Source of the DNA: Psychrobacter sp. JB385
Lineage (GTDB): Bacteria > Pseudomonadota > Gammaproteobacteria > Pseudomonadales > Moraxellaceae
Length of the DNA: 64,000 bases
Direction of reading: 5' to 3'
NCBI RefSeq assembly: GCF_900163785.1
Contig: NZ_FUKN01000001.1
Coordinates: 310,001 to 374,000 of the forward strand
A program made the translations under genes and the position numbers. Below, in pieces: positions 1 through 64,000 of the stretch. Position 1 is the stretch's first letter; each line of letters begins with the position of its first letter. The notes under the pieces are model-generated. The model saw nothing but the letters and a program-made list of their open reading frames with translations, searched no databases and was not told where the DNA came from.

Positions 1-412
1 TGATTTGTAGCTCAACAAAGTTAGGCGGTGTGACTGACAAAGGCGCGCCATTAAACAACGTAATGGTGCATAAAGCATTACTGTTCTCTTTTAGCCATTG
101 CGGGGCATCGCCGATTGCGCTTTTATCCGCTTGGATTTGCTCAAAGCTTTCAGGGTGCATAAAATGCCAAAACTCACCATCGTTATATAGATAGTTCATT
201 TCCGTATCCATCACATCAGCAGCTTCTAAGCTGTCACCTGATTTAAACGTTTGCTCCAACACTTTACCACTACGAAGATTACGCAACTTGACGCGGTTAA
301 AGGCTTGGCCTTTACCAGGTTTGACAAACTCGTTTTCAAGAATGGCGCACGGATTGCCATCGAGCATAACTTTTAGACCAGCTTTAAATTCATTAGTAGA
401 AAAACTTGCCAC
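1..412 (-). CDS. efp: Elongation factor P (3' end outside window)
   Basis: EF-P binds the ribosome between the P and E sites and relieves stalling at consecutive prolines. The visible N-terminal 137 codons include the KOW-like domain: the reverse strand reads [20 protein letters not shown] and continues into a loop with KPGKG, where the conserved lysine (about residue 34) is the site of beta-lysylation. The start is GTG at 412, since no ATG lies between an upstream stop and the conserved N-terminus; a purine-rich stretch (AGGAG) sits just upstream. The gene runs off the left edge, so the C-terminal OB domain is partly missing. It diverges from epmB, whose product modifies this lysine, so substrate and enzyme are neighbours. 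Identification is confident from sequence character alone. Confidence 0.95.
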
Positions 413-508
413 AAGAGACTCCTAGGGGTTGTAAATATGATGATAAGTAGCGCTTACTGTACAAAAAGCTGCTGTTACGCCAAGTGCTTAAAGGGTAACG
501 GGTATACT

Positions 509-538
509 TTGATAGGGTACACCTTAAGGGCGTATAAT
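509..538 (+). promoter_or_regulatory. Likely sigma70 promoter of epmB
   Basis: TTGATA at 509-514 and a perfect TATAAT at 533-538 are separated by 18 bp. Transcription would start about 25 nt before the epmB ATG at 570. Seen directly; activity is inferred. Confidence 0.65.
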
Positions 539-569
539 ACCGCCTTTTAGGCACAGATAGTAGGCTGTC

Positions 570-1577
570 ATGATAAACCATTTAATCACACAAAAAAACT
601 GGCAAACGCAATTATCCGAAGCCATTACTTCCATAGACGAGCTATTGCATATTTTAAAGCTCGAGTCATTACGTGCAGATGTCTATGTGCCTAAGCATTT
701 TGAGCTGCGCGTGCCACGTGATTTTGTCGCAAAAATGACTGTGGGTGATCGCAATGACCCTTTATTAAAACAAGTATTGCCAGACAAGCAGGAGCAAATC
801 CAAGTAACAGGCTATGTGGCTGACCCATTAAGTGAAAATACACAAAACCCAGTCAAAGGTATGCTCCACAAATACCAGTCTAGGGTGTTATTGACCATTA
901 CGGGTGCTTGTGCCATTCATTGCCGCTATTGCTTTCGCCAACATTTTGACTATAGTGCCAATATGCCCACAGCGGATGCAAAAGAAAACATCGTTAACTA
1001 TATCACGGCGCATCCTGACATTAATGAGGTAATCTTGAGTGGTGGAGATCCATTAAACGTCACAAACAGGCGTTTGTTCGCTTGGTTAGATACGCTAGAG
1101 TCCATACCGCAATTGACTACCATTCGGCTACATACTCGCTTACCGTTGGTGATTCCAGCTCGCCTAGATGAAGCATTACTAGAGAGACTGTCTCAAAGTC
1201 GCTGCCATATTGTGATGGTGATTCATTGTAACCATGCCAATGAAATTGATGCATTCACCTCAGCGCAGCTACAACGTGCTCGTAGCGCGGGAATCACGTT
1301 ATTGAATCAAGCTGTCTTGCTGGCAGGGATTAATGATAGTCTCGACGTACAAAAAAAATTAAGTCAACGTTTGTTTTCTGCAGGTGTTTTGCCTTATTAT
1401 CTGCATGTATTAGACAAAGTTGCTGGCGCGGCTCATTTTGATAGTGATGAGCAGACGGCAGTTGAGCTTTACTGGTCGCTATTAGCAGCGCTGCCAGGTT
1501 ATCTGGTACCAAAACTGGTCAGAGAGCTACCAAATAGACGTTTTAAGGTGCCAATTGATATTTACAGTAAATCGTAA
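570..1577 (+). CDS. epmB: EF-P beta-lysylation protein EpmB (lysine 2,3-aminomutase family)
   Basis: Radical SAM enzyme of the lysine 2,3-aminomutase family. In the known pathway it converts (S)-alpha-lysine to (R)-beta-lysine, which EpmA then attaches to EF-P. The 335-residue length fits EpmB/YjeK rather than the longer catabolic aminomutases. The radical SAM cluster motif CxxxCxxC is visible as C114, C118 and C121 (CAIHCRYCF), followed by the glycine-rich SAM motif LSGGDPL. A lysine near the C-terminus (KVAGAAHF region) fits the PLP-binding site. The ATG at 570 is preceded by a weak AGTAGG. It diverges from efp about 160 bp away, an arrangement known in many gammaproteobacteria. No epmA is in the window. 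Cytoplasmic. Confidence 0.95.
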   Translation: MINHLITQKNWQTQLSEAITSIDELLHILKLESLRADVYVPKHFELRVPRDFVAKMTVGDRNDPLLKQVLPDKQEQIQVTGYVADPLSENTQNPVKGMLHKYQSRVLLTITGACAIHCRYCFRQHFDYSANMPTADAKENIVNYITAHPDINEVILSGGDPLNVTNRRLFAWLDTLESIPQLTTIRLHTRLPLVIPARLDEALLERLSQSRCHIVMVIHCNHANEIDAFTSAQLQRARSAGITLLNQAVLLAGINDSLDVQKKLSQRLFSAGVLPYYLHVLDKVAGAAHFDSDEQTAVELYWSLLAALPGYLVPKLVRELPNRRFKVPIDIYSKS

Positions 1578-1914
1578 TATAAACACGGTAGTTTATGAAA
1601 AAACGCATAAAAAAATAATGATTGTGGTAGCGTAGGAGAGTCGTTGTTTTCTAATGCATTTTCTATATTAACTATCAGTTTTATGAAGGTTGGCTGGCAA
1701 ATATTTTTGATGGTTTTAACATAGGATGTTTGGGGACTGGTCAGATATAGATACTCATTTTAGCCAGCCAAAATCAGCTTGGTTTTTGAACAGTAAAATA
1801 GTGTTAGGCATTGGATGACATGCAGATGTTGTCTGCGCTCCTATTGAGGTTTGATTAAAATCTGTCTTATTTTGTGGAAAAAATAAGGCCATACCCTAGT
1901 TCTTAGGAATACCG
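1578..1914. other. Intergenic region with long-loop inverted repeat
   Basis: No gene of convincing length. A 9-bp inverted repeat, TTGGCTGGC at 1690-1698 and GCCAGCCAA at 1763-1771, has a 64-nt loop. A short hairpin (GCAGA/TCTGC) lies near 1821-1835. Neither has a following T-run, so neither looks like a terminator. The leader of the next gene carries AGGA 7 nt before its ATG. Confidence 0.4.
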
Positions 1915-3750
1915 ATGATAACTTTGTCAACGTTTCAAGAATATCTGTCTTCTAAAAAGTCCCTTTCTCAAGCGCAGCCACCTTCTATGAGTCGATCGGC
2001 CAATGGTCAAGAGCACTATTTGCTCAAACTATTGGCAACCTTGCCTTCTCAAACGCCTGAACAGCAAGCAGAACAGCTAGAAAAGATACTCACCGTATTA
2101 CGTGAGGTCAATATCAAGGAGCAGCAACGTCTCAAACTGTTAGCGCAAGTGATAGATGCCTCAGATCAACTCGTTGCCACGTTAAGACAACACTATATTT
2201 ATGAGACTGGCGCGCTAAATGACGTGCAGTTGTCTCATATGGCTCAGGTAAAGTCGTTATATTATCTCATTATTATGGCTTACGACAGAGTGATACATTA
2301 TAAGCAGACATTGCTACAAAGCCGGAAAAAGCCTCCGAGCAAAGTCTGGAAACGCTATTTCAAAGTGAGTAATGATTCGTCGGTACTACTGGCTACGGCA
2401 ATTTATCAGACGTTGTTAATGTACCAAAAATTACTGAGCGAAGAGGTCACTTGTTATCAAAAACCATCGCCTTACTTGTGGTACAAAATCAATCGGTTAT
2501 ATGCTCTTGCTCATCAGCGGCACGTGTTGACTGTCAATCATATTGAAACTACAAGTAGCCTACGAGCCAGTAATATACACCAATTGTATTGTCAAATTTG
2601 TCTTCACAGTTTATTGAATCTGCGTGCCATGCAACGCCAGACCGTTTTACTTGTCCAGCGCCTATTGCCTGAATGGAGCAAATATATTGTTGCCACGATA
2701 GAGCCAAAAACTGAGACACGAGTATTCGTTGATTTAGATAGTGACAAACCGCCCGCTTATTTGACGGCCAACTCTGATATCAACCCGTATGAAGATCATC
2801 ATCATTGCTTGTTTATAGAGCTTGGCCCATTGCTCGCGTATTTTGAAGCACGTGTACAGTCTTTAATTGTAGAGGATAGTGAAGGCGCTGAATGCTATTT
2901 GTTAAACAAACTATCGATGACAATGAGGTATCGATATCTGCAAACACCGCTCACACCAGCGACCAAACATGCTATCAAACAAGAGGTGGTACTAATCACA
3001 GGCTTTAATAATATTCATTATCGCGTGAGTGGTTCACAAAGTTTTGCCAACTTGATTGCTGTGAATGATTTGCCAGAGGAGCAGCGACCCCGCTATGAGA
3101 CAGGCAAGCACAAGCGGGGCGGCGATGAAACTGTTATCCATGAGATTTTAAGTAATAGTGACACGGCTTTATTTCGCAGATTGCAATTGGTATCCCCATC
3201 AGATCATTCGCAGGCGACGAATACAGAAACCATATTAAATAAAGACACCATATCAAACGATAGTAAAGCTGTGATGGATAGTGACATTGCTCTGACCAAA
3301 GCATTACTCAATCAAGAAGGCCCTGATCTAAGCGTTGTTCACCAGAAATTGACGACAACAGCCCCTTTATTAGTATCTACTCTGAGTCTTTTTTTAATCT
3401 GCCGTCCTGACATAAGCGAGTCGACTGATTGGTCGATAGGAGTGGCACAATGGTTGCATCTTGAGGATAAAAACCCAGAGGTTGAGTGGCAAGTGCTTGG
3501 GCATGCAGTGGTAGCTTGCGGTGTACGTTTGGAAGGTCGAGACAATCGCAGTCAACACTTTGTACCAGCGTTTATCCTTGGTGGGGATGAACGGCTGCAA
3601 ACGGCAGCTACGCTAATAGTGCCAACTGCCTATTTCCAGTCAAATGATAGAGTAACGATGCGTATCAACAATAAACAAACGCCTCTACGCTTGGAAAAAA
3701 GAGTATTATTCACGGATGAATTTAGCCAGTATGAGATAGTAAAAATATGA
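1915..3750 (+). CDS. Large protein of unknown function upstream of fimX-like gene
   Basis: A 611-residue protein without signal peptide or membrane segment. The first ~330 residues look largely helical and rich in leucine and glutamine. Residues ~400-455 form a polar, low-complexity linker. The last ~110 residues look like a compact beta domain (WSIGVAQWLHL, then PAFILGG, TLIVPTAYF, EKRVLF). A similar-looking protein lies beside fimX in Pseudomonas, so I infer a partner in the c-di-GMP/type IV pilus pathway, possibly with a PilZ-like C-terminus. That link rests on position and general character, not on a recognised motif: I do not see the RxxxR-D/NxSxxG signature of PilZ. The start at 1915 is well supported by AGGA 7 nt upstream. 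Co-directional with the next gene after a 333-bp gap, which is long for an operon. Confidence 0.6.
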   Translation: MITLSTFQEYLSSKKSLSQAQPPSMSRSANGQEHYLLKLLATLPSQTPEQQAEQLEKILTVLREVNIKEQQRLKLLAQVIDASDQLVATLRQHYIYETGALNDVQLSHMAQVKSLYYLIIMAYDRVIHYKQTLLQSRKKPPSKVWKRYFKVSNDSSVLLATAIYQTLLMYQKLLSEEVTCYQKPSPYLWYKINRLYALAHQRHVLTVNHIETTSSLRASNIHQLYCQICLHSLLNLRAMQRQTVLLVQRLLPEWSKYIVATIEPKTETRVFVDLDSDKPPAYLTANSDINPYEDHHHCLFIELGPLLAYFEARVQSLIVEDSEGAECYLLNKLSMTMRYRYLQTPLTPATKHAIKQEVVLITGFNNIHYRVSGSQSFANLIAVNDLPEEQRPRYETGKHKRGGDETVIHEILSNSDTALFRRLQLVSPSDHSQATNTETILNKDTISNDSKAVMDSDIALTKALLNQEGPDLSVVHQKLTTTAPLLVSTLSLFLICRPDISESTDWSIGVAQWLHLEDKNPEVEWQVLGHAVVACGVRLEGRDNRSQHFVPAFILGGDERLQTAATLIVPTAYFQSNDRVTMRINNKQTPLRLEKRVLFTDEFSQYEIVKI

Positions 3751-4083
3751 CTGGCTTCTTTTACTATAAAAATAGAGACCCGGATATGTATAGAAACTAT
3801 GACCTATATTTTTTAAATAGTTTGACTAAACAATGCAGCGGGTAAGTTAACCTGCAACCCATTAGATTATTGTCTATAATGACGATAATGATCACCCTAA
3901 TCTATGCGATACCTTTGGCTCATGAGCCTGACATTTTGACTTGAACAAAAAAAATATCAGAATCACAAAAGCCGCTAAGCCCATTCTTGATAGTACGCTC
4001 TATATGATTGTATTTTTGGAAAAGGTGTATGGTATCTAATGTCCGATATGAAAATAACATCACAAGATTCAAAAGGCTTCTTT

Positions 4084-6171
4084 ATGCGCACTCAATCCAT
4101 CTTAAATCTATTAGTCATCGATGATGACCAGCTTTATGCTGAACGCCTCGTCAGTTTACTGGAGGGGTATTATGACACCGTAAATTTGGGGTTTTTGGAT
4201 GACAAAGAGGAGTTTTTGAAGGCGTTGCGGCAGCCTTGGGACACTTTGGTATTCGGTAAGGCTTACGATATGAGCTTTACCGATGCGGTAGGCATCATTC
4301 AAGAGCAAGGCGTGGATCTGCCCATGATTTGTCTACTGACCGAAGAGATGTCAGCGACAGCCAATAACGAGCAAGGTTTGCCTAGTATTATCAGTGGCAT
4401 CATGGTGAAGGCGCTGCGAGCTGATCAAGAAATGGCCGTAGTGATGTCTATTTGTTTGCAGCACGACAATTTACGCAGTCGCCGCGAACTCAAAAATTTA
4501 CGGCATGTCATCTCTGAAGCGGAGCAACGCGCCAATGTATTGATTAAAAACTCTAAAAGTGCGGTTGCTTATATCGATCAAGGGGTTCATATTTTCGCTA
4601 ACGACCCTTATCTTCAGCTTTTCGGCTTTAACTCAATGAGCGAGGCCATCGGTGTGCCCATTATTGATTTGATTGCAGGCGGCAATAACGTTAAAGGTTT
4701 TAAGCAATTCTTACGTCAATTTGATAAAGGCAGTCGACAAGAAGTAGAGTTTAATTTTGAAAGTATACGTACAGATGGTAGCACCTTTGAAGCAAAGTTG
4801 CAGCTCGCGGCAGCGACTTTGGAGGGAGAGCCTGTGACTCAGGTTATCATCCAACAAAACCACAGTAATAGTGCAGAAGTGGCTAAGCGTTTAGCGGCAG
4901 CTGAACGTCAGGACAGCTTGACTGGGATTGATAACCGTCGCGGTTTTGAAGAGCAAATAGAAATCGTATACCAGCAGGCGCAGCAAGGATTACTGACCGC
5001 AGCGCTATTATATGTGCAGCTGGATAATGTCGGTAAAATTAGTAGCAGTTTGGGTCTGCAAGGTATCGATGCAACCGTCAAACAGGTGGCTTATACCTTA
5101 GATGAGATGGTATCAGATGGATATGTGAGTCGTTTTAGCGATACCGCTTTTACTATATTGGTAGAGAATAAAACAACGTCAGAGTTAGAAAAGCTGGCAG
5201 AAAATATCGGTTCTCGAATTGGTGGTATGTTGATTGAAGTAGATAAGCGTACGATCAGTACTACCGTCAGTATTGGTATTACCAAAATAGAAAGAAATAC
5301 CGCAGAACCTGCTGTCTTACTAGAACGCGCGATACATGCCATTAGCCAAATCATGATAGAAACCTCCAATCATGGTGGTAAGTATCATCTGTACGATCCA
5401 AGTGAGCATGCCAACAGTGATGATCATGCCCTTGCCGAATCGTTGATTGATGCCATTGCCAACAATCGCTTTGAGCTGTCGTTCCAGCCGATATACGACA
5501 TTAATCATGATCGCAGCGACTTTTTTGAAGTATACCTACGTCTGCCATTAGCAGATGCAGACAATACAGTATTGACCCCTGATCAATTTATGGCTGTTGC
5601 CAAATCGCACAACTTGCTCGAAAAAATAGATCGATGGGTATTGATCAATGCTTGCAAAAAAATCAATGATATTCGTAAAGTCAGTCCTCAAGCCAGATTG
5701 CTTATACAATTGACCAATGCCTCTTTAGTCGATAAAAAGTTACCGGATATTGTAAGTCAACTTATAAAAGCAGTAGGTGGTGCCTCTGGCATGCTGACCA
5801 TACAGTTTGGTGAAAACGATATTTCAGACCATTTGACCTTAGCAAAACATCAATTTATCGCTCTAAATCAAATGGGTTGTCAGATTGGCATCAATAATTT
5901 TGGTTCTTCTGCCAAATCGGTAGAAATTATCAGCTTTGTGCAGCCTGATATGGTACGTTTGGCTCATAACTATGTAGAGGGTATTGAATCAGCAGAAAAC
6001 CTAGAAGCGGTCAAATCTCTTATCAGTCGTACCAATGAAGCTAAGGTCGATGTACTCATGCCTTATATTGAAGACGCAGCGACGATGTCTGTCGCATGGA
6101 GTGTCGGTGCACGCTATCTACAAGGCTACTACTTAGAAGAGCCAAGCACCACGATCAAGCTTGCGAGCTAA
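4084..6171 (+). CDS. fimX: FimX-like c-di-GMP effector (REC-PAS-GGDEF-EAL, degenerate)
   Basis: About 695 residues with the FimX order: receiver-like domain (acidic DDD at 13-15), a PAS domain (~150-270), GGDEF (~280-430) and EAL (~455-690). All enzymatic signatures look degenerate. The receiver lacks an aspartate at the expected phospho-acceptor strand (LVFGKAYDM), the GGDEF box reads SDTAF (352-356) and the EAL box reads EVY (482-484). That is the pattern of P. aeruginosa FimX, which binds c-di-GMP through its EAL domain to drive type IV pilus assembly and twitching. A polar cytoplasmic effector is therefore more likely than a cyclase or phosphodiesterase. An in-frame ATG at 4039 adds 15 residues. 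I prefer 4084 because AAAAGG lies 8 nt upstream and the N-terminus then reaches the receiver after ~8 residues. No pil genes are in the window. Confidence 0.8.
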   Translation: MRTQSILNLLVIDDDQLYAERLVSLLEGYYDTVNLGFLDDKEEFLKALRQPWDTLVFGKAYDMSFTDAVGIIQEQGVDLPMICLLTEEMSATANNEQGLPSIISGIMVKALRADQEMAVVMSICLQHDNLRSRRELKNLRHVISEAEQRANVLIKNSKSAVAYIDQGVHIFANDPYLQLFGFNSMSEAIGVPIIDLIAGGNNVKGFKQFLRQFDKGSRQEVEFNFESIRTDGSTFEAKLQLAAATLEGEPVTQVIIQQNHSNSAEVAKRLAAAERQDSLTGIDNRRGFEEQIEIVYQQAQQGLLTAALLYVQLDNVGKISSSLGLQGIDATVKQVAYTLDEMVSDGYVSRFSDTAFTILVENKTTSELEKLAENIGSRIGGMLIEVDKRTISTTVSIGITKIERNTAEPAVLLERAIHAISQIMIETSNHGGKYHLYDPSEHANSDDHALAESLIDAIANNRFELSFQPIYDINHDRSDFFEVYLRLPLADADNTVLTPDQFMAVAKSHNLLEKIDRWVLINACKKINDIRKVSPQARLLIQLTNASLVDKKLPDIVSQLIKAVGGASGMLTIQFGENDISDHLTLAKHQFIALNQMGCQIGINNFGSSAKSVEIISFVQPDMVRLAHNYVEGIESAENLEAVKSLISRTNEAKVDVLMPYIEDAATMSVAWSVGARYLQGYYLEEPSTTIKLAS

Positions 6172-6365
6172 TAGTTTTTATGGCCGTATGGTCTTAGATT
6201 AGCGTTGTCTATAGACATTTTTTATTGATATGAATGCCTAGAGACAGTGCTATTTGTTTATAGGCTGCTATGGTCGACTTGATGCTTTATATTTATTCTA
6301 ACGTTGCAGCTGATAGTATCTAGTATCTATCGTAGCTGACACTCATCACCCAAAGATTGTTAAAA

Positions 6366-6827
6366 ATGCCTATCTCTAGTAAATGTTACATAAGCGGTCT
6401 TTTTTCTGCCATTTTATTACTGACTGCCTGTGATCATACCCCGCCTGACCATCGCGCCCCTGTCACGTTATCTGTGTATACCAAAGGCGATGCTCATAAA
6501 GGGGCCACCATTTATAAAGAAGCTTGTGGCCAATGTCATCAGCTCAATGCGGGTCTCAACAAAAAAGGTCCGCAGCTGATGAATATATACGGCGCGCCAG
6601 CTGCTCAACTAAAAGACTATACTTACAGCGAAGGGTTGGCGCAGTCAGGTTGGGTATGGAATGCAGAAACACTAGATCCCTATATTGCCGACGCCCAAAA
6701 AGCAATGCCAAATTCAAAAATGCTCTCAGATCCTATGCCAGATATCAAAGAGCGTACTGATTTGATCGCGTATTTATCGACGCTTCGTGCCGCAGAACCA
6801 GTAGAAGACAGTAAAAACAATCCCTGA
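6366..6827 (+). CDS. Class I cytochrome c, predicted lipoprotein
   Basis: A ~153-residue protein with an N-terminal signal ending in a lipobox (LLTAC), so probably anchored to a membrane on the periplasmic side. The haem site is CGQCH, followed by the cytochrome c2-type elements KGPQL, YTYS and a C-terminal methionine-containing loop (AMPNSKM) before LIAYLSTL. It should carry electrons between periplasmic or membrane partners; the partner cannot be read here. The longer frame opens with TTG at 6357; I use the ATG at 6366. No strong ribosome binding site is visible for either. It ends 23 bp before the MoxR gene, with no known functional tie. Confidence 0.85.
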   Translation: MPISSKCYISGLFSAILLLTACDHTPPDHRAPVTLSVYTKGDAHKGATIYKEACGQCHQLNAGLNKKGPQLMNIYGAPAAQLKDYTYSEGLAQSGWVWNAETLDPYIADAQKAMPNSKMLSDPMPDIKERTDLIAYLSTLRAAEPVEDSKNNP

Positions 6828-6850
6828 TTTACCATACTATCCCTATAAAA

Positions 6851-7831
6851 ATGAGCCAGTACATTACTATGACCCATTCAGAGACCGACTATCTTCACAA
6901 CCAGCAGAAAATTGCACAGATGATGATACAGTTAAACCAAATTGTATTGGATAAGCCGCAAGCGGTCAAACTGGCGCTCAGCGGCATATTGGCAGGTGGG
7001 CACATACTATTGCAAGACTTGCCAGGTATGGGAAAGACGACTCTGGCGCAAGGGTTGGCGCAACTGTTGGGATTGAGTTTTAGTCGAGTGCAGTTCACCA
7101 ACGATATGTTGCCAGCAGATATTTTAGGGATGAGTATCTACGATCAAAGTAAGCAAAAATTCGAGTTTCGACCAGGGCCTATTTTTACGCAACTGTTGCT
7201 TGCGGATGAAGTCAATCGCTCTAGTCCAAAAACACAAAGCGCACTGTTAGAGGCAATGGAGGAGCGGCAAGTCACGCAAGACGGGCAAACTTATTTCTTA
7301 CCGCAGCCATTTTTTGTGATTGCAACGCAAAACCCTTTACAGCAAGCAGGCGTGTACCCTTTACCAGAGTCGCAGCTTGATCGGTTTTTGTTGTGCTTAT
7401 CACTGGGGTATCCTTCTCCTACAGCAGAGCGCGAGCTATTAAAAGGTCAGGATCGCCGTGAGCTGTTAAAAGATTTGGCTGCTATGCTTGATACAGAGAC
7501 TGTAATATTGGCTCAGCAAGGGGTCAAACAAGTTTATGTTGCTGATGTGGTTTTAGACTATCTACAGCGTTTGGTGGCAAAAACTCGAGCAAGCCAAGAG
7601 TATCATGGGTTATCCCCACGCGGAGTCTTGTCGTTACAGCGCGCCGCTCAAGCCCATGCGTATGTCTCTGGTCATATGGAGATAACACCTGAAGACATTC
7701 AAGCAGTATTCGCCGCAGTCACTGATCATCGTTTGGGTCAGCGTTTTATACCAGCTCATGTCACAGGTGGTGGACAAGCGCCCTTGACTATCGCTCAACG
7801 CATCTTGGCAGAAGTGCCTGTTGTTGTCTAA
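6851..7831 (+). CDS. MoxR family AAA+ ATPase
   Basis: A 326-residue AAA+ protein of the MoxR class. Walker A is GMGKTT (about residue 58), Walker B is LLLADEVNRSSPK, sensor 1 is VIATQNP, and the C-terminal lid contains LSPRGVLSLQRAAQA. MoxR proteins act as chaperone-like ATPases, usually with partners encoded next door; here these are the DUF58 protein and the transglutaminase that follow. The three genes form the common moxR-DUF58-tgpA cluster. An in-frame ATG at 6869 is an alternative start; neither has a clear Shine-Dalgarno. Cytoplasmic. Confidence 0.9.
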   Translation: MSQYITMTHSETDYLHNQQKIAQMMIQLNQIVLDKPQAVKLALSGILAGGHILLQDLPGMGKTTLAQGLAQLLGLSFSRVQFTNDMLPADILGMSIYDQSKQKFEFRPGPIFTQLLLADEVNRSSPKTQSALLEAMEERQVTQDGQTYFLPQPFFVIATQNPLQQAGVYPLPESQLDRFLLCLSLGYPSPTAERELLKGQDRRELLKDLAAMLDTETVILAQQGVKQVYVADVVLDYLQRLVAKTRASQEYHGLSPRGVLSLQRAAQAHAYVSGHMEITPEDIQAVFAAVTDHRLGQRFIPAHVTGGGQAPLTIAQRILAEVPVVV

Positions 7832-7915
7832 AACGCTATTTAGCAAAAATGCTTATTTAAAATGCTTGCTACATGCTCGTAACTCTTTTAATTCTATGAT
7901 GAGGATAGGGCAACT

Positions 7916-8953
7916 ATGCGTCTTTTGCCAAAAGCCTTAACGGCTCCTATCAGGTCGATATTACGCCGTTGGTTTGACGCGCGGGCACCCAAAAGTGACA
8001 GCGCAACGCTCAACTTGCGTAATATCTATATCTTTTTCAGCCGTGAAGGGTTGTTGTTTGCAGTCTTATTGATCATCACCTTTATTGCTGGTATCAACTA
8101 TGGCAATAATTTGGTACTAGGACTCTGCTTTTATCTTGTCAGCATTTGGCTGATCAGTTTTCATGTGACGTTTGCTCATATCTCAGGATTAAAAGTGGTG
8201 CTGTCAGAAGTGACGATGACCCAAGCGGGTACGCCTGCTTGGGTCACATTGCAACTGCGTAGTGATAGTAGGCAACCAAGAAGACAGCTCTTATTTGGTT
8301 TTGAGCAATCCGATAAAAAAACCATAAAATCTTTGGATAAAAAAAGCCAAAATAACCACGAGGACCAGCATTCTGTACTAGTCACTCAGCTTCAAGGCGA
8401 GCAAACCATTCGTCTGCCTGTTCAGACCGATGCTCGCGGTATGCTTGAACTGCCACGATTGACCATCAAAACCGTATATCCACTAGGTATCATGCGCGCA
8501 TGGTCTTATGTGTATTTTGCCCGCACCGCTTGGGTGTATCCGAAGCCAGAGGTGTTTGATTGGCAAACGTACTATTCAGAGGCAAGCCTAGAAGACTTGC
8601 CAACAGGTGGGCAATATCGACAAGGTCAAGATGAGTTTGAGCGTCTCGATAACTACCGAGAAGGCGAGTCGCTTGCGCGCGTGTCTTGGGGGCATGTTGC
8701 GCGCGGTCAAGGTATGTTTACCAAGCACTTTTCTGATCCTGTCGGTCATGAGCAAACCTTGGACTATATGGATATGCCAGCTGCACACCATGAACAAAAG
8801 CTGTCACAGCTGGCCTATGGCGCGATGGCACTGGGTCAATTGGGCGTGCCATTTAGAATGCGCTTACCCCATGATGCGCCCTCGGTAACTCCGCTTGGTG
8901 AAGGCAATAATTTTGCGCAAACGTGCTTACTCAGATTGGCGAAAGCACCATGA
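7916..8953 (+). CDS. DUF58 domain membrane protein
   Basis: A 345-residue protein with two hydrophobic segments near residues 40-85 and a DUF58 domain in the second half, containing the hallmark GQYRQGQDEFERLDNYREG and SWGHVARG. DUF58 proteins often resemble a von Willebrand A fold and accompany MoxR ATPases; their biochemical role is poorly defined. AGGATAGGG sits 5-12 nt before the ATG. The stop TGA overlaps the ATG of the next gene (ATGA at 8950-8953), indicating translational coupling. Confidence 0.85.
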   Translation: MRLLPKALTAPIRSILRRWFDARAPKSDSATLNLRNIYIFFSREGLLFAVLLIITFIAGINYGNNLVLGLCFYLVSIWLISFHVTFAHISGLKVVLSEVTMTQAGTPAWVTLQLRSDSRQPRRQLLFGFEQSDKKTIKSLDKKSQNNHEDQHSVLVTQLQGEQTIRLPVQTDARGMLELPRLTIKTVYPLGIMRAWSYVYFARTAWVYPKPEVFDWQTYYSEASLEDLPTGGQYRQGQDEFERLDNYREGESLARVSWGHVARGQGMFTKHFSDPVGHEQTLDYMDMPAAHHEQKLSQLAYGAMALGQLGVPFRMRLPHDAPSVTPLGEGNNFAQTCLLRLAKAP

Positions 8954-11214
8954 CAAATTCTCAGCCCCTAACTAAGCGCTCCGTGGTTCACCCATCTACT
9001 GATAGCGCAAACGCTGCCAGTTTTGAGCATTTGGCCGTAGGTCGGCATATCGTTACTCAAAGTAATCTTGTCGATAGCAATAGATGGTACCGCAAACTAT
9101 TGGCGTTACCAGCCTATTATTGGGTACTACTGGCTCAGATAATCGTGGTGTTGCCTCATGCCGCACACTTGCCGTTGTGGCTAATAGGCTTTGCCATCGT
9201 TAGTATTGTGGCTCAGTTGCCAAGAGTGAAGGGACGATTTAAGGAGAGACGCCATCTAAAGCGGATCTACCAAGGCATGCAAATGCTGGGTTTCTTGCTG
9301 GGATTGGCAGGGTTGTGGCTGACTTACAATACTGCATTTGGACTGGATATGGGGGTGGCATTTTTAGTGCTGTGCCTAGTCAGTAAGCTTTGGGAGTTAT
9401 ATAAGCGCCGCGATGCCTATGTATTATTGAACCTGTCCTTGTTTGTCCTTGCTGCGCTGTTTTTGATGGATCAAGGGTTGGTAACAACGCTAGAAGTGGT
9501 TATTGGCGTGATTGTCGTGTTATTGGCATTCATTGCGCTCAATGATGATGGTAATACTCGCGGTGACGGTCGTCTGCGTACGCTTGGCGTCTTGGGTATT
9601 GGGGCATTGCCATTGTTGGTTGTGCTGTTTTTATTTTTTCCGCGGCTGCCACCTTTGTGGTCAGTGCAGCTATCAAGTGGACAGGCGACCACTGGCGTGT
9701 CTGACAGTATGTCGCCGGGTGATTTTGCCAGTTTAGGACAATCCACTGAACTCGCTTTTCGAGTAGAGTTTGCGGATAGTCGTCCACCGCAGCAAGCGCT
9801 GTATTGGCGAGGATTGGTGTTTAGTGATTTTGATGGGGTTACGTGGCGTCCAAGCTTAGAGCAAAGGCAATGGCGAGCGTCACCGCAAATGCCAACTTGG
9901 ATTGAAAATGCCTTTGCCACTGTGCCCGAAACCGCAAAACAGTCACCGATAAATTATACGGTGGTTTTAGAGCCTACTCAGCAAAACTGGCTATTCGGGC
10001 TTGATTATCCCTTTACTCAGCGGCAAGACGTCAGTGTGACATCAAATTTTACCTTACGAAAGGATGAGCCCGTCACTCAGCAGCTACGTTATGAGGCTTT
10101 ACAGTTCACGCCAATGCAGATCGATCCTATTTTGCCTGATGAGCTGCGGCAACTCAATCTTGCCTTGCCAGCTGAGGGGAATCCCAAAGCGCGTGCATTG
10201 GCTAAGCAGTTGCTTGCACAGTCGGGGTCAGATCCTATTCGTTATATGAATGCTATCGAGCGCTGGATCAATCAAACCGAATTTCGCTATACGCTATCAC
10301 CGCCCCGATTGAATAATGATCGCATTGATGAGTTTTTATTTGACACTAAAGCAGGGTTTTGTGAGCATTATTCCTCAAGTTTTACCTTCATGTTGCGAGC
10401 AGCAGGTATCCCAGCGCGTGTGGTGGCGGGCTATCAGGGTGGCGAGCTGAGCCGCGGTGGTAATGTCTGGGAAGTACGCCAAAAAGATGCTCACGCGTGG
10501 ACTGAAGTCTGGCTTGAAGACCAAGGTTGGGTAAGGGTTGATCCGACAAGCTTTGTCGCGCCTGAACGCGTAGAGCAGGGGATGAATGCGATCACAGAGT
10601 CACGCGGCGCGGCAATGTTTGGTGATGGCGCTGGTGCTCAAATCAGTTATCAGCAATATCAGATGTTACAAGCCTTACGGCGTTTATCGGATCAGGCCAG
10701 TTACTATTGGCAAAAAGACGTGGTGGGTTATGATCAAGATAAGCAAGCCAATTCGCTATTAAAATGGTTCAATATTCGCTCAGTCATGGGGCAGATTATT
10801 TGGTTGGCAACCAGCGCTATTATAGTGATGGTGGTTTTGATACTACTGATTTGGCAGCGCCGCCGTAGACGCTGGCATCCAGCAGACAGGCCATTGGCAC
10901 AGCTCTCCAAGCGTTTGAGCAAACGCGATCAGTTGCTGGCACGAGCAGAGGATGAAGGGATGCTGTCTTGGCTTGATCGTGTAGCGGTAACGATGGATGG
11001 TCAACAGAAGCAGACACATTCTCAGAGTGACACTGAGCGCCATCATCAGCCGACAAATAAAGCGCATACAGACACGCTACAAACCAAAATCACGTCCATT
11101 AAACAGGATTATCGACAGCTGCGCTATGGGCGATTGAGTACAGTGGATCATCGTGATGCTGAATACCAACACACACTGGCGCAGTTAAAAAAGAACGTGC
11201 GAGAATTGCTTTAA
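8950..11214 (+). CDS. tgpA: TgpA-like membrane transglutaminase (DUF3488 + transglutaminase)
   Basis: About 754 residues: an N-terminal half with several membrane helices (DUF3488 region, ~45-240), a periplasmic transglutaminase-like domain, one more helix near 620-640 and a basic cytoplasmic tail (DUF4129 region). The catalytic triad is visible as C471 (in GFCEHYSSSF), H515 (in DAHAWTEVW) and D531 (in VRVDPTSF). P. aeruginosa TgpA is reported essential, but its substrate is unknown. The longest frame opens with GTG at 8923. I choose ATG 8950 because it overlaps the upstream stop as ATGA. Likely works with the MoxR and DUF58 proteins encoded upstream. Confidence 0.88.
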   Translation: MTNSQPLTKRSVVHPSTDSANAASFEHLAVGRHIVTQSNLVDSNRWYRKLLALPAYYWVLLAQIIVVLPHAAHLPLWLIGFAIVSIVAQLPRVKGRFKERRHLKRIYQGMQMLGFLLGLAGLWLTYNTAFGLDMGVAFLVLCLVSKLWELYKRRDAYVLLNLSLFVLAALFLMDQGLVTTLEVVIGVIVVLLAFIALNDDGNTRGDGRLRTLGVLGIGALPLLVVLFLFFPRLPPLWSVQLSSGQATTGVSDSMSPGDFASLGQSTELAFRVEFADSRPPQQALYWRGLVFSDFDGVTWRPSLEQRQWRASPQMPTWIENAFATVPETAKQSPINYTVVLEPTQQNWLFGLDYPFTQRQDVSVTSNFTLRKDEPVTQQLRYEALQFTPMQIDPILPDELRQLNLALPAEGNPKARALAKQLLAQSGSDPIRYMNAIERWINQTEFRYTLSPPRLNNDRIDEFLFDTKAGFCEHYSSSFTFMLRAAGIPARVVAGYQGGELSRGGNVWEVRQKDAHAWTEVWLEDQGWVRVDPTSFVAPERVEQGMNAITESRGAAMFGDGAGAQISYQQYQMLQALRRLSDQASYYWQKDVVGYDQDKQANSLLKWFNIRSVMGQIIWLATSAIIVMVVLILLIWQRRRRRWHPADRPLAQLSKRLSKRDQLLARAEDEGMLSWLDRVAVTMDGQQKQTHSQSDTERHHQPTNKAHTDTLQTKITSIKQDYRQLRYGRLSTVDHRDAEYQHTLAQLKKNVRELL

Positions 11215-11240
11215 CGGTTTGACAATAAAAGAGGTGTGAC

Positions 11241-11513
11241 ATGACAATATATGTGGACTTTGTATGTATAGAGTTTAGAGGCCATAAATGGTGTCATATG
11301 CTGGCCGATTCTTTACAAGAATTGCATGAGTTTGCAGCATTGATTGACGTGGATAAGCGTCTGTTTCATCGTAACGCCAGCTATCCTCATTATGATGTGA
11401 CGGTACAAATGCGAGAAACCGCCATCGAGTACGGCGCGCAGCCTGCCGATAGAAGAAAAATCATTGAATGCGCAAAGAAGCTAAAAATAGAATTACATAG
11501 TCATGCAACTTAA
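11241..11513 (+). CDS. DUF4031 family small protein
   Basis: A 90-residue cytoplasmic protein opening MTIYVDFVCIEFRGHKWCHM, with H/D-rich motifs (FHRNASYPHYDV). This matches the DUF4031 family, small proteins of unknown function found in many bacteria. The ATG at 11241 is preceded by AGAGGTG at good spacing. It starts 26 bp after tgpA and may be the last gene of that transcript. It ends 7 bp before the convergent lysR gene, and I see no strong terminator between them. Confidence 0.75.
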   Translation: MTIYVDFVCIEFRGHKWCHMLADSLQELHEFAALIDVDKRLFHRNASYPHYDVTVQMRETAIEYGAQPADRRKIIECAKKLKIELHSHAT

Positions 11514-11520
11514 TGGCGTT

Positions 11521-12387
11521 TTAAGCCAAATGTACTGCTAAATAATCTACGAGCAGTCTGATTTTTGGTGATAGATGACGGTTGTGCGGATAAATGGCCC
11601 AGATATTTTCTTCAGGCTCTCTATAACCGTCCAATATACTGACCAGCTCGCCTGATGCTAAGTATTTTTGTACATAATAGTCAGGCAATTGCACAAGACC
11701 TAAATTTTTTAACGCTGCATCTACCAAGCCATGACCGCTGTTGTAGTGCACAGTTCCTGTCACCTGTAGATTTTTTTCTTGGCCTTTTTCAACAAAATGC
11801 CAATGGTCGCGTGTACCCAAGAGACAATTATGCTGACCCAGATCCTTTAATGCGCGTGGCACACCATATTGGTTAAGATAAGCAGGGGTGGCGCAAACAA
11901 AGTTGGTACGACGACTGAGTTTTTTTGCCATCATCATCGAATCGCTTAATTTGCCAATCCGAATAGCCAAATCATAACCGCCCTCAACCAAGTCTATTTT
12001 TTGATTGCTCAAAAAAGCCGTCACTTCGATATCAGGATACTGCACCATAAAATCATTGAGTAGCGGGACTATTTGTTGTTCGCCATAAGTCATAGGGGCA
12101 GTCAGTTTGACTCGGCCTTGAGGTTTGGATTGTAAGCTACTGACCGCTTGCTCCGCCGCATCTAAGCCATCGAGTACACCGCGGCAATGCTGATAAAACA
12201 CACGCCCTTCTTCTGAGAGAGAAACCTTGCGCGTCGTGCGATACAGCAGTTTGATATTTAGTCGCTTCTCCAAAGCACTGATCTGTCGGCTGACTTGCGC
12301 GGTGGATATTCCAAGCTCTTTTGCCGCGCGCGTAAAGCTTTCGTACTCTGCAACATAAACAAATTCGCTAATACCATCCCAGCGCAT
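11521..12387 (-). CDS. LysR-type transcriptional regulator
   Basis: A 288-residue LTTR. The N-terminal winged helix-turn-helix is clear (FTRAAKELGISTAQVSRQIS, then ALEKRLNIKLLYRTTRKVSL) and is followed by a periplasmic-binding-like effector domain. The subgroup resembles DsdC/CrgA-like regulators with the LPDYYV...L..G.L element. The divergent neighbour is the formaldehyde dehydrogenase gene after ~320 bp, which makes that gene a plausible target, though the effector cannot be read. A palindrome at 12411-12422, just upstream of its start, is a candidate autoregulatory site. Confidence 0.9.
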   Translation of the reverse strand: MRWDGISEFVYVAEYESFTRAAKELGISTAQVSRQISALEKRLNIKLLYRTTRKVSLSEEGRVFYQHCRGVLDGLDAAEQAVSSLQSKPQGRVKLTAPMTYGEQQIVPLLNDFMVQYPDIEVTAFLSNQKIDLVEGGYDLAIRIGKLSDSMMMAKKLSRRTNFVCATPAYLNQYGVPRALKDLGQHNCLLGTRDHWHFVEKGQEKNLQVTGTVHYNSGHGLVDAALKNLGLVQLPDYYVQKYLASGELVSILDGYREPEENIWAIYPHNRHLSPKIRLLVDYLAVHLA

Positions 12388-12410
12388 GATTATTACCCGT
12401 GTGTAAAAGA

Positions 12411-12422
12411 TATTTGCAAATA
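12411..12422. promoter_or_regulatory. Palindrome, candidate LysR operator
   Basis: TATTTGCAAATA is a perfect 12-bp palindrome 24-35 bp upstream of the lysR start. LTTR sites usually contain a T-N11-A interrupted palindrome, so this AT-rich symmetric site is a reasonable but unproven candidate. Confidence 0.4.
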
Positions 12423-12455
12423 TAGCATATTGTTATCATTACAGAAAAAACTATA

Positions 12456-12596
12456 ATGGTCATCACTATGGTAAAGAAAACAAATCCATCGTCTCGCGGC
12501 TTGCCTACACTGGGTGAGCAAGATAAGCTAGTGGAATGGTCATTTGAACATAAAATCGATACATTGATAGTTAAAAGCGATGATAATCACAGGTGA
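12456..12596 (+). CDS. Possible small ORF (46 aa), unknown
   Basis: An open frame from ATG 12456 (second ATG at 12468) to TGA 12596 encodes about 46 residues with the stretches SSRGLPTLGEQDKLVEWSFE and KIDTLIVKSDD. Composition looks protein-like, but no family is recognised and no clear Shine-Dalgarno precedes either ATG. It lies between the divergent lysR and adhC genes, so it could be a short gene, a remnant or a chance frame. Confidence 0.25.
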   Translation: MVITMVKKTNPSSRGLPTLGEQDKLVEWSFEHKIDTLIVKSDDNHR

Positions 12597-12701
12597 CTGA
12601 TACAAATGTTACGTGCTTGCTGCTCATCTAGAGGCAGCGCAACATGCATTCCAATCGCCCTTAAAGTAAATCGGCTATTCCCCATAACAACAATCCATTA
12701 A

Positions 12702-13847
<1,146 letters not shown>

Positions 13848-13877
13848 AATATAGCTGACATATTAGAACCATACATT

Positions 13878-13914
13878 AAAAATGCTACGCCAATAGTGGG
13901 GTAGCATTTTTTTT
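13878..13914 (+). terminator. Rho-independent terminator of frmA
   Basis: AAAAATGCTAC pairs with GTAGCATTTTT around a 12-nt loop, followed by more T residues. It starts about 30 bp after the frmA stop. Confidence 0.85.
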
Positions 13915-14046
13915 GAACGGTATTTTTTTGAAAGATATTTTGAACGACTTTTTTAACACTTAGAAAATTGCTAGGCTAAAATAACGTTAATATAGCCAGT
14001 CCCATATAATATAGATACGTCGATTGACACGCATTACTGGAACAAG

Positions 14047-14092
14047 TTTTCCTTGCTTGCTGTGCCTTCGCAGACAGAGGCGACGAAAAATT
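14047..14092. repeat. Dispersed intergenic repeat, copy A
   Basis: Shares a ~40-bp core with 27547-27591: CTTGCTT, then TGC, then TCGCAGACAGAGGC and an A-run. Both copies have the same orientation and lie shortly beyond the 3' end of a minus-strand gene (HAD hydrolase here, hutI there). No coding potential. Probably a genome-wide small repeat family of this genus. Confidence 0.6.
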
Positions 14093-14156
14093 TATCTCAG
14101 TAGCGCTGTATTTATTTTATAGTGGATTGACTATAACAATCAAATAAGTAGACCAA

Positions 14157-14852
14157 TTAATCATGCTTTGCACTAATAATTTTGTCAGTTAACGTTATCA
14201 GATCTGATGCCACAAAATTAGGCTCTGGCACATTGGCTGCTGGCAGCATGGCATTATGTGGTCTGGTAACAAAGGCGGAATGACAACCTGCTGCTTGCGC
14301 GCCGATGGTATCCCAAAGATGACAGGCGACCAGACACAAATCGGATAAGTCCACTGCCAACGTATCGGCAACCAATTGATAGGTTTCAGGTGCAGGCTTG
14401 AACTTGCTGACGGCTTCAACACTAAAATGATGCTCAAAAAAATCGCTCAACCCTGCTTTTTCTAGTGGCGTGGGTGACGCGCTGCTCGGAGAGTTGGTTA
14501 AAGTCACCAATCGAAATCCAGCCTCACGTAAGCGAGTGAGTGCTGGTATCGCATCAGCATGAGCAGGCATGTTGCTCATACGCTCTTTGAATTCAGCAAT
14601 ATCGCTTTCTGTCAGCGTTATCTGATAAATACCAGCAATCATACGTAATGCGCCAACCCCAAGCTCGTTAAAAGGCGTGTAAAGACCAGACAACGTCATG
14701 GTTTGTGAATACAGCACCAATTGTGCGAACCATTCTCTAAAAATAGCTTGATCATCAAAAAGACGAGTGAATAAAGGGGTCAGAGTAGTGATGTCGAGCA
14801 GTGTCTCGTTAACATCGAATACAAGAATATTTGGACTGTGAGTCGAAGACAT
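14157..14852 (-). CDS. HAD hydrolase, haloacid dehalogenase type II-like
   Basis: A ~231-residue HAD-superfamily protein. Motif I is FDVNETLLD with the nucleophilic aspartate, motif II is TLTNSP, the lysine motif is KFKPAPETY, and motif III is VACHLWDTIGAQAAG, the form typical of (S)-2-haloacid dehalogenases. A true dehalogenase role is possible, but phosphatase activity on another small molecule cannot be excluded. The ATG at 14852 is preferred to a TTG at 14858. It follows the DsbA-family gene by 29 bp on the same strand, so the two are probably co-transcribed. Cytoplasmic. Confidence 0.8.
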   Translation of the reverse strand: MSSTHSPNILVFDVNETLLDITTLTPLFTRLFDDQAIFREWFAQLVLYSQTMTLSGLYTPFNELGVGALRMIAGIYQITLTESDIAEFKERMSNMPAHADAIPALTRLREAGFRLVTLTNSPSSASPTPLEKAGLSDFFEHHFSVEAVSKFKPAPETYQLVADTLAVDLSDLCLVACHLWDTIGAQAAGCHSAFVTRPHNAMLPAANVPEPNFVASDLITLTDKIISAKHD

Positions 14853-14881
14853 AAACAAGCCTTTTTATTTGAAACAATGGA

Positions 14882-15535
14882 TTAGTCAGACATAGTAGCC
14901 AATTGCTCTAAAATACTGACGTAATTATTAACGCCTTGAGCACCGCTAACCAGATGACGCTCATTAAAGATAATCGCTGGCACGCTTTGAATGCCTTGCT
15001 GTTGCCAATGCTGCTCTTCTGCGCGCACTTCTTTGGCAAAAAACTGACCTTCTAACACTGCCAGTGCCTCACTACGATCAAGTCCTGTTTCTGCTGCAAT
15101 GTCAGCAAGTACATTGATATCAGAGATATTTCTATTATGAGTAAAATGCGCCTCAAACAGTGCCTGTTTTAACTCGTGCATACGTCCTTGCTGATCGGCC
15201 CAATGCAAAAGCTGATGCAGGTTAAATGTATTGTGCATGCGCGTGTCGTCATTGAAATCAAACTCAAAGCCAACTTCTCTTCCAGCTGCTGTCATTCTCT
15301 CGCGGCTGGCGTCAGACTCTTCTTTAGTAGAGCCATACTTTTCAATAATATGCTCACGTAGATTTTGCCCCTCGCTTGGCATGTTTGAATTAAGCTCAAA
15401 CGGATGCCAGTGAATGCTATAAGCGGTATTTGTTTGTTTTAGGGCTTCTGCCAGCTGGCGATAGCCAATGACGCACCAAGGGCAGACAACATCTGAGACG
15501 ATGTCTATACGTAAGGGTTTTTCTGACGGTTTCAT
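14882..15535 (-). CDS. DsbA family oxidoreductase, FrnE-like
   Basis: A 217-residue thioredoxin-fold protein without signal peptide, so cytoplasmic. The active site is CPWC in DIVSDVVCPWCVIGYRQL, the cis-proline loop is QSVPAIIFN, and the ending is VSGAQGVNNYVSILEQL. These features match the FrnE/2-hydroxychromene-2-carboxylate isomerase-like branch of DsbA, which acts as a disulfide isomerase or oxidoreductase linked to stress resistance in some bacteria. It appears to be the first gene of a two-gene unit with the HAD hydrolase. Confidence 0.85.
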   Translation of the reverse strand: MKPSEKPLRIDIVSDVVCPWCVIGYRQLAEALKQTNTAYSIHWHPFELNSNMPSEGQNLREHIIEKYGSTKEESDASRERMTAAGREVGFEFDFNDDTRMHNTFNLHQLLHWADQQGRMHELKQALFEAHFTHNRNISDINVLADIAAETGLDRSEALAVLEGQFFAKEVRAEEQHWQQQGIQSVPAIIFNERHLVSGAQGVNNYVSILEQLATMSD

Positions 15536-16007
15536 AATGCCTCACAGGATTTGTTTTTTATTCTATTTTAGATGGGTATTTTATCGTTACTTTAAACAGT
15601 CATCGTTTGATGCTTGAAGTGAGATAAAAACTATAACTCATACTAGGAGAATGTGAGAGCGATTGCAATGTAGGCTAAGTGACGACTTCAGTTACCTACT
15701 GTAACTTTGGTAACGAGTCCAATGGTAAGACCACTTAGTTAAGTATGAGTAGTGATTGCATTCAAATTTTAAGAGTCACGCATTTTGGTTATTTGGTTAT
15801 AAGGTACCGTGAATCAAATAATGTATGGTCAAATTAAAAACGAAGATGTAAGCCTCTGAAGGTGATTCTGGATTAAAAACTACACTCTAATGACTACAAA
15901 GTCAGAACAAAATAACTCGTCTGTTCAGTCATAATAAATTCATTAATACGGTTGTGAAAAGCGTTTATAGCCATTCTTTTATGTTTACCTGCCAGCGAGA
16001 AGCCAGC
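15536..16007. other. Intergenic region upstream of the molybdenum hydroxylase operon
   Basis: About 470 bp between divergent transcription units. GTTACC at 15691-15696 and GGTAAC at 15709-15714 form a 6-bp inverted repeat with 12-bp spacing, a possible operator. No gene is recognised. The frame of the 2Fe-2S subunit stays open upstream to 15954, but I do not consider that stretch coding. Confidence 0.35.
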
Positions 16008-16667
16008 ATGACTACCTTAACACTAACAATAAATAAGCGAGATTATCAATTCGATAATCTCGACACACGAACAACATTGCTCGATGTCTGTCGCCAACAT
16101 TTACAAATTACCGGACCAAAAAAAGGCTGTGATCACGGTCAATGTGGTGCTTGTACTATGCTCATCAATGGACAACGAGTCAATTCTTGCTTGACGCTTG
16201 CAGTGATGCATGAAGGTGATGAGATCACGACGATTGAAGGTATCGGGATGCCCGAATCTTTGTCGGCATTACAACAAGCTTTTACTGACAATGACGCCTT
16301 TCAGTGCGGCTATTGCACACCAGGGCAGATTTGTTCAGCAACGGCCTTGATAGAAGAAGTGAAGCAAAATTGGCCAAGCTATGTGACAGCCGATTTAAAA
16401 AATCCTGACGGGCTGCTCGTACAAGAGATCGCAGAGCGCATGAGTGGCAATATTTGTCGCTGTTCTGCTTATCCCAATATTATTAAAGCCATCTCACAAG
16501 TGCTTGAGAGCGAAGTTGCAGAAAAGTCTGTCACAGACGTATCTACAACGGATACAAAAAAGGGATCACAAGTCACGGGTATTTGGTCACCACCACCGAG
16601 CCAGACGCAGCTTGGTAATGCCTCAAACCCTCAGCAAGCAGCCAACACACAAGGAGGTCGCTCATGA
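16008..16667 (+). CDS. paoA: Molybdenum hydroxylase [2Fe-2S] subunit (PaoA/YagT-like)
   Basis: A ~219-residue small subunit of the xanthine oxidase family, carrying two [2Fe-2S] clusters that move electrons from the Mo site to FAD. The plant-type cluster cysteines (CDHGQCGACTMLINGQRVNSC without its last residue counts C-x5-type spacing) and the second set (CGYCTPGQIC and CRC in NICRCSAYPNI) are both present. The E. coli homologue has a Tat signal and works in the periplasm. Here the N-terminus from ATG 16008 (MTTLTLTINKRDY) has none, nor does the upstream extension, so the enzyme should be cytoplasmic. The last ~50 residues are a polar P/Q/N-rich tail. Its stop overlaps the ATG of the FAD subunit as ATGA. 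Confidence 0.88.
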   Translation: MTTLTLTINKRDYQFDNLDTRTTLLDVCRQHLQITGPKKGCDHGQCGACTMLINGQRVNSCLTLAVMHEGDEITTIEGIGMPESLSALQQAFTDNDAFQCGYCTPGQICSATALIEEVKQNWPSYVTADLKNPDGLLVQEIAERMSGNICRCSAYPNIIKAISQVLESEVAEKSVTDVSTTDTKKGSQVTGIWSPPPSQTQLGNASNPQQAANTQGGRS

Positions 16668-17656
16668 GACGTTTTGAATATAGCCGTGCAAATGCACCTG
16701 AGCAAGCTGCTATGTCAGCGAGTGCCAAAGACGCTTCGTTTATCGCAGGTGGCACCAATTTATTAGATTTGATGAAGCTTGAAATTGAGACACCTACCAA
16801 ACTTGTAGATGTGACACGCCTAACGTTAAAGCAAGTAGAAACTACCGAGGAAGGTGGACTACGCATTGGTACGCTAGTGACCAATAGTGATTTGGCAGGT
16901 CATCCTGACGTGATTGCCAATTATCCTGTCTTGTCACGAGCTATTTTGGCTGGCGCCACAGGACAGTTACGCAACAAGGCGACCACAGGCGGTAATTTCT
17001 TACAGCGCACGCGCTGTTATTATTTTTATCAGACAGACAGCCCTTGTAATAAGCGTGAACCCGGCACAGGTTGCCCAGCCATCAACGGCGAGAACCGTGC
17101 CCTTGCTATCTTAGGTACTAGTGACGCTTGTATCGCTCAGCACCCATCTGACATGGCAGTGGCTATGCGTCTACTTGATGCAAAGATTGAGACAGTCAAA
17201 GCAGATGGCAGCACACGCATCATTCCTGTTAGCGAGTTTTACTGTCTACCAAAAGACACACCGCATATCGAAAATGTCTTAGAGAGTGGCGAGCTTATCA
17301 CGCATGTCGTATTGCCAGCACCTATCAAGGGTATGCATACCTATGACAAGGTACGTGATCGTGCCTCTTATGCATTTGCGTTAGTATCATGCGCTGCTGT
17401 CATAGACGTTGGTGACAATGGTCATTTAAATACTGTACGTTTGGCTTTCGGTGGCATCGGTACTAAACCATGGCGCAACGAAGCTGTTGAGGCCTTATTG
17501 ATAGATACAGATGGTAATGATGAGATCATAAAACAGGCCGCCGACTTGCTATTGCAAGAAGCGAGAGGCAATGGGCAAAACGATTTTAAAATACCACTGA
17601 CACGTCGTTTATTAAAGCAAGTCATTCAGCGTGCACTAGCTGGCGAAGGAGCATAA
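16664..17656 (+). CDS. paoB: Molybdenum hydroxylase FAD subunit (PaoB/YagS-like, with [4Fe-4S] cysteines)
   Basis: A 330-residue medium subunit of the xanthine oxidase family. The FAD-binding motif is FIAGGTNLLDLMK and the second flavin loop is ATTGGNFLQRTRC. Four cysteines, C118, C128, C137 and C156, match those that hold the extra [4Fe-4S] cluster in E. coli PaoB, in an insertion around PCNKREPGTGCPA and DACIAQHPSDMA. That separates this enzyme from ordinary xanthine dehydrogenases and points to a PaoABC-like aldehyde oxidoreductase. Start codon overlaps the previous stop; the next gene begins 2 bp after its stop. Confidence 0.9.
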   Translation: MRRFEYSRANAPEQAAMSASAKDASFIAGGTNLLDLMKLEIETPTKLVDVTRLTLKQVETTEEGGLRIGTLVTNSDLAGHPDVIANYPVLSRAILAGATGQLRNKATTGGNFLQRTRCYYFYQTDSPCNKREPGTGCPAINGENRALAILGTSDACIAQHPSDMAVAMRLLDAKIETVKADGSTRIIPVSEFYCLPKDTPHIENVLESGELITHVVLPAPIKGMHTYDKVRDRASYAFALVSCAAVIDVGDNGHLNTVRLAFGGIGTKPWRNEAVEALLIDTDGNDEIIKQAADLLLQEARGNGQNDFKIPLTRRLLKQVIQRALAGEGA

Positions 17657-17658
17657 TC

Positions 17659-20079
17659 ATGTCATTACTAGACTCAGTACTTCCATCAGAACCTACTAAA
17701 AAAATGACGATGAATGAGCCAGTTGACTCTTCGTTTGCTAATACAACAAACAACGTGGTGGGCAAGCCAATCAATCGGGTTGATGGCCCATTAAAAGTGA
17801 GCGGTCAAGCACCTTATTCAGCAGAAATTTATCGTGACAATCAAGCTTATGGTGTTTTGGTGAGTGCCAAAATCGCTAAAGGTCAGGTTGAAAGTATCGA
17901 TAGCAGTGCTTTAGACGACATCCCTGGTATTATTAAAGTAGTCACTGATCCTAAGCATTTTTTGCGCAATCCGCAGCAAGGGACAGCAACCAAAGCCCCA
18001 ACTAAAGGTGCTATTGAGATTTTTTATCATGGTCAGCCAATCGCCGTTGTGGTTGCTGAGACGTTTGAGGCCGCAACAGAAGGCGCTCAAGCCATCCGTG
18101 TGACTTACAAAGATGAGACTGAACAGGCGGCTTTAGATTTTGCTAAGGAGTTATCCAATGCTCATGAAGTAAATGAAAAAGAAGGGTCAGACAAAAATGC
18201 CGTGAATGGGGACCCACAGCAAGGTTTGGCAGATTCGCCCGTGACCATCGAGCGTTTTTATCATACCCCAAACCAAACCAGCTCTGCGATGGAGCCTCAT
18301 GCGACATTAGCGTATTGGGAAGAGGACAAACTGATTCTTTATACGTCTAATCAGATGGTTGCCTCTTGTAAGCAACAAATCATGGATGCCTTAGATTTGA
18401 ATAAAGATCAGGTGCAAATGATTGCTCATTACGTTGGTGGCGGTTTTGGTAGTAAGTTAGGTATTGCTCCTGAGTCCATTGCTGCTGCTATTGCCGCCAA
18501 AGAATTGGATCGTCCAGTATTGGTTTGTATGACTCGTCCGCAAGTCATGGAAGCAACGGTCAAGCGTTCAAACACCCGTCAGCGCATTGCCATTGGCTGT
18601 GATGAGCAAGGGGTTATCAATACATTGATTCATGACTCAATCAGTAGCAACTTACCTGATGAAGGGTTTTTTGAGCCTTCTGCTTTATCGACCCATTATT
18701 TGTACCGCGGCGAAAACCGCCAAGTCAATTATCAACAAGTCGATATGAACCAACTGCTTTCAGGCTCTATGCGTGCGCCTGGTGAGGCCGTCGGAATGAT
18801 TGCGCTTGAATGTGCCATGGATGAGCTTGCCACGCAGTTGGATATTGACCCAATTGAGCTACGCCGCCGCAATGAGCCCGAAAAAGACCCCAGTCAAGAT
18901 ATTCCGTTTTCGACACGTCAACTGATCGCTTGTATGGAGCAAGGCGCTGAACAATTTGGCTGGAGCGAGCGTAATGCTAAGCCTGCCAGTCAGTTAGAGG
19001 GTGATTGGTGGATAGGTACAGGCATGGCCGCATCTTCTCGCGGCAACTCGCTACAGCAATCAGAAGCGCGCGCAACGCTACAAGTGGATGAATCAAAAGA
19101 GCTTGGTGTTAAAGCTGTGATTGAAACAGACATGACGGATATTGGTACAGGTTCTTACACGGTGTTCTCGCAAGTAGCCGCCGACTTATTGGGACTGCCT
19201 ATTGACCACATCGAAATGAAATTGGGTGATAGTGAGCTGCCACCAGCGTCTGGGTCGGGCGGTAGTTTCGGTGCAGCAAGTTCTGGTAGTAGTATTTATC
19301 TTGCCTGTGAGCAGCTTCGCGACATGATAGCCGCAAAAGTTGGTCTTTATGCGGATACGATTCAGCTTGATAACGGTCAGATCAAGCAGGTCGGCACGCA
19401 TAAGCCGAGCAAGACAGACACCGCGATTGAGACAGTCAAAGGACAAGCAGAAAGTATAAAAGACAAAATCTCTGAAAAGACAGGGTTTGCGCTACCAAAG
19501 TCAGATACCAGTAAGTATGATTTTGACGGCTCGAAATCTTATGCTTTAGCAAAAGTAATCGCTGACTATGATGAACAAAAGCTGAGCGCAAAAGGCCAAA
19601 TCAAACCGGGTAAAAACGGCAAAAGTCATCGTCAGGCGTCTTTTGGTGCTAACTTTGCAGAAGTGGCCGTACACAAGGTCACAGGTGAGATTCGCGTTAA
19701 GCGCATGACAGGCGCCTTTGCCGCAGGTCGTATTCTTAACCACAATACCGCCACATCACAATGTTATGGCGGTATGGTATTTGGTATTGGTTCAGCTTTG
19801 ATGGAAGAGGTTATCCATGACAAGCGCGATGGTCGTTTGTGTAATCATGACCTCGCCGAGTACCACGTACCAGTCAATGCGGATGTACCGCAATTGGACG
19901 TCATCTTAGTGGAAGAAGACGATCCATATACCAACCCAATGCACATTAAGGGTATCGGTGAGACCGCTATTTCAGGTGCGGCTGCTGCGATTGCTAATGC
20001 TGTCTACAATGCAGTTGGCGTTAGAGTATATGACTTTCCGATTACGCTCGATAAGTTACTTTATGAGATGCCAGAGTAG
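17659..20079 (+). CDS. paoC: Molybdenum hydroxylase catalytic subunit (PaoC/YagR-like)
   Basis: An 806-residue molybdopterin-binding subunit, where E. coli PaoC has about 730. Visible hallmarks are GKPINRVDGPLKVSGQAPYS, the Mo-pterin loops VGGGFGSKLG, GSMRAPGE and GSGGSFGAASSGSS, and the catalytic base E768 in GIGETAISGA. Substrates are likely aldehydes, by analogy with PaoABC; the substrate cannot be read from sequence. The extra length lies largely in a charged segment around residues 582-626 (IETVKGQAESIKDKISEKTG region) plus a basic stretch after it, which looks like a surface helix inserted between two catalytic-domain blocks. AAGGAG before the ATG is a strong ribosome binding site. A terminator follows. 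Confidence 0.9.
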   Translation: MSLLDSVLPSEPTKKMTMNEPVDSSFANTTNNVVGKPINRVDGPLKVSGQAPYSAEIYRDNQAYGVLVSAKIAKGQVESIDSSALDDIPGIIKVVTDPKHFLRNPQQGTATKAPTKGAIEIFYHGQPIAVVVAETFEAATEGAQAIRVTYKDETEQAALDFAKELSNAHEVNEKEGSDKNAVNGDPQQGLADSPVTIERFYHTPNQTSSAMEPHATLAYWEEDKLILYTSNQMVASCKQQIMDALDLNKDQVQMIAHYVGGGFGSKLGIAPESIAAAIAAKELDRPVLVCMTRPQVMEATVKRSNTRQRIAIGCDEQGVINTLIHDSISSNLPDEGFFEPSALSTHYLYRGENRQVNYQQVDMNQLLSGSMRAPGEAVGMIALECAMDELATQLDIDPIELRRRNEPEKDPSQDIPFSTRQLIACMEQGAEQFGWSERNAKPASQLEGDWWIGTGMAASSRGNSLQQSEARATLQVDESKELGVKAVIETDMTDIGTGSYTVFSQVAADLLGLPIDHIEMKLGDSELPPASGSGGSFGAASSGSSIYLACEQLRDMIAAKVGLYADTIQLDNGQIKQVGTHKPSKTDTAIETVKGQAESIKDKISEKTGFALPKSDTSKYDFDGSKSYALAKVIADYDEQKLSAKGQIKPGKNGKSHRQASFGANFAEVAVHKVTGEIRVKRMTGAFAAGRILNHNTATSQCYGGMVFGIGSALMEEVIHDKRDGRLCNHDLAEYHVPVNADVPQLDVILVEEDDPYTNPMHIKGIGETAISGAAAAIANAVYNAVGVRVYDFPITLDKLLYEMPE

Positions 20080-20097
20080 TTTTTTATACGTTTAAAC

Positions 20098-20124
20098 AAA
20101 AACCCGCTTTATTGGCGGGTTTTT
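20098..20124 (+). terminator. Terminator or attenuator between paoC and xdhC-like gene
   Basis: AAAAACCCGC pairs with GCGGGTTTTT around a 7-nt loop, about 20 bp after the paoC stop and 43 bp before the next start. It probably reduces rather than abolishes read-through into the maturation genes. Confidence 0.8.
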
Positions 20125-20166
20125 ACAACTTAAATATTGATCAAAGAAGATCAGATAAGAGGCATT

Positions 20167-21531
20167 ATGAATCAAATTGCTGACATTCTTAAGCTGGCAG
20201 GTGAGGCTCAGCAGCAAAATATCGATGCGGTATTGGCAACGGTAGTACACACCGAAGGCTCGGCGTATCGCCGTGCTGGTGCGATGATGCTGATTTGTGA
20301 GGATGGACGTTCTGTTGGGATGATCAGCGGTGGTTGTTTGGAGCCACATATTATCAAACGGGCATTTTGGCTCACACGCCATGGTGCCAACGTCCAAGTT
20401 TATCAAACAGGCGAAGACATTGATTATACAGACAATGGCGAAGCCAAAGAAGCAACACAAAACGCTCACGTAGCAAACGATAAGTTTTTAGGCGACAACC
20501 CCGATAGCGCATCTGATGATTGGGAAGATGATATCAACGAGCTAGATGAGATGAATTTTGGACTAGGCTGTAATGGTCGGGTTCATGTCTTGTTCGAGCG
20601 CTTAGCAAGTGCAAAATCATTGTTAGAAATGATTGCTCAGGTTCGACGTACTCAAGAGCCTGTCACTATTGCGACTTTGATTCGCTCAGATGCGCGTGAG
20701 TCACAAAATTCTGGACTCACCATCGGTATGCGCATCCATTTAGACACACATCAATATTCTAAAGATGAGACGATGCATAGTTTTGGCGGGCATTCAGCCA
20801 TTACTGGCCTTGATGCATCAGGTCTATCGCCCACTATGGCTGAGGCACTCGCAGCGTCTAATCTGCTTGGCAAAAAAGCAGAAAAAGTAACTTTAAGCGA
20901 CAATGACGTGACAACAGAGTGGCTCGTACAACGGTTGGCGCCACAAATACGTTTGCTCGTTTGCGGAGCGGGTAATGATGTGATGCCGCTAGTGACCATG
21001 GCAAAGCTGCAAGATTGGCATGTCACGATTATAGACAGTCGTGCGCAATATGCGACCCGTATGCGCTTTCCTCAGGCAGATGTTGTCATGCATTTACCAT
21101 TAGAAAAAACGGCTAAACTACTTGCACTGAGTAAGAATGCGGCCGTTGCTCTGATGTCGCATAGCCTGAGCCAAGACCGCGCCCGCTTAGACGTATTGCT
21201 AGAGCATTCCGAGCAATATAAGTATTTGGGACAGTTGGGGCCGAGCTATCGTACCGAGCGCCTAATTAACGAGATTAGCGCGACCAAAGCGGATCCTCAA
21301 ACGTTGGTCAATGGGATTCGCAAGATACATTATCCCATTGGCTATAAATTAGGAGGAGATGGCCCTGAAGCATTGGCGCTTGGTATTTTGGCACAGATCA
21401 ATGCTGTGATGCATGAGCAACTGCCGCCGCAAGGTTTTTCAGATTTCAATCTTGCTGGCGATAATCGTTTGAATACTGACTTTTCAAACACGCTTGTCAA
21501 AAGCGCTGAGACTGTGATGAGTCCGGTATGA
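20167..21531 (+). CDS. XdhC/CoxI family molybdenum cofactor insertion protein
   Basis: A ~454-residue member of the XdhC/CoxI family (PaoD in the E. coli cluster). These bind molybdenum cofactor, promote its sulfuration or cytosine modification and deliver it to the hydroxylase. The N-terminal XdhC domain shows VVHTEGSAYRRAGAMML and GMISGGCLEPHI, then FGLGCNGRVHVLFE. The C-terminal Rossmann-like domain begins RLLVCGAGNDVMPL and includes YKYLGQLGPSYRTER. An acidic segment (about residues 90-125) and a polar one (~195-245) interrupt the canonical blocks. I prefer ATG 20167, preceded by AAGAGG, over a TTG-type start at 20137. The stop overlaps the ATG of the next gene. Confidence 0.87.
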   Translation: MNQIADILKLAGEAQQQNIDAVLATVVHTEGSAYRRAGAMMLICEDGRSVGMISGGCLEPHIIKRAFWLTRHGANVQVYQTGEDIDYTDNGEAKEATQNAHVANDKFLGDNPDSASDDWEDDINELDEMNFGLGCNGRVHVLFERLASAKSLLEMIAQVRRTQEPVTIATLIRSDARESQNSGLTIGMRIHLDTHQYSKDETMHSFGGHSAITGLDASGLSPTMAEALAASNLLGKKAEKVTLSDNDVTTEWLVQRLAPQIRLLVCGAGNDVMPLVTMAKLQDWHVTIIDSRAQYATRMRFPQADVVMHLPLEKTAKLLALSKNAAVALMSHSLSQDRARLDVLLEHSEQYKYLGQLGPSYRTERLINEISATKADPQTLVNGIRKIHYPIGYKLGGDGPEALALGILAQINAVMHEQLPPQGFSDFNLAGDNRLNTDFSNTLVKSAETVMSPV

Positions 21532-22250
21532 GCAGTTGCATAAATGATGCGGCACCGCATATACAAAAGACTTCAGCTCACGCCATTATTGTGTTGGCAA
21601 GTGGGCTCAGTCAGCGCTTAGGTCAAGCGAAACAATTGCTGAATAAAAATGGCGACGCGCTTATTGAGGTTATGCTCAAACTGGCAGTGACCACACAGCC
21701 ACGAGTTATTATCGTCATTGTTCCTGATTATAATGCGATAACGGATGCCGTTGCTGATTTGGCTGCACAATACCCTATTATTCAAATGGTTGTGAATCCA
21801 CAGCCCGAGACGGGAATGGCGCACAGTTTGTATCTGGGTATTGAGGCATTAACTGACGTAAGCTTGCCAGATGAGCGAGTATTAATCATGGGCGTCGATC
21901 AGATATTGCTCGATGAGTCGCATCTGACGGCACTGCTGGCAGGTTCTCAAGTAGTGGTGGCAAGCGAGTATCATAGCTGGACGTATGCAGATAAAATGTA
22001 TTTGGACGATCATTCTGTAGCCAATTCATCAGCAAAACGTATCATCGGATTGCCATTAATCATAAATGATGGTCTGCTTAGACAATGGCAATCAGCCTTG
22101 ACAGGTGACAAAGGGCTACGCCATTTAATCAGAGCGCTGCCACCGAGTAAGATAAGTACAGTGACCAATGACCAGCTCAGTTATGATATTGATACGCCTG
22201 AGCAACTGGCGTATGCTCAGCAAAAAGGCTGGTTAGATAAACAACTTTAA
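21528..22250 (+). CDS. mocA: MocA-like molybdenum cofactor cytidylyltransferase
   Basis: A 240-residue NTP-transferase. The nucleotide-binding signature is IIVLASGLSQRLGQAKQLL, with the lysine that follows in this family, then NPQPETGMAHSLYLGI and the Mg-site motif LIMGVDQILL. MocA makes the cytosine dinucleotide form of the cofactor required by xanthine oxidase-family enzymes, which fits its place directly after the XdhC-like gene with a 4-bp overlap. Related NTP-transferases with other substrates exist, but context strongly favours MocA. Confidence 0.87.
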   Translation: MSSCINDAAPHIQKTSAHAIIVLASGLSQRLGQAKQLLNKNGDALIEVMLKLAVTTQPRVIIVIVPDYNAITDAVADLAAQYPIIQMVVNPQPETGMAHSLYLGIEALTDVSLPDERVLIMGVDQILLDESHLTALLAGSQVVVASEYHSWTYADKMYLDDHSVANSSAKRIIGLPLIINDGLLRQWQSALTGDKGLRHLIRALPPSKISTVTNDQLSYDIDTPEQLAYAQQKGWLDKQL

Positions 22251-22285
22251 CCGAATCAAAATAGTACCAATCTTAAGAGATAAAA

Positions 22286-22858
22286 ATGTCTCGTACGATA
22301 GAAACAGATCGTCTATATCTTAGACAGTGGCAAGCAAGTGATTTTGCAATATTTGCTAAAATAAATGCTGATTCTGAGGTGATGCAATACTTTCCCAAGG
22401 TGTTATCAACGACTACAAGCAATACCATTGCCAAAAAATGTCAACAACTGATTGAAGACAAAGGCTGGGGATTGTGGGCGGTCAGTTTAAAAAACGGTAT
22501 AGGAAAAGGTGATGATTTTATTGGTATGGTTGGTCTAAATGAGGTACATGCTGAGATGTCGTTTGCGCCTGCTGTCGAAATCGCTTGGCGCCTTCACAAA
22601 GACTATTGGGGTCAAGGCTACGCGACTGAAGCCGCGCGTGCAGCATTAGATTTTGCTTTTACTGAGCTGGCACTTGATAACGTTGTCTCGTTTACCGCTG
22701 TTATTAATAAGCGCTCGCAACTCATTATGCAGCGTATTGGCATGATCAACATGCAGGACAATTTTTACCATCCTATGCTTGATGCTAAGCATCGACTTGC
22801 TGAGCATGTGCTATACAAAATAACTCGGCAGCAGTGGCAAAATATGGTTAATCTTTGA
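22286..22858 (+). CDS. GNAT acetyltransferase, RimJ/RimL-like
   Basis: A 190-residue acetyltransferase of the ribosomal-protein-alanine type: TDRLYLRQWQASDF at the N-terminus, EIAWRLHKDYWGQGYATEAA for acetyl-CoA binding, then NVVSFTAVINKRSQLIMQRIGM. The substrate is unknown; many such paralogs acetylate small molecules rather than ribosomal proteins. It lies 35 bp after mocA and could be carried on the same transcript, but no functional link is evident. Confidence 0.85.
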   Translation: MSRTIETDRLYLRQWQASDFAIFAKINADSEVMQYFPKVLSTTTSNTIAKKCQQLIEDKGWGLWAVSLKNGIGKGDDFIGMVGLNEVHAEMSFAPAVEIAWRLHKDYWGQGYATEAARAALDFAFTELALDNVVSFTAVINKRSQLIMQRIGMINMQDNFYHPMLDAKHRLAEHVLYKITRQQWQNMVNL

Positions 22859-22886
22859 TGCTATTTATTGAAAGTTTTTACTCTAA

Positions 22887-23558
22887 TTAACCTGTATTGT
22901 CCCGCGAAAATGTCAAAATATGCCCTTTAAATGGCAACTCAAGATACGTCGTATTTTCAGGTTTGACATGGTGATTACTAAAACCAAACTCGGTCATTTT
23001 ATGGGTCAGCTTGTTTTTACGGCCACGACCGGGGTCAACGACGATGACTTCACATTTTGGCAGCGCATGACGTTCGATAAACTCAGCCAAGATATCAATA
23101 TGTTGATCTTCATACAGTAAGTCGCTACCGATAATGATATCGAACTTGCCAAGATGACTATTGTCTTCTGCCCAATCCAAGCGCTCAAAGTTGATTTCTT
23201 TATTACTATTTAGTGCGGTGTTGCGATCAAGGAAGTACTCAACCGTTGGATGATAATCGGTCGCTGTGATGTCCGCATGTCGATGATTGAGGAGGAGACT
23301 GGATAACGCCATGCCGCAGCCTACCTCTAATATACGTTTGCCCGCAATATCATAATCGAGCATATGATTGGCAAGTACCAAACTAGATGGCCAAATGACC
23401 CCAAACATCGGCCAAGAGGCAGAGCAGATACCTAAGTTTAATGCCTCATCATCAGGATCACTAAATTGTTGATTATCACGCAATGTACAAATATGAATGT
23501 CGGTGTTGCCAATTTCAATCGTTTGATAACGCACGCGCACAGTGGTCAGCGAAGTCAT
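22887..23558 (-). CDS. SAM-dependent methyltransferase (family 16-like)
   Basis: A ~223-residue class I methyltransferase. Motif I is ILEVGCGMALSSLLL, motif II includes ITATDYHPTVEYFLDRN, and later come FDIIIGSDLLY and VIVVDPGRGRKNKLT. The arrangement resembles the lysine methyltransferase-like family 16 and bacterial Nnt1/histidine methyltransferase-like proteins; the target is unknown. The open frame extends to 23609, but I take the ATG at 23558, giving the N-terminus MTSLTTVRVRYQTIEIG. It converges with the acetyltransferase gene; the 28-bp gap leaves little space for a terminator. Confidence 0.82.
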   Translation of the reverse strand: MTSLTTVRVRYQTIEIGNTDIHICTLRDNQQFSDPDDEALNLGICSASWPMFGVIWPSSLVLANHMLDYDIAGKRILEVGCGMALSSLLLNHRHADITATDYHPTVEYFLDRNTALNSNKEINFERLDWAEDNSHLGKFDIIIGSDLLYEDQHIDILAEFIERHALPKCEVIVVDPGRGRKNKLTHKMTEFGFSNHHVKPENTTYLELPFKGHILTFSRDNTG

Positions 23559-23741
23559 AAACTGTCCTAAAACATAAGCAAGAATGCAAGGTTTGGCAAA
23601 GGTTGCCACTTTCGATGAGGGTGGTCGGTAGGAATGTGGTTTGAATCGTTGAAATGTTGGATAGAAAAAAATAAGTTTAAATAGTCGATACAGTATGACT
23701 TAACCTTTGCTAAGCGTTTGTTAATTTTCAGCGTCTTCTTA

Positions 23742-23792
23742 TTACTAAGCAAACTGCTTTACTAAGCAGAAGGCTTTACTAAGAAAACTGCT
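23742..23792. repeat. Three tandem imperfect 17-bp repeats
   Basis: Units at 23742-23758, 23759-23775 and 23776-23792 all start TTACTAAG and end CT, for example TTACTAAGCAAACTGCT. They lie in the ~410-bp gap between the methyltransferase start and the next minus-strand stop, a region without a recognisable gene. They could be protein-binding iterons upstream of the methyltransferase gene or slippage products. Confidence 0.7.
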
Positions 23793-23967
23793 ATGCAAAG
23801 ATTGATTATCACAGTCAAAGCACGAGTAACGCAGGATATCTTTCAATGGACCGCGGGTAGGTTGAAAGAGAAGAGTGTATCTATTTAATGACGGAACGCA
23901 TTCATAACCCAAGAGAAATCCCTAAACGACGAATGGCCAGAGCCAACATCCAAATCCTATAATAGAG

Positions 23968-24594
23968 TTAATTAACAAACCTTAAGCCAGATGTTTTTAA
24001 TGCCCATACCAATTCTACGAAGGCGCGACTGTTGGTTAAAGGTTCGCCATCAATAATAAGTACGTAGCCTGCGCCATCAATCCATAAAAACACAAAGCTG
24101 GTTTCAGGAATAAGTAAATCAACTTGCTGAAAAAACGAAATGGCTTGGCTTTCTACTGCCCAGCCGCGTTGTTTTTGCCGCAGTATGAAGCCTGAAAAGT
24201 CAGCAGCGGCCACGCTTAGCATGTCCGCTTCTTCTTGACTATAACCAATGCGTGCCAAGCAAAATCCTTCGTCAGACCCGATGGCAGCACGACGTTTGCC
24301 TGATAAGCTGGCAACCACATAGGGCAAAAATTGATCCAGTGGCAAATTGGGGGCAGGTAAAAGAAGGGATAACTTTTCAATCAAACCTTGCTCTATAAAC
24401 CGCTGTAACCACGTATCAGAATAGCGCTCAAGCCAATCTGCGGCAAGTAAGGTCTGGGGAGAAGACAGCAGGTTTTGTAATGACAGCTGCTCATCAGTGG
24501 GGTCACGTTGTGAAAATGCCTCAAAAATACCCGCTGGTGTCAGAGTCAGATAAGTTTTATCAGCATTTAAGTAAGAAGACATAGTGGCTACCAT
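23968..24594 (-). CDS. Conserved hypothetical, last gene of Roadblock-PAS cluster
   Basis: A ~208-residue soluble protein that I do not recognise. The central part has LPYVVASLSGKRRAAIGSDE and DFSGFILRQKQRGW, and the end looks like alternating strands (SFVFLWIDGAGYVLIIDGEP then NSRAFVELVWALKTSGLRFV). The latter has the feel of a small alpha/beta domain like the Roadblock/LC7 fold, but this is only an impression. The start is uncertain: ATG 24594 or 24582, neither with a clear ribosome binding site; a TTG at 24618 is less likely. It begins close behind the preceding gene on the same strand, so co-transcription is likely. Confidence 0.6.
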   Translation of the reverse strand: MVATMSSYLNADKTYLTLTPAGIFEAFSQRDPTDEQLSLQNLLSSPQTLLAADWLERYSDTWLQRFIEQGLIEKLSLLLPAPNLPLDQFLPYVVASLSGKRRAAIGSDEGFCLARIGYSQEEADMLSVAAADFSGFILRQKQRGWAVESQAISFFQQVDLLIPETSFVFLWIDGAGYVLIIDGEPLTNSRAFVELVWALKTSGLRFVN

Positions 24595-24623
24595 TGTGAT
24601 AAAAGTGAGAGATAACAAATAAA

Positions 24624-25241
24624 TTAGGGTTTAACCGTTTGATCAAGGTGCTGCTGACAGTGGTTCCAGCGCTCATCAAATTGCCAGTCGCTTTTTCCCA
24701 AACGAAACCAAACCAGAGAGAAAGCCAAGCGATCATGGCGTGCGATGCAATGAGCAAAGAATTCATTTTCGATTTGTTCTATCGTGCCCCAATCTTTTTG
24801 GTCTCGCGCTTGCATGAGCTCGCTTGTGATATCTTTGGATATTTCTTTGGCGTCGTCGCTGCTGATGCGTAATCGCTGTTTTTGGTCATTAAGCGAAGGC
24901 GAGACCAAAACACTCCAGCGGGTCGCTAGCATGCTATTGCGTTGAATATATCTTTTTTTATCAATACAATCGCGAAACCCTTGCTTGGCCTCAGGGATTA
25001 AACGATCTTTGATACGGGTAAAAAGATTATTTACGTCATAAGGAATGTCATACCAGCAGCCATAAAAAAAGTCAGCAACCGCCCCTTGTAGCGGTTCTTT
25101 TTCGGTCAAGAGTAGTGCGGCATTGATACGTTGTTCATGAAAATGACGGTTATTGGGTGCCAAAAATACTTTACGCGAGTACAAGCGAAACACGCGGTGT
25201 ATTTCTTTCTCATTTTCTTTGATCAGATCGATATCAGACAT
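24624..25241 (-). CDS. Conserved hypothetical in Roadblock-PAS cluster
   Basis: A 205-residue soluble, mostly helical protein rich in charged and aromatic residues (EIHRVFRLYSRKVFLA, FFYGCWYDIPYDVN, FSLVWFRLGKSDWQFDERW). No domain is recognised, and there is no signal peptide or membrane segment. It lies 96 bp downstream of the PhnD-fold gene and runs 29 bp or less into the next gene, so it appears to belong to the same transcription unit. A start at ATG 25241 is reasonable because AGAGGG lies upstream. Confidence 0.6.
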   Translation of the reverse strand: MSDIDLIKENEKEIHRVFRLYSRKVFLAPNNRHFHEQRINAALLLTEKEPLQGAVADFFYGCWYDIPYDVNNLFTRIKDRLIPEAKQGFRDCIDKKRYIQRNSMLATRWSVLVSPSLNDQKQRLRISSDDAKEISKDITSELMQARDQKDWGTIEQIENEFFAHCIARHDRLAFSLVWFRLGKSDWQFDERWNHCQQHLDQTVKP

Positions 25242-25337
25242 CTTAGAACCCTCTAAATCATAGCTACTGTGACCATTTGGGTGGGGGTGAGTACAGTAGA
25301 CTATGATTCAACGTAGAAAAAACTTATCCATGAATGG

Positions 25338-26087
25338 CTAGTCGAGCAAGGTTTGCATCAAGTCGATCATAAATTCGCCATCTTCTTCGCTCATGGCCTC
25401 AAACCCTTCAGGCATACCAAGCTCAGACAAAGCTCCTTTGCCATCATCATCGTTGTGCAAATTAAGAATGGCATCAATAAAAATCTGTGTATCGGGAAAC
25501 CCTTCTTTGATGAGCAGCACATGGCTGATATCAGCCAGATCACTTTCAATCAGTACTGATAGCTGAGCTTTGGTTAAGCGTGAAAAGCTATGAAAAACCT
25601 CTGCCAAGAAAAAAGCGGCTTGAGCCTCTCCTTTAATCACCTTACGTGCAGCTGCTTGATAGGTTTCGGTAATGTCCCAACTCAGATCAGCCTCTTCAAG
25701 ATCCACGGCCTCTAATAATCGTAAGCCGATTAATTTGACATCGCGATTGTCTGCCATGGCGATAGTAGTGCCCGCCTGAATGTCTTCTAAGCGACTGATA
25801 TCACTATTGGCAGCCGAGGCAATGACCATCTCATCAGATTTGCCGATGGGTCGAGCGATGGCGCGATACCCTTGCTCACGAATCAAAGTGGCTGCGTCAA
25901 AAGGATTGGCATAAATAATCTGAATGTCACCTGCCTCGATGATTTGTGTTTGTTCAGCGTGTGACGCTGGTATATTCAGATGCATATTGAGATTGGCACG
26001 TTTTTGTATCAAGGTGTTGAACATGTGCCAGCCTGCAAAACGTTCAGGCGAGAAATCAGGGGCGATTAACATATTGTGTGTCGTCAT
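25338..26087 (-). CDS. Cytoplasmic PhnD-fold binding protein
   Basis: A 249-residue protein with the type II periplasmic-binding fold of the PhnD family: LIAPDFSPERFAGWHMFNTL at the N-terminus, IQIIYANPFDAATLIREQGY, ISRLEDIQAGTTIAMAD, then AAARKVIKGEAQAAFFLAEVF. Unlike transport-associated PhnD proteins it has no signal peptide, and no ABC permease or ATPase gene is nearby. A cytoplasmic ligand sensor is therefore more likely than a transporter subunit. The ligand is unknown. AGGAAGG precedes the ATG, and only 3 bp separate it from the PAS gene stop, so the two are tightly coupled. Confidence 0.7.
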   Translation of the reverse strand: MTTHNMLIAPDFSPERFAGWHMFNTLIQKRANLNMHLNIPASHAEQTQIIEAGDIQIIYANPFDAATLIREQGYRAIARPIGKSDEMVIASAANSDISRLEDIQAGTTIAMADNRDVKLIGLRLLEAVDLEEADLSWDITETYQAAARKVIKGEAQAAFFLAEVFHSFSRLTKAQLSVLIESDLADISHVLLIKEGFPDTQIFIDAILNLHNDDDGKGALSELGMPEGFEAMSEEDGEFMIDLMQTLLD

Positions 26088-26090
26088 GAT

Positions 26091-26585
26091 TTAACCTTCC
26101 TCGTTTTGTTTCATTTGGGCATACTGAGTCATCGCCGCGTCAATTTTGCTGCGTGATGGCTTGCGGCGTACTGAGGTGTAGCCGACGGTTTCACCGCGAC
26201 GAATGTTCGGCACGACCGTTGCATAGACCCAATAGTGACTGCCATCTTTACATAAGTTTTTGACATAGCCATGCCATTTTTGTCCAGAAGCCGCAGTCTG
26301 CCATAGGTCTGTATAAGCCGCTTTTGGCATGTCAGGATGACGCAAAATGTAGTGCTGCTGACCGATTAATTCATCAATATCGTAACCGCTAATTTCAACA
26401 AAGGCATCGTTGACGTGCGTGATGACACCGTTTAAATCCGTACGCGATACAATCAGCTTGCCATCAGGATAGGCACGTTCGACGCCAGTGTCATAGACCG
26501 TGCGCGAGTGGCCATCATAATAAGTCAAGGTAACCTGCTCAGCAGGCATGTCAGGCTTGTGTGCATCAGGGATGGGAGCGCCCAT
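26091..26585 (-). CDS. Single PAS domain protein (Aer-like PAS)
   Basis: About 164 residues, mostly one PAS domain of the type found in the aerotaxis receptor Aer: LIVSRTDLNGVITHVNDAFV, EISGYDIDELIGQQHYILRH, PDMPKAAYTDLW, then GQKWHGYVKNLCKDGSHYWV and the YTSVRRKPS end. Aer PAS domains bind FAD and sense redox state; whether this one does is unknown. No output domain (kinase, methyl-accepting, GGDEF) is attached, so its signal must pass to another protein. Start at 26585 has AAGGA 7 nt upstream; the longer frame to 26618 is less likely. Second gene of the cluster. Confidence 0.8.
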   Translation of the reverse strand: MGAPIPDAHKPDMPAEQVTLTYYDGHSRTVYDTGVERAYPDGKLIVSRTDLNGVITHVNDAFVEISGYDIDELIGQQHYILRHPDMPKAAYTDLWQTAASGQKWHGYVKNLCKDGSHYWVYATVVPNIRRGETVGYTSVRRKPSRSKIDAAMTQYAQMKQNEEG

Positions 26586-26672
26586 AGTATATCCTTCAGT
26601 TATCGTTATGTTCATCATGATTAAAAAACCAATCTGCTAAGGTATTTATCAATAAAAGTCTAAAAACACTTG

Positions 26673-27035
26673 TCAGATAAGTTTTGCCAGAGCCTCAGAG
26701 GCGCGCTTGATGTCCAAGAATATCAAGCCGAGCTTCGCATTTGGTTTTGCCATGATGGTGAGTACCGCCTCCTCTCCCGATGATGTCATGATCACGTAAC
26801 CCTTTTCCCCTTGGATCATAATACGGTCAATACTGCCGCGTGCCAACTCTCGACCAGCACGATCACCCAGTGACAGTAAAGCCGCTGACATAGCGCCAAC
26901 GCGGTCTTCGTCAACGCCAGTTGGCAGTGCTGAGGCAATCATAAGGCCATCGTTAGAAATTAGGGCAGATGCTTCAACATCCGCTGATGAACTGTTTAAA
27001 TCTTCCAAAATTTGCTGAAACGAATCTGTACGCAT
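26673..27035 (-). CDS. Roadblock/LC7 domain protein
   Basis: A 120-residue single-domain Roadblock/LC7 protein: SADVEASALISNDGLMIASA, then DRVGAMSAALLSLGDRAGRE, IMIQGEKGYVIMTSSGEEAVL, and KLGLIFLDIKRASEALAKLI. Bacterial relatives such as MglB regulate small Ras-like GTPases; others work without a GTPase partner, and no GTPase is encoded in this window. It is the first gene of a five-gene minus-strand unit with PAS, PhnD-fold and two unknown proteins. About 580 bp lie between it and hutI, so it has its own promoter region. Confidence 0.85.
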   Translation of the reverse strand: MRTDSFQQILEDLNSSSADVEASALISNDGLMIASALPTGVDEDRVGAMSAALLSLGDRAGRELARGSIDRIMIQGEKGYVIMTSSGEEAVLTIMAKPNAKLGLIFLDIKRASEALAKLI

Positions 27036-27446
27036 ATCGCTTTCTCTGTACCGGTTGTCTGTTTGTATTTATAAAATAATAGCGTTAGCCAAAAATACCC
27101 TTGTTTTAATAAAGGTATTGTAATTCCTTACTGTTTATATTGATATAGTGATTTTCAATTTAATTTAAAATTTTTGATATTTTTTACCGCTTATCTTTGA
27201 TTTTTACCTTTTGGTCTATTGTTTATAAGAGAAAACGGAGACAAGACTGAGAAAAAATGAGTGATATTAGGCGGGTTTAGATTGTTGTAGGACACGTACT
27301 TACTTTGCTTACTAACGACTCTTTGGCAATGGCGCTTGCTCAGAATAAAATCGATGCGTGAGTCATGATACGTTACTGGTCTAAATTCGGCGTTAGTTTT
27401 GAAGCAAATCAGCTATGACTTAAAAAATGCACGGTTTTGTACCAAT

Positions 27447-27480
27447 AAAAAGCCCCAATCATGGAGTGATCGGGGCTTTT
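27447..27480. terminator. Bidirectional terminator beyond hutI
   Basis: AAAAGCCCC pairs with GGGGCTTTT, with additional pairing of ATCA and TGAT toward the loop; A- and T-runs flank both sides. It lies about 130 bp beyond the hutI stop and is the likely end of the hut operon. Confidence 0.75.
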
Positions 27481-27492
27481 GAGTGATGATGG

Positions 27493-27522
27493 TCAATTCA
27501 ATTCAATTCAATTCAATTCAAA
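27493..27522. repeat. Pentanucleotide tandem repeat (TCAAT)n
   Basis: Six perfect units of TCAAT-phase sequence, the last ending in A, in a non-coding stretch between the terminator and hutI. Such arrays vary in copy number by slippage, but this one is not in a coding frame or obvious promoter. Confidence 0.85.
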
Positions 27523-27546
27523 AGACAGACAGGGCTACCAACGTCA

Positions 27547-27591
27547 TATTTTCTTGCTTACTATGCGGTCGCAGACAGAGGCTAAAAAATA
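27547..27591. repeat. Dispersed intergenic repeat, copy B
   Basis: Second copy of the element at 14047-14092, sharing TCGCAGACAGAGGC and flanking CTTGCTT and A-run. It starts about 20 bp beyond the hutI stop. Confidence 0.6.
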
Positions 27592-27612
27592 TTGTGTATA
27601 ACACAATATTAA

Positions 27613-28926
27613 TTATAGGTTTTCGCGCCATTCACCTTGAGACATGATGCCTGCAATAGGGTTGAGTCCTATTTGATACGCCAAATCAGCAGGGCGGGTG
27701 ATGTCCCATAGTACCAAATCGGCATCACAGCCAACCTCTATCCGACCTTTTTTATCTAATCCTAATGCCCGTGCTGCATGAGTGGTGGCACCTGCCAAGA
27801 CTTCTTCAGGGGTGAGATAAAACAGGGTACAGCCCATATTCATCGCCAATAACAATGATGTCAATGGTGAAGTGCCAGGATTGCAGTCAGTTGAAATGGC
27901 CATAGGTACGTGGTGTTTTCGCAAGGCAGCAATCGGTGGCAGCTTGGTGTCGCGTAGGGTATAAAACGCCCCTGGTAACAGTACGGCTACCGTATTACTG
28001 GCCGCCATTTTTTTGATATCGTCTTCTGACAGATGCTCTAAATGGTCACTGGATAATCCCTGATACTCCGCTACCAATGCGCTACCACCTATGTCTGACA
28101 GCTGCTCAGAGTGGAGTTTGACGGGCAAATCTAACGAGCGTGCAACTTCAAACACTTGCTTGATCTGATCGCTACTAAAAGCAATATTTTCACAGAACCC
28201 ATCAACTGCATCGACCAATCCTTCTGCATGCAAGATTGGCAGCCATTCGCAGACTTGCTCAATATAGTCGTCTGCACGGTCTTTATACTCAGGCGGTAAG
28301 GCATGAGCGGCCAGATAAGTCGTACTCACATGAATACCGTGCTTTTCACCAAGCTGGCGCGCCACCGTCAGCATTTTGCGTTCAGTATCCAAATCCAAGC
28401 CATAGCCGGACTTGATTTCGATACTGGTGACGCCTTCTTTAATGAGCGCCAGCAGACGTTTTTCACTTTGAGCAAATAGTGCTTCAATACTGGCATCGCG
28501 GGTGGCGCTCACGGTCGCGACAATACCGCCACCTTGTGCAGCGATGTCTTGATAACTGGCACCGTGCAGACGGGCTTCAAACTCATTGCTGCGGTTGCCA
28601 CCATAGACAATGTGAGTGTGGCAGTCGATAAGCCCTGGGGTTAGCCATTTGCCGTTGGCGTCTGTGATTTGGTTCTCTTGATAATGAAGCAGATGAGTGG
28701 CGATTTGCTCATGCGACCCAATCCAAGCAATTTTGCCACTTTTTATACCAATAGCTGCGTTCTCTAACTGACCGTATGGGAAGCTATCAGTATCCTCGTT
28801 TTTATCAAGATTAAAACCATAGTGCGCTGAAAACGTCGCAAGATTGGCGTTGGTAATAAGGTGATCAAACGAGGTCATAGTAGATTCGTCGAGTGTCTTC
28901 TCTTTAAAGTTTTCTGATCCATTCAT
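27613..28926 (-). CDS. hutI: Imidazolonepropionase
   Basis: Third enzyme of histidine degradation, hydrolysing 4-imidazolone-5-propanoate to N-formimino-L-glutamate. It is a ~437-residue amidohydrolase. Metal ligands are visible in [14 protein letters not shown], and later histidines and the aspartate in [14 protein letters not shown]; the specific [14 protein letters not shown] also fits. The frame remains open to 29070, but I choose ATG 28926 because AGGAG lies 6 nt upstream and the longer N-terminus would be hydrophobic and overlap hutG. An N-terminal polar extension of ~15 residues precedes the usual start. Last gene of the hut operon. Confidence 0.93.
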
Positions 28927-28969
28927 AATATGCTCCTGATAATTGGGAGGCGAGTGACCTTTGTAAGAC

Positions 28970-30025
28970 CTAGCTGATGAGTAAATGCTGTTCAATAATG
29001 GTCGCCAGCAATCGAGCAGCGACCTTACAGCTACGATTATCGATATCAAAGGTGGGGTTGATTTCAGCAAGGTCTGCTACTTTTACTTTGCCCGATGCCA
29101 TAATACGTTTGACAGCGCGCTCAACAAAGCTGAGCTCAATACCATAAGCGGCTGGTGCACTGACGCCAGGGACAACGCTTGATGGCAGACAGTCCATATC
29201 AATAGTCATATAGACCACATCGACTTTACTCATAAACGTATCAATTTGCTGGGCGAGGCTATCCCATGTCTGCTGATGACAGTCTTCATCACTGATAATA
29301 TGCACGCCTAATTGTTCAGCGCGATCAAAGAGGGCAGCGGTATTCGAAAATCGGCTGACACCGATACAGCAATAGTGAAAGGCTTGATCGTGAGCGTCAA
29401 GATGCTCGGCAATTTGACGAAAGGGCGTGCCAGACGTTGCCACATCAGACTGGCGAATATCAAGGTGCGCATCAAAGTTGATAATACCGATAGTCGGCGT
29501 TGCAGTCGTATCAGCCTCATTATTTGTAGCGCTATTATTACGGTTATGCGTATTTGCTAATGCCTGCCACAATCCCAAAAAGCTGCCATAAGCAATGGCA
29601 TGACCACCGCCAAGCCCAATCGGCAAGCCGCCTTGCTCAATAATGTGACTGACGTTATCGGCATATTTGATTTGGGCTTGCTCAAGCGTACTCTCGGCAA
29701 AGCCATCGTTATCATGACAATGAATGTTACCCGCATCACCCAGTAAGGATGGCAGTTGATCCTTAAAACGTTGCTGCAAGGCAGAGATGACAGGCAGCGC
29801 AGCAAATGCCTGGCGAATCAAAGGCGGCGCAGCTCGTGCACCCACACGCCCTTGATTGCGTCTGACACCTTGGTCGCACGCAAAGCCAACCAGCCCAATA
29901 TATTGAGCCTCATAAGGCTGGGCGAGCTGATACCAATAACGGGCGCGGTCAGTCTCAAACGGCTCTGCGCGTCCTGTCCATCGGTTCATATCGGCGATAG
30001 TGTGGCTAACCGCTGCAATGGTCAT
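28970..30025 (-). CDS. hutG: Formimidoylglutamase (arginase family)
   Basis: Hydrolyses N-formimino-L-glutamate to glutamate and formamide. The ureohydrolase metal motifs are [18 protein letters not shown] and [19 protein letters not shown], which supply the His and Asp ligands of the Mn pair. At ~351 residues it is somewhat longer than the family's usual ~310-320, with an N/T-rich insertion near residues 170-185. AAGGAGG before ATG 30025 is strong; a TTG one codon upstream is an alternative. With HutG here and no HutF, the locus uses the four-enzyme pathway. Confidence 0.92.
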
Positions 30026-30062
30026 CAAAGACCTCCTTTTTCAATATAAACTTAACGACGCT

Positions 30063-31625
30063 TTATTTTGATTCGTACCAATTGCTGCGCAGTGCTTGCC
30101 AATGCTCAGCAAGTGTACCGTTCAGTACTAACTCTTTTGCCGCTTCGATATCAGGCGCAAGATAGCGATCTTTATCATAGAATGTCACTTGTTCGCGTAG
30201 CTTTTGATGCGCCGTTGTCAACATCTCTGAGGTCTCAAGTCCACGATGGAAGTCGATACCTTGACCAGCAGCCAATAGCTCAATACCAATGATGGTTGCG
30301 GTGTTATGAGCCATCTCATACAGGCGGCGTGCGCAATAAGTCGCCATCGAGACATGATCTTCTTGATTGGCAGAGGTCGGGATACTATCAACACTGCCTG
30401 GATGAGCAATAGATTTATTCTCTGAGGCAAGCGCCGCTGCGGTAACGTGCGCAATCATAAAGCCAGAATTCACCCCAGCGTTATCTACCAAGAATGGTGG
30501 CAAGCCACCTGATAAAGTCGCGTCAATCAGCAAGGCAACACGGCGTTCAGACATCGAGCCAATCTCGGCAATTGCCAAGGCCAGAATATCAGCAGCAAAG
30601 GCGACGGGTTCAGCATGGAAGTTACCACCAGAGATAGCGACCGGACCGTCTTCGTTATTAAAAATAAGTGGATTGTCGGTTACCGCATTAGATTCAATTA
30701 ATAAGGTTTTACCCGCTTGATTGATGATATCAAGACACGCGCCCATGACTTGCGGCTGACAGCGTAAGCAGTAAGGGTCTTGTACTCTATCGTCCTGCTC
30801 GCCATCATGCGAGGCACGAATTGCACTGCCTTTGATAAGCTCGCGGTGTGCTTTAGCGATTTCGATTTGACCGTGATGACCACGTACGTCATGGATACGA
30901 GCATCAAACGGCGCATCCGAGCCTTTTGCCGCATCGATAGACAGTGATCCGACGATAGTCGCTGTTTCAAGCAAATCACGCGCTAAGAAATAACCACGTA
31001 ATGCCAGCGCCGTGGACACTTGCGTACCATTGATTAGAGCAAGGCCTTCCTTGGCAGCCAATGTGATTGGCTCAAGTCCATTCTGAGCCAATGCGTCAGC
31101 AGCAAGAACCTTTTTACCATCAACATAGACATGACCTTCACCCATCATCGCAAGCGTCATATGTGACAAGGGAGCCAAATCACCAGACGCGCCAACGGAA
31201 CCTTTGGCAGGGATGTTCGGCGTGATTTGATGATTGATTAAGGCAAGTAAGCTATCAACCACCTCGCGACGTACGCCAGACACGCCTTGTGCTAAGCTGG
31301 CAACTTTCATTACCATGATGAGACGAACCACGTTGTCTGGCAACGCGTCACCTGTACCTACTGAGTGAGAGATGATTAGGTTACGCTGAAGCAGCTCAAG
31401 TTGATCGTCACTGATACGTGTCTTCGCTAGTAGACCAAAACCCGTGTTGATGCCGTAAGCGCTTTTGTCACGGGCAATGATGGTACGAACGTCTTCGTGT
31501 GACGCATCTATCGCTGCATAAGCGCTGTCGGGTAAAGTCAAAACAACAGGACGATCGTAGATATCGCGTAGCATCTCAAAGCTAAGCTGGCGAGGGTGTA
31601 GGGTTAGTTGTTTGATAGCAGTCAT
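30063..31625 (-). CDS. hutH: Histidine ammonia-lyase
   Basis: Removes ammonia from L-histidine to give trans-urocanate, the entry step of the pathway. About 520 residues, the family's normal length. The triad that self-cyclises into the MIO cofactor is Ala-Ser-Gly in [15 protein letters not shown]. Other landmarks are YGINTGFG and NQEDHVSM. The open frame extends upstream to 31751 and would add a hydrophobic leader, but homologues begin at [11 protein letters not shown], so I take ATG 31625. The 170-bp gap to the transporter gene holds two small hairpins (GCCAG/CTGGC and GTGC/GCAC near 31742-31775). Confidence 0.95.
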
Positions 31626-31795
31626 GAGGATAATCCTAATTTTATAAGGGATATTAATAATATTTTTTATTGATAAAAAGTTTATAGCAAATACAGTTTG
31701 GAAAAATATCAGTGTCACTGGGATAAACGTTATAAAGCTTCTGACGTGCAAAGCGCACAGCCAGCGAAGAAAACTGGCCTAGTACAACGCTATTT

Positions 31796-33157
31796 TTAAC
31801 CAATCCAGTTCATATACATGGCCAGCTGTCCAAAGGCCGCAGCCAATAGAATGCTAAGAACCACGCGTTCAAACCAAATGATGACCATCTTGCCCACAGA
31901 GAGGGGAATCTCGGTCGCCAGCACACACGGAATCATAGCGGAAAAAAACAGCACACTACTAATGGAGATAACGCCAGCCACATAACGAGTCAGCATGTCA
32001 GCCTCACTCAGCAATAGAGCAGGCAAGAACATTTCCGCCAATCCCGCTGACATACCTTTGGCAGCGACAAGCGGCTCTGGTAAGCCGCAAAGCCATGTAA
32101 ATGGATAGAGTAACAACCCTAGGGCATCAAACACTGGCGTATACTTTGCCAATAATAGACCCGTCAAACCGACCGCAATAATAGAAGGCACGATGGCTGC
32201 TGCCATGATCAATCCATCACGAAAGTTGGACCATAAGATATGCTTAAGGTCGGTTGCGCGACGAGACGTGGATAGACCCAAATCAAACGCTGCTGCTAAA
32301 CGTTTGCCTCGTTCGTGATTGTGGTCTGGACGGTCAACGGTGTCATCAAAAAGACTGATGGGTGGAATACGAGCGGTAATGGCCGTGACGATAAACGTAA
32401 TCACTAGGGTTGACCAAAAAAACAGATTCCAAAATTCCATCAGACCGAGTGTTTTTGCCACAATCACCATAAACGCGGCGGATACCGTAGAAAAACCCGT
32501 CGCAATAATAATGGCTTCACGTGCGGAATACTGCTTTTGTAGATACACGCGATTGGTGATCAGTAGACCAATCGAATAGCTGCCCACAAAAGACGCCACC
32601 GCATCAATGGCAGATGCGCCAGGCGTTTTCCAGATAGGCTTCATAATAGGTTGCATCAATACACCCACCATCTCAAGCAAACCAAAACCGACCAAGAATG
32701 CCAAAATTAAGGCGCCAAGTGGCACAATCATACCGACAGGTAAGGCCAGTTTTTCAAATAAAAACGGCAACATATCGGCTTCCATCATAAAGGCAGGTGC
32801 TGTACCTGTGATGTACATCACTGCCAAAATCAGACCTATAATCTTAAATAGCGTCAAAATTTTATGCGTAATATTTTTACGCCATGAGCCATCTATAAAG
32901 GGTTTACTAACGCCAAAAACCATCAGTAAGAACAGCAAGGTGACAGATAAGGTATGCTGCTGAGTGACAAGGTAAGTCGCGCCATGATCAAACAAAATCG
33001 TGCTTTTTTCGCCAATGGTAAAGGGCACAAAAAACATCACAAGCCCAATGGTACTAAATACAATAAGCTGTATCAGTGCCAATGACTTGGACAACAGTTT
33101 TTCAGGTGGAGCCGTCGTCCCATCATTGAGGTGGGCAGCCGTATTTTGTTCAATCAT
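31796..33157 (-). CDS. YjiH-type membrane protein, probable transporter in the hut operon
   Basis: A 453-residue membrane protein with about ten hydrophobic segments and a YjiH/nucleoside-recognition (Gate) appearance: FFVPFTIG early, PIMKPIWKTPGASAIDAVAS, VGSYSIGLLITNRVY and a final MIPCVLATEIPLS. Position between hutU and hutH suggests uptake of histidine or urocanate. Known Hut permeases are of other families (HutT amino acid permease, HutM), so the assignment is inference. The start ATG 33157 has AGGAGG upstream. Spacing to hutU is 43 bp, consistent with one transcript. Confidence 0.75.
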   Translation of the reverse strand: MIEQNTAAHLNDGTTAPPEKLLSKSLALIQLIVFSTIGLVMFFVPFTIGEKSTILFDHGATYLVTQQHTLSVTLLFLLMVFGVSKPFIDGSWRKNITHKILTLFKIIGLILAVMYITGTAPAFMMEADMLPFLFEKLALPVGMIVPLGALILAFLVGFGLLEMVGVLMQPIMKPIWKTPGASAIDAVASFVGSYSIGLLITNRVYLQKQYSAREAIIIATGFSTVSAAFMVIVAKTLGLMEFWNLFFWSTLVITFIVTAITARIPPISLFDDTVDRPDHNHERGKRLAAAFDLGLSTSRRATDLKHILWSNFRDGLIMAAAIVPSIIAVGLTGLLLAKYTPVFDALGLLLYPFTWLCGLPEPLVAAKGMSAGLAEMFLPALLLSEADMLTRYVAGVISISSVLFFSAMIPCVLATEIPLSVGKMVIIWFERVVLSILLAAAFGQLAMYMNWIG

Positions 33158-33200
33158 GTTATCCTCCTTGATAAAATGTGTTGGATGCTTTATTTGATCA

Positions 33201-34934
33201 TCATTTGATCATTGGTAGGTTGAGACCATAATCTTTTGCCGTTTTAATCGCCAACTCATAGCCTGCATCGGCATGACGCATGACACCTGAGCCGCAGTCA
33301 TTGACCAGTACACGTGACAAGCGTTTGGCAGCGGCATCTGTACCATCAGCGACGATGACCATACCTGAATGCTGCGAGTAACCCATGCCGACGCCGCCGC
33401 CATGATGCAGTGATACCCATGTGGCACCGCCTGCGACATTAAGCATGCCATTTAGAAGTGCCCAGTCAGAGACCGCGTCTGAGCCATCTTTCATGCTTTC
33501 GGTTTCGCGGTTTGGACTGGCAACAGAACCCGTGTCCAAATGGTCACGACCAATGACGATAGGGCCTTTTAGCTCACCGTTTTTGACCATCTCATTAAAT
33601 GCCAAACCTGCTTTGTCACGCTCGCCCAGACCCAACCAGCAGATACGGGCAGGCAAGCCTTGGAACTGAATACGCTCTTTTGCCATATCAAGCCAGCGAT
33701 GGATATGCTGGTTTTCAGGGAACAATTCTTTAATTTTTTGATCCGTTTTATAGATGTCTTCTGGGTCACCAGATAGTGCCACCCAGCGGAATGGGCCTTT
33801 GCCTTGGCAAAACAGCGGACGAATATAAGCGGGAACAAAACCGGGAAAATCAAAGGCGTTTTGAACCCCTTCATCAAACGCTACCTGACGGATGTTGTTA
33901 CCGTAATCGGTCGCTGGGATATCCATCGCTTGCAAGTCTAAAATCGCTTGGACGTGTACCGCACAAGATTCAGCTGCCGCTTTGGTCAGTGCTGCATGTT
34001 GCTCTGGATCTTCTTGAGCTGCCTTCCATTCTTCGACCGTCCAGCCACTTGGTAGGTAGCCATTGATTAGATCATGCGCTGAAGTTTGGTCTGTCACTAA
34101 GTCAGGTTTGATTTCACCAGCACGAGCGCGCTTAACCATTTCAGGCAAGATGTCTGCGGCATTACCGAGTAGGGCGATTGAGACGGCTTCTCCCGCCGCC
34201 GTATGCTGTTTGATTAATTCATAAGCATGGTCAAGATCGTCTGCTTGCTTGTCGACATAACCCGTACGCAAGCGGAAATCGATACTTGACTGCTGACATT
34301 CGATGTTTAATGACGTTGCGCCTGCAAAGGTTGCCGCTAATGGCTGTGCGCCACCCATACCACCAAGTCCCGCAGTCAAAATCCAACGTCCTTTCCAGCT
34401 CCCATCATAGTGCTGACGACCTGCTTCGACAAAGGTCTCATATGTTCCTTGGACGATGCCTTGTGTACCAATATAAATCCAGCTGCCTGCTGTCATCTGA
34501 CCGTACATAAATAAGTCTTTGCGATCAAGCTCATTGAAGTGCTCCCACGTCGCCCAGCGCGGTACAAGGTTAGAGTTCGCAATCAAGACACGTGGTGCAT
34601 TTTCATGAGTCTGAAAAACGCCGACGGGTTTGCCAGATTGCACTAGCAACGTCTCATCATCTTCTAACGCTTTCAGTGATTCTAAGATTTGATCATAGCT
34701 TTCCCAATTACGAGCAGCACGTCCAATACCACCGTATACCACAAGGCTTTTTGGGTTTTCAGCGACATCAGGATGCAAGTTGTTTTGTAGCATGCGATAC
34801 GGCGCTTCGGTCAGCCAGCTTTTACAATGAAGAGTACTGCCAGTAGGGGCGGCAATATCACGATTTTCATCACGGCGGGTAAATTCGTTGTTTTTTACTT
34901 GTGCGTTTTCGCTGATTCCATTATCGGTTGTCAT
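33201..34934 (-). CDS. hutU: Urocanate hydratase
   Basis: Converts urocanate to 4-imidazolone-5-propanoate using NAD+ as an electrophile. About 577 residues, near the usual 550-560, with an N-terminal extension. Signatures seen are [27 protein letters not shown] for NAD binding, [14 protein letters not shown] and, near the C-terminus, [20 protein letters not shown] prefer ATG 34934, with AAGGA 6 nt upstream, to 34940 or 34955. First gene of the hut operon; its leader carries the HutC-like palindrome. Confidence 0.95.
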
Positions 34935-35008
34935 GATCATTCCTTGTGTTATCAATACAGTTTTATTAATGCAGGTTTTGAGTGCGATTATTTTAGGTTA
35001 CTCATAAG

Positions 35009-35020
35009 TTGTATATACAA
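35009..35020. promoter_or_regulatory. Probable HutC operator
   Basis: TTGTATATACAA is a perfect 12-bp palindrome 75 bp upstream of hutU and 160 bp upstream of hutC. HutC-family GntR regulators recognise TGTA-N2-TACA-like sites, which this matches. Urocanate would be the expected inducer. Confidence 0.7.
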
Positions 35021-35180
35021 ATTATCAAAGATGCTTTTTTCATGCAAGCAGTTTTTTACAAAAATCGGAATTAATGAAAAAAAGCGCATAACTGATAGAG
35101 TGATATGAATAAGAGCTTGGATGATTGTCATGATATTATGGTGCTACTCTTATTAGCGGAACTGACGGTTAAAGACAGAT

Positions 35181-35942
35181 ATGACAAAAACGATTCCGGC
35201 GTATCAGCGGATTAAAAATGCGATATTAGACAATATTCACTCTGGCAAATGGCAAGCAGGCAATGCAATCTCTACAGAAATGGCACTGGCTGAGGAGTTT
35301 GGTGTCTCACGGATGACGGTCAACCGTGCGCTCAAAGAACTGAGCGAAGAGCGGGTGTTGGAGCGCAGGCAAGGCTCAGGGACGTTTGTCGCCCAGCAGC
35401 AGTTCAATCATACCTTTGTAGAAGTACGCAATATCGCTCAGGATTTAAAATCCGCCAATCGCGATTATGAAGCGAAAGTGGTGAGCAAGCGGCCCATTAC
35501 CGCCAATATGTTAGATGATGAGCTGCGCCGTAAGTTTGGAATTGAAACAGCAGAAACGTCTGCTCACAGCGAAAATAACGACGTGACGAATAGCGCTAAT
35601 GCAATTGTATTGTATGAGGTAAAGATTATTCACTTTGCCGATGGTCAGCCCATACAATTTGAGGAGCGCTGGGTCGATGCCAAAAAAGTCCCTGAGTTTA
35701 TTGAGCAGGATTTTAGTGTGGTCAATACCAGTGATTATCTGATTGCCAAAAGCCCACTAGAGCGCGGTAGCTATACCATCCGCGCATTGGCAGCACCAGA
35801 AGAGATTGCAAATTTTTTAAAAATCGCACCGCAGTCACCAACGCTGGTATTGCGCCGCCAGACCTACTCAGCGGGTCAAGTCGTCACTTTCGTGAAGATG
35901 TGGCATGCTGGCGATCGTTACCAGTTTTCAGGCGAGCTTTGA
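35181..35942 (+). CDS. hutC: Histidine utilisation repressor, GntR/HutC family
   Basis: A 253-residue regulator. The N-terminal GntR winged helix is clear (YQRIKNAILDNIHSGKWQAG, then EFGVSRMTVNRALKELSEE and RRQGSGTFVA). The C-terminal UTRA domain binds the effector (FEERWVDAKKVPEF and the final FVKMWHAGDRYQFSGEL). In studied species urocanate releases HutC from hut promoters. A polar insert of ~15 residues (ETSAHSENNDVTNSAN) interrupts the UTRA domain at about residue 123-138. It diverges from hutU and probably represses both. Confidence 0.92.
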   Translation: MTKTIPAYQRIKNAILDNIHSGKWQAGNAISTEMALAEEFGVSRMTVNRALKELSEERVLERRQGSGTFVAQQQFNHTFVEVRNIAQDLKSANRDYEAKVVSKRPITANMLDDELRRKFGIETAETSAHSENNDVTNSANAIVLYEVKIIHFADGQPIQFEERWVDAKKVPEFIEQDFSVVNTSDYLIAKSPLERGSYTIRALAAPEEIANFLKIAPQSPTLVLRRQTYSAGQVVTFVKMWHAGDRYQFSGEL

Positions 35943-36251
35943 TAAATCGACGCCTACTCACTATTTTTGTACGTTTATTCTTACTCAAGTGCGCTACTAT
36001 ATGAGCAGATTGCGGTCTAAGCGGTCGTTATAGGCTCAAAATTTGCTATAAAATCGTCTAAACGTTTAAAATAATGTAGAAACAGTATTGAAAAATATAC
36101 TGAGAACCCTTAAATCGGGCAACCAAAGCAAAATAATACGATTCAGATGCGTATGGTGATATCTGTCTGCATAGGGTTTAGATTATTTGCTGGCATTATG
36201 ACATTGATATAACAGTCTCGACTCATCCATTTACTCTTATAAGGACGTCTT
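35943..36251. other. Intergenic region before amino acid ABC importer
   Basis: About 310 bp, AT-rich, no gene. It should contain the importer's promoter; I could not pick a convincing -35/-10 pair. AAGGA precedes the next ATG at good spacing. No HutC-like palindrome was found here. Confidence 0.4.
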
Positions 36252-37088
36252 ATGAAACGTCGTACTCTCTTAGCCCTTGCCGCTAGTACAGTCCTACTTG
36301 CCGCTTGTGGTCAGTCAACGACTACTGAAACTGATACCAAAGCGACGGACAGTACCGCGACAGGCGGTTCTGATTTGCTGCAACGTATCAATAATGGTGG
36401 CACCATTAACGTCGGTACAGAGGGCACCTATCCTCCATTTACGTATCATGATGAGAGCGGTAAGCTCACAGGTTATGATGTAGAAGTGACACGTGCTGTC
36501 GCTGATAAATTGGGCGTCAATGTTGAGTTTAAAGAAACCCAATGGGATGCGATGCTGGCAGGTTTGGACTCAAAACGGTTTGATATGGTGGCCAACCAAG
36601 TTAGCTTGACCACGCCAGAGCGTCAAGCGAAGTATGACAAAACTACCGCTTATAGCTGGTCAGGTGCGGTTGTCTTGGCACCGACTGATGACAACCGTTA
36701 TAGCTCTTGGGAAGGTCTAAAAGGTCTACGTACCGCTCAGTCGCTCAGCAGTAACTACGGCGAGTTGGCACAGCGTTATGGCGCAGAAATCGTCCCTGTC
36801 GATGGCATGGCGCAAGCCGTCCAGTTGGTCAAACAAGACCGTGCTGACTTTACAATGAATGATAATTTGGCAGTATTGGATTATCTGAAGAAATTCCCAG
36901 ATTCAGGTCTTGAGATTAAGCTAACTGCGCCTGCTAGTGAGCAAACTGGCTCAGGTTTGGTGCTGATCAAAGGTGATGAAGCTGTAGTAGCAAAATTGGA
37001 TGAAGCGATGGCAGAATTACAGGCTGATGGTACGCTGACCAAATTGAGCGAAGAATTCTTTGGTGCTGATATAAGTAAACAAAAATAA
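36252..37088 (+). CDS. Amino acid ABC transporter substrate-binding lipoprotein
   Basis: A 278-residue solute-binding protein of family 3. The signal peptide ends in a lipobox (LLAACG), followed by a T/S/D-rich linker and the domain start [20 protein letters not shown] and [17 protein letters not shown], with [20 protein letters not shown]. Its closest character is that of cystine-binding TcyA/FliY-like proteins, but other polar amino acids are possible. Lipid anchoring fits the absence of a free periplasmic form. Its stop overlaps the ATG of the permease gene by one base (TAATG). Confidence 0.88.
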
Positions 37089-37831
37089 TGCTAGGATCTA
37101 TAATGTCAGTGTCGTGGTTAGCTGAATTATTGGCGTTATTGCCATTTATGAGCCCTGATCGGGCACAAATTGTCATCTCGTCTTTTTGGCCGATGCTCAA
37201 AGGTGGTATCTATTATTCGATACCACTGGCATTGATCTCATTTACGATTGGTATGATCATTGCGCTGACAGTGGCCCTGATTCGTATCGTGCCACGTGCT
37301 GGCTGGTTTCATCAGATCATTTATAGGCTTGCTCGTATCTATGTGTCTGCCATTCGCGGGACACCGATGCTGGTGCAGCTGTTTATTATTTTCTATGGAT
37401 TGCCAAGCGTTGGGGTTAAGCTTGATCCTTTTCCCTCCGCTATTATTGCCTTTTCGCTGAATATTGGTGCCTATGCCTCAGAGACGGTACGTGCATCGAT
37501 TTTGTCGATTCCAAAAGGGCAGTGGGAAGCAGGTTCGACAGTTGGACTCACGTACCTGCAAACATTTCGTCATGTCATTTTGCCGCAAGCGCTTCGGGTA
37601 TCCGTACCGCCACTATCCAATACATTTATCAGTTTGGTGAAAGACACCTCGCTTGCCTCATTGGTCTTGGTGACAGAGCTGTTCAAACAAGCACAGATTA
37701 TCACCGCCCGTAACTATGAATTCATGCTGGTGTATACCGAAGCGGCGATTATTTATTGGGGTATTTGTCTGTTTCTCACCTTTATCCAAGGCAAGCTTGA
37801 AACCAGACTGGATCGTTATGTGGCGAAGTAA
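37088..37831 (+). CDS. Amino acid ABC transporter permease
   Basis: A 247-residue permease of the HisM/GlnP type with four to five membrane helices. The EAA loop is visible: [20 protein letters not shown] and then [29 protein letters not shown] is typical of polar amino acid systems. A single permease gene implies a homodimer. An internal ATG at 37103 is an alternative start. Tightly coupled to the binding protein gene. Confidence 0.9.
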
Positions 37832-37913
37832 AAGCCTATAAACGCTACGAGTATATTTGTCATCACGTGTTATTGCGATTAGCAAGGCAGCTATCAGTAC
37901 AACAGGAATTTTC

Positions 37914-38657
37914 ATGATCAAAGTCACTAATATTCATAAAGCCTTTGGTAGCAATCAGGTGCTAAAGGGCATCGATTTAACTATTAATAAAGGCAAGGTG
38001 GTCGTCATATTAGGGCCTTCAGGATCAGGGAAGACCACTTTTTTGCGCTGTCTTAATGCGCTTGAGATTCCTGATTCAGGAGTGATTGCCTTTGATGATG
38101 GTAGCCTGACCGTTGACTTTGCGACTAAGCCTAAAAAAAATACTTTGCTAGCGTTACAACGTAAGTCAGGTATGGTGTTTCAGTCTTATAACTTGTTTCC
38201 TCATAAGACGGCGCTTGAGAATCTGATGCTTGGGCCGACGGTGGTACAAGGCCAAAACAAGGCACAAGCGCGTGAAAAGGCGCTGGTGTTGCTGGACAAA
38301 GTCGGTCTGTCAGATAAAGCCGATCTTTATCCATTTCAGTTGTCTGGTGGTCAGCAGCAGCGTGTTGGTATCGCCCGTGCATTGGCCATTGAGCCTTCAT
38401 TATTATTGTTTGATGAGCCAACCTCAGCGCTGGATCCAGAGCTGGTACAGGATGTGCTTGAAAGTATGAAGCAGCTGGCCTCTGAAGGGTGGACGATGGT
38501 TGTGGTGACACACGAAATCAACTTTGCTCGTGATGTGGCAGATCATGTGGTCTTGATCGAAGATGGGGTAGTGGTCGAAGAAGGCAGTGCTAAGCAGTTA
38601 TTTGAGGATTCAATGCATCCACGTACGCAAGCGTTCTTGCAGCGTATTGAGCAGTAA
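37914..38657 (+). CDS. Amino acid ABC transporter ATP-binding protein
   Basis: A ~247-residue ATPase with Walker A GPSGSGKTT, the Q-loop GMVFQSYNLFPH, signature LSGGQQQR, Walker B LLLFDEPTSALD and H-loop VVTHE, all intact. It drives the importer formed with the two preceding genes. The frame extends back to 37857, but ATG 37914 is preceded by AGGA at 7 nt and gives the normal N-terminus (MIKVTNIHKAFGSNQVL). Compared with homologues there is a small insertion (FDDGSLTVDFATKPKKNTLL) before the Q-loop. A terminator follows. Confidence 0.92.
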   Translation: MIKVTNIHKAFGSNQVLKGIDLTINKGKVVVILGPSGSGKTTFLRCLNALEIPDSGVIAFDDGSLTVDFATKPKKNTLLALQRKSGMVFQSYNLFPHKTALENLMLGPTVVQGQNKAQAREKALVLLDKVGLSDKADLYPFQLSGGQQQRVGIARALAIEPSLLLFDEPTSALDPELVQDVLESMKQLASEGWTMVVVTHEINFARDVADHVVLIEDGVVVEEGSAKQLFEDSMHPRTQAFLQRIEQ

Positions 38658-38686
38658 GACTTTTGTGATGTAACGTACTCAGTTGT

Positions 38687-38722
38687 AAAAAAATCATCAG
38701 TCGTTTGGCTGGTGATTTTTTT
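38687..38722 (+). terminator. Terminator of the amino acid importer operon
   Basis: AAAAAAATCATCAG pairs with CTGGTGATTTTTTT (one G-T pair) around an 8-nt loop, about 30 bp beyond the ATPase stop. Confidence 0.85.
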
Positions 38723-38938
38723 GTCTATCATTTGAGCTTAATGGTTATAGTAGGAAGCAAATAGACAACTATAACAGTACTATTCTTTTGTTTTTTCCAC
38801 AATTGAAATGTTCATAGTGATCATTAGTGAGGACGTGAAGATCAAACAGTAGGCTGACGGTCTCCTTGTTTCGACTTGATAAAATAATCACAATGTACTG
38901 TATGGTTTACCTATCTAGTAGATTCATTACTCTCTATC

Positions 38939-40300
38939 TCAATGCCTAACATCCATAACAAGTCTTGTTTGAGCAAGCTCATCAAGATATTGGTCTATAA
39001 TTTGAGTATTTTCTCTATCCAAATGGGCATCCCATTCATCAAGCATGACAACTATACTTTGGTCGTCCTCTCTAATTTCTTGAATTTGTTTGATGAGTTG
39101 TTGTCCTGTTGAGCCTTTATGGGTTTGATCTGTTTTGTAATTGAAATACAAATTGTGCTTGGCAGGCAAATAGTACGCTCGTTCTTGGTAGTGGTCTTTT
39201 AGTTTGAGTAACATACAAGACTTACCAACACCATTACTACCAATCAGTGTTACCCTCCCTTTCTTTGGCAACTGTGTTGAATCAAAAATCTCTCCTGTTT
39301 GCTTCACACGTATTTGGTCTACCTGAATGTAGGTATCTAAATCCACATTGGTAGGTTGTAAAACCGCCAAAATACCATCTAGCATCGTTTTAATAACGCC
39401 GATACTGGTATGGTAGCCAATCAAGGCATAGCACATTTGCAATAGCTGAATTTGTCTTGGCAGCGTGGCAATTAGCACCGCCATCGTCGCGGCATCATTC
39501 CAATTTTTATTAAAAATAAAGCCGGTGATCACAAAAACAGGCAGCATGAGTATGATCATGCCTAAGCTTGAATTAATGTGCTGAATGGATGTGGATTTGA
39601 CGCTATTATTCTTTGCGGTCGCAAAGCTTTTTTGAACGATATTATTATAGAGTGTGTAATTATGCTTGTTGAAAATAACGACGTTATCCCAACTGTCAAA
39701 GAGTTTAGCGGTTAAGCTCAACCGTGATTGCTGATCTGTTTTGGCAGCGGTTTTTAAAGTATGTCGTCTGAAATGTACAAACATAGAAGCAACAACAATA
39801 CCTACTGCATAACTAAGCAGTAATGTACCATCTAAAAACCAAGCAATAACGAGCACGTTAAATAAGACATTAAGAACCAACGCTGAAATGTCAAAGATAC
39901 TATCAATGACGGTCTCAAGCGTGTAGTTACTCTCCTGAGCAAGTGTTGTCATTGCCGTACTCTGTAATTCATCGCTGGATAACAAATAGGTTTTACCTAA
40001 AAAAACAGTGTGGAAGGTATCATTGTATAGTTTATGAGCATCGTACTTAGCGCGCTCCGTATTGGTAACACAGAAATACGCAGGCACATAAACGACCACC
40101 AAAGAGGCGGCAAATAGCAGCATATAGGGAAGTAAAGGCCCATTGTCAGCGAAACTTTGTGCCAGTCGAGCAATAAAATACGTTGAGGACGCGACAATGA
40201 TTTGCTGAATTACTAAGAAAAATAATGCTATACGCAGATACTTGTTTGAGATAATTTTATAAATCAAGATTTTTCGATATCCCTTAAAATTTACACACAT
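38939..40300 (-). CDS. ABC exporter-like protein with compact ATPase domain
   Basis: A 453-residue fusion of a membrane domain (six hydrophobic segments, residues ~20-320) and an unusually small nucleotide-binding domain (last ~115 residues). Walker A is IGSNGVGKSC (around residue 353), the signature looks like GSTGQQ in place of LSGGQ, Walker B and catalytic Glu are VVMLDEWDAHLD, and the protein ends at the H-loop (MDVRH). About 45 residues separate Walker A from the signature, where a normal domain has ~100, so the helical subdomain and clear Q-loop appear missing. All key ATPase residues remain, so it may be functional. Homodimeric export of a peptide or small molecule is inference. AT-rich coding and isolation suggest transfer. 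Confidence 0.7.
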   Translation of the reverse strand: MCVNFKGYRKILIYKIISNKYLRIALFFLVIQQIIVASSTYFIARLAQSFADNGPLLPYMLLFAASLVVVYVPAYFCVTNTERAKYDAHKLYNDTFHTVFLGKTYLLSSDELQSTAMTTLAQESNYTLETVIDSIFDISALVLNVLFNVLVIAWFLDGTLLLSYAVGIVVASMFVHFRRHTLKTAAKTDQQSRLSLTAKLFDSWDNVVIFNKHNYTLYNNIVQKSFATAKNNSVKSTSIQHINSSLGMIILMLPVFVITGFIFNKNWNDAATMAVLIATLPRQIQLLQMCYALIGYHTSIGVIKTMLDGILAVLQPTNVDLDTYIQVDQIRVKQTGEIFDSTQLPKKGRVTLIGSNGVGKSCMLLKLKDHYQERAYYLPAKHNLYFNYKTDQTHKGSTGQQLIKQIQEIREDDQSIVVMLDEWDAHLDRENTQIIDQYLDELAQTRLVMDVRH

Positions 40301-40378
40301 AAATCTAGCAAATAACAGCTGCTTGCTGACGTATAATCTTATGATTAACTTTCAGATTTTTTGTGACTATATCTCGCT

Positions 40379-40759
40379 TCATACACAGATTTTGCTAACT
40401 GTAATTTCGTTTTCGTACTTGCCAGTAGGTCCGTAACCACCTTCAGAGCCGATCACTCCGACCACGCAAGTTTCAAACAACTTATAATAGCCATCTTGAC
40501 CAATTTTATTAGAGTCTTTCATTAAAAGCTGTTCAGGATCTGATACATAGTAGACTTTACCGTTCGTATCCAACTCATGTATTTCAAAGCCTCTCTTAAA
40601 AATTCCACGCATTTCTACTTCTTCTGGAGTTTGCTTTACGATGGCTTCTGATGGATTTTCTTTCACCTCATGAACGCTGTTAGACTCTTTATTGCTGCAA
40701 CCTATACTCATAAATATAAGTGCCGCCAATCCTGCTACTACCAATCTGAGGTTAGACAT
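40379..40759 (-). CDS. Small predicted lipoprotein, unknown
   Basis: A 126-residue protein whose signal ends at a lipobox (IFMSIGCSN), giving a mature protein of ~106 residues after a polar linker (NKESNSVHEVKENPSE). The rest includes GFEIHELDTNGKVYYVSDPE and GVIGSEGGYGPTGKYE, and two further cysteines near the C-terminus could form a disulfide. No family recognised. It sits 78 bp upstream of the exporter gene on the same strand; a joint transcript is possible. Confidence 0.65.
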   Translation of the reverse strand: MSNLRLVVAGLAALIFMSIGCSNKESNSVHEVKENPSEAIVKQTPEEVEMRGIFKRGFEIHELDTNGKVYYVSDPEQLLMKDSNKIGQDGYYKLFETCVVGVIGSEGGYGPTGKYENEITVSKICV

Positions 40760-41057
40760 TTAGCTTTTCCTATAGAAGATATCTATAAATAGACTTTTTA
40801 TAGAGCGCAAACAAAAAATTTGGTTATAAATATAACTCTTTTTTAATAGACTATTATCGACTAAAATAAGTAATTCTACAATATAATTAACACTTTGTAA
40901 TAGTGAAGCTTTATTTGAGCATTGAGCATCTTAGTAAGGGCTTGGCTTTCTATGATAAATGACTAACAGTCAGGCTAGATTCATGGTTAGATATTTGGAA
41001 TGTTAATACTAGCCAACCTACTAATCACGCAATAATTCCTATATAAGGATAAATATA

Positions 41058-41561
41058 ATGAAAATTGAAATACGTCATGCTGAGCCAGAAGACGCAGACA
41101 CGTTGCAAGCCATTTATACTGATGAGGCCTTATATACAAATACTTTGCAGTTACCCATGCCCTCCAAGACCCTATGGCGCAAGCGCCTGACTGATATACC
41201 TGACAATGTGTACATGTTAGTGGCTGAAATTGAGGGTGAAGTGGTGGGAAGTCTCGGGCTTCAGATTATGACATCAAAGCGTCAACGCCATGTCGCAAGC
41301 TTTGGGGTCAGTGTAAAAACGGCAGCACAAGGCAAAGGTGTCGGCAGAACGCTTATAAACGCAGCGCTGGATTTGGCTGATAATTGGTTGGATATCAGAC
41401 GTATTGAAATTACCACTTATACCGATAACACCGGAGCTATTGGTTTATATGAGAGCTTGGGCTTTGTGATAGAAGGTGAAATGGTGGATTATGCTTATCG
41501 CAACGGCGAGTATGTCAATGCTTATCAGATGGCAAGAATTCGAAAAACTAAAAACGGATAG
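41058..41561 (+). CDS. GNAT acetyltransferase, YhhY-like
   Basis: A 167-residue N-acetyltransferase closely resembling E. coli YhhY (AaaT), which acetylates amino acids such as phenylalanine and methionine. Shared blocks are IEIRHAEPEDADTLQAIYTD, NTLQLPMPS, HVASFGVSVKTAAQGKGVGR, RRIEITTYTDN and YAYRNGEYVNAYQMARI. Ac-CoA binding is by QGKGVGRTL. AAGGA precedes the ATG at good spacing. Substrate by analogy only. Confidence 0.85.
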   Translation: MKIEIRHAEPEDADTLQAIYTDEALYTNTLQLPMPSKTLWRKRLTDIPDNVYMLVAEIEGEVVGSLGLQIMTSKRQRHVASFGVSVKTAAQGKGVGRTLINAALDLADNWLDIRRIEITTYTDNTGAIGLYESLGFVIEGEMVDYAYRNGEYVNAYQMARIRKTKNG

Positions 41562-41655
41562 TATTGATAAATATTATTTCTAAAATAGCTTACTTCGGTA
41601 TTATCCATAAATGTAAAAAGCTCCCATAAAAAAAGATTTATCCTAACAGTTAACT

Positions 41656-42165
41656 ATGGAGTGCCACATATTTTTTATACGTAAGGCGAACCAAAGCGAT
41701 GTATCAGATATTGCTCATATACATTTTGACAGTTGGAATGCTACGTATTCGAACCTTTTACCTAAAACATATAGAGACAAAGAAAATAATTTGTCTCAAA
41801 AAATGCAAATGTGGCAGAAGGTGCTACCTAGAGCTGATGTGAATACATGGGTAGCATTTGATGCTAAAAATGCTACTGTAGGGTTTATTTCTTATTTCAA
41901 GAAAGATCACAAGTGTGAAATAACCACTCTGTACCTTCTGCCGCAATACCAAAATTTAGGGATAGGCACTCAGTTAATGAACTCAGCCCTCATTAATGTT
42001 TCTCAATGTAATAGCTGCTCTAGTCTATTCTTATGGGTGTTAAAAACCAATCTATCTGCGATCAGTTTTTATGAGAAATTTGGTTTTGAATCTGATGGGC
42101 AGTGTGATGTAGAGCTATACGAGGACGACAAAATAATAGATATTAGAATGGTAAAATCACTTTAG
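41656..42165 (+). CDS. GNAT acetyltransferase
   Basis: A 169-residue GNAT protein: IRKANQSDVSDIAHIHFDSW, ITTLYLLPQYQNLGIGTQLM for acetyl-CoA, and LWVLKTNLSAISFYEKFGFE. This subgroup is common and of unknown substrate. Base composition is lower in GC than the neighbours downstream. No clear Shine-Dalgarno precedes ATG 41656; the conserved region starts about seven residues in. Confidence 0.82.
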   Translation: MECHIFFIRKANQSDVSDIAHIHFDSWNATYSNLLPKTYRDKENNLSQKMQMWQKVLPRADVNTWVAFDAKNATVGFISYFKKDHKCEITTLYLLPQYQNLGIGTQLMNSALINVSQCNSCSSLFLWVLKTNLSAISFYEKFGFESDGQCDVELYEDDKIIDIRMVKSL

Positions 42166-42200
42166 TATCTATAAGTCTATTCTCAAGATTAGGATGCGCT

Positions 42201-42962
42201 CTAATCAATCCACAAAAACCACGCTTGCTTTCGGCTGTCATTCTGCTGAATGAAGCAGACTTTTTCGGCCTGCGTTCTCGGTTGATGCTGCGTATTGGCA
42301 CCGCAGTCCTTTGAGCGCTGTTTGATCCACTGAATTTGCTCTTGCTTCAAGTCAGATTCCATACGCTCGCCATATAACCGCCTGACTTCATTTCGCGTTA
42401 TTTGATAGCTTTTATTTAACGCTTTATCGGACGCATTATATTTACTATTAATAAGGGCAGTTTGCGACGTTAGTGGTAGATAGGTCGAGTTTTCTTTATA
42501 AGTGACGGAACTATCATCTAGCGTCCACTCATTGCCTGCATATATTTTTTGATCGATAGGGTCTATAAAGCCTTTGATCCCATTACCTTCGAATTGATAA
42601 CCCTGAAAACCACATGGGGTTACGCCGTCTTTACATAAGCTATGCTTGGTCTTGGCAGCGTAAAATTTGACGCTATAGGGCGACTTATCGATACTCTTAT
42701 CGTATGGCTTTATATGCCATAAGCGCTGCAAATCTGGCGCGACTAGTAGCATGCCATCGCACGTCACACTGCCTTCTTCGCAGTCTTCATAAAGGTTTAA
42801 GCGTTGTCCCTGTACGTCTATGCCTAATACAAAGTTTGCTTCTATGGGTGCGATCGATACAGGCACGAGCGCTGTACTAAAAGACGCGGCTAATAATAGG
42901 CCGACACCGATGCTAGCCTGTTTTAATAAGCGAAATCTACAAGTGTGAAAGACACGCATCAT
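42201..42962 (-). CDS. Secreted LprI/DUF1311-like protein
   Basis: A ~253-residue protein with an N-terminal hydrophobic signal (ASIGVGLLLAASFSTALVP). The C-terminal ~80 residues carry the DUF1311/LprI pattern: LNKSYQITRNEVRRLYGERM, then QEQIQWIKQRSKDCG. LprI proteins are lysozyme inhibitors in mycobacteria, but the family is wide. The central domain has cysteine pairs (EDCEEGSVTCDG and LCKDGVTPCG). The frame stays open far upstream within trpG; the real start is ATG 42962, 4 nt after the trpG stop. The link to tryptophan synthesis is positional only. Confidence 0.7.
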   Translation of the reverse strand: MMRVFHTCRFRLLKQASIGVGLLLAASFSTALVPVSIAPIEANFVLGIDVQGQRLNLYEDCEEGSVTCDGMLLVAPDLQRLWHIKPYDKSIDKSPYSVKFYAAKTKHSLCKDGVTPCGFQGYQFEGNGIKGFIDPIDQKIYAGNEWTLDDSSVTYKENSTYLPLTSQTALINSKYNASDKALNKSYQITRNEVRRLYGERMESDLKQEQIQWIKQRSKDCGANTQHQPRTQAEKVCFIQQNDSRKQAWFLWID

Positions 42963-42966
42963 GAGC

Positions 42967-43614
42967 TTATAGCTGCTGTAAAAAATTCGTGAGCAAACGC
43001 TTGGCACCCTCGGTCGCAAAGGATTCAGGATGAAATTGCACGCCTTGAATCGGGTAGTCCTTGTGCTGTAGACCCATAATCTCATCACCAGCCAATGCCG
43101 ATTCACTCAAGCTTAGCGCAGCATGATTATCATTGGCGACAACAGCAGTGACTGTCAAACACTCTGGTAAGGTATTTGCTTGTACCATGAGTGAGTGATA
43201 ACGCATGATTTCAAGCTCTTGTGGCAAGCCTTGATAGATACCAGTATCATCATGGCGAATCGATGAGACCTTGCCATGCATCGGTAGGCTGGCACGAACC
43301 ACGTCACCACCAAACACATGGGCGATACCCTGCATCCCTAAGCAAACGCCTAACAATGGCGTTGTCTTGCCCATGACTTCGATCACCTCACTACATACAC
43401 CAAAATAAGCAGGATCGTCTGGCGCGCCAGGACCAGGTGAGATAATGATTCGATCCAATCTCATTGCTTGCACATCGGCTAGGGTAATCTCGTTATTGCG
43501 TTTGACGATGACGTTTGCCGCTTGACTGTCATCCATGGTTTGTAAAATCTCGCCAATGTATTGATACAGATTAAAGGTAAACGAGTCGTAGTTGTCGATA
43601 ATTAAAACATTCAT
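42967..43614 (-). CDS. trpG: Anthranilate synthase component II (glutamine amidotransferase)
   Basis: A 215-residue class I glutamine amidotransferase that feeds ammonia to TrpE. Visible are the N-terminal IIDNYDSFTFNLYQYI, the oxyanion motif SPGPGAPDD, the nucleophile in LLGVCLGMQGIAHVFGG, and the His-Glu pair of VQFHPESF. It might also serve p-aminobenzoate synthesis, as in several gammaproteobacteria with one amidotransferase. Gap to trpE is 33 bp. Confidence 0.92.
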   Translation of the reverse strand: MNVLIIDNYDSFTFNLYQYIGEILQTMDDSQAANVIVKRNNEITLADVQAMRLDRIIISPGPGAPDDPAYFGVCSEVIEVMGKTTPLLGVCLGMQGIAHVFGGDVVRASLPMHGKVSSIRHDDTGIYQGLPQELEIMRYHSLMVQANTLPECLTVTAVVANDNHAALSLSESALAGDEIMGLQHKDYPIQGVQFHPESFATEGAKRLLTNFLQQL

Positions 43615-43647
43615 GGGTCATAAACTCTTTGATAAAAATAGGGATAA

Positions 43648-45066
43648 TTACGGTTGCATAAAGCTGTCTAAGACCACCTTCATCGCGGACAGTTTACGCT
43701 GAATCTCTAAATACTCATCGGCTGGATTGGAGTCGTAGACATTGCCGCCGCAGGTTTGCGCGTAGGCAGACTTTCCATTGATAAACAGACTGCGAATAGG
43801 AATGGCAAAAATGCAGTCACCGTTAAAATTGAATGAGCCTAATGCTCCGCCATAAGCGCCGCGACCGTCTGGTTCCAGCTCATTGATCACTTTGATGGCC
43901 TCAATTTTTGGCGCGCCTGATAAAGTGCCCGCAGGAAAATTGCTGGCAAGCGCACTGAACATATCTTCATTTGGATGTAAGATACCAACGATTTCAGAGG
44001 AGATATGCTGTACGTGCGAGAAGCGCTTGATGTCCATCAAACTGCGCACTTTTACCGTGCCAAATTGTGCCACGCGGCCAATATCATTGCGATGCAAGTC
44101 GACCAGCATATTGTGCTCAGCAATTTCTTTGGCATCATTGAGCAAGGCGCGGGCAAGTTTGCGATCTTCGATCACATCGACGCCGCGTTTGGCGGTGCCC
44201 GCTAGAGGATAGGTTTCCATCTCACCCTGACGCAAGCGGAACAATAATTCAGGGGATGCTCCAATAATACATTGCTGAGCAAATTTCATAAAGTACATGT
44301 GCGGCGAGGGATTGACAGCGCGCAGTTTTTCATAAATTGGCATCTTGTCGCCAGCGATACGATACTTAGATTTAAAGCCCACTTCACACTGAAAGATACG
44401 CCCAGAGACGATGTCTTCTTTAACTTGCATGACTGCTTTTGCATGGTCTTCTTGACTCATGCCGTCACCCAAGAATTCGACGCTGGGCGGCTTATAACTT
44501 GGTATGGGTGCATCAAGTAGGTTTTTGATTTGCTCAATGCGATTGTCTTGTTGCGTGGTCGGATAGTAAAAATAGAAAATCTCGCCCGTCATTTTATCCA
44601 GCGTCAGACCGTCCAAATATACCCCAAATTTAAACGGCTCAAAGTCCTCGCTCGACTTAGCATTGAGACTTGGCTCAAAGAAATTCACACAGTCATAGCC
44701 CAAATAGCCGACCAGACCGCCGCTTTGATCGCGCGCAATCACGTGCTGCGGGGTGATTTTACGCAGCAACTCATAAGGATTGTCCGTTTGGTAATGCGTG
44801 GTTTGAGCCGTTTTATTGTCAGTAATGGCAAGCGTGGTACGATCGATAGCCGCAATGGTCATAATCGGATCAAAACCAATGGCATGATGGCGAGAGATAT
44901 GACTGTCTTCGCCCAGTGACTCAAGCAAGTAGCAGGTATCAAACTCGCGCTCAATACGTTTGAATAGCGCAAAAAAATCGATATCTTGCGTCAGCTTTAT
45001 GCGCTGCGGCTTACTAGGAATATCAATCAGTGCTGGCTGTACAGGTGTAGCATGAAAAGAGCTCAT
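43648..45066 (-). CDS. trpE: Anthranilate synthase component I
   Basis: A 472-residue chorismate-using enzyme that makes anthranilate with TrpG. Signatures include GYLGYDCVNFFEP, GRIFQCEVGFKSKY, IGASPELLFRL, ETYPLAGTAKRG, LVDLHRNDIGRVAQFG and AGTLSGAPKIEAI. It is shorter than the ~500-520 residues of the common form. The PLAGTAKRG stretch with alanine where PIAGT(R/K)KRG is common and QCEVGFKSKY in place of Q(V/I)VLSQR are notable. These features, together with the linked trpR, favour TrpE over PabB, but a p-aminobenzoate role cannot be fully excluded. Presumably repressed by TrpR. Confidence 0.87.
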   Translation of the reverse strand: MSSFHATPVQPALIDIPSKPQRIKLTQDIDFFALFKRIEREFDTCYLLESLGEDSHISRHHAIGFDPIMTIAAIDRTTLAITDNKTAQTTHYQTDNPYELLRKITPQHVIARDQSGGLVGYLGYDCVNFFEPSLNAKSSEDFEPFKFGVYLDGLTLDKMTGEIFYFYYPTTQQDNRIEQIKNLLDAPIPSYKPPSVEFLGDGMSQEDHAKAVMQVKEDIVSGRIFQCEVGFKSKYRIAGDKMPIYEKLRAVNPSPHMYFMKFAQQCIIGASPELLFRLRQGEMETYPLAGTAKRGVDVIEDRKLARALLNDAKEIAEHNMLVDLHRNDIGRVAQFGTVKVRSLMDIKRFSHVQHISSEIVGILHPNEDMFSALASNFPAGTLSGAPKIEAIKVINELEPDGRGAYGGALGSFNFNGDCIFAIPIRSLFINGKSAYAQTCGGNVYDSNPADEYLEIQRKLSAMKVVLDSFMQP

Positions 45067-45152
45067 AACGACTTCCGAAATAGTTCAAATTGATAATAAA
45101 CAACAATGAAATAAATAAAACAAGAGAAACGGGGAGAGTATGGTTTAGCCCC

Positions 45153-45428
45153 TTACTGACCTTGTCTGTGTGTGGCTAATAAAGCACTGACATCATGGTG
45201 TTGAATGGCTTTGGCCCCTCGTGAGACGGTCGCAATACCAACGCCCAATTGCTCAGAAATATCACGCTGAGTCACGCCGCGTTCAAGCAAGTCAAAAATA
45301 CGAACACGATTCGCAATCTCATGCTGCTCTTTTTCCGTCAGCAGCGCTGCCAATAAGGCTTCGATATCAGACTTATCGTGACAAGTGGCTAGATGGGTCA
45401 GAAGGCTCTGATAGGGGTCAGTATTCAT
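45153..45428 (-). CDS. trpR: Trp repressor family regulator
   Basis: A 91-residue TrpR-family protein. The DNA-binding helix-turn-helix is LLERGVTQRDISEQLGVGIA followed by TVSRGAKAIQ, and LTEKEQHEIANRVRIFDLL is the usual core. I use the start ATG 45428 (MNTDPYQSLL), since the longer frame runs through the promoter. The operator found upstream, and trpE-trpG downstream after 86 bp, give a self-repressed trpR-trpE-trpG unit. E. coli TrpR is instead unlinked to the trp operon. Confidence 0.87.
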   Translation of the reverse strand: MNTDPYQSLLTHLATCHDKSDIEALLAALLTEKEQHEIANRVRIFDLLERGVTQRDISEQLGVGIATVSRGAKAIQHHDVSALLATHRQGQ

Positions 45429-45472
45429 AATATTGGGTCTTAATAAAAAAGAATCACTATCTTGTATCAGTA

Positions 45473-45502
45473 TTCTAGTACGATAGTACAAAAAACGCAA
45501 GT
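45473..45502 (-). promoter_or_regulatory. trpR promoter with overlapping TrpR operator
   Basis: On the minus strand, TTGCGT and TAGAAT are 17 bp apart. On the plus strand the -10 region contains CTAG-TACG-ATAG (45475-45486), matching the spacing of two CTAG half-sites with a 4-bp centre in the known trp operator. TrpR bound here would block RNA polymerase. Confidence 0.7.
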
Positions 45503-45504
45503 GA

Positions 45505-45520
45505 TACGCAAGCTTGCGTA
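45505..45520. promoter_or_regulatory. Perfect 16-bp palindrome upstream of trpR
   Basis: TACGCAAGCTTGCGTA reads the same on both strands. It lies just upstream of the -35 box of the trpR promoter; ACGCAAG also occurs once more in the adjacent -35 region. Binding protein unknown. Confidence 0.5.
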
Positions 45521-45621
45521 CGATGCCACCAATGAATGAAAAAGTGTTTTGGTAGTAACTAAATAAGCAAGGGTGTTAATAACAGCAAGGTGGTCAGTGT
45601 TTGGATTTAACGCCTAGCCCT

Positions 45622-46380
45622 TTACACCGTATCGACAATCACAGGACGCCCTTGATAATTGAGCACGGTCACATCAACGTTGTAGAGCGCCTTCATGGTT
45701 TTTTTGGTCAGAACATCGACGGGCTTGCCAACCGCCATCACTTCACCGGATTTCATCGTCACGACCGTGTCTGCAAACTGCGCCGCTTGATTGATATCAT
45801 GAAGCACAATCACGACCGTTTTTTGTTGGCTATGACTGACTTCTCGTAGCTCACGCATCAAACGGCCAGCATGATACATGTCCAAGTTATTGAGCGGTTC
45901 ATCAAGCAATAAGTAAGGCGTATCTTGGCAGACAATCATCGCAATCAGTACCCGTTGGCGCTGACCACCTGACAAGGTAGATAAAAAACGATCAGCCAAA
46001 GCGCTCAGCTCAAAGCGCTCGATGATTTCTTGTACCTTTTGCTGGTCGTTAGCAGTCGGTTGCCCTTGGTGATAAGGATAGCGCCCGAACATCAATAGCT
46101 CATGCACACGCAATCGCCCTTGTACCTGATTTTCTTGTCCAAGCATCGCCACCGTTTTAGACAGTGTTCTTGCGTGGCAAGTGGCAATGTCGTGTTCGCC
46201 AAAGCAGACTTGTCCTGACTGTAGAGGTTGCAAGCGTGACATAACAGAAAATAAAGTAGATTTACCCGCGCCATTGGGGCCAATCAATGCGATGACTTGT
46301 GCGCTTGGCAGAGACAATGTCACATCATTTAAGATTTGCTGTTTGCCAATATGGTACGAGATATTATCTATTTTAATCAT
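45622..46380 (-). CDS. Siderophore ABC transporter ATP-binding protein (FatE/YclP-like)
   Basis: A 252-residue ATPase of the iron-siderophore class: Walker A GPNGAGKST, Q-loop region AMLGQENQVQGRLRV, signature LSGGQRQR, Walker B LLLDEPLNNLD and H-loop VLHDINQA. It is the last of four co-directional genes (binding protein, two permeases, ATPase). The YPYHQGQP element fits FatE/VctC-like ATPases that serve catecholate siderophores. It probably energises import of a ferric siderophore from the periplasm. Confidence 0.9.
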   Translation of the reverse strand: MIKIDNISYHIGKQQILNDVTLSLPSAQVIALIGPNGAGKSTLFSVMSRLQPLQSGQVCFGEHDIATCHARTLSKTVAMLGQENQVQGRLRVHELLMFGRYPYHQGQPTANDQQKVQEIIERFELSALADRFLSTLSGGQRQRVLIAMIVCQDTPYLLLDEPLNNLDMYHAGRLMRELREVSHSQQKTVVIVLHDINQAAQFADTVVTMKSGEVMAVGKPVDVLTKKTMKALYNVDVTVLNYQGRPVIVDTV

Positions 46381-46506
46381 AGGGAGTCTTGTTTTAGCGA
46401 ATAGTAAAATTTTACGTTGATAAAGGGTTTGCCAGTACTAATGACATGGTTTTTTGGCGATTGGTATTGGCGACTGTGATGGTGGCTATTTTTAATGAAG
46501 CTGCTT

Positions 46507-47556
46507 TTAACGATGTTTGGTCATAAAAATTAATAGCAAAAACACCAGACCGCCTGCGAGCTCAATGACAACCGACAGTACGCCTGCCATACCCAGTATT
46601 TGCTCAAATATGGTTTGACCAAGCACCAAACAAATCATCGCAACTAAGCTCACCAATATTAAGCGCTCACTATGATACATATTACGAGCAATACGGTTGG
46701 TAAGCGCACAAACCAACAAACCAAAAAAGGTCACTGGTCCGACGAGAGCAGTAGCCGTAGCGACCAATACTGCAATGACGGTAAGTAGCCCAAATGCCAG
46801 ACGCTGATAGTTAATACCAAGATTGGTGGCTTGTGCTTTGCCTAGCATCAGTACATCGCACTGATAGCGCCAACGCCAAACAAATACGCCCGTGATGACG
46901 CAGATAACCACGCTGATACCAAGCAGCTGTGGATTGACGGTATTAAATTGCGCGTAGCTGGCTGACTGCACGACGACGAAATCATCAGGATTAATCAGCC
47001 GTGCTATCAAGGCTGACAAACTACGAAACAATACACCAAAGATAACGCCTACCAATATCAGTCGCGTCAAATCTTGGCTGGTTTTTGAAAATAACAACTG
47101 GAACAACAACATGGATGCGCCAAACATGAGGAAAATCTCAAGCATGAATTTGGCAATAGGATCAATATTGGTAAAGCTGATGGCGCCCAAGAAAAAAACC
47201 AACACGCTTTGCAGCAACACATATAGAGAGTCAAAACCCAATAGAGAAGGCGTCAAAATAGGATTGTGTGTCAAAGTTTGAAATAGAAGAGTTGATACAC
47301 CAATCGCGTATCCCACCACCATCAATGCCAGCAGTTTTTTACCGCGCAGGGGTAGGGCAAAATCCCAGTAGCCATTGACGTTAAGGGTCGAAAATAACGT
47401 TATCGCAATCACTAATAGGATAGAGGCGACGGACTTTGGATGATCGACTATTAACGCCCAAAACCGCGCAAGGTATTTTTGCCAAGTGTGAAAAGCGCCA
47501 TGATGCTGGTCTGTGTCGCTTTTTTGTGGAGCACTAGGCGTAGACGATGAAAACAT
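46507..47556 (-). CDS. Siderophore ABC transporter permease (FatC/YclO-like)
   Basis: A 349-residue FecCD-type permease with about nine membrane helices. Characteristic stretches are RGKKLLALMVVGYAIGVSTL, NPILTPSLLGFDSLY and VTFFGLLVCALTNRIAR. The N-terminal ~35 residues are polar and cytoplasmic. It forms a heterodimeric channel with the product of the preceding permease gene. The 126-bp gap to the ATPase gene holds no recognised feature. Confidence 0.88.
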   Translation of the reverse strand: MFSSSTPSAPQKSDTDQHHGAFHTWQKYLARFWALIVDHPKSVASILLVIAITLFSTLNVNGYWDFALPLRGKKLLALMVVGYAIGVSTLLFQTLTHNPILTPSLLGFDSLYVLLQSVLVFFLGAISFTNIDPIAKFMLEIFLMFGASMLLFQLLFSKTSQDLTRLILVGVIFGVLFRSLSALIARLINPDDFVVVQSASYAQFNTVNPQLLGISVVICVITGVFVWRWRYQCDVLMLGKAQATNLGINYQRLAFGLLTVIAVLVATATALVGPVTFFGLLVCALTNRIARNMYHSERLILVSLVAMICLVLGQTIFEQILGMAGVLSVVIELAGGLVFLLLIFMTKHR

Positions 47557-47737
47557 GGATAAATCCTATAATGTCACGCTTATCTCATCAGACAACAGGA
47601 CAATGACAGTCATAAAATAAGTAAGAAGACCTCAAATAAGGTTTGGATATAAGAGTAGTGGCTATGCAGTATCGAACGAGTCAGGTATCACAATCTCTGA
47701 TAAACGATTCATTTGCTGAGTGCTGCAAAAAACATAG

Positions 47738-48838
47738 CTATTGCTTAGCAGGGGCACGCAGTAGCAACCATAAGAACAGCACTGTACCGACCACACCAAA
47801 AACCGTGGCGACAGGTACTTCAAATGGGTAACGAATCGAGCGTCCAATAATATCGCATAATAGAACGGCTGAGGCTCCCAATAAGGCAACTGTGGGCAAA
47901 CTGCGACGTAACTTATCGCCCATCAATCGGCTCACAATGTTGGGTACGACCAATCCAATAAAAGGAATCATGCCAACGGTCACCACGACCACTGCACTCA
48001 TCATGGCCACCATACCGACGCCAAGCCAAGTGACTTGACGTTTGCTAATGCCTAGGTTCAACGCGATGTTGTCACCCAATCCGACGATGGTTAGTTTATC
48101 AGCGATAATATAAGCAAGAACGCACAATCCACCAGTCAGCCATAGCAACTCATAACGACCTGCCAAAACACCTGAAAAATCCCCAAACTGCCAAACGCTG
48201 AGCATCTGTAATGTCTCGGTTTGGTAGGCAATGAAGGTTGTCACAGCCTCAATGATACCGCCAAAAACAATGCCAATAAGTGGAATCATCAAAAAATCAG
48301 TGGGCGGGATGCGGTGAATGAGCGCCATAAAAACCATCATGCCAATGACTGCTGAAAAAGTAGCCACGCCCATTTTTATGACGAGGGCGCTTGCTGGGAA
48401 TAATAGACTGACTATTAATAACCCAAGGGCTGCACTTTGGGTGGCACCGACCATAGAAGGCTCAACGAAGCGATTTTTTAGTACCACTTGGATGATCATC
48501 CCAGACACTGCCATTGCAATCCCAGTCAAGATGATAGCAACGGTACGCGGTATACGGCTCACAAGCAGCAGCGAGCTATCAGAATTGGCGCTCTGATCGA
48601 CTAAGCTGTGAAAAATACCTGACCACGAAAAGTCTGCCACACCGATAGATAAGCTCAATAACACCAAAAGCCCCATAAGAATGAGGCTACCCATGTTGAT
48701 TAACCAAGGGGGAAGGGCGGCACGTCGAGGTTCAATACTTGAGTGTTTGTCAGCTGTCCTCTGCCAGCTGGATGAATCTGCTGACAATGAGGAGCTGGGT
48801 TTCACGCTGGTATGAGCACGATGTGAAAATAACGACAT
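47738..48838 (-). CDS. Siderophore ABC transporter permease (FatD/YclN-like)
   Basis: A 366-residue FecCD-type permease with an N-terminal polar extension of ~50 residues and about nine membrane helices. Landmarks are RIPRTVAIILTGIAMAVSG, FVEPSMVGATQSAALG and FIGLVVPNIVSRLMGDKLRR, the last being the cytoplasmic coupling loop. The 181-bp gap to the next permease gene has no recognised gene. Confidence 0.88.
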   Translation of the reverse strand: MSLFSHRAHTSVKPSSSLSADSSSWQRTADKHSSIEPRRAALPPWLINMGSLILMGLLVLLSLSIGVADFSWSGIFHSLVDQSANSDSSLLLVSRIPRTVAIILTGIAMAVSGMIIQVVLKNRFVEPSMVGATQSAALGLLIVSLLFPASALVIKMGVATFSAVIGMMVFMALIHRIPPTDFLMIPLIGIVFGGIIEAVTTFIAYQTETLQMLSVWQFGDFSGVLAGRYELLWLTGGLCVLAYIIADKLTIVGLGDNIALNLGISKRQVTWLGVGMVAMMSAVVVVTVGMIPFIGLVVPNIVSRLMGDKLRRSLPTVALLGASAVLLCDIIGRSIRYPFEVPVATVFGVVGTVLFLWLLLRAPAKQ

Positions 48839-48909
48839 AGTGGCAACTGGCTTAGAAAATGAAAGGTTTTAACAAAAAAGTAGAGCCGCTGCTCAAACGA
48901 TAATAGAGC

Positions 48910-49962
48910 TTACTTAGCCGCTGCAAACGCGTTTTTAATCGTGGTCAAATCTTTTATCCACTGGTAGTAACCACCAAAAGCAAGATAAGAGTCTGGGCTT
49001 AGATAGACCACTTGGTTTTTACGCCAAGCGTTGGTTTGGGCAACCAATGGATTGTCCAATACGGCTTTGGCGCCAGCGCCATCCTCACCAATAGCAGCGC
49101 TACGATCGAGGACAAACAACCAATCTGGATTGGCTTTTTGTAAATACTCAAACGAGACAGGCTGACCGTGAGGGGCATCAGCGATTTGATTGTCTGTCAT
49201 AGGTACACCAAGGACAGAGTGAATAAAGCCATAGCGTGACTTATCACCAAAAGCAGACATTTTATTGCCATTGACCATGATCACCAAGCCCTTGCCTTTA
49301 TCTTGGGTTACGGTTTTGGTCTCTTCGATCAAAGTATCGATATCTCCTTGCAGTTTTGCCGCTTCGTCGCTCTTACCGAATAGAGCGCCCAAATCATGCA
49401 AGCGCTGCTTACTTGAGTCATAGATATTTGCTGTATCAATCGTCATGTCTAGCGTTGGCGCAATACTCGATAACTCTTCATATTTTTCTGCCATACGTGA
49501 GCCAACTAAGATGGCTTGTGGCTTCATCGCATTTAACGCCTCAAGATCTGGCTCAAATACAGTACCGACCGTTTTTGGTTCAGGCTGAGTTTTTGCATGT
49601 AAGTTATCCAATCTCAAGTTGCCTGGCATACCATCAACGGCCACATCAAGCGCGGCCAAATCTTGTAGCAAACTCATGTCGTAAACGACAAACGGAGAAG
49701 GGTTTATCGCCAAATCAACTTTTCCTTTGACGGTGTCTACTGAGATAGTTTGAGCAGAAACAGCGTCATTATTGGCGATATTCGAGGCGGCATCAGCAGT
49801 CGGGTTTTCAGTGTTGGCCTCTGCGGGTTCAGAATCATTAGATTCAGGTGAACTACAGCCTGTCACACTAAGTGTAGCTATGAATGCTGTGATAACCACA
49901 GTCAGTAATGGGCGTTTGAGTAAAGGGTATGATGAGCGATTAGACAATGAGGTAAAAGACAT
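48910..49962 (-). CDS. Siderophore-binding lipoprotein (FatB/YclQ-like)
   Basis: A ~350-residue solute-binding lipoprotein: signal with lipobox (LSVTGCSS), an acidic N-terminal linker (ESNDSEPAEANTEN) and a FatB/CeuE-like domain. Recognisable elements are VVYDMSLLQDLAALDV, VFEPDLEALNAMKPQAILVG and the C-terminal GGYYQWIKDL. Ligands are likely ferric catecholates, known for CeuE/FatB. ATG 49962 is preferred to the earlier open frame at 50016, since it gives a normal signal peptide. First gene of the Fur-controlled importer. Confidence 0.88.
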   Translation of the reverse strand: MSFTSLSNRSSYPLLKRPLLTVVITAFIATLSVTGCSSPESNDSEPAEANTENPTADAASNIANNDAVSAQTISVDTVKGKVDLAINPSPFVVYDMSLLQDLAALDVAVDGMPGNLRLDNLHAKTQPEPKTVGTVFEPDLEALNAMKPQAILVGSRMAEKYEELSSIAPTLDMTIDTANIYDSSKQRLHDLGALFGKSDEAAKLQGDIDTLIEETKTVTQDKGKGLVIMVNGNKMSAFGDKSRYGFIHSVLGVPMTDNQIADAPHGQPVSFEYLQKANPDWLFVLDRSAAIGEDGAGAKAVLDNPLVAQTNAWRKNQVVYLSPDSYLAFGGYYQWIKDLTTIKNAFAAAK

Positions 49963-50131
49963 AGGTAACTCGGTATATCGGATAGGGAGGCAACATAGAA
50001 ATAACGTATTTGCCAATGAAAAATAAAAGAATCTGCTTGTTATAAGATCAAGATAAAAGGGATTAAGAAGCAGAATCTTAGCGGCTGCTGGCTTTATTAT
50101 GGATGTTGCTAGGGGCAGCCAATCAGTGGCT

Positions 50132-50175
50132 ATGATAGATTAATTGAGAGTCATTATCAATAATAATGATAATGA
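50132..50175 (-). promoter_or_regulatory. Promoter with Fur box for the siderophore importer
   Basis: TCATTATCA at 50151-50159 and TGATAATGA at 50167-50175 form a perfect 9-7-9 palindrome close to the Fur consensus. On the minus strand TTGATA (50155-50160) and TATCAT (50132-50137), 17 bp apart, make a sigma70 promoter with its -35 inside the Fur site. Confidence 0.8.
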
Positions 50176-50329
50176 TTTTTATTAGCACTACGGATGTATC
50201 CTTTTTATGTTATTGTTAAATAGAAAGTTTTGATGAAGCATCGGGTTGTAAAATCTTACTGTTCTCTTGATACATCGAGTCCATATTGAGTCTTAACAAC
50301 GGTTTTAAGTAAATTATGATAATTTATTA

Positions 50330-50358
50330 TTGATAATAATTATCGTTTGCATTATTAT
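50330..50358 (+). promoter_or_regulatory. Promoter with Fur box for tonB-exbB-exbD
   Basis: GATAAT-A-ATTATC at 50332-50344 is a 6-1-6 Fur core. TTGATA (50330-50335) and TATTAT (50353-50358) are 17 bp apart, so Fur would cover the -35 box. A second ATTATTATC follows downstream. Confidence 0.75.
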
Positions 50359-50397
50359 CTACACCATTATATTTTGGTTAATTAATATTAGGGTGTT

Positions 50398-51372
50398 ATG
50401 AGTTCAACGGATTTAGCAGCGCCATCACGTAAACTGTTATTCGCAGCTATCATTATAGTTGTGGCGTTGCATGTGTTGACGGTAATCGCATTAGCGGCTA
50501 TCAAAACGCCTGAATTAAAAGTTGAAAACAAAAACGAGGCATCACCTATCGAGATAGAGCTCGTATCGCTACCAGCTGAAACGGCGACACCAGTGGCAGA
50601 AGTAAAGACGGTTGCGCCCAAAGAGGAACCGAGACCTCCAGTTGTAGAGCAACCGCAGCCAAAATCCAAGCCCGTTGTGCAACCTAAGCCAAAAACCCCA
50701 GCAAAGCCGGTAGTGACGGAAACGAAGGTTCAGCCTAAAGTAACACCTAAAGAACCAGTAAAAAAACAAGAAACTAAAGAAAAGCCAAAAGAACCATTGA
50801 TAGATCCCAAGATAGCTGAAGCCGCTGCGAATGAGCAACGTAAACTCATCGCGGCACAAGCAGAAAGGGCCGCTCAACAAGCGCAGGCGCAAGCTGCTCG
50901 CGAAGCCCAAGCAAATCGTGACGCGCAAGCGCAAGCTGCCCGTGAGGCTCAAGCCCAAGCTGCGAGAGATGCGCAGGCTGCTAGAGCTGCGGCAGAGGCA
51001 AAAGCTGCAAAAGAAGCAGCCGCGCGTGCACAGGCCGAAGCCGCGGCTAAAGCTGCCGCTGCGGCCAGTAACACACCAGTGAACTTTACTGCGACCAATG
51101 CCGATTGGGCGTCTGCACCAAACTTCAGCTTCCCTGATCGTGCTGCCCGTAGAGCCAGTTCAGGTGATGTGTTAGAAGTGGTCTTAGTATTAAGAGTGAA
51201 TAAGCAGGGCGGTATTGATAGTGTTAGTTTGGCTAAGTCATCAGGTAATACGCTGCTAGACAAAGAAGCCCAGCGCCAAGTACGTTCTGGTAAATTTAAA
51301 CCATTTACTAATAAGAGTGGTGCACCAGTTGTGGGTAATGTCACGCTACCGATTGCTTATAAAGTACCGTAA
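50398..51372 (+). CDS. tonB: TonB energy transducer with long Ala/Gln-rich helix
   Basis: A 324-residue TonB-family protein: one N-terminal membrane anchor (LFAAIIIVVALHVLTVIALA), a Pro/Lys-rich segment (~75-135), an Ala/Gln/Arg-rich helical stretch (~140-225) and the TonB C-terminal domain (RRASSGDVLEVVLVLRVNKQ, SVSLAKSSGNTLLDKEAQRQ). It should transmit energy from ExbB-ExbD to outer-membrane siderophore receptors. The long alanine-rich helix resembles the TolA middle domain more than ordinary TonB. First gene of a Fur-controlled unit with exbB and exbD. No receptor gene is in the window. Confidence 0.9.
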   Translation: MSSTDLAAPSRKLLFAAIIIVVALHVLTVIALAAIKTPELKVENKNEASPIEIELVSLPAETATPVAEVKTVAPKEEPRPPVVEQPQPKSKPVVQPKPKTPAKPVVTETKVQPKVTPKEPVKKQETKEKPKEPLIDPKIAEAAANEQRKLIAAQAERAAQQAQAQAAREAQANRDAQAQAAREAQAQAARDAQAARAAAEAKAAKEAAARAQAEAAAKAAAAASNTPVNFTATNADWASAPNFSFPDRAARRASSGDVLEVVLVLRVNKQGGIDSVSLAKSSGNTLLDKEAQRQVRSGKFKPFTNKSGAPVVGNVTLPIAYKVP

Positions 51373-51482
51373 ATACAAAACCATACTCACAGCCACTATA
51401 GGTGTGGGTAAAATATATGCAGTAAGCCAAGCGCAAAAATACTCAAGTAATAGCAATGAAATAACAAATCAAGGAGTCTGAC

Positions 51483-52172
51483 ATGGACTTTATGCAATAC
51501 TGGCAATATAGCGACATGGTGACAAAAAGCCTGTTCTTTGTGCTCTTAGTCCTGTCCATCGTTTCGTGGGTCACCGGTATCATTCGTGTGCTACAAAGTC
51601 GTAAATTGGCGACGAGTGTGGCAGATGATTTGAGTCAGCAAATCCAGCCAACACAAGCAAACCTAGCAGATTCAGATGCGGCGACACGTCGTTTGGTTAC
51701 TGAACAGACCTTGCTCAAGCATATTGGTCGTTATCGTTTTGCTAGCGAGCGTGGGTTGCCTATTCTTGGAACCACCGCGGCTATTGCGCCATTTATCGGC
51801 TTATTCGGTACCGTATGGGGTATTTTCCACGCATTGCATAATATTGGTATGAGCGGACAGGCAGGATTGGGTCAAGTGGCAGCACCAGTTGGTGAAGCAC
51901 TTATTATGACGGGGCTTGGTATCGCAGTTGCCATTCCAGCAGTGGTGTTCTATAACCTTGCTGTACGTATCAACCGCCGTGTGATGTACCATGCCAATGA
52001 TAGAGCACATGATCTATTGGCAAGCTCTGCTCGAATGGTAGACAACGCACAGACCTCGATTGATACCAAACCTGCTGTAAGTCAAACGCCAAGCACAAGA
52101 GAGTCTCAGGCAAGCGCTGAAAATATCCAGCAGACCAGTCATTATCGCAGCTCAGCATCATCACAGCCTTAA
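51483..52172 (+). CDS. exbB: ExbB proton channel subunit
   Basis: A 229-residue MotA/TolQ/ExbB family protein with three membrane helices (about 15-35, 97-120 and 140-165). Typical motifs are RGLPILGTTAAIAPFIGLFG followed by TVWGIFHAL, and EALIMTGLGIAVAIPAVVFY. With ExbD it uses the proton gradient to energise TonB. The C-terminal ~55 residues are a polar Ser/Thr/Gln-rich tail. AAGGAG precedes the ATG. Confidence 0.92.
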   Translation: MDFMQYWQYSDMVTKSLFFVLLVLSIVSWVTGIIRVLQSRKLATSVADDLSQQIQPTQANLADSDAATRRLVTEQTLLKHIGRYRFASERGLPILGTTAAIAPFIGLFGTVWGIFHALHNIGMSGQAGLGQVAAPVGEALIMTGLGIAVAIPAVVFYNLAVRINRRVMYHANDRAHDLLASSARMVDNAQTSIDTKPAVSQTPSTRESQASAENIQQTSHYRSSASSQP

Positions 52173-52268
52173 TAATGAGTAACCAGTAGGGCTGTTAGTT
52201 AAGAAAAAACAAATCCAGCGCACAAGGGCTGGCTGTATTGAGAATAACCAAACGTATTGAGAATAATT

Positions 52269-52670
52269 ATGGCATTTCAATTGGGTGATGATGACGTTCA
52301 AAGTATGAATGAGATGAACCTCATTCCACTTATCGATATCATGCTGGTATTGATGATTATCTTTTTGTTGACGGCTACTGTGCTAAATCCGACAGTACCA
52401 TTAGACTTGCCAAAAACCAGTGCGATGGTGAATGATACGCCACCAGAAGCCATTCAAATTAGCATCGATAAAGACGCAGGGATATTCTGGGATAGTGATC
52501 CGATCAGTATGGAAGAGCTTGAGACACGACTGCAACAGCAAAGCGCGGCAGGCAAAGACCCTTCTGTACAGTTACGGGCTGACAAAGAAAGTAAATATGA
52601 CACGGTCGCTCAAGTACTGGCTGCAACCAGTCAGGCTGGACTCACGAAGGTTGCCTTTGTTAACGAATAG
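52269..52670 (+). CDS. exbD: ExbD proton channel subunit
   Basis: A ~133-residue ExbD/TolR protein: a short cytoplasmic N-terminus (MAFQLGDDDVQSMNEMNLIP), one membrane helix carrying the proton-conducting aspartate in PLIDIMLVLMIIFLL, and a periplasmic domain ending RADKESKYDTVAQVLAATSQ and GLTKVAFVNE. The longer frame from 52257 is less likely. Gap to exbB is 96 bp. Confidence 0.92.
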   Translation: MAFQLGDDDVQSMNEMNLIPLIDIMLVLMIIFLLTATVLNPTVPLDLPKTSAMVNDTPPEAIQISIDKDAGIFWDSDPISMEELETRLQQQSAAGKDPSVQLRADKESKYDTVAQVLAATSQAGLTKVAFVNE

Positions 52671-52915
52671 AGTTTACTAAGCGTATGGGTGGCAAGGCAT
52701 CGTATCTAACGGGACAGATGCTGTCCTAGATTTTATAGGATTAAAGCTTTTATACCAATAAGCCGACCAGCATTACCAGTAAGCTTATCAATAGAAAAAC
52801 TACTAGAATAACAAGAAGAAAAATTAGAATAATAACTCTCTCCTTCCACCTCGCTTGGGTAACCTTGTGAGGTTTCCTTTATTGTAGCGCACGGCAATGG
52901 GTTCGTCGCTTTACA

Positions 52916-53455
52916 CTACCAGCCATAGCCAAATGGGCGATAGCCATAACCAAAATGACCGGGCCCATAACCGAAGGGATAAGGTGAGCGCAGATAGTCA
53001 AGGTCGCGCTGACGAATATAATAGTAACGCCCTTGAGAATACGCCTCTTCTAGCTTTTCGATACCTTCAAGAGGACAAACAGGTTGCCAGTCGTAGCCTT
53101 CGCGCCCGAGCTTATAAGCATTCAGCTCGGTACAGTAACTTTTTAGACCCTGCTGACGTCCTTGTTCCCACTGTATACGATTGGGCGCTGCACCGCCGAC
53201 GCTTGCACAGCTATTGGCATAATGTCCAAAATAAGCACCTGAGCGCCCTCGCAAGCCATCTGCATAACCAACTTCTTGCCAGTTACTGTCTTGGCATTGC
53301 TGCGGTGTCAAGCTTTGGGTCGTCGCACAACCTGATAAAGTCAATACAGCAGTGCCCATAAAAGATAGGGTAATGCCAGAGGTAACGGTGAGTTTATTGA
53401 GCAATTTGCTTGCAAAACCAGCAGTCGATGAGTTTTGTTTAATAATATAATTCAT
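52916..53455 (-). CDS. DUF2799 predicted lipoprotein
   Basis: A 179-residue lipoprotein with lipobox LTLSGCAT. After it comes the DUF2799 pattern of C-x-W/D-x-x-G-x-x-DG repeats: CQDSNWQEVGYADGLRGRSG, RIQWEQGRQQGLKSYCTELN, AYKLGREG. A Gly/Tyr/Phe-rich tail (YPFGYGPGHFGYGYRPFGYG) closes the protein, unusual for the family and repeat-like. Function unknown. Converges with exbD; the 245-bp gap holds only a weak hairpin (AACCT-TGTG-AGGTT near 52861). Confidence 0.75.
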   Translation of the reverse strand: MNYIIKQNSSTAGFASKLLNKLTVTSGITLSFMGTAVLTLSGCATTQSLTPQQCQDSNWQEVGYADGLRGRSGAYFGHYANSCASVGGAAPNRIQWEQGRQQGLKSYCTELNAYKLGREGYDWQPVCPLEGIEKLEEAYSQGRYYYIRQRDLDYLRSPYPFGYGPGHFGYGYRPFGYGW

Positions 53456-53777
53456 AATAAACCTGCGCGCGTTTAAAATTATGGTTTATCATAGCACCTT
53501 TTGCTAACAACAACTTTTTATATCTGGTTATCATGTTTGTTTTTGGATGGTCTAAGTGTTTGATATGACAATACAAATATCAGTCAGCATATAGGTGATA
53601 GAGCAGATTTTTCACTGATTACGCAGAGAGGTTGCTTGATTTTTAATGGTTAGCGCTCATTATAAACCTCTACACACCGCTCATTTATCTACCCACCGCT
53701 CTGTGTACATATAGCGGTATCAGCTGAGTAGCTGTATTTTTAGCATTAATTTTATCTAGTAAAAAGGCCAGAGCATC
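53456..53777. other. Divergent intergenic region
   Basis: About 320 bp between the DUF2799 gene and the next plus-strand gene. It contains two copies of CACCGCTC (near 53674 and 53694) but no gene, terminator or convincing promoter that I could identify. Confidence 0.4.
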
Positions 53778-54380
53778 ATGGGAACATTGATTGGCGTTAT
53801 CATTGTACTATTCGTCTTAGGGAGTATGATGGCGCTCAAACCTAACGGTATCGATCAGCGTTTGGATAAGCTGCGTATGACAGCGCGTCGTTTGCAGCTG
53901 AACCCAAAGCTGGTTGCCTGTCCTGATTGGATAAAAGGTCGTGACAATGAATATGGGCGCGGCATGATGGGTCAATACTGCTTAGTATTAGAAAACACGC
54001 AGTTGCCGCACACACGCTATCAAGTGATTGATGGACAATGGCGTCCAGACAGCAGTTTTGTCGATACAACGAAAGACGACATCAAGCTCAATATTCCAAG
54101 TGCGATCCGTTCGACTCAAAGCAGTCCAGATACAGCGGTTAAGAAGACCAATTTTAGCTTGGATAAAGTACCACTAGACTTACCAGTGAGTATCGAGCCT
54201 TTCGTCAAAGGACTATTAACCAAGGCAAATAGCATCATTATTTATTGGGAAGACATTGCTTACGTACGCCCATCGACCAATCCAAAATATCAGCAAAAAG
54301 CGATTGAGTCCGATTTATTGGTACTAAAAACAAACCTCGAAAAATGGGCATTACAGATGCAAAAAACCACGGCAAAGTAG
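53778..54380 (+). CDS. Membrane-anchored hypothetical protein upstream of topA
   Basis: A 200-residue protein with an N-terminal membrane anchor (LIGVIIVLFVLGSMMAL) and a soluble domain with GRGMMGQYCLVLEN and then PLDLPVSIEPFVKGLLTKAN. The rest ends in a charged helix (SDLLVLKTNLEKWALQMQ). I do not recognise a family; the type appears in related Moraxellaceae next to topA, but that is recollection, not a search. No obvious catalytic motif. Probably inner-membrane, facing the cytoplasm by the K/R-rich flank. Confidence 0.65.
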   Translation: MGTLIGVIIVLFVLGSMMALKPNGIDQRLDKLRMTARRLQLNPKLVACPDWIKGRDNEYGRGMMGQYCLVLENTQLPHTRYQVIDGQWRPDSSFVDTTKDDIKLNIPSAIRSTQSSPDTAVKKTNFSLDKVPLDLPVSIEPFVKGLLTKANSIIIYWEDIAYVRPSTNPKYQQKAIESDLLVLKTNLEKWALQMQKTTAK

Positions 54381-54636
54381 TAAATGGTTTTTTAATCTCC
54401 ATTTAAAGACAATAAGCAAGTACATCTTGCAAACGCTGAGTTCATTTATTGTTGACAGCTGAACGTTTAGCAGTGTAACGTCTTTATAACTCTATTTTTA
54501 CTCTATGGTTATTGTTTGTGTTATAACCATTTTCATAAGCAGCTAATTCCTACAACAATTAATGGGCAATTATAAATTGCCACGCTGCTGAATTTATCCT
54601 TACTTTTAATTTACTTATATTATGGTGTCGTCACAT

Positions 54637-57291
54637 ATGGCAAAAACCACAACCAAAAAAAGTTCAGCATCTACCGCTGACAGCCCAAAAGGCAAGTCTT
54701 TGGTGATTGTAGAATCACCAGCCAAGGCAAAAACGATTAATAAATATCTTGGTGATGACTTTATTGTACGCTCAAGCATTGGTCACGTTCGTGATTTGCC
54801 AGTGGGTGCCAGTAAAAGCGCCAAAAAACCAGCGGCGTCTAAAAAAGATGAAAGCCTGAGCAAAGAAGAAAAAGCGCAACAGGCATTGGTACGCCGCATG
54901 GGTATTGACCCAGAGCATGATTGGGCAGCCGTCTACGAGGTGCTACCAAACAAGACCAAGGTGATTAAAGAGCTAAAAGCGCTCGCCAAAGACGCTGACC
55001 AAATCTATCTTGCAACGGATATGGATAGAGAAGGAGAGGCAATCGCTTGGCATCTAAAAGAAGTCATTGGCGGCCCTGATAGCAAATATCAGCGGGTTGT
55101 CTTTAATGAAATTACCAAATCTGCGATTCAAAATGCCTTTAAACAACCGTCAAAGCTCGATATCGATCGCGTTAATGCACAGCAAGCGCGTCGGTTCTTA
55201 GATCGAGTGGTTGGCTTTATGGTATCGCCGCTCTTATGGCAAAAAATTGCTCGAGGTCTGTCGGCAGGCCGCGTACAGTCAGTTGCCATGCGTCTGGTGG
55301 TTGAGCGTGAGCATGAAATCCGTGCCTTTATTCCAGAAGAGTATTGGCAGATTCACGCAGACACGCATGTGGCCAATAGCAAAAAAGCAGCCGAAGAAAT
55401 TGGCATTCGCTTAGAGGCAACCAAACAAGCTGGCAAGCCGCTTAAATTGGTCAATAAAGAACAGACAGATAAAATATTAGACGTTCTAAAAGCCAGTGAT
55501 TTTATTGTCAAAGAGCGTGAAGAAAAACCCACGCAGTCACGTCCAAGCGCGCCATTTATTACCTCGACTTTGCAACAAGCAGCCAGTACACGTTTGGGAT
55601 TCTCTGTCAAAAAGACCATGATATTGGCGCAGCGTTTGTATGAAGCTGGTCACATCACTTATATGCGTACTGACTCGACATTTTTATCGGGTGATGCGCT
55701 CGCCGCCGTGCGTGGTTATATTGAGGACAGCTATGGCACAAAGTATGTGCCAGAAAAGCCCAATTTTTATGGTAATAAACAAGGCGCACAAGAGGCGCAT
55801 GAAGCCATTCGTCCTTCTAATGTCAATATGAAGTCAACTCAGTTAAAAGGGGTTGAGCGTGATGCCATTCGTTTGTATGAGCTGATTTGGCGTCAGTTTG
55901 TGGCTTGTCAGATGCTACCAGCAAAATATCTGTCAGTGAATTTGTTTGTTGGTGCAAATGACGTTGATTTAAAAGCTCGCGGCCGTACCCTAGTGTTTGA
56001 TGGTTATACCAAAGTTATGCCACCAGCTAAGACTGACGATACGTTGTTGCCTGATGTCAAAAAAGGCGATCACTTAACGCTTGATAAGCTTGATCCAAGC
56101 CAACATTTCACCAAGCCACCACCGCGTTATACGGAAGCAAGCTTGGTCAAAGAGCTTGAGAAAAAAGGTATCGGTCGTCCATCGACTTATGCTTCTATTA
56201 TTTCAACCATTCAAGACCGCGGTTATGTGAAGCTTGAGAATAAGCGTTTATTTGCCGAAAAAATGGGTGATATCGTCACCGATAGATTGACGGCCAGCTT
56301 CCCAGACTTGATGGATTATACCTTTACGGCCGCGTTAGAAGACAAGCTCGATCATGTAGCAGAGGGTGACCAAGATTGGAAAGACGTGCTGGATAACTTC
56401 TATGGGGAGTTTAAAACAACCCTTGAGCACGCCAAAGAAAAAGACGGCATGCGTCCGAATGATCCGACCGACGTACCAGATGTACACTGCGATATTTGTG
56501 ATCGTCCGATGCAGTTGCGTACTGGCTCAACAGGGGTATTTTTAGGGTGTACTGGCTATAACTTACCACCAAAAGAGCGTTGTAAAGGCACTAAGAATTT
56601 GATGCCAGTCGAGGCTTTTGCCAATCTTGATGAAAGCGACGCTGCCGATGAAACAGCTGAAGTCAAAGACTTAATGGAGAAAAAGCGTTGCCCGAAATGC
56701 GGTACGGCAATGAATGGTTATATTGTCGATGGTGGTCTCAAGCTGCACGTCTGTGGTAATAATCCTGATTGTGACGGCTATATCTTAGAGGAAGGTAAGT
56801 TTGAAGTGCCAGGGTCTGATGCACCAACGATCGATTGTAATAAGTGTGATGGACAGATGGAGCTAAAAACAGGACGTTTCGGGCCTTATTTTGCTTGTCA
56901 AAAATGTGACAACACACGCAAAGTACTAAAAACAGGCGAAGCTGCACCGCCGCGTATGGATCCGATTCATCTGCCAGAATTAAAATCAACCAAGCATGAT
57001 GATTATTTTATCTTGCGTGAAGGCGCTGCTGGTATGTTCTTAGCGGCGTCTAAATTTCCAAAGGTTCGAGAAACACGTCCACCGAAGCTTGCCGAGCTAA
57101 GAGAAATCAAAGATAAAATGGAAGATAAGTTCCAATATTTGTTCGAAGGGCCAGATGAAGATCCTGAAGGCAATCCAACGATTTTGCGCTGGTCTCGTAA
57201 GAAAAAAGAGCAATATATTGGTTCTGAGAAAAACGGTAAAGCCACGCGTTGGGGTGTTTACTGGCGCAAAGGTGAGTGGGTAGAAGAATGA
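54637..57291 (+). CDS. topA: DNA topoisomerase I
   Basis: A type IA topoisomerase of ~884 residues that relaxes negative supercoils. The TOPRIM domain starts [20 protein letters not shown] and has [16 protein letters not shown]. The catalytic tyrosine is in [14 protein letters not shown] (residue 342). The nucleotide loop [20 protein letters not shown] is intact. The C-terminal half contains three four-cysteine zinc ribbons ([24 protein letters not shown]) and a positively charged end. ATG 54622 five codons upstream is an alternative; neither has a strong Shine-Dalgarno. A charged insertion ([20 protein letters not shown]) sits in TOPRIM near residue 65. A terminator follows. Confidence 0.95.
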
Positions 57292-57367
57292 TTTCTACCC
57301 AAATAATGAGCAATGATGCTGATTAACGTATCAAAGCGACCAATAGCAGTGATTCAAAATTTCCCAT

Positions 57368-57402
57368 AAAAAAACCTCTTAGCATACTAAGAGGTTTTTT
57401 TT
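57368..57402. terminator. Bidirectional terminator between topA and sodC
   Basis: AAAAAAACCTCTTAG pairs with CTAAGAGGTTTTTTT around CATA. T-runs on both strands fit termination of topA and of the convergent sodC. Confidence 0.9.
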
Positions 57403-57422
57403 GTCTAAAATATAAATAAAGA

Positions 57423-57980
57423 TTAGGCTTTTTCGATAATACCACAAGCGACACGGTCGCCAGCATTACCAGCAGGCTGGCTCTTATAATCATCGGCATT
57501 GGCATGAACGATAAAGGCTAAACGGTTAACGCTATACTTACCTGTTTCAGCTGCTGAGATTTTTTTATTTACATAATTGATAGTAGCAACACCATCTTCA
57601 TTGGCTGTCAAGTTTGGTAAGTCACCAGCATGGCCATTCATGTCATCTGGATTTGAGTGGGGCTTGTTGTCTGGATTGAAGTGACCACCTGCTGCTTTAC
57701 CCATATCTGCGCAGCTACCCGTTTCATGAATATGCAAAGCAACGGTCTTGCCTGGCTGTAAGTTCATAAGCTTACCATATACCTGAACGCCACCATCGAC
57801 TGGGCGCAGGAACATTTGTCCTACTTCTTTTCCTTTACCATCTACGGTTTTAATCGTTGATTTTAGAGCAGGCTGATTCAATGGATTACCTGTCTGCATT
57901 TGGTTTTCAACAGTTTGACAACCTGTCATTGCTAACGCTGAACCACATAGTAGCGCACTTGCAAGCATCGTCTTATTCAT
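57423..57980 (-). CDS. sodC: Cu/Zn superoxide dismutase, lipoprotein
   Basis: A ~185-residue periplasmic-side enzyme dismutating superoxide to peroxide and oxygen. The signal ends in a lipobox (LAMTGCQT), so the enzyme is lipid-anchored. Metal ligands appear in ALHIHETGSC, GGHFNPDNKPH and the C-terminal FIVHANADDY; the disulfide cysteines are GSC and VACGI. ATG 57980 has GGAG just upstream; the longer frame to 57992 is less likely. Confidence 0.93.
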   Translation of the reverse strand: MNKTMLASALLCGSALAMTGCQTVENQMQTGNPLNQPALKSTIKTVDGKGKEVGQMFLRPVDGGVQVYGKLMNLQPGKTVALHIHETGSCADMGKAAGGHFNPDNKPHSNPDDMNGHAGDLPNLTANEDGVATINYVNKKISAAETGKYSVNRLAFIVHANADDYKSQPAGNAGDRVACGIIEKA

Positions 57981-58252
57981 TGTTATCTCCATTTATATTT
58001 AATCATTATGATGAATACATTTAACTAAATTCGTATTAGCTATCGTTTTATCTGAAATATTCAAAGATTGCTTAATTTCTTGATTAGTATAGCTAAGGAT
58101 AAGAAGTAGATATTCATCAAAAGCGCAACAATCAGTTAATAAATGTAAGTAACGTATGGGTTTGAACAGTCTGTAAAGCGATGTCAGATAAGAGCAAATA
58201 CTATCGTGTATTACTATACTGATTCTACGAAAGGCATTTTAATATGATGCAT

Positions 58253-58287
58253 AAAAAAAGCCGCCCATCATTGTGATGAACGGCTTC
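58253..58287 (-). terminator. Terminator of lon
   Basis: On the minus strand GAAGCCG and CGGCTT enclose further pairing of CATCA with TGATG, followed by seven T residues. About 35 bp beyond the lon stop. The rest of the ~340-bp sodC-lon gap is AT-rich and holds no gene. Confidence 0.8.
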
Positions 58288-58319
58288 TATTTCTTAAGAA
58301 TTGACTGTCAAATACTCAA

Positions 58320-60902
58320 TTAGTTATGTAGCGCTTTGGCTGAGGTTTTATCGACCGTTACTTTGGCAGGTTTAAGTGGTTTTGGCATGCTGACCAAAGC
58401 AACTTTTAATATCTCATCAATCGTTGCCACAGGTTGAATGGTCAAACCCGCTTTTACATTGTCAGGAATATCAGCCAAATCACGCTCGTTTTCTGCTGGA
58501 ATCAAGACATGCTTGATGCCCCCACGATGCGCGGCAAGTAACTTCTCTTTAAGACCACCGATACGTAGGATTTTACCACGTAAGGTAATCTCACCTGTCA
58601 TCGCGATGTCTGGACGAATAGCGATTCCCGTTAAGGCAGAGACCAGCGCTGTCGTCAACGCGCCACCAGCAGATGGGCCGTCTTTTGGTGTCGCACCTTC
58701 TGGCATGTGGACATGGACATCTTTCGTTTTAAACGTCTCATAATCAATACCAAGGAGATCACCGCGAGCACGAACCACACTCATGGCAGCACGAATAGAC
58801 TCTTTCATCACGTCACCAAGTGAGCCTGTAAAGCTAAGCTCACCTTTACCTTGCATAGCAACTGCTTCGATGGTCAATAATTCGCCACCAACTTGTGTCC
58901 ATGCCAGACCAGTGATACGACCAATCTCTGGCTCTTCTTCTGCCAGACCATAGTCATACTGATGCACGCCTAAATAGTCATCGATGTTTTTGTCATCGAC
59001 CACGACCAGCTGACGCTCTGCTTTTTTCGGAGCGCGGGCACCATGAGTCTCAACCGAACCGCGCACCACTTTACGGCAGATTTTATTGACTTCACGCTCA
59101 AGGTTACGCACACCAGCTTCACGTGTATAGCTACGTACGATACTGTGCAGAGCGGCTTCAACAATCTCAATTTCACCTTCTTTGAGACCATTTTGCTTAA
59201 TCGCTTTTGGTACTAGGTATTTCTGGGCGATATTAACTTTTTCTTCTTCGGTATAACCCGGCAAGCGAATCACTTCCATACGGTCAAGCAGTGCAGGTGG
59301 GATATCCATGCTATTGGCTGTGCAGATAAACATCACTTGTGACAGATCCAAGTCCATGTCTAAGTAATGGTCGTTGAACGTGTCGTTTTGTGATGGATCT
59401 AATACTTCAAGTAGCGCTGATGCTGGATCGCCACGGAAGTCTTGCGCCATCTTGTCTACTTCATCAAGCAAAAACAACGGGTTTTTGACTTCCACTTTCG
59501 CCAATGACTGAACGATCTTACCTGGCATCGCACCGATATAGGTACGGCGATGACCACGAATCTCGGCCTCATCACGCACGCCGCCAAGCGCCATACGTAC
59601 AAACTTGCGACCTGTGGCACGAGCAATCGATTCACCCAGCGAGGTTTTACCAACACCTGGAGGGCCGACGAGACAAAGAATCGGACCACGCAGTTTTTTC
59701 ACGCGTGATTGTACCGCGAGGTACTCTAAGATGCGGTCTTTGACATCTTGCAAGCCATAATGATCTTCGTCTAAGACGGTCTTAGCTTTGTCCAAATTGA
59801 TCGAGACTTTGGTCGTCGCATTCCACGGCGTGTCCAAAATCCATTCAATATAGTTGCGCACTACCGACGACTCACTTGATGCAGGCGGCATCATTTTAAG
59901 CTTTTTAAGCTCTTGATCTGCTTTTTTGCGCACATCTTCTGGCAAGTCAGCGTCTTCTAAGCGCTGCTCGAGCTCAGCCACGTCATCTTCGCCATCGAAC
60001 GCACCGTCATTCATGTCTGACAGCTCGTTTTTGATGGCTTTCATCTTCTCGTTCAAGAAGTACTCGCGCTGATTGTCTTCCATCTGCTGACGGACGGCAT
60101 CTTGAATATCTTGTTCGATATTTTGCTCAGCACTTTGCTTGACCAAATATTCAGTCAAGGTATTGATGTGCGTTTTAATATCGTCTTCTTCTAAGAAAGA
60201 CTGTTTGATATCAAGATCCATTGAGACACGGGTTGAGATGAAGTAGACCAATTCAAGCAAATCTTCAATACGCTTTGCCACACGCGTCAGCTCACGGGCA
60301 TTACGCAGGCGCGTATCCGCATAGCTTTCAAACAGGGTGGTCAGCGCTTGTATGGTATTTTTTTGCTGTCTTTCATCCATACTGACATCGAGATCAGCAC
60401 GGGTAAATCTTGCCATCAATAGCTCATCGTGGTTTTCGATGTTATCGACGCGCGCACGATACTGACCTTCAATCAATACTTTGATGCAGTTTTCGTCGCT
60501 ATCATGCGGCATGGTGCTGACAATGCGACAAACCGTACCGTATTGGTATAGGTTCTCTTGATCGATGTCTTCAGTTAGTGAGTCTTTTTGAGCAACGACC
60601 AATACTTTATTACCGTATTCGGCCTGTGCCAATTCAACCGCTTTGACTGACGGCGCGCGGCCTACAAATAAGGCGATTTGCATGTGCGGATAGACGACGA
60701 CATCTCGCAGGGCAAGTAACGGTAAATAATCTTCCGTCTTGCTGTCGTTGTCACTGTCGTCAAGATTATTATTTTTGACAGTAGCAGATGCCGATTCTGA
60801 CGTAGTATCAGATGAGGCGTCTTGCTCGTTATCTTGTGCAACAGTAGATGAAACGTCGACATCGATGTCGATATTGTCTTGTGCTATTTTATGTTCACTC
60901 AT
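58320..60902 (-). CDS. lon: ATP-dependent protease Lon with acidic N-terminal extension
   Basis: A ~860-residue serine protease that degrades misfolded and regulatory proteins. The substrate-binding domain starts at [20 protein letters not shown] (about residue 60), Walker A is GPPGVGKTS (~412), Walker B LLDEVDKM, and the catalytic dyad is S744 (PKDGPSAGG) and K787 (GGLKEKL). The first ~60 residues are extremely acidic and Ser/Thr/Asn-rich, an extension absent from E. coli Lon. I choose ATG 60902, with GAGGAAG at 6 nt, over ATG 60950, because the heat-shock-type promoter places the mRNA start near 60950. Confidence 0.93.
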
Positions 60903-60956
60903 AGATTCTTCCTCGTTCACCAGACTTGTAAAGTCAAGTTCGTGGTTCATGTTAGA

Positions 60957-60985
60957 TAAATGGTGCTCGCAAAAAAAATTGCAAG
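60957..60985 (-). promoter_or_regulatory. Heat-shock (sigma32-type) promoter of lon
   Basis: On the minus strand CTTGCAA (consensus CTTGAAA), 13 bp of spacer and CACCATTTA (consensus CCCCATNTA) match the sigma32 promoter. Predicted start near 60950 leaves a ~48-nt leader before ATG 60902. Confidence 0.7.
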
Positions 60986-61447
60986 TCTTATGAGCAAAGT
61001 GACCAGCTTATCTCTTTAAAATAATCCTATTTGAGTGATTATCGTTGTGCGTATCATCGTCAGTTTTATCGATGATATATCAAAGCCACGGCAAGTAAAT
61101 CATTAATATAGTTGAATTATCATAAAGCTGATGTGCTGGACGCATCAGTGGGTATCTTGATTGTCACAAACGTTTTTATCTACTCATTGAATAGAGAATA
61201 AATGCTACAAAAAATGTATAGCAGCAGTGCAAGGCCTTTTTAGCAGGTTGCATGCGGCGCGGCCTAACCGATAACTATCGGGTTCTATACATAGGTTTTG
61301 TAGGCAAAATAAGGTAAACTGACGCGCGTCTAAAACAGGGCTTTTAACGCAAAATGTGTTTGAGCGCTTTTTAGACAACAAACCCTATTTATAAATGCTA
61401 CGACATTTGTAGGTCGCAATCAGATCAGATATAAAAAGGCGCAACAT

Positions 61448-62809
61448 ATGGCAATCAATGCGGTACTGCTGGCAGTCATCATCATGCTAGGACTGTCACT
61501 TTCGCGGGTGCACGTGGTGCTCAGCTTACTAATTGGGGCATTGGCAGGTGGTCTACTGGCGGGTCTTGGCATTACCGATACTTTGGGTGCCTTTCAAGAA
61601 GGTATTCGCAATGGCGCAGAAATTGCACTTTCATACGCATTGTTAGGGGCTTTTGCGGTCGCGATTGCACACTCTGGATTGCCGCAGTCCTTAGCAGGAG
61701 CCGTCATAAAGCGCATTGATGCAGGCGGTACTAGTAGTATGATTAAGTATGTGCTGTTCGCAGGTCTCATCACCATGAGCTGCTTTAGCCAAAACTTAAT
61801 CCCCATTCATATCGCCTTTATTCCATTGCTTGTACCGCCATTATTGCTTGCCTTTAATCGCATGCACATTGATAGACGTCTGATTGCTTGTTTATTGACC
61901 TTCGGTCTTGTGACCACTTATATGTTTATTCCGTATGGTTTTGGCGATATTTATCTCAATCAGATCATGCTAAAAAACGTGGGTGAAGCAGGCATTGATA
62001 TTGCCAATATTTCTGTGGTCAAGGCAATGGCCATTCCAGCCTTGGGTATGTTGCTTGGTTTGTTGACAGCGGTCTTTATTAGTTATCGTAAGCCGCGCGA
62101 GTATCAGCAAGTAGCAATAGACAAACAAGCACACGATGCCGTAGTAGAGGGCGATGCGCTTAGTAAAACGGCTGCTGATGCGCAAACACAAAGTAAATTA
62201 AAGACGCTCGTCGCACTGGCTGCGATTATTACCGCGTTTGTGGTACAGCTATATACTGATTCGCTACTTTTAGGCTCAATGTTTGGCTTTGGCGTGTTTA
62301 TGGCGACCGGCGTGGTGAAATGGCGTGATGCTGATGGCGTCTTTAATGACGGTATCAAGCTGATGGCGATGATTGGCTTTATTATGATTACTGCGCAGGG
62401 TTTTGCAGAAGTGATGAAAGCCACTGAGCAAATTCAGCCATTGGTCGATGGGGCGGCGTCCTTGTTCGCTGGTAATAAAGCGATGGCTGCGTTTATTATG
62501 CTATTGATTGGCTTAATCGTGACCATGGGTATCGGTTCGTCATTCTCGACCATTCCTATTTTGGCCGCGATTTATGTACCGCTCTGCGTCTCTTTAGGCT
62601 TTTCGCCATTGGCAACTGTGGCGATTATCGGTACGGCTGGTGCGCTGGGTGATGCCGGTTCGCCTGCGTCAGATTCGACATTGGGGCCAACCTCTGGTCT
62701 AAATATCGATGGCCAACACGACCATATTAAAGACAGTGTGGTGCCGACATTCTTGCATTACAATCTGCCATTACTGGCGTTTGGTTGGATTGCGGCGATG
62801 GTGTTGTAA
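61448..62809 (+). CDS. NhaC/YuiF-like Na+/H+ antiporter family protein
   Basis: A 453-residue membrane protein with about ten to eleven helices. Motifs such as GAFAVAIAHSGLPQSLAGAV, CFSQNLIPIHIAFIPLLVPP, FIPYGFGDIYLNQ and the final GTAGALGDAGSPASDSTLGP fit the YuiF branch of the Na+/H+ antiporter family. A charged cytoplasmic loop with QAHDAVVEGDALSKTAADAQ sits in the middle. Transport of an organic anion or amino acid rather than Na+ is possible. Divergent from lon over ~500 bp. Confidence 0.8.
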   Translation: MAINAVLLAVIIMLGLSLSRVHVVLSLLIGALAGGLLAGLGITDTLGAFQEGIRNGAEIALSYALLGAFAVAIAHSGLPQSLAGAVIKRIDAGGTSSMIKYVLFAGLITMSCFSQNLIPIHIAFIPLLVPPLLLAFNRMHIDRRLIACLLTFGLVTTYMFIPYGFGDIYLNQIMLKNVGEAGIDIANISVVKAMAIPALGMLLGLLTAVFISYRKPREYQQVAIDKQAHDAVVEGDALSKTAADAQTQSKLKTLVALAAIITAFVVQLYTDSLLLGSMFGFGVFMATGVVKWRDADGVFNDGIKLMAMIGFIMITAQGFAEVMKATEQIQPLVDGAASLFAGNKAMAAFIMLLIGLIVTMGIGSSFSTIPILAAIYVPLCVSLGFSPLATVAIIGTAGALGDAGSPASDSTLGPTSGLNIDGQHDHIKDSVVPTFLHYNLPLLAFGWIAAMVL

Positions 62810-62844
62810 GGTTTTAGCTATTGCTTGAAAAGCGCTCGCATAAT

Positions 62845-62885
62845 AAAAGTGCCTCTGCTTGCCATAAAAGTAGAGGCACTTTTTT
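62845..62885. terminator. Bidirectional terminator
   Basis: AAAAGTGCCTCT pairs with AGAGGCACTTTT around a 15-nt loop, with T-runs on both strands. It separates the antiporter gene from a convergent membrane protein gene. Confidence 0.88.
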
Positions 62886-62898
62886 ATGGACTGAGGTT

Positions 62899-63336
62899 TT
62901 ACTTTTTAAGTATCAGATCTAGCAGTAGCAAACACGCCAAGCCAAAACAGATAAAAAAGAAAGCCAAAAACGAAGCCACCAGCCATAAAATGAGCCATAA
63001 CAAGGCTTCAGGTGCATGTATCAGCATTAAGCCAAAAAAGAACAGCGGCAGTGTAGTGACAGTAAACATGCACACAAACTTCCAGTAGCTTTTAATGTAC
63101 ACATCAAGTGCCAGCAGCGCGCCCCCATGTAAGCACATCACTACCAGTAAGCTGATGACCAAGCCAAAGTTATATCCTTCCTGCTGGGATGGCTCTAACA
63201 CCATTGGATTTGGAGTATTACCTGCCATGATGATTTTGATAGCAGCAGCGACCCACAACAGGAAGAATATCATGCGTACAGGTTCACTGCGTAAGTAATG
63301 TCGCGCAGTCTTGATAGACAGGTGAGATAGGTTCAT
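62899..63336 (-). CDS. Small membrane protein, unknown
   Basis: A 145-residue protein with four predicted membrane helices (around 22-40, 56-76, 84-104, 110-143). The third and fourth are very hydrophobic (FTVTTLPLFFFGLMLIHAPE; WLILWLVASFLAFFFICFGL). No family is recognised. It lies 36 bp downstream of the next gene on the same strand, possibly in one transcript with the cyclo-ligase gene. Confidence 0.65.
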   Translation of the reverse strand: MNLSHLSIKTARHYLRSEPVRMIFFLLWVAAAIKIIMAGNTPNPMVLEPSQQEGYNFGLVISLLVVMCLHGGALLALDVYIKSYWKFVCMFTVTTLPLFFFGLMLIHAPEALLWLILWLVASFLAFFFICFGLACLLLLDLILKK

Positions 63337-63372
63337 AGGTCACTTATGGCTTATCAATATTTGGGAAGTGAG

Positions 63373-63645
63373 TTATTTGTCTAAGTCGTTATTCAAATCT
63401 TCATCAAAATCTTTTAGTTCCCTGCTCAGTCCTTGCAAAAACGCATCACTGTCTGCTAGCAACGCACTTAAGCGTTCTTCATTAACGAGCCGTGTCATTT
63501 CATCAGCGCTAAAGGGCTGCTCTTGACTGTAGTAACGTATCTCTCTAGCGTCCTCATTGCCTAACGTTTGCAAATACTTATCCACACTGTCTGCACTGGA
63601 ATTAGCAGCGCTAGAATTTTTTTCAAACTTTTTATTATCTTTCAT
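63373..63645 (-). CDS. Small acidic protein, unknown
   Basis: A ~90-residue soluble acidic protein with a Ser/Asn-rich N-terminus (NKKFEKNSSAANSSADSVDK) and a helical C-terminus (SADEMTRLVNEERLSALLAD; ELKDFDEDLNNDLDK). No family recognised. ATG 63645 is chosen because AAGGTGG is 5 nt upstream and its first base is shared with the stop of the cyclo-ligase gene (TGATG), indicating translational coupling. Confidence 0.7.
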   Translation of the reverse strand: MKDNKKFEKNSSAANSSADSVDKYLQTLGNEDAREIRYYSQEQPFSADEMTRLVNEERLSALLADSDAFLQGLSRELKDFDEDLNNDLDK

Positions 63646-64000
63646 CAAAACCACCTTATGCCGCTTGACGTAATGAGGCCATCTAACGGCACATCCCACG
63701 GCTGACGTTGTAACGCTTCAACCACCTGAAAATCATAACACCAACCAATTTTTAACGGTTTCTTGACCCCTGACCGATAGCTGTTACCAAGTGTCGTATC
63801 ATAGAATCCACCGCCCATGCCCATGCGGTTGCCGCGTTTATCGACCGCGACTAACGGGCAAATAATCACGTCTAGTTCTGACGCCCATAGCAGTCGACGA
63901 TGATGATTTTGTTTCATGCCGAGCTGATGAATGCGAGTGGGGACATTGATTAGTTTTGAGTGGTAAACAGGCACAAAACGCAACCGTTTATCCTCATTGC
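63645..64000 (-). CDS. 5-formyltetrahydrofolate cyclo-ligase, C-terminal part
   Basis: The visible ~118 residues are the C-terminal part of the ATP-dependent enzyme that converts 5-formyl-THF to 5,10-methenyl-THF. Signatures are LDVIICPLVAVDKRGNRMGM, GGGFYD and then IGWCYDFQVVE. The N-terminus with the ATP/folate loop lies beyond the right edge; the frame stays open to 64000. It is followed by the small acidic protein gene with a one-base overlap. Confidence 0.9.
   Translation of the reverse strand, partial: NEDKRLRFVPVYHSKLINVPTRIHQLGMKQNHHRRLLWASELDVIICPLVAVDKRGNRMGMGGGFYDTTLGNSYRSGVKKPLKIGWCYDFQVVEALQRQPWDVPLDGLITSSGIRWF

Follow-up and report, generated by a model that had tools for sequence, protein, structure and literature searches.

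Current understanding of Roadblock proteins is that they regulate small GTPases or serve as scaffolds for them. The gene cluster described here most closely resembles the Group 3 MglA systems of beta- and gamma-Proteobacteria (PMC4316618), in which an MglA-type GTPase gene is coupled to the genes of one or two MglB (Roadblock) proteins and which include a receiver-like/winged-helix protein. In the passages on this group by Wuichet and Sogaard-Andersen (2014; PMC4316618), the motifs are described as an unusual G4 without the lysine and a DAR-type G5. The mgl locus of Snodgrassella also belongs to Group 3 and, according to the passages on it in PMC11112851, has several MglB copies, one of them far from mglA. 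An mglB allele altered the edges of soft-agar colonies, a change that the authors link to motility by type IV pili. An input for Group 3 MglA systems is not named in the passages on them in these two texts.

The window, i.e., the whole stretch of 64,000 nucleotides that was analyzed, comes from a Psychrobacter-type genome, and the cluster occupies positions 23968-27035. The initial annotation had described five co-directional genes; an ORF check placed all five there on the minus strand, and the 3 bp spacing claimed for PAS and PhnD was exact. The other intergenic gaps are 54, 96, and 41 bp. The features are as follows.

Robl, 26673-27035, minus strand: 120 aa; single-domain Roadblock/LC7 protein, MglB-like
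PAS, 26091-26618, minus strand: 175 aa; stand-alone, Aer-like
PAS core, 26121-26465, minus strand: equivalents of the Aer FAD contacts H53, R57, W70, N85, and R115
PhnD, 25338-26087, minus strand: 249 aa; PhnD-fold (Phosphonate-bd)
PhnD C-terminal motif E..EFMIDLM.TL, 25347-25385, minus strand: candidate docking helix
geneD, 24624-25241, minus strand: 205 aa; all-helical
geneD-geneE junction, 24583-24623, minus strand: 41 bp; site of the receiver-like and Ras-like GTPase genes in relatives
geneE, 23968-24582, minus strand: 204 aa from ATG (alternative TTG start at 24618, giving 216 aa)
geneE N-terminal domain, 24358-24555, minus strand: residues 10-75; helix-rich by DSSP of the model, possibly winged-helix-like
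geneE Roadblock-fold domain (predicted), 23971-24348, minus strand: residues 79-204

Pfam assigned Robl_LC7 to Robl (66 bits), PAS_3 to PAS (62 bits), and Phosphonate-bd to PhnD (115 bits), while geneD and geneE had no match. As far as the passages on Group 3 go, the cluster shares with these systems its MglB-type Roadblock proteins, Robl by Pfam and geneE by predicted structure. It is unlike them in that the window cluster has neither an MglA-type GTPase gene alongside its Roadblock genes nor a receiver-like/winged-helix protein, that PAS, PhnD-fold, and geneD proteins are added, and that one Roadblock protein is divergent. The passages on Group 3 in PMC4316618 do not mention PAS, PhnD-fold, or geneD partners, and those on the Snodgrassella locus in PMC11112851 do not mention PAS or PhnD-fold genes. 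In the literature searched, supplements aside, we found no description of an Aer-like PAS protein and a cytoplasmic PhnD-fold protein in a Group-3-MglA-like module. Nor did we find literature joining Roadblock, PAS domain, phosphonate, and GTPase, or MglA, roadblock, and BLUF, and what was found on Roadblock in Psychrobacter was unrelated by title.

Conservation and selection of the five genes

The initial annotation treated the five genes as one unit, a reading that a lack of co-conservation would have contradicted. All five were present, in identical order and strand, in 77 of 80 named loci, which are not independent since geneE served to find them and Psychrobacter supplies most of them. 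Among 129 Moraxellaceae genomes, geneD and geneE co-occur in the same 41, and a close Robl homologue was found in 40 of these, with one broken (G069). The unit is thus conserved; on the other hand, geneD and geneE are absent from seven of 31 same-genus genomes, which means that the genus can do without the cluster. Two partial clusters (L107 and L208) have retained geneD and geneE alone, and a third, from another genus (L100), has lost PAS and PhnD and carries a broken Robl.

All five genes are under purifying selection. Across 53-54 Psychrobacter loci, pN/pS was 0.023 for Robl (54 loci), 0.095 for PAS, 0.109 for PhnD, 0.136 for geneD, and 0.091 for geneE, and the values were nearly unchanged in the 12 genomes in which the GTPase discussed below was not found.

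The putative sensors and the predicted second Roadblock protein

By sequence, the solved structure closest to PAS is E. coli Aer (8dik, E-value 5.2e-36), with a 115-residue alignment without gaps and most FAD contacts in common. Unlike Aer, the 175-aa window protein is stand-alone, as had been proposed: Pfam finds solely PAS families in it, and the membrane anchor, HAMP, and kinase-control domain of the receptor are absent. The residues touching FAD in Aer include, in the passages on them in PMC9668731, H53, R57, W70, N85, and R115. Equivalents of all five are present in the window PAS, and M69 is replaced by L. The R57, W70, N85, and R115 equivalents are conserved in 89 of 89 distinct loci, while the H53 position is occupied by Q in 26 of the 89, which we count against our preferred explanation. 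Through this residue conservation, the redox input via an FAD-type PAS suggested in the initial annotation appears well founded, and the protein probably binds FAD. At two geneE loci a protoglobin replaces PAS and PhnD, and BLUF or ferredoxin-globin proteins are encoded at other GTPase/Roadblock loci; these observations would be consistent with sensors of redox state, oxygen, or light being interchangeable.

The PhnD-fold protein resembles the PhnD/PtxB substrate-binding proteins in its Phosphonate-bd family, and PtxB is its top PDB profile match (E-value 2.6e-5). It differs from them in having no evident signal peptide: in agreement with the earlier claim, a crude hydropathy measure revealed no strongly hydrophobic N-terminal stretch, and the protein looks cytoplasmic. 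It also differs in having no PhnE partner. A transport operon elsewhere in the genome would have spoken against the proposed signalling unit, and no PhnE permease passed the cut-off in the five genomes tested, including its own; weaker matches to other ABC permeases were present. By these measures, the window cluster has neither the exported binding protein nor the PhnE of phosphonate ABC transport (PhnCDE). A third difference is the conserved C-terminal EFMIDLM motif; the columns of E..EFMIDLM.TL are invariant in an alignment of 18 PhnD sequences, and E..EFM[IL]D was found in all 89 distinct loci checked.

While the Robl profile matches MglB and further Roadblock structures, geneD and geneE had been regarded as two unknown proteins. 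This still applies to geneD, which has no Pfam match and whose AlphaFold2 model is all-helical (pLDDT 81, pTM 0.55); its counterparts elsewhere give weak TPR signals below the cut-off. It no longer applies to geneE, the C-terminal two thirds of which are predicted to be a Roadblock domain. Residues 79-204 of its AlphaFold2 model match MglB-type folds (Foldseek, VIA-align), including CvnB5 (3leq), and weak Pfam Robl_LC7 matches were obtained for 20 of 24 geneE family members at E-values up to 0.1 (best 1.7e-4). The window geneE itself has no Pfam match and does not reach the Robl_LC7 gathering score. The assignment is based on structure prediction and the weak Pfam matches, because the profile-profile comparison of geneE and Robl was not significant (hhalign 0.7-3%), one Foldseek match alone reached an E-value of 0.001, and the model has low confidence in the strand region 144-159. 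We predict geneE to be a hidden, diverged Roadblock protein with an extra N-terminal domain. The CvnB5 match is one likeness to the Streptomyces conservons (Cvn); the other is the presence of Roadblock and Ras-like GTPase genes in one operon in relatives of the window. Outside the PAS region, the five proteins had no match to domains of the histidine-kinase-like CvnA or of CvnC.

The GTPase and receiver-like genes of related clusters

The initial annotation had presented the cluster as a new composition without a GTPase. This was not supported, as in relatives the same cluster contains a receiver-like gene and a small, Ras-like GTPase gene of MglA type between geneD and geneE. Such clusters were found in Moraxella, three Psychrobacter-labelled isolates, and Ottowia/Acidovorax (outgroups L234-L237), and both genes, the receiver-like one by the RRlike profile, were detected at this site in 19 of the 80 named loci. 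The geneD-geneE distance among relatives is 1829-2504 bp with the GTPase versus 47-262 bp without it. Across an alignment of 21 sequences, the DAR-type G5 has an invariant D and R, and G4 is never NKxD, so the relatives' GTPases have the motifs given for Group 3. Next to them lies a protein that begins like a receiver and has a variable-length linker, which agrees with the Group 3 passages. The presence of the two genes inside the relatives' cluster indicates that the window cluster derives from the MglA/MglB kind.

A permuted version of the cluster occurs in other Gammaproteobacteria. Of 20 such loci, 17 have the GTPase, all have Robl, and 11 have PAS and PhnD (nine lack them). The upstream proteins of these class-level loci, which were picked for their position and size, agree with the receiver-like profile at 97% and the geneD profile at 96% (hhalign), but the geneD profile matches at 7/20 loci and the receiver-like profile at 1/20, which we also count against our preferred explanation. 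A tree built from four concatenated proteins (36 rows) gave an ancestral GTPase that was lost twice, both times on a branch with full support. These comparisons indicate that the GTPase and receiver-like genes were lost in crown Psychrobacter, the window included, and that the GTPase was lost independently in a second clade. In Moraxellaceae, loss of the GTPase coincides with loss of the receiver-like gene.

Proposed mode of action and alternative explanations

We think it likely that a seven-gene MglA-type GTPase module (Robl, PAS, PhnD, geneD, receiver-like protein, GTPase, and geneE) underlies the cluster, which would be its sensor-and-scaffold part, with the five-gene form being GTPase-independent or rewired. 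In the full form, the nucleotide state of the small GTPase would be controlled by Robl and geneE together, assembled as a heterodimer or a mixed oligomer. Redox state or electron-transport flux would be reported by the FAD-type PAS and a small anionic ligand by the cytoplasmic PhnD-fold protein, which may dock via its conserved C-terminal helix, and the receiver-like protein would carry the output; this direction of signalling is presumed. Crown Psychrobacter dropped the GTPase and receiver-like genes and kept the other five, which makes a direct-acting Roadblock scaffold the most likely five-gene form. Such a scaffold would respond to redox state and ligand and have a different target, perhaps in surface behaviour, e.g., type IV pili. 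We give an even chance to the more specific proposal of a complex that works without any GTPase, in which a Roadblock heterodimer is combined with a redox sensor using FAD and a cytoplasmic ligand sensor of the PhnD fold, the switch having been lost more than once while the regulators stayed under selection.

Alternatively, the five-gene module could partner a GTPase encoded elsewhere, either the organism's own BLUF-linked GTPase or an unrecognized one. Of the 24 same-genus genomes that carry geneD and geneE, 12, the organism's own included, do have a family GTPase gene outside the cluster (in G059 the cluster is only partial), which in its own genome lies at C5:172506-173030 beside Roadblock-like and BLUF proteins, and Robl is 85-90% identical to the Robl of GTPase-bearing Moraxellaceae clusters. 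However, the other 12 genomes yielded neither the family GTPase nor a PF03029 match above the cut-off, a search that detected the GTPase in 4/4 tested genomes with an intact copy, and selection shows no sign of relaxation in them. The other-locus GTPases also branch apart from the cluster GTPases (support 81/87, not starred), and the BLUF locus has Roadblock-like genes of its own (weak matches), which makes this partnership rather unlikely. An ancestral unit of five genes into which the two further genes were inserted later would accord with the absence of the GTPase from 61 of the 80 named loci, a Psychrobacter-dominated sample. This reading is disfavoured and very improbable, as the GTPase is in the operon in Ottowia/Acidovorax and in most of the loci fetched from other Gammaproteobacteria, and the tree fits two losses. 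Even less probable is a functionless, decaying remnant in Psychrobacter, which the partial clusters L107, L208, and L100 might suggest, for pN/pS is 0.02-0.14 for all five genes, far from 1. A chance neighbourhood of a PhnD from a phosphonate-type transporter and genes of unrelated units, compatible as it is with the family of PhnD, is scarcely credible given that no signal peptide is evident, that no PhnE passed the cut-off in the five genomes tested, and that synteny is conserved across beta- and gamma-proteobacteria.

With the sensor-and-scaffold reading preferred, the repeated loss of the GTPase while two Roadblock proteins, a PAS, a PhnD-fold, and a helical protein remain under selection raises the question of what Roadblock complexes do alone. 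The seven-gene form, in turn, would offer Group 3 MglA systems a concrete and testable input, namely flavin redox state together with a small ligand.

Conservation of the five-gene cluster

The window covers C5:310001-374000 of a genome of 3.3 Mb in 14 contigs. This genome, whose closest row in a concatenated-protein tree is Psychrobacter aquaticus, carries five co-directional genes separated, in the order given here, by 54, 3, 96 and 41 bp:

26673-27035, minus strand: Robl, Roadblock/LC7 protein, first gene of the cluster, named by Pfam
26091-26618, minus strand: PAS, Aer-like, named by Pfam
25338-26087, minus strand: PhnD, PhnD-fold binding protein, named by Pfam
24624-25241, minus strand: geneD, helical, not named by Pfam
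23968-24582, minus strand: geneE, predicted second Roadblock protein, not named by Pfam

The ORF coordinates confirm the arrangement of the initial annotation, including the 3 bp between PAS and PhnD. The synteny check it proposed was run, and co-conservation holds: all five genes occur in the same order and on the same strand in 77 of 80 named loci (the 80 best of 86 matches to a geneE profile), mostly from Psychrobacter, so that the count is not one of independent cases. Among the 77, a few such as L192, L214 and L222 have a gene split in draft contigs. Two exceptions lie at a contig end (L171, L217) and the third, L208 of P. submarinus, keeps geneD and geneE; these two genes alone also remain in another partial cluster of this type (L107).

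Across 129 sampled Moraxellaceae, geneD and geneE share an identical set of 41 genomes, and 40 of these have a close Robl homologue, broken in G069; the remaining one, G059, retains geneD and geneE only. PhnD was present in 19 of 25 same-genus genomes in an earlier sample of 38. The five genes are one unit. Upstream of it lies a hut gene set and downstream a methyltransferase gene, both adjoining many close Psychrobacter loci; they were not counted in the unit because the methyltransferase gene was seen in none of the fetched flanks of 19 GTPase-bearing named loci. Besides the internal stop in Robl, the G069 locus (L100) has lost PAS and PhnD. A Moraxella-type five-gene cluster was also seen in a record titled Streptomyces cinereus JCM 3040 (L231, BMPS01000005.1), which is probably mislabelled or contaminated.

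In the class, the geneE profile matched 32 of 321 genomes, our own and a weak fragment with stops (G398) included. Twenty loci were fetched from the 31 others; in profile scans all 20 had Robl, 17 had the GTPase and 11 had PAS with PhnD. Where the gene order can be traced, it runs geneD, receiver-like, GTPase, geneE, Robl, PAS, PhnD, which permutes the Moraxellaceae order. Since the geneD and receiver-like profiles rarely match directly (7/20 and 1/20), position and size were used to choose ORFs lying upstream of the GTPase; these sets matched the receiver-like profile at 97% (14 sequences) and the geneD profile at 96% (9 sequences). The three loci lacking the GTPase (L270, L277, L285) come from genomes of 79, 99 and 98% completeness, the first two of one genus, in none of which a family GTPase was found.

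At L270 and L277, where the profile scans found neither PAS nor PhnD, a protoglobin domain lies between geneE and Robl (L270:8294-8728, Pfam 79 bits; L277:8128-8562, 73 bits), which suggests that the sensors were exchanged for a haem oxygen sensor. L285, with PAS and PhnD present, encodes in the geneE-Robl interval (about 7523-8200) an additional PhnD-like protein, which is divergent.

An ancestral GTPase and its loss

The initial annotation had taken the GTPase-less composition for a candidate new system, a reading that is not supported: the same cluster in relatives holds a GTPase between geneD and geneE. Two extra genes stand there in 14 of the 17 genomes of other genera that have the cluster (all save G043, G078 and G069), encoding a receiver-like protein of 383-459 aa, without a Pfam match over cut-off in three examples scanned, and a P-loop GTPase of 178-186 aa. 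Both genes occur in 19 of the 80 named loci and neither in 61, the distance between geneD and geneE being 1829-2504 bp and 47-262 bp, respectively. Besides Moraxella, the 19 take in three Psychrobacter-labelled isolates (pygoscelis, I-STPA6b, I-STPA10) as well as four loci from the betaproteobacteria Ottowia and Acidovorax. The seven genes of Ottowia sp. GY511 stand close together: neighbours either overlap by 1-4 bases or are 15-16 bases apart.

A tree was built on Robl, PAS, PhnD and geneE from 36 of 42 candidate rows; the six dropped had genes that were missing or split, or were duplicates. It places two separate changes from the GTPase-bearing to the GTPase-less state, both on fully supported branches: one at the clade we call crown Psychrobacter (16 rows), the other at two genomes of a different genus (L098, L099). 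Because the outgroups carry the GTPase, loss is the more parsimonious direction. An ancestral GTPase, lost more than once without loss of the remaining genes, is well supported.

Of 24 same-genus genomes with geneD and geneE (the partial cluster of G059 included), 12 have a family GTPase at another locus and in 12 none was detected; it was also absent from all seven sampled same-genus genomes without the cluster. PF03029 gave no match over cut-off in the 12 GTPase-less genomes and matched all four genomes tested whose family GTPase is intact. The window genome is among those with a GTPase elsewhere (C5:172506-173030), where the neighbours are a BLUF protein and Roadblock-like proteins; in a tree this GTPase is separate from those of the clusters (support 81/87; long branch).

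Ratios of nonsynonymous to synonymous difference proportions (pN/pS) were calculated for 53-54 Psychrobacter loci out of 58 considered, L171, L192, L200 and L208 having been left out beforehand and L212-L214 not included. The values were 0.023, 0.095, 0.109, 0.136 and 0.091 for Robl, PAS, PhnD, geneD and geneE and, where no family GTPase was detected (12 genomes), 0.023, 0.095, 0.112, 0.133 and 0.089. The five genes are still under selection.

Sensor inputs and proposed mechanism

The window PAS aligns with Aer without gaps. Of the residues around FAD in Aer (H53, R57, M69, W70, N85 and R115, according to the available text of PMC9668731), all are kept save M69, which is L. Among 89 distinct loci (a set of 100 rows, 11 of them duplicates, gives the same picture), R57, W70, N85 and R115 are invariant and H53 is replaced by Q in 26. 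At the sequence level, a conserved flavin site is well supported. So is a PhnD fold without an evident export signal: by a crude measure the N terminus is not strongly hydrophobic, in agreement with the initial annotation. A C-terminal E..EFM[IL]D motif occurs in 89/89 loci, and no PhnE permease passed the cut-off in five genomes tested, our own included, with weaker matches to other ABC permeases.

Two Roadblock proteins in the cluster, geneE by structure prediction, are well supported. Robl and geneE would pair, and PAS and PhnD would pass redox and ligand state to the pair. In the seven-gene form the pair with its inputs would set the GTPase, and the receiver-like protein would carry the output; in Psychrobacter the pair may act on a different target. 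Surface behaviour is named as a candidate output on indirect grounds, because a Group 3 mglB allele of Snodgrassella altered soft-agar colony edges, which its authors link to type IV pili (PMC11112851, available text), and because PilT of the usual kind occurs in 24/24 genomes with the cluster versus 3/7 without, a co-occurrence that could come from shared ancestry.

Relation to Group 3 MglA systems and other Roadblock loci

Group 3 MglA systems of beta- and gamma-Proteobacteria comprise a receiver-like/winged-helix protein, MglA and one or two MglB (Wuichet and Sogaard-Andersen, PMC4316618). The relatives' cluster GTPases match the Group 3 motif description in the available text of that paper, which names no PAS, PhnD or geneD partner. 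The window cluster resembles such a system, although by strict features it is not a complete one; it is a variant derived from an already known type. A literature search found no publication combining roadblock, PAS, phosphonate and GTPase terms. The novelty first claimed is smaller, though part of it stands.

A second GTPase module of this genome lies outside the window:

C5 about 171160-173450 (L121:6161-8450): four proteins, Roadblock/LAMTOR-like (141 aa), BLUF (242 aa; 79 bits in Pfam), GTPase (177 aa) and Roadblock-like (138 aa), the Roadblock-type ones by weak matches

It is a candidate blue-light-linked Ras-like switch; a literature search found no paper joining MglA, roadblock and BLUF. 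In two other Moraxellaceae genera (L114:4574-12055, L115:4878-12151; Pfam scan on L115 only), a gene row holds a receiver-like protein, a GTPase, an ABC ATPase-phosphatase fusion, two or more Roadblock-type proteins, a fusion of ferredoxin and globin, a histidine kinase with PAS and, by eye, a NarL-type regulator. In four genomes from a single Moraxellaceae genus (L110-L113), separate loci hold solo Roadblock genes with 44-50% identity to Robl, that of L111 adjoining, by eye, ribonuclease R-like and bioB-like genes.

The interest of the cluster lies in its hidden, predicted second Roadblock protein, in the repeated loss of the GTPase while the rest persists, and in the input side that it may offer for Group 3 systems.
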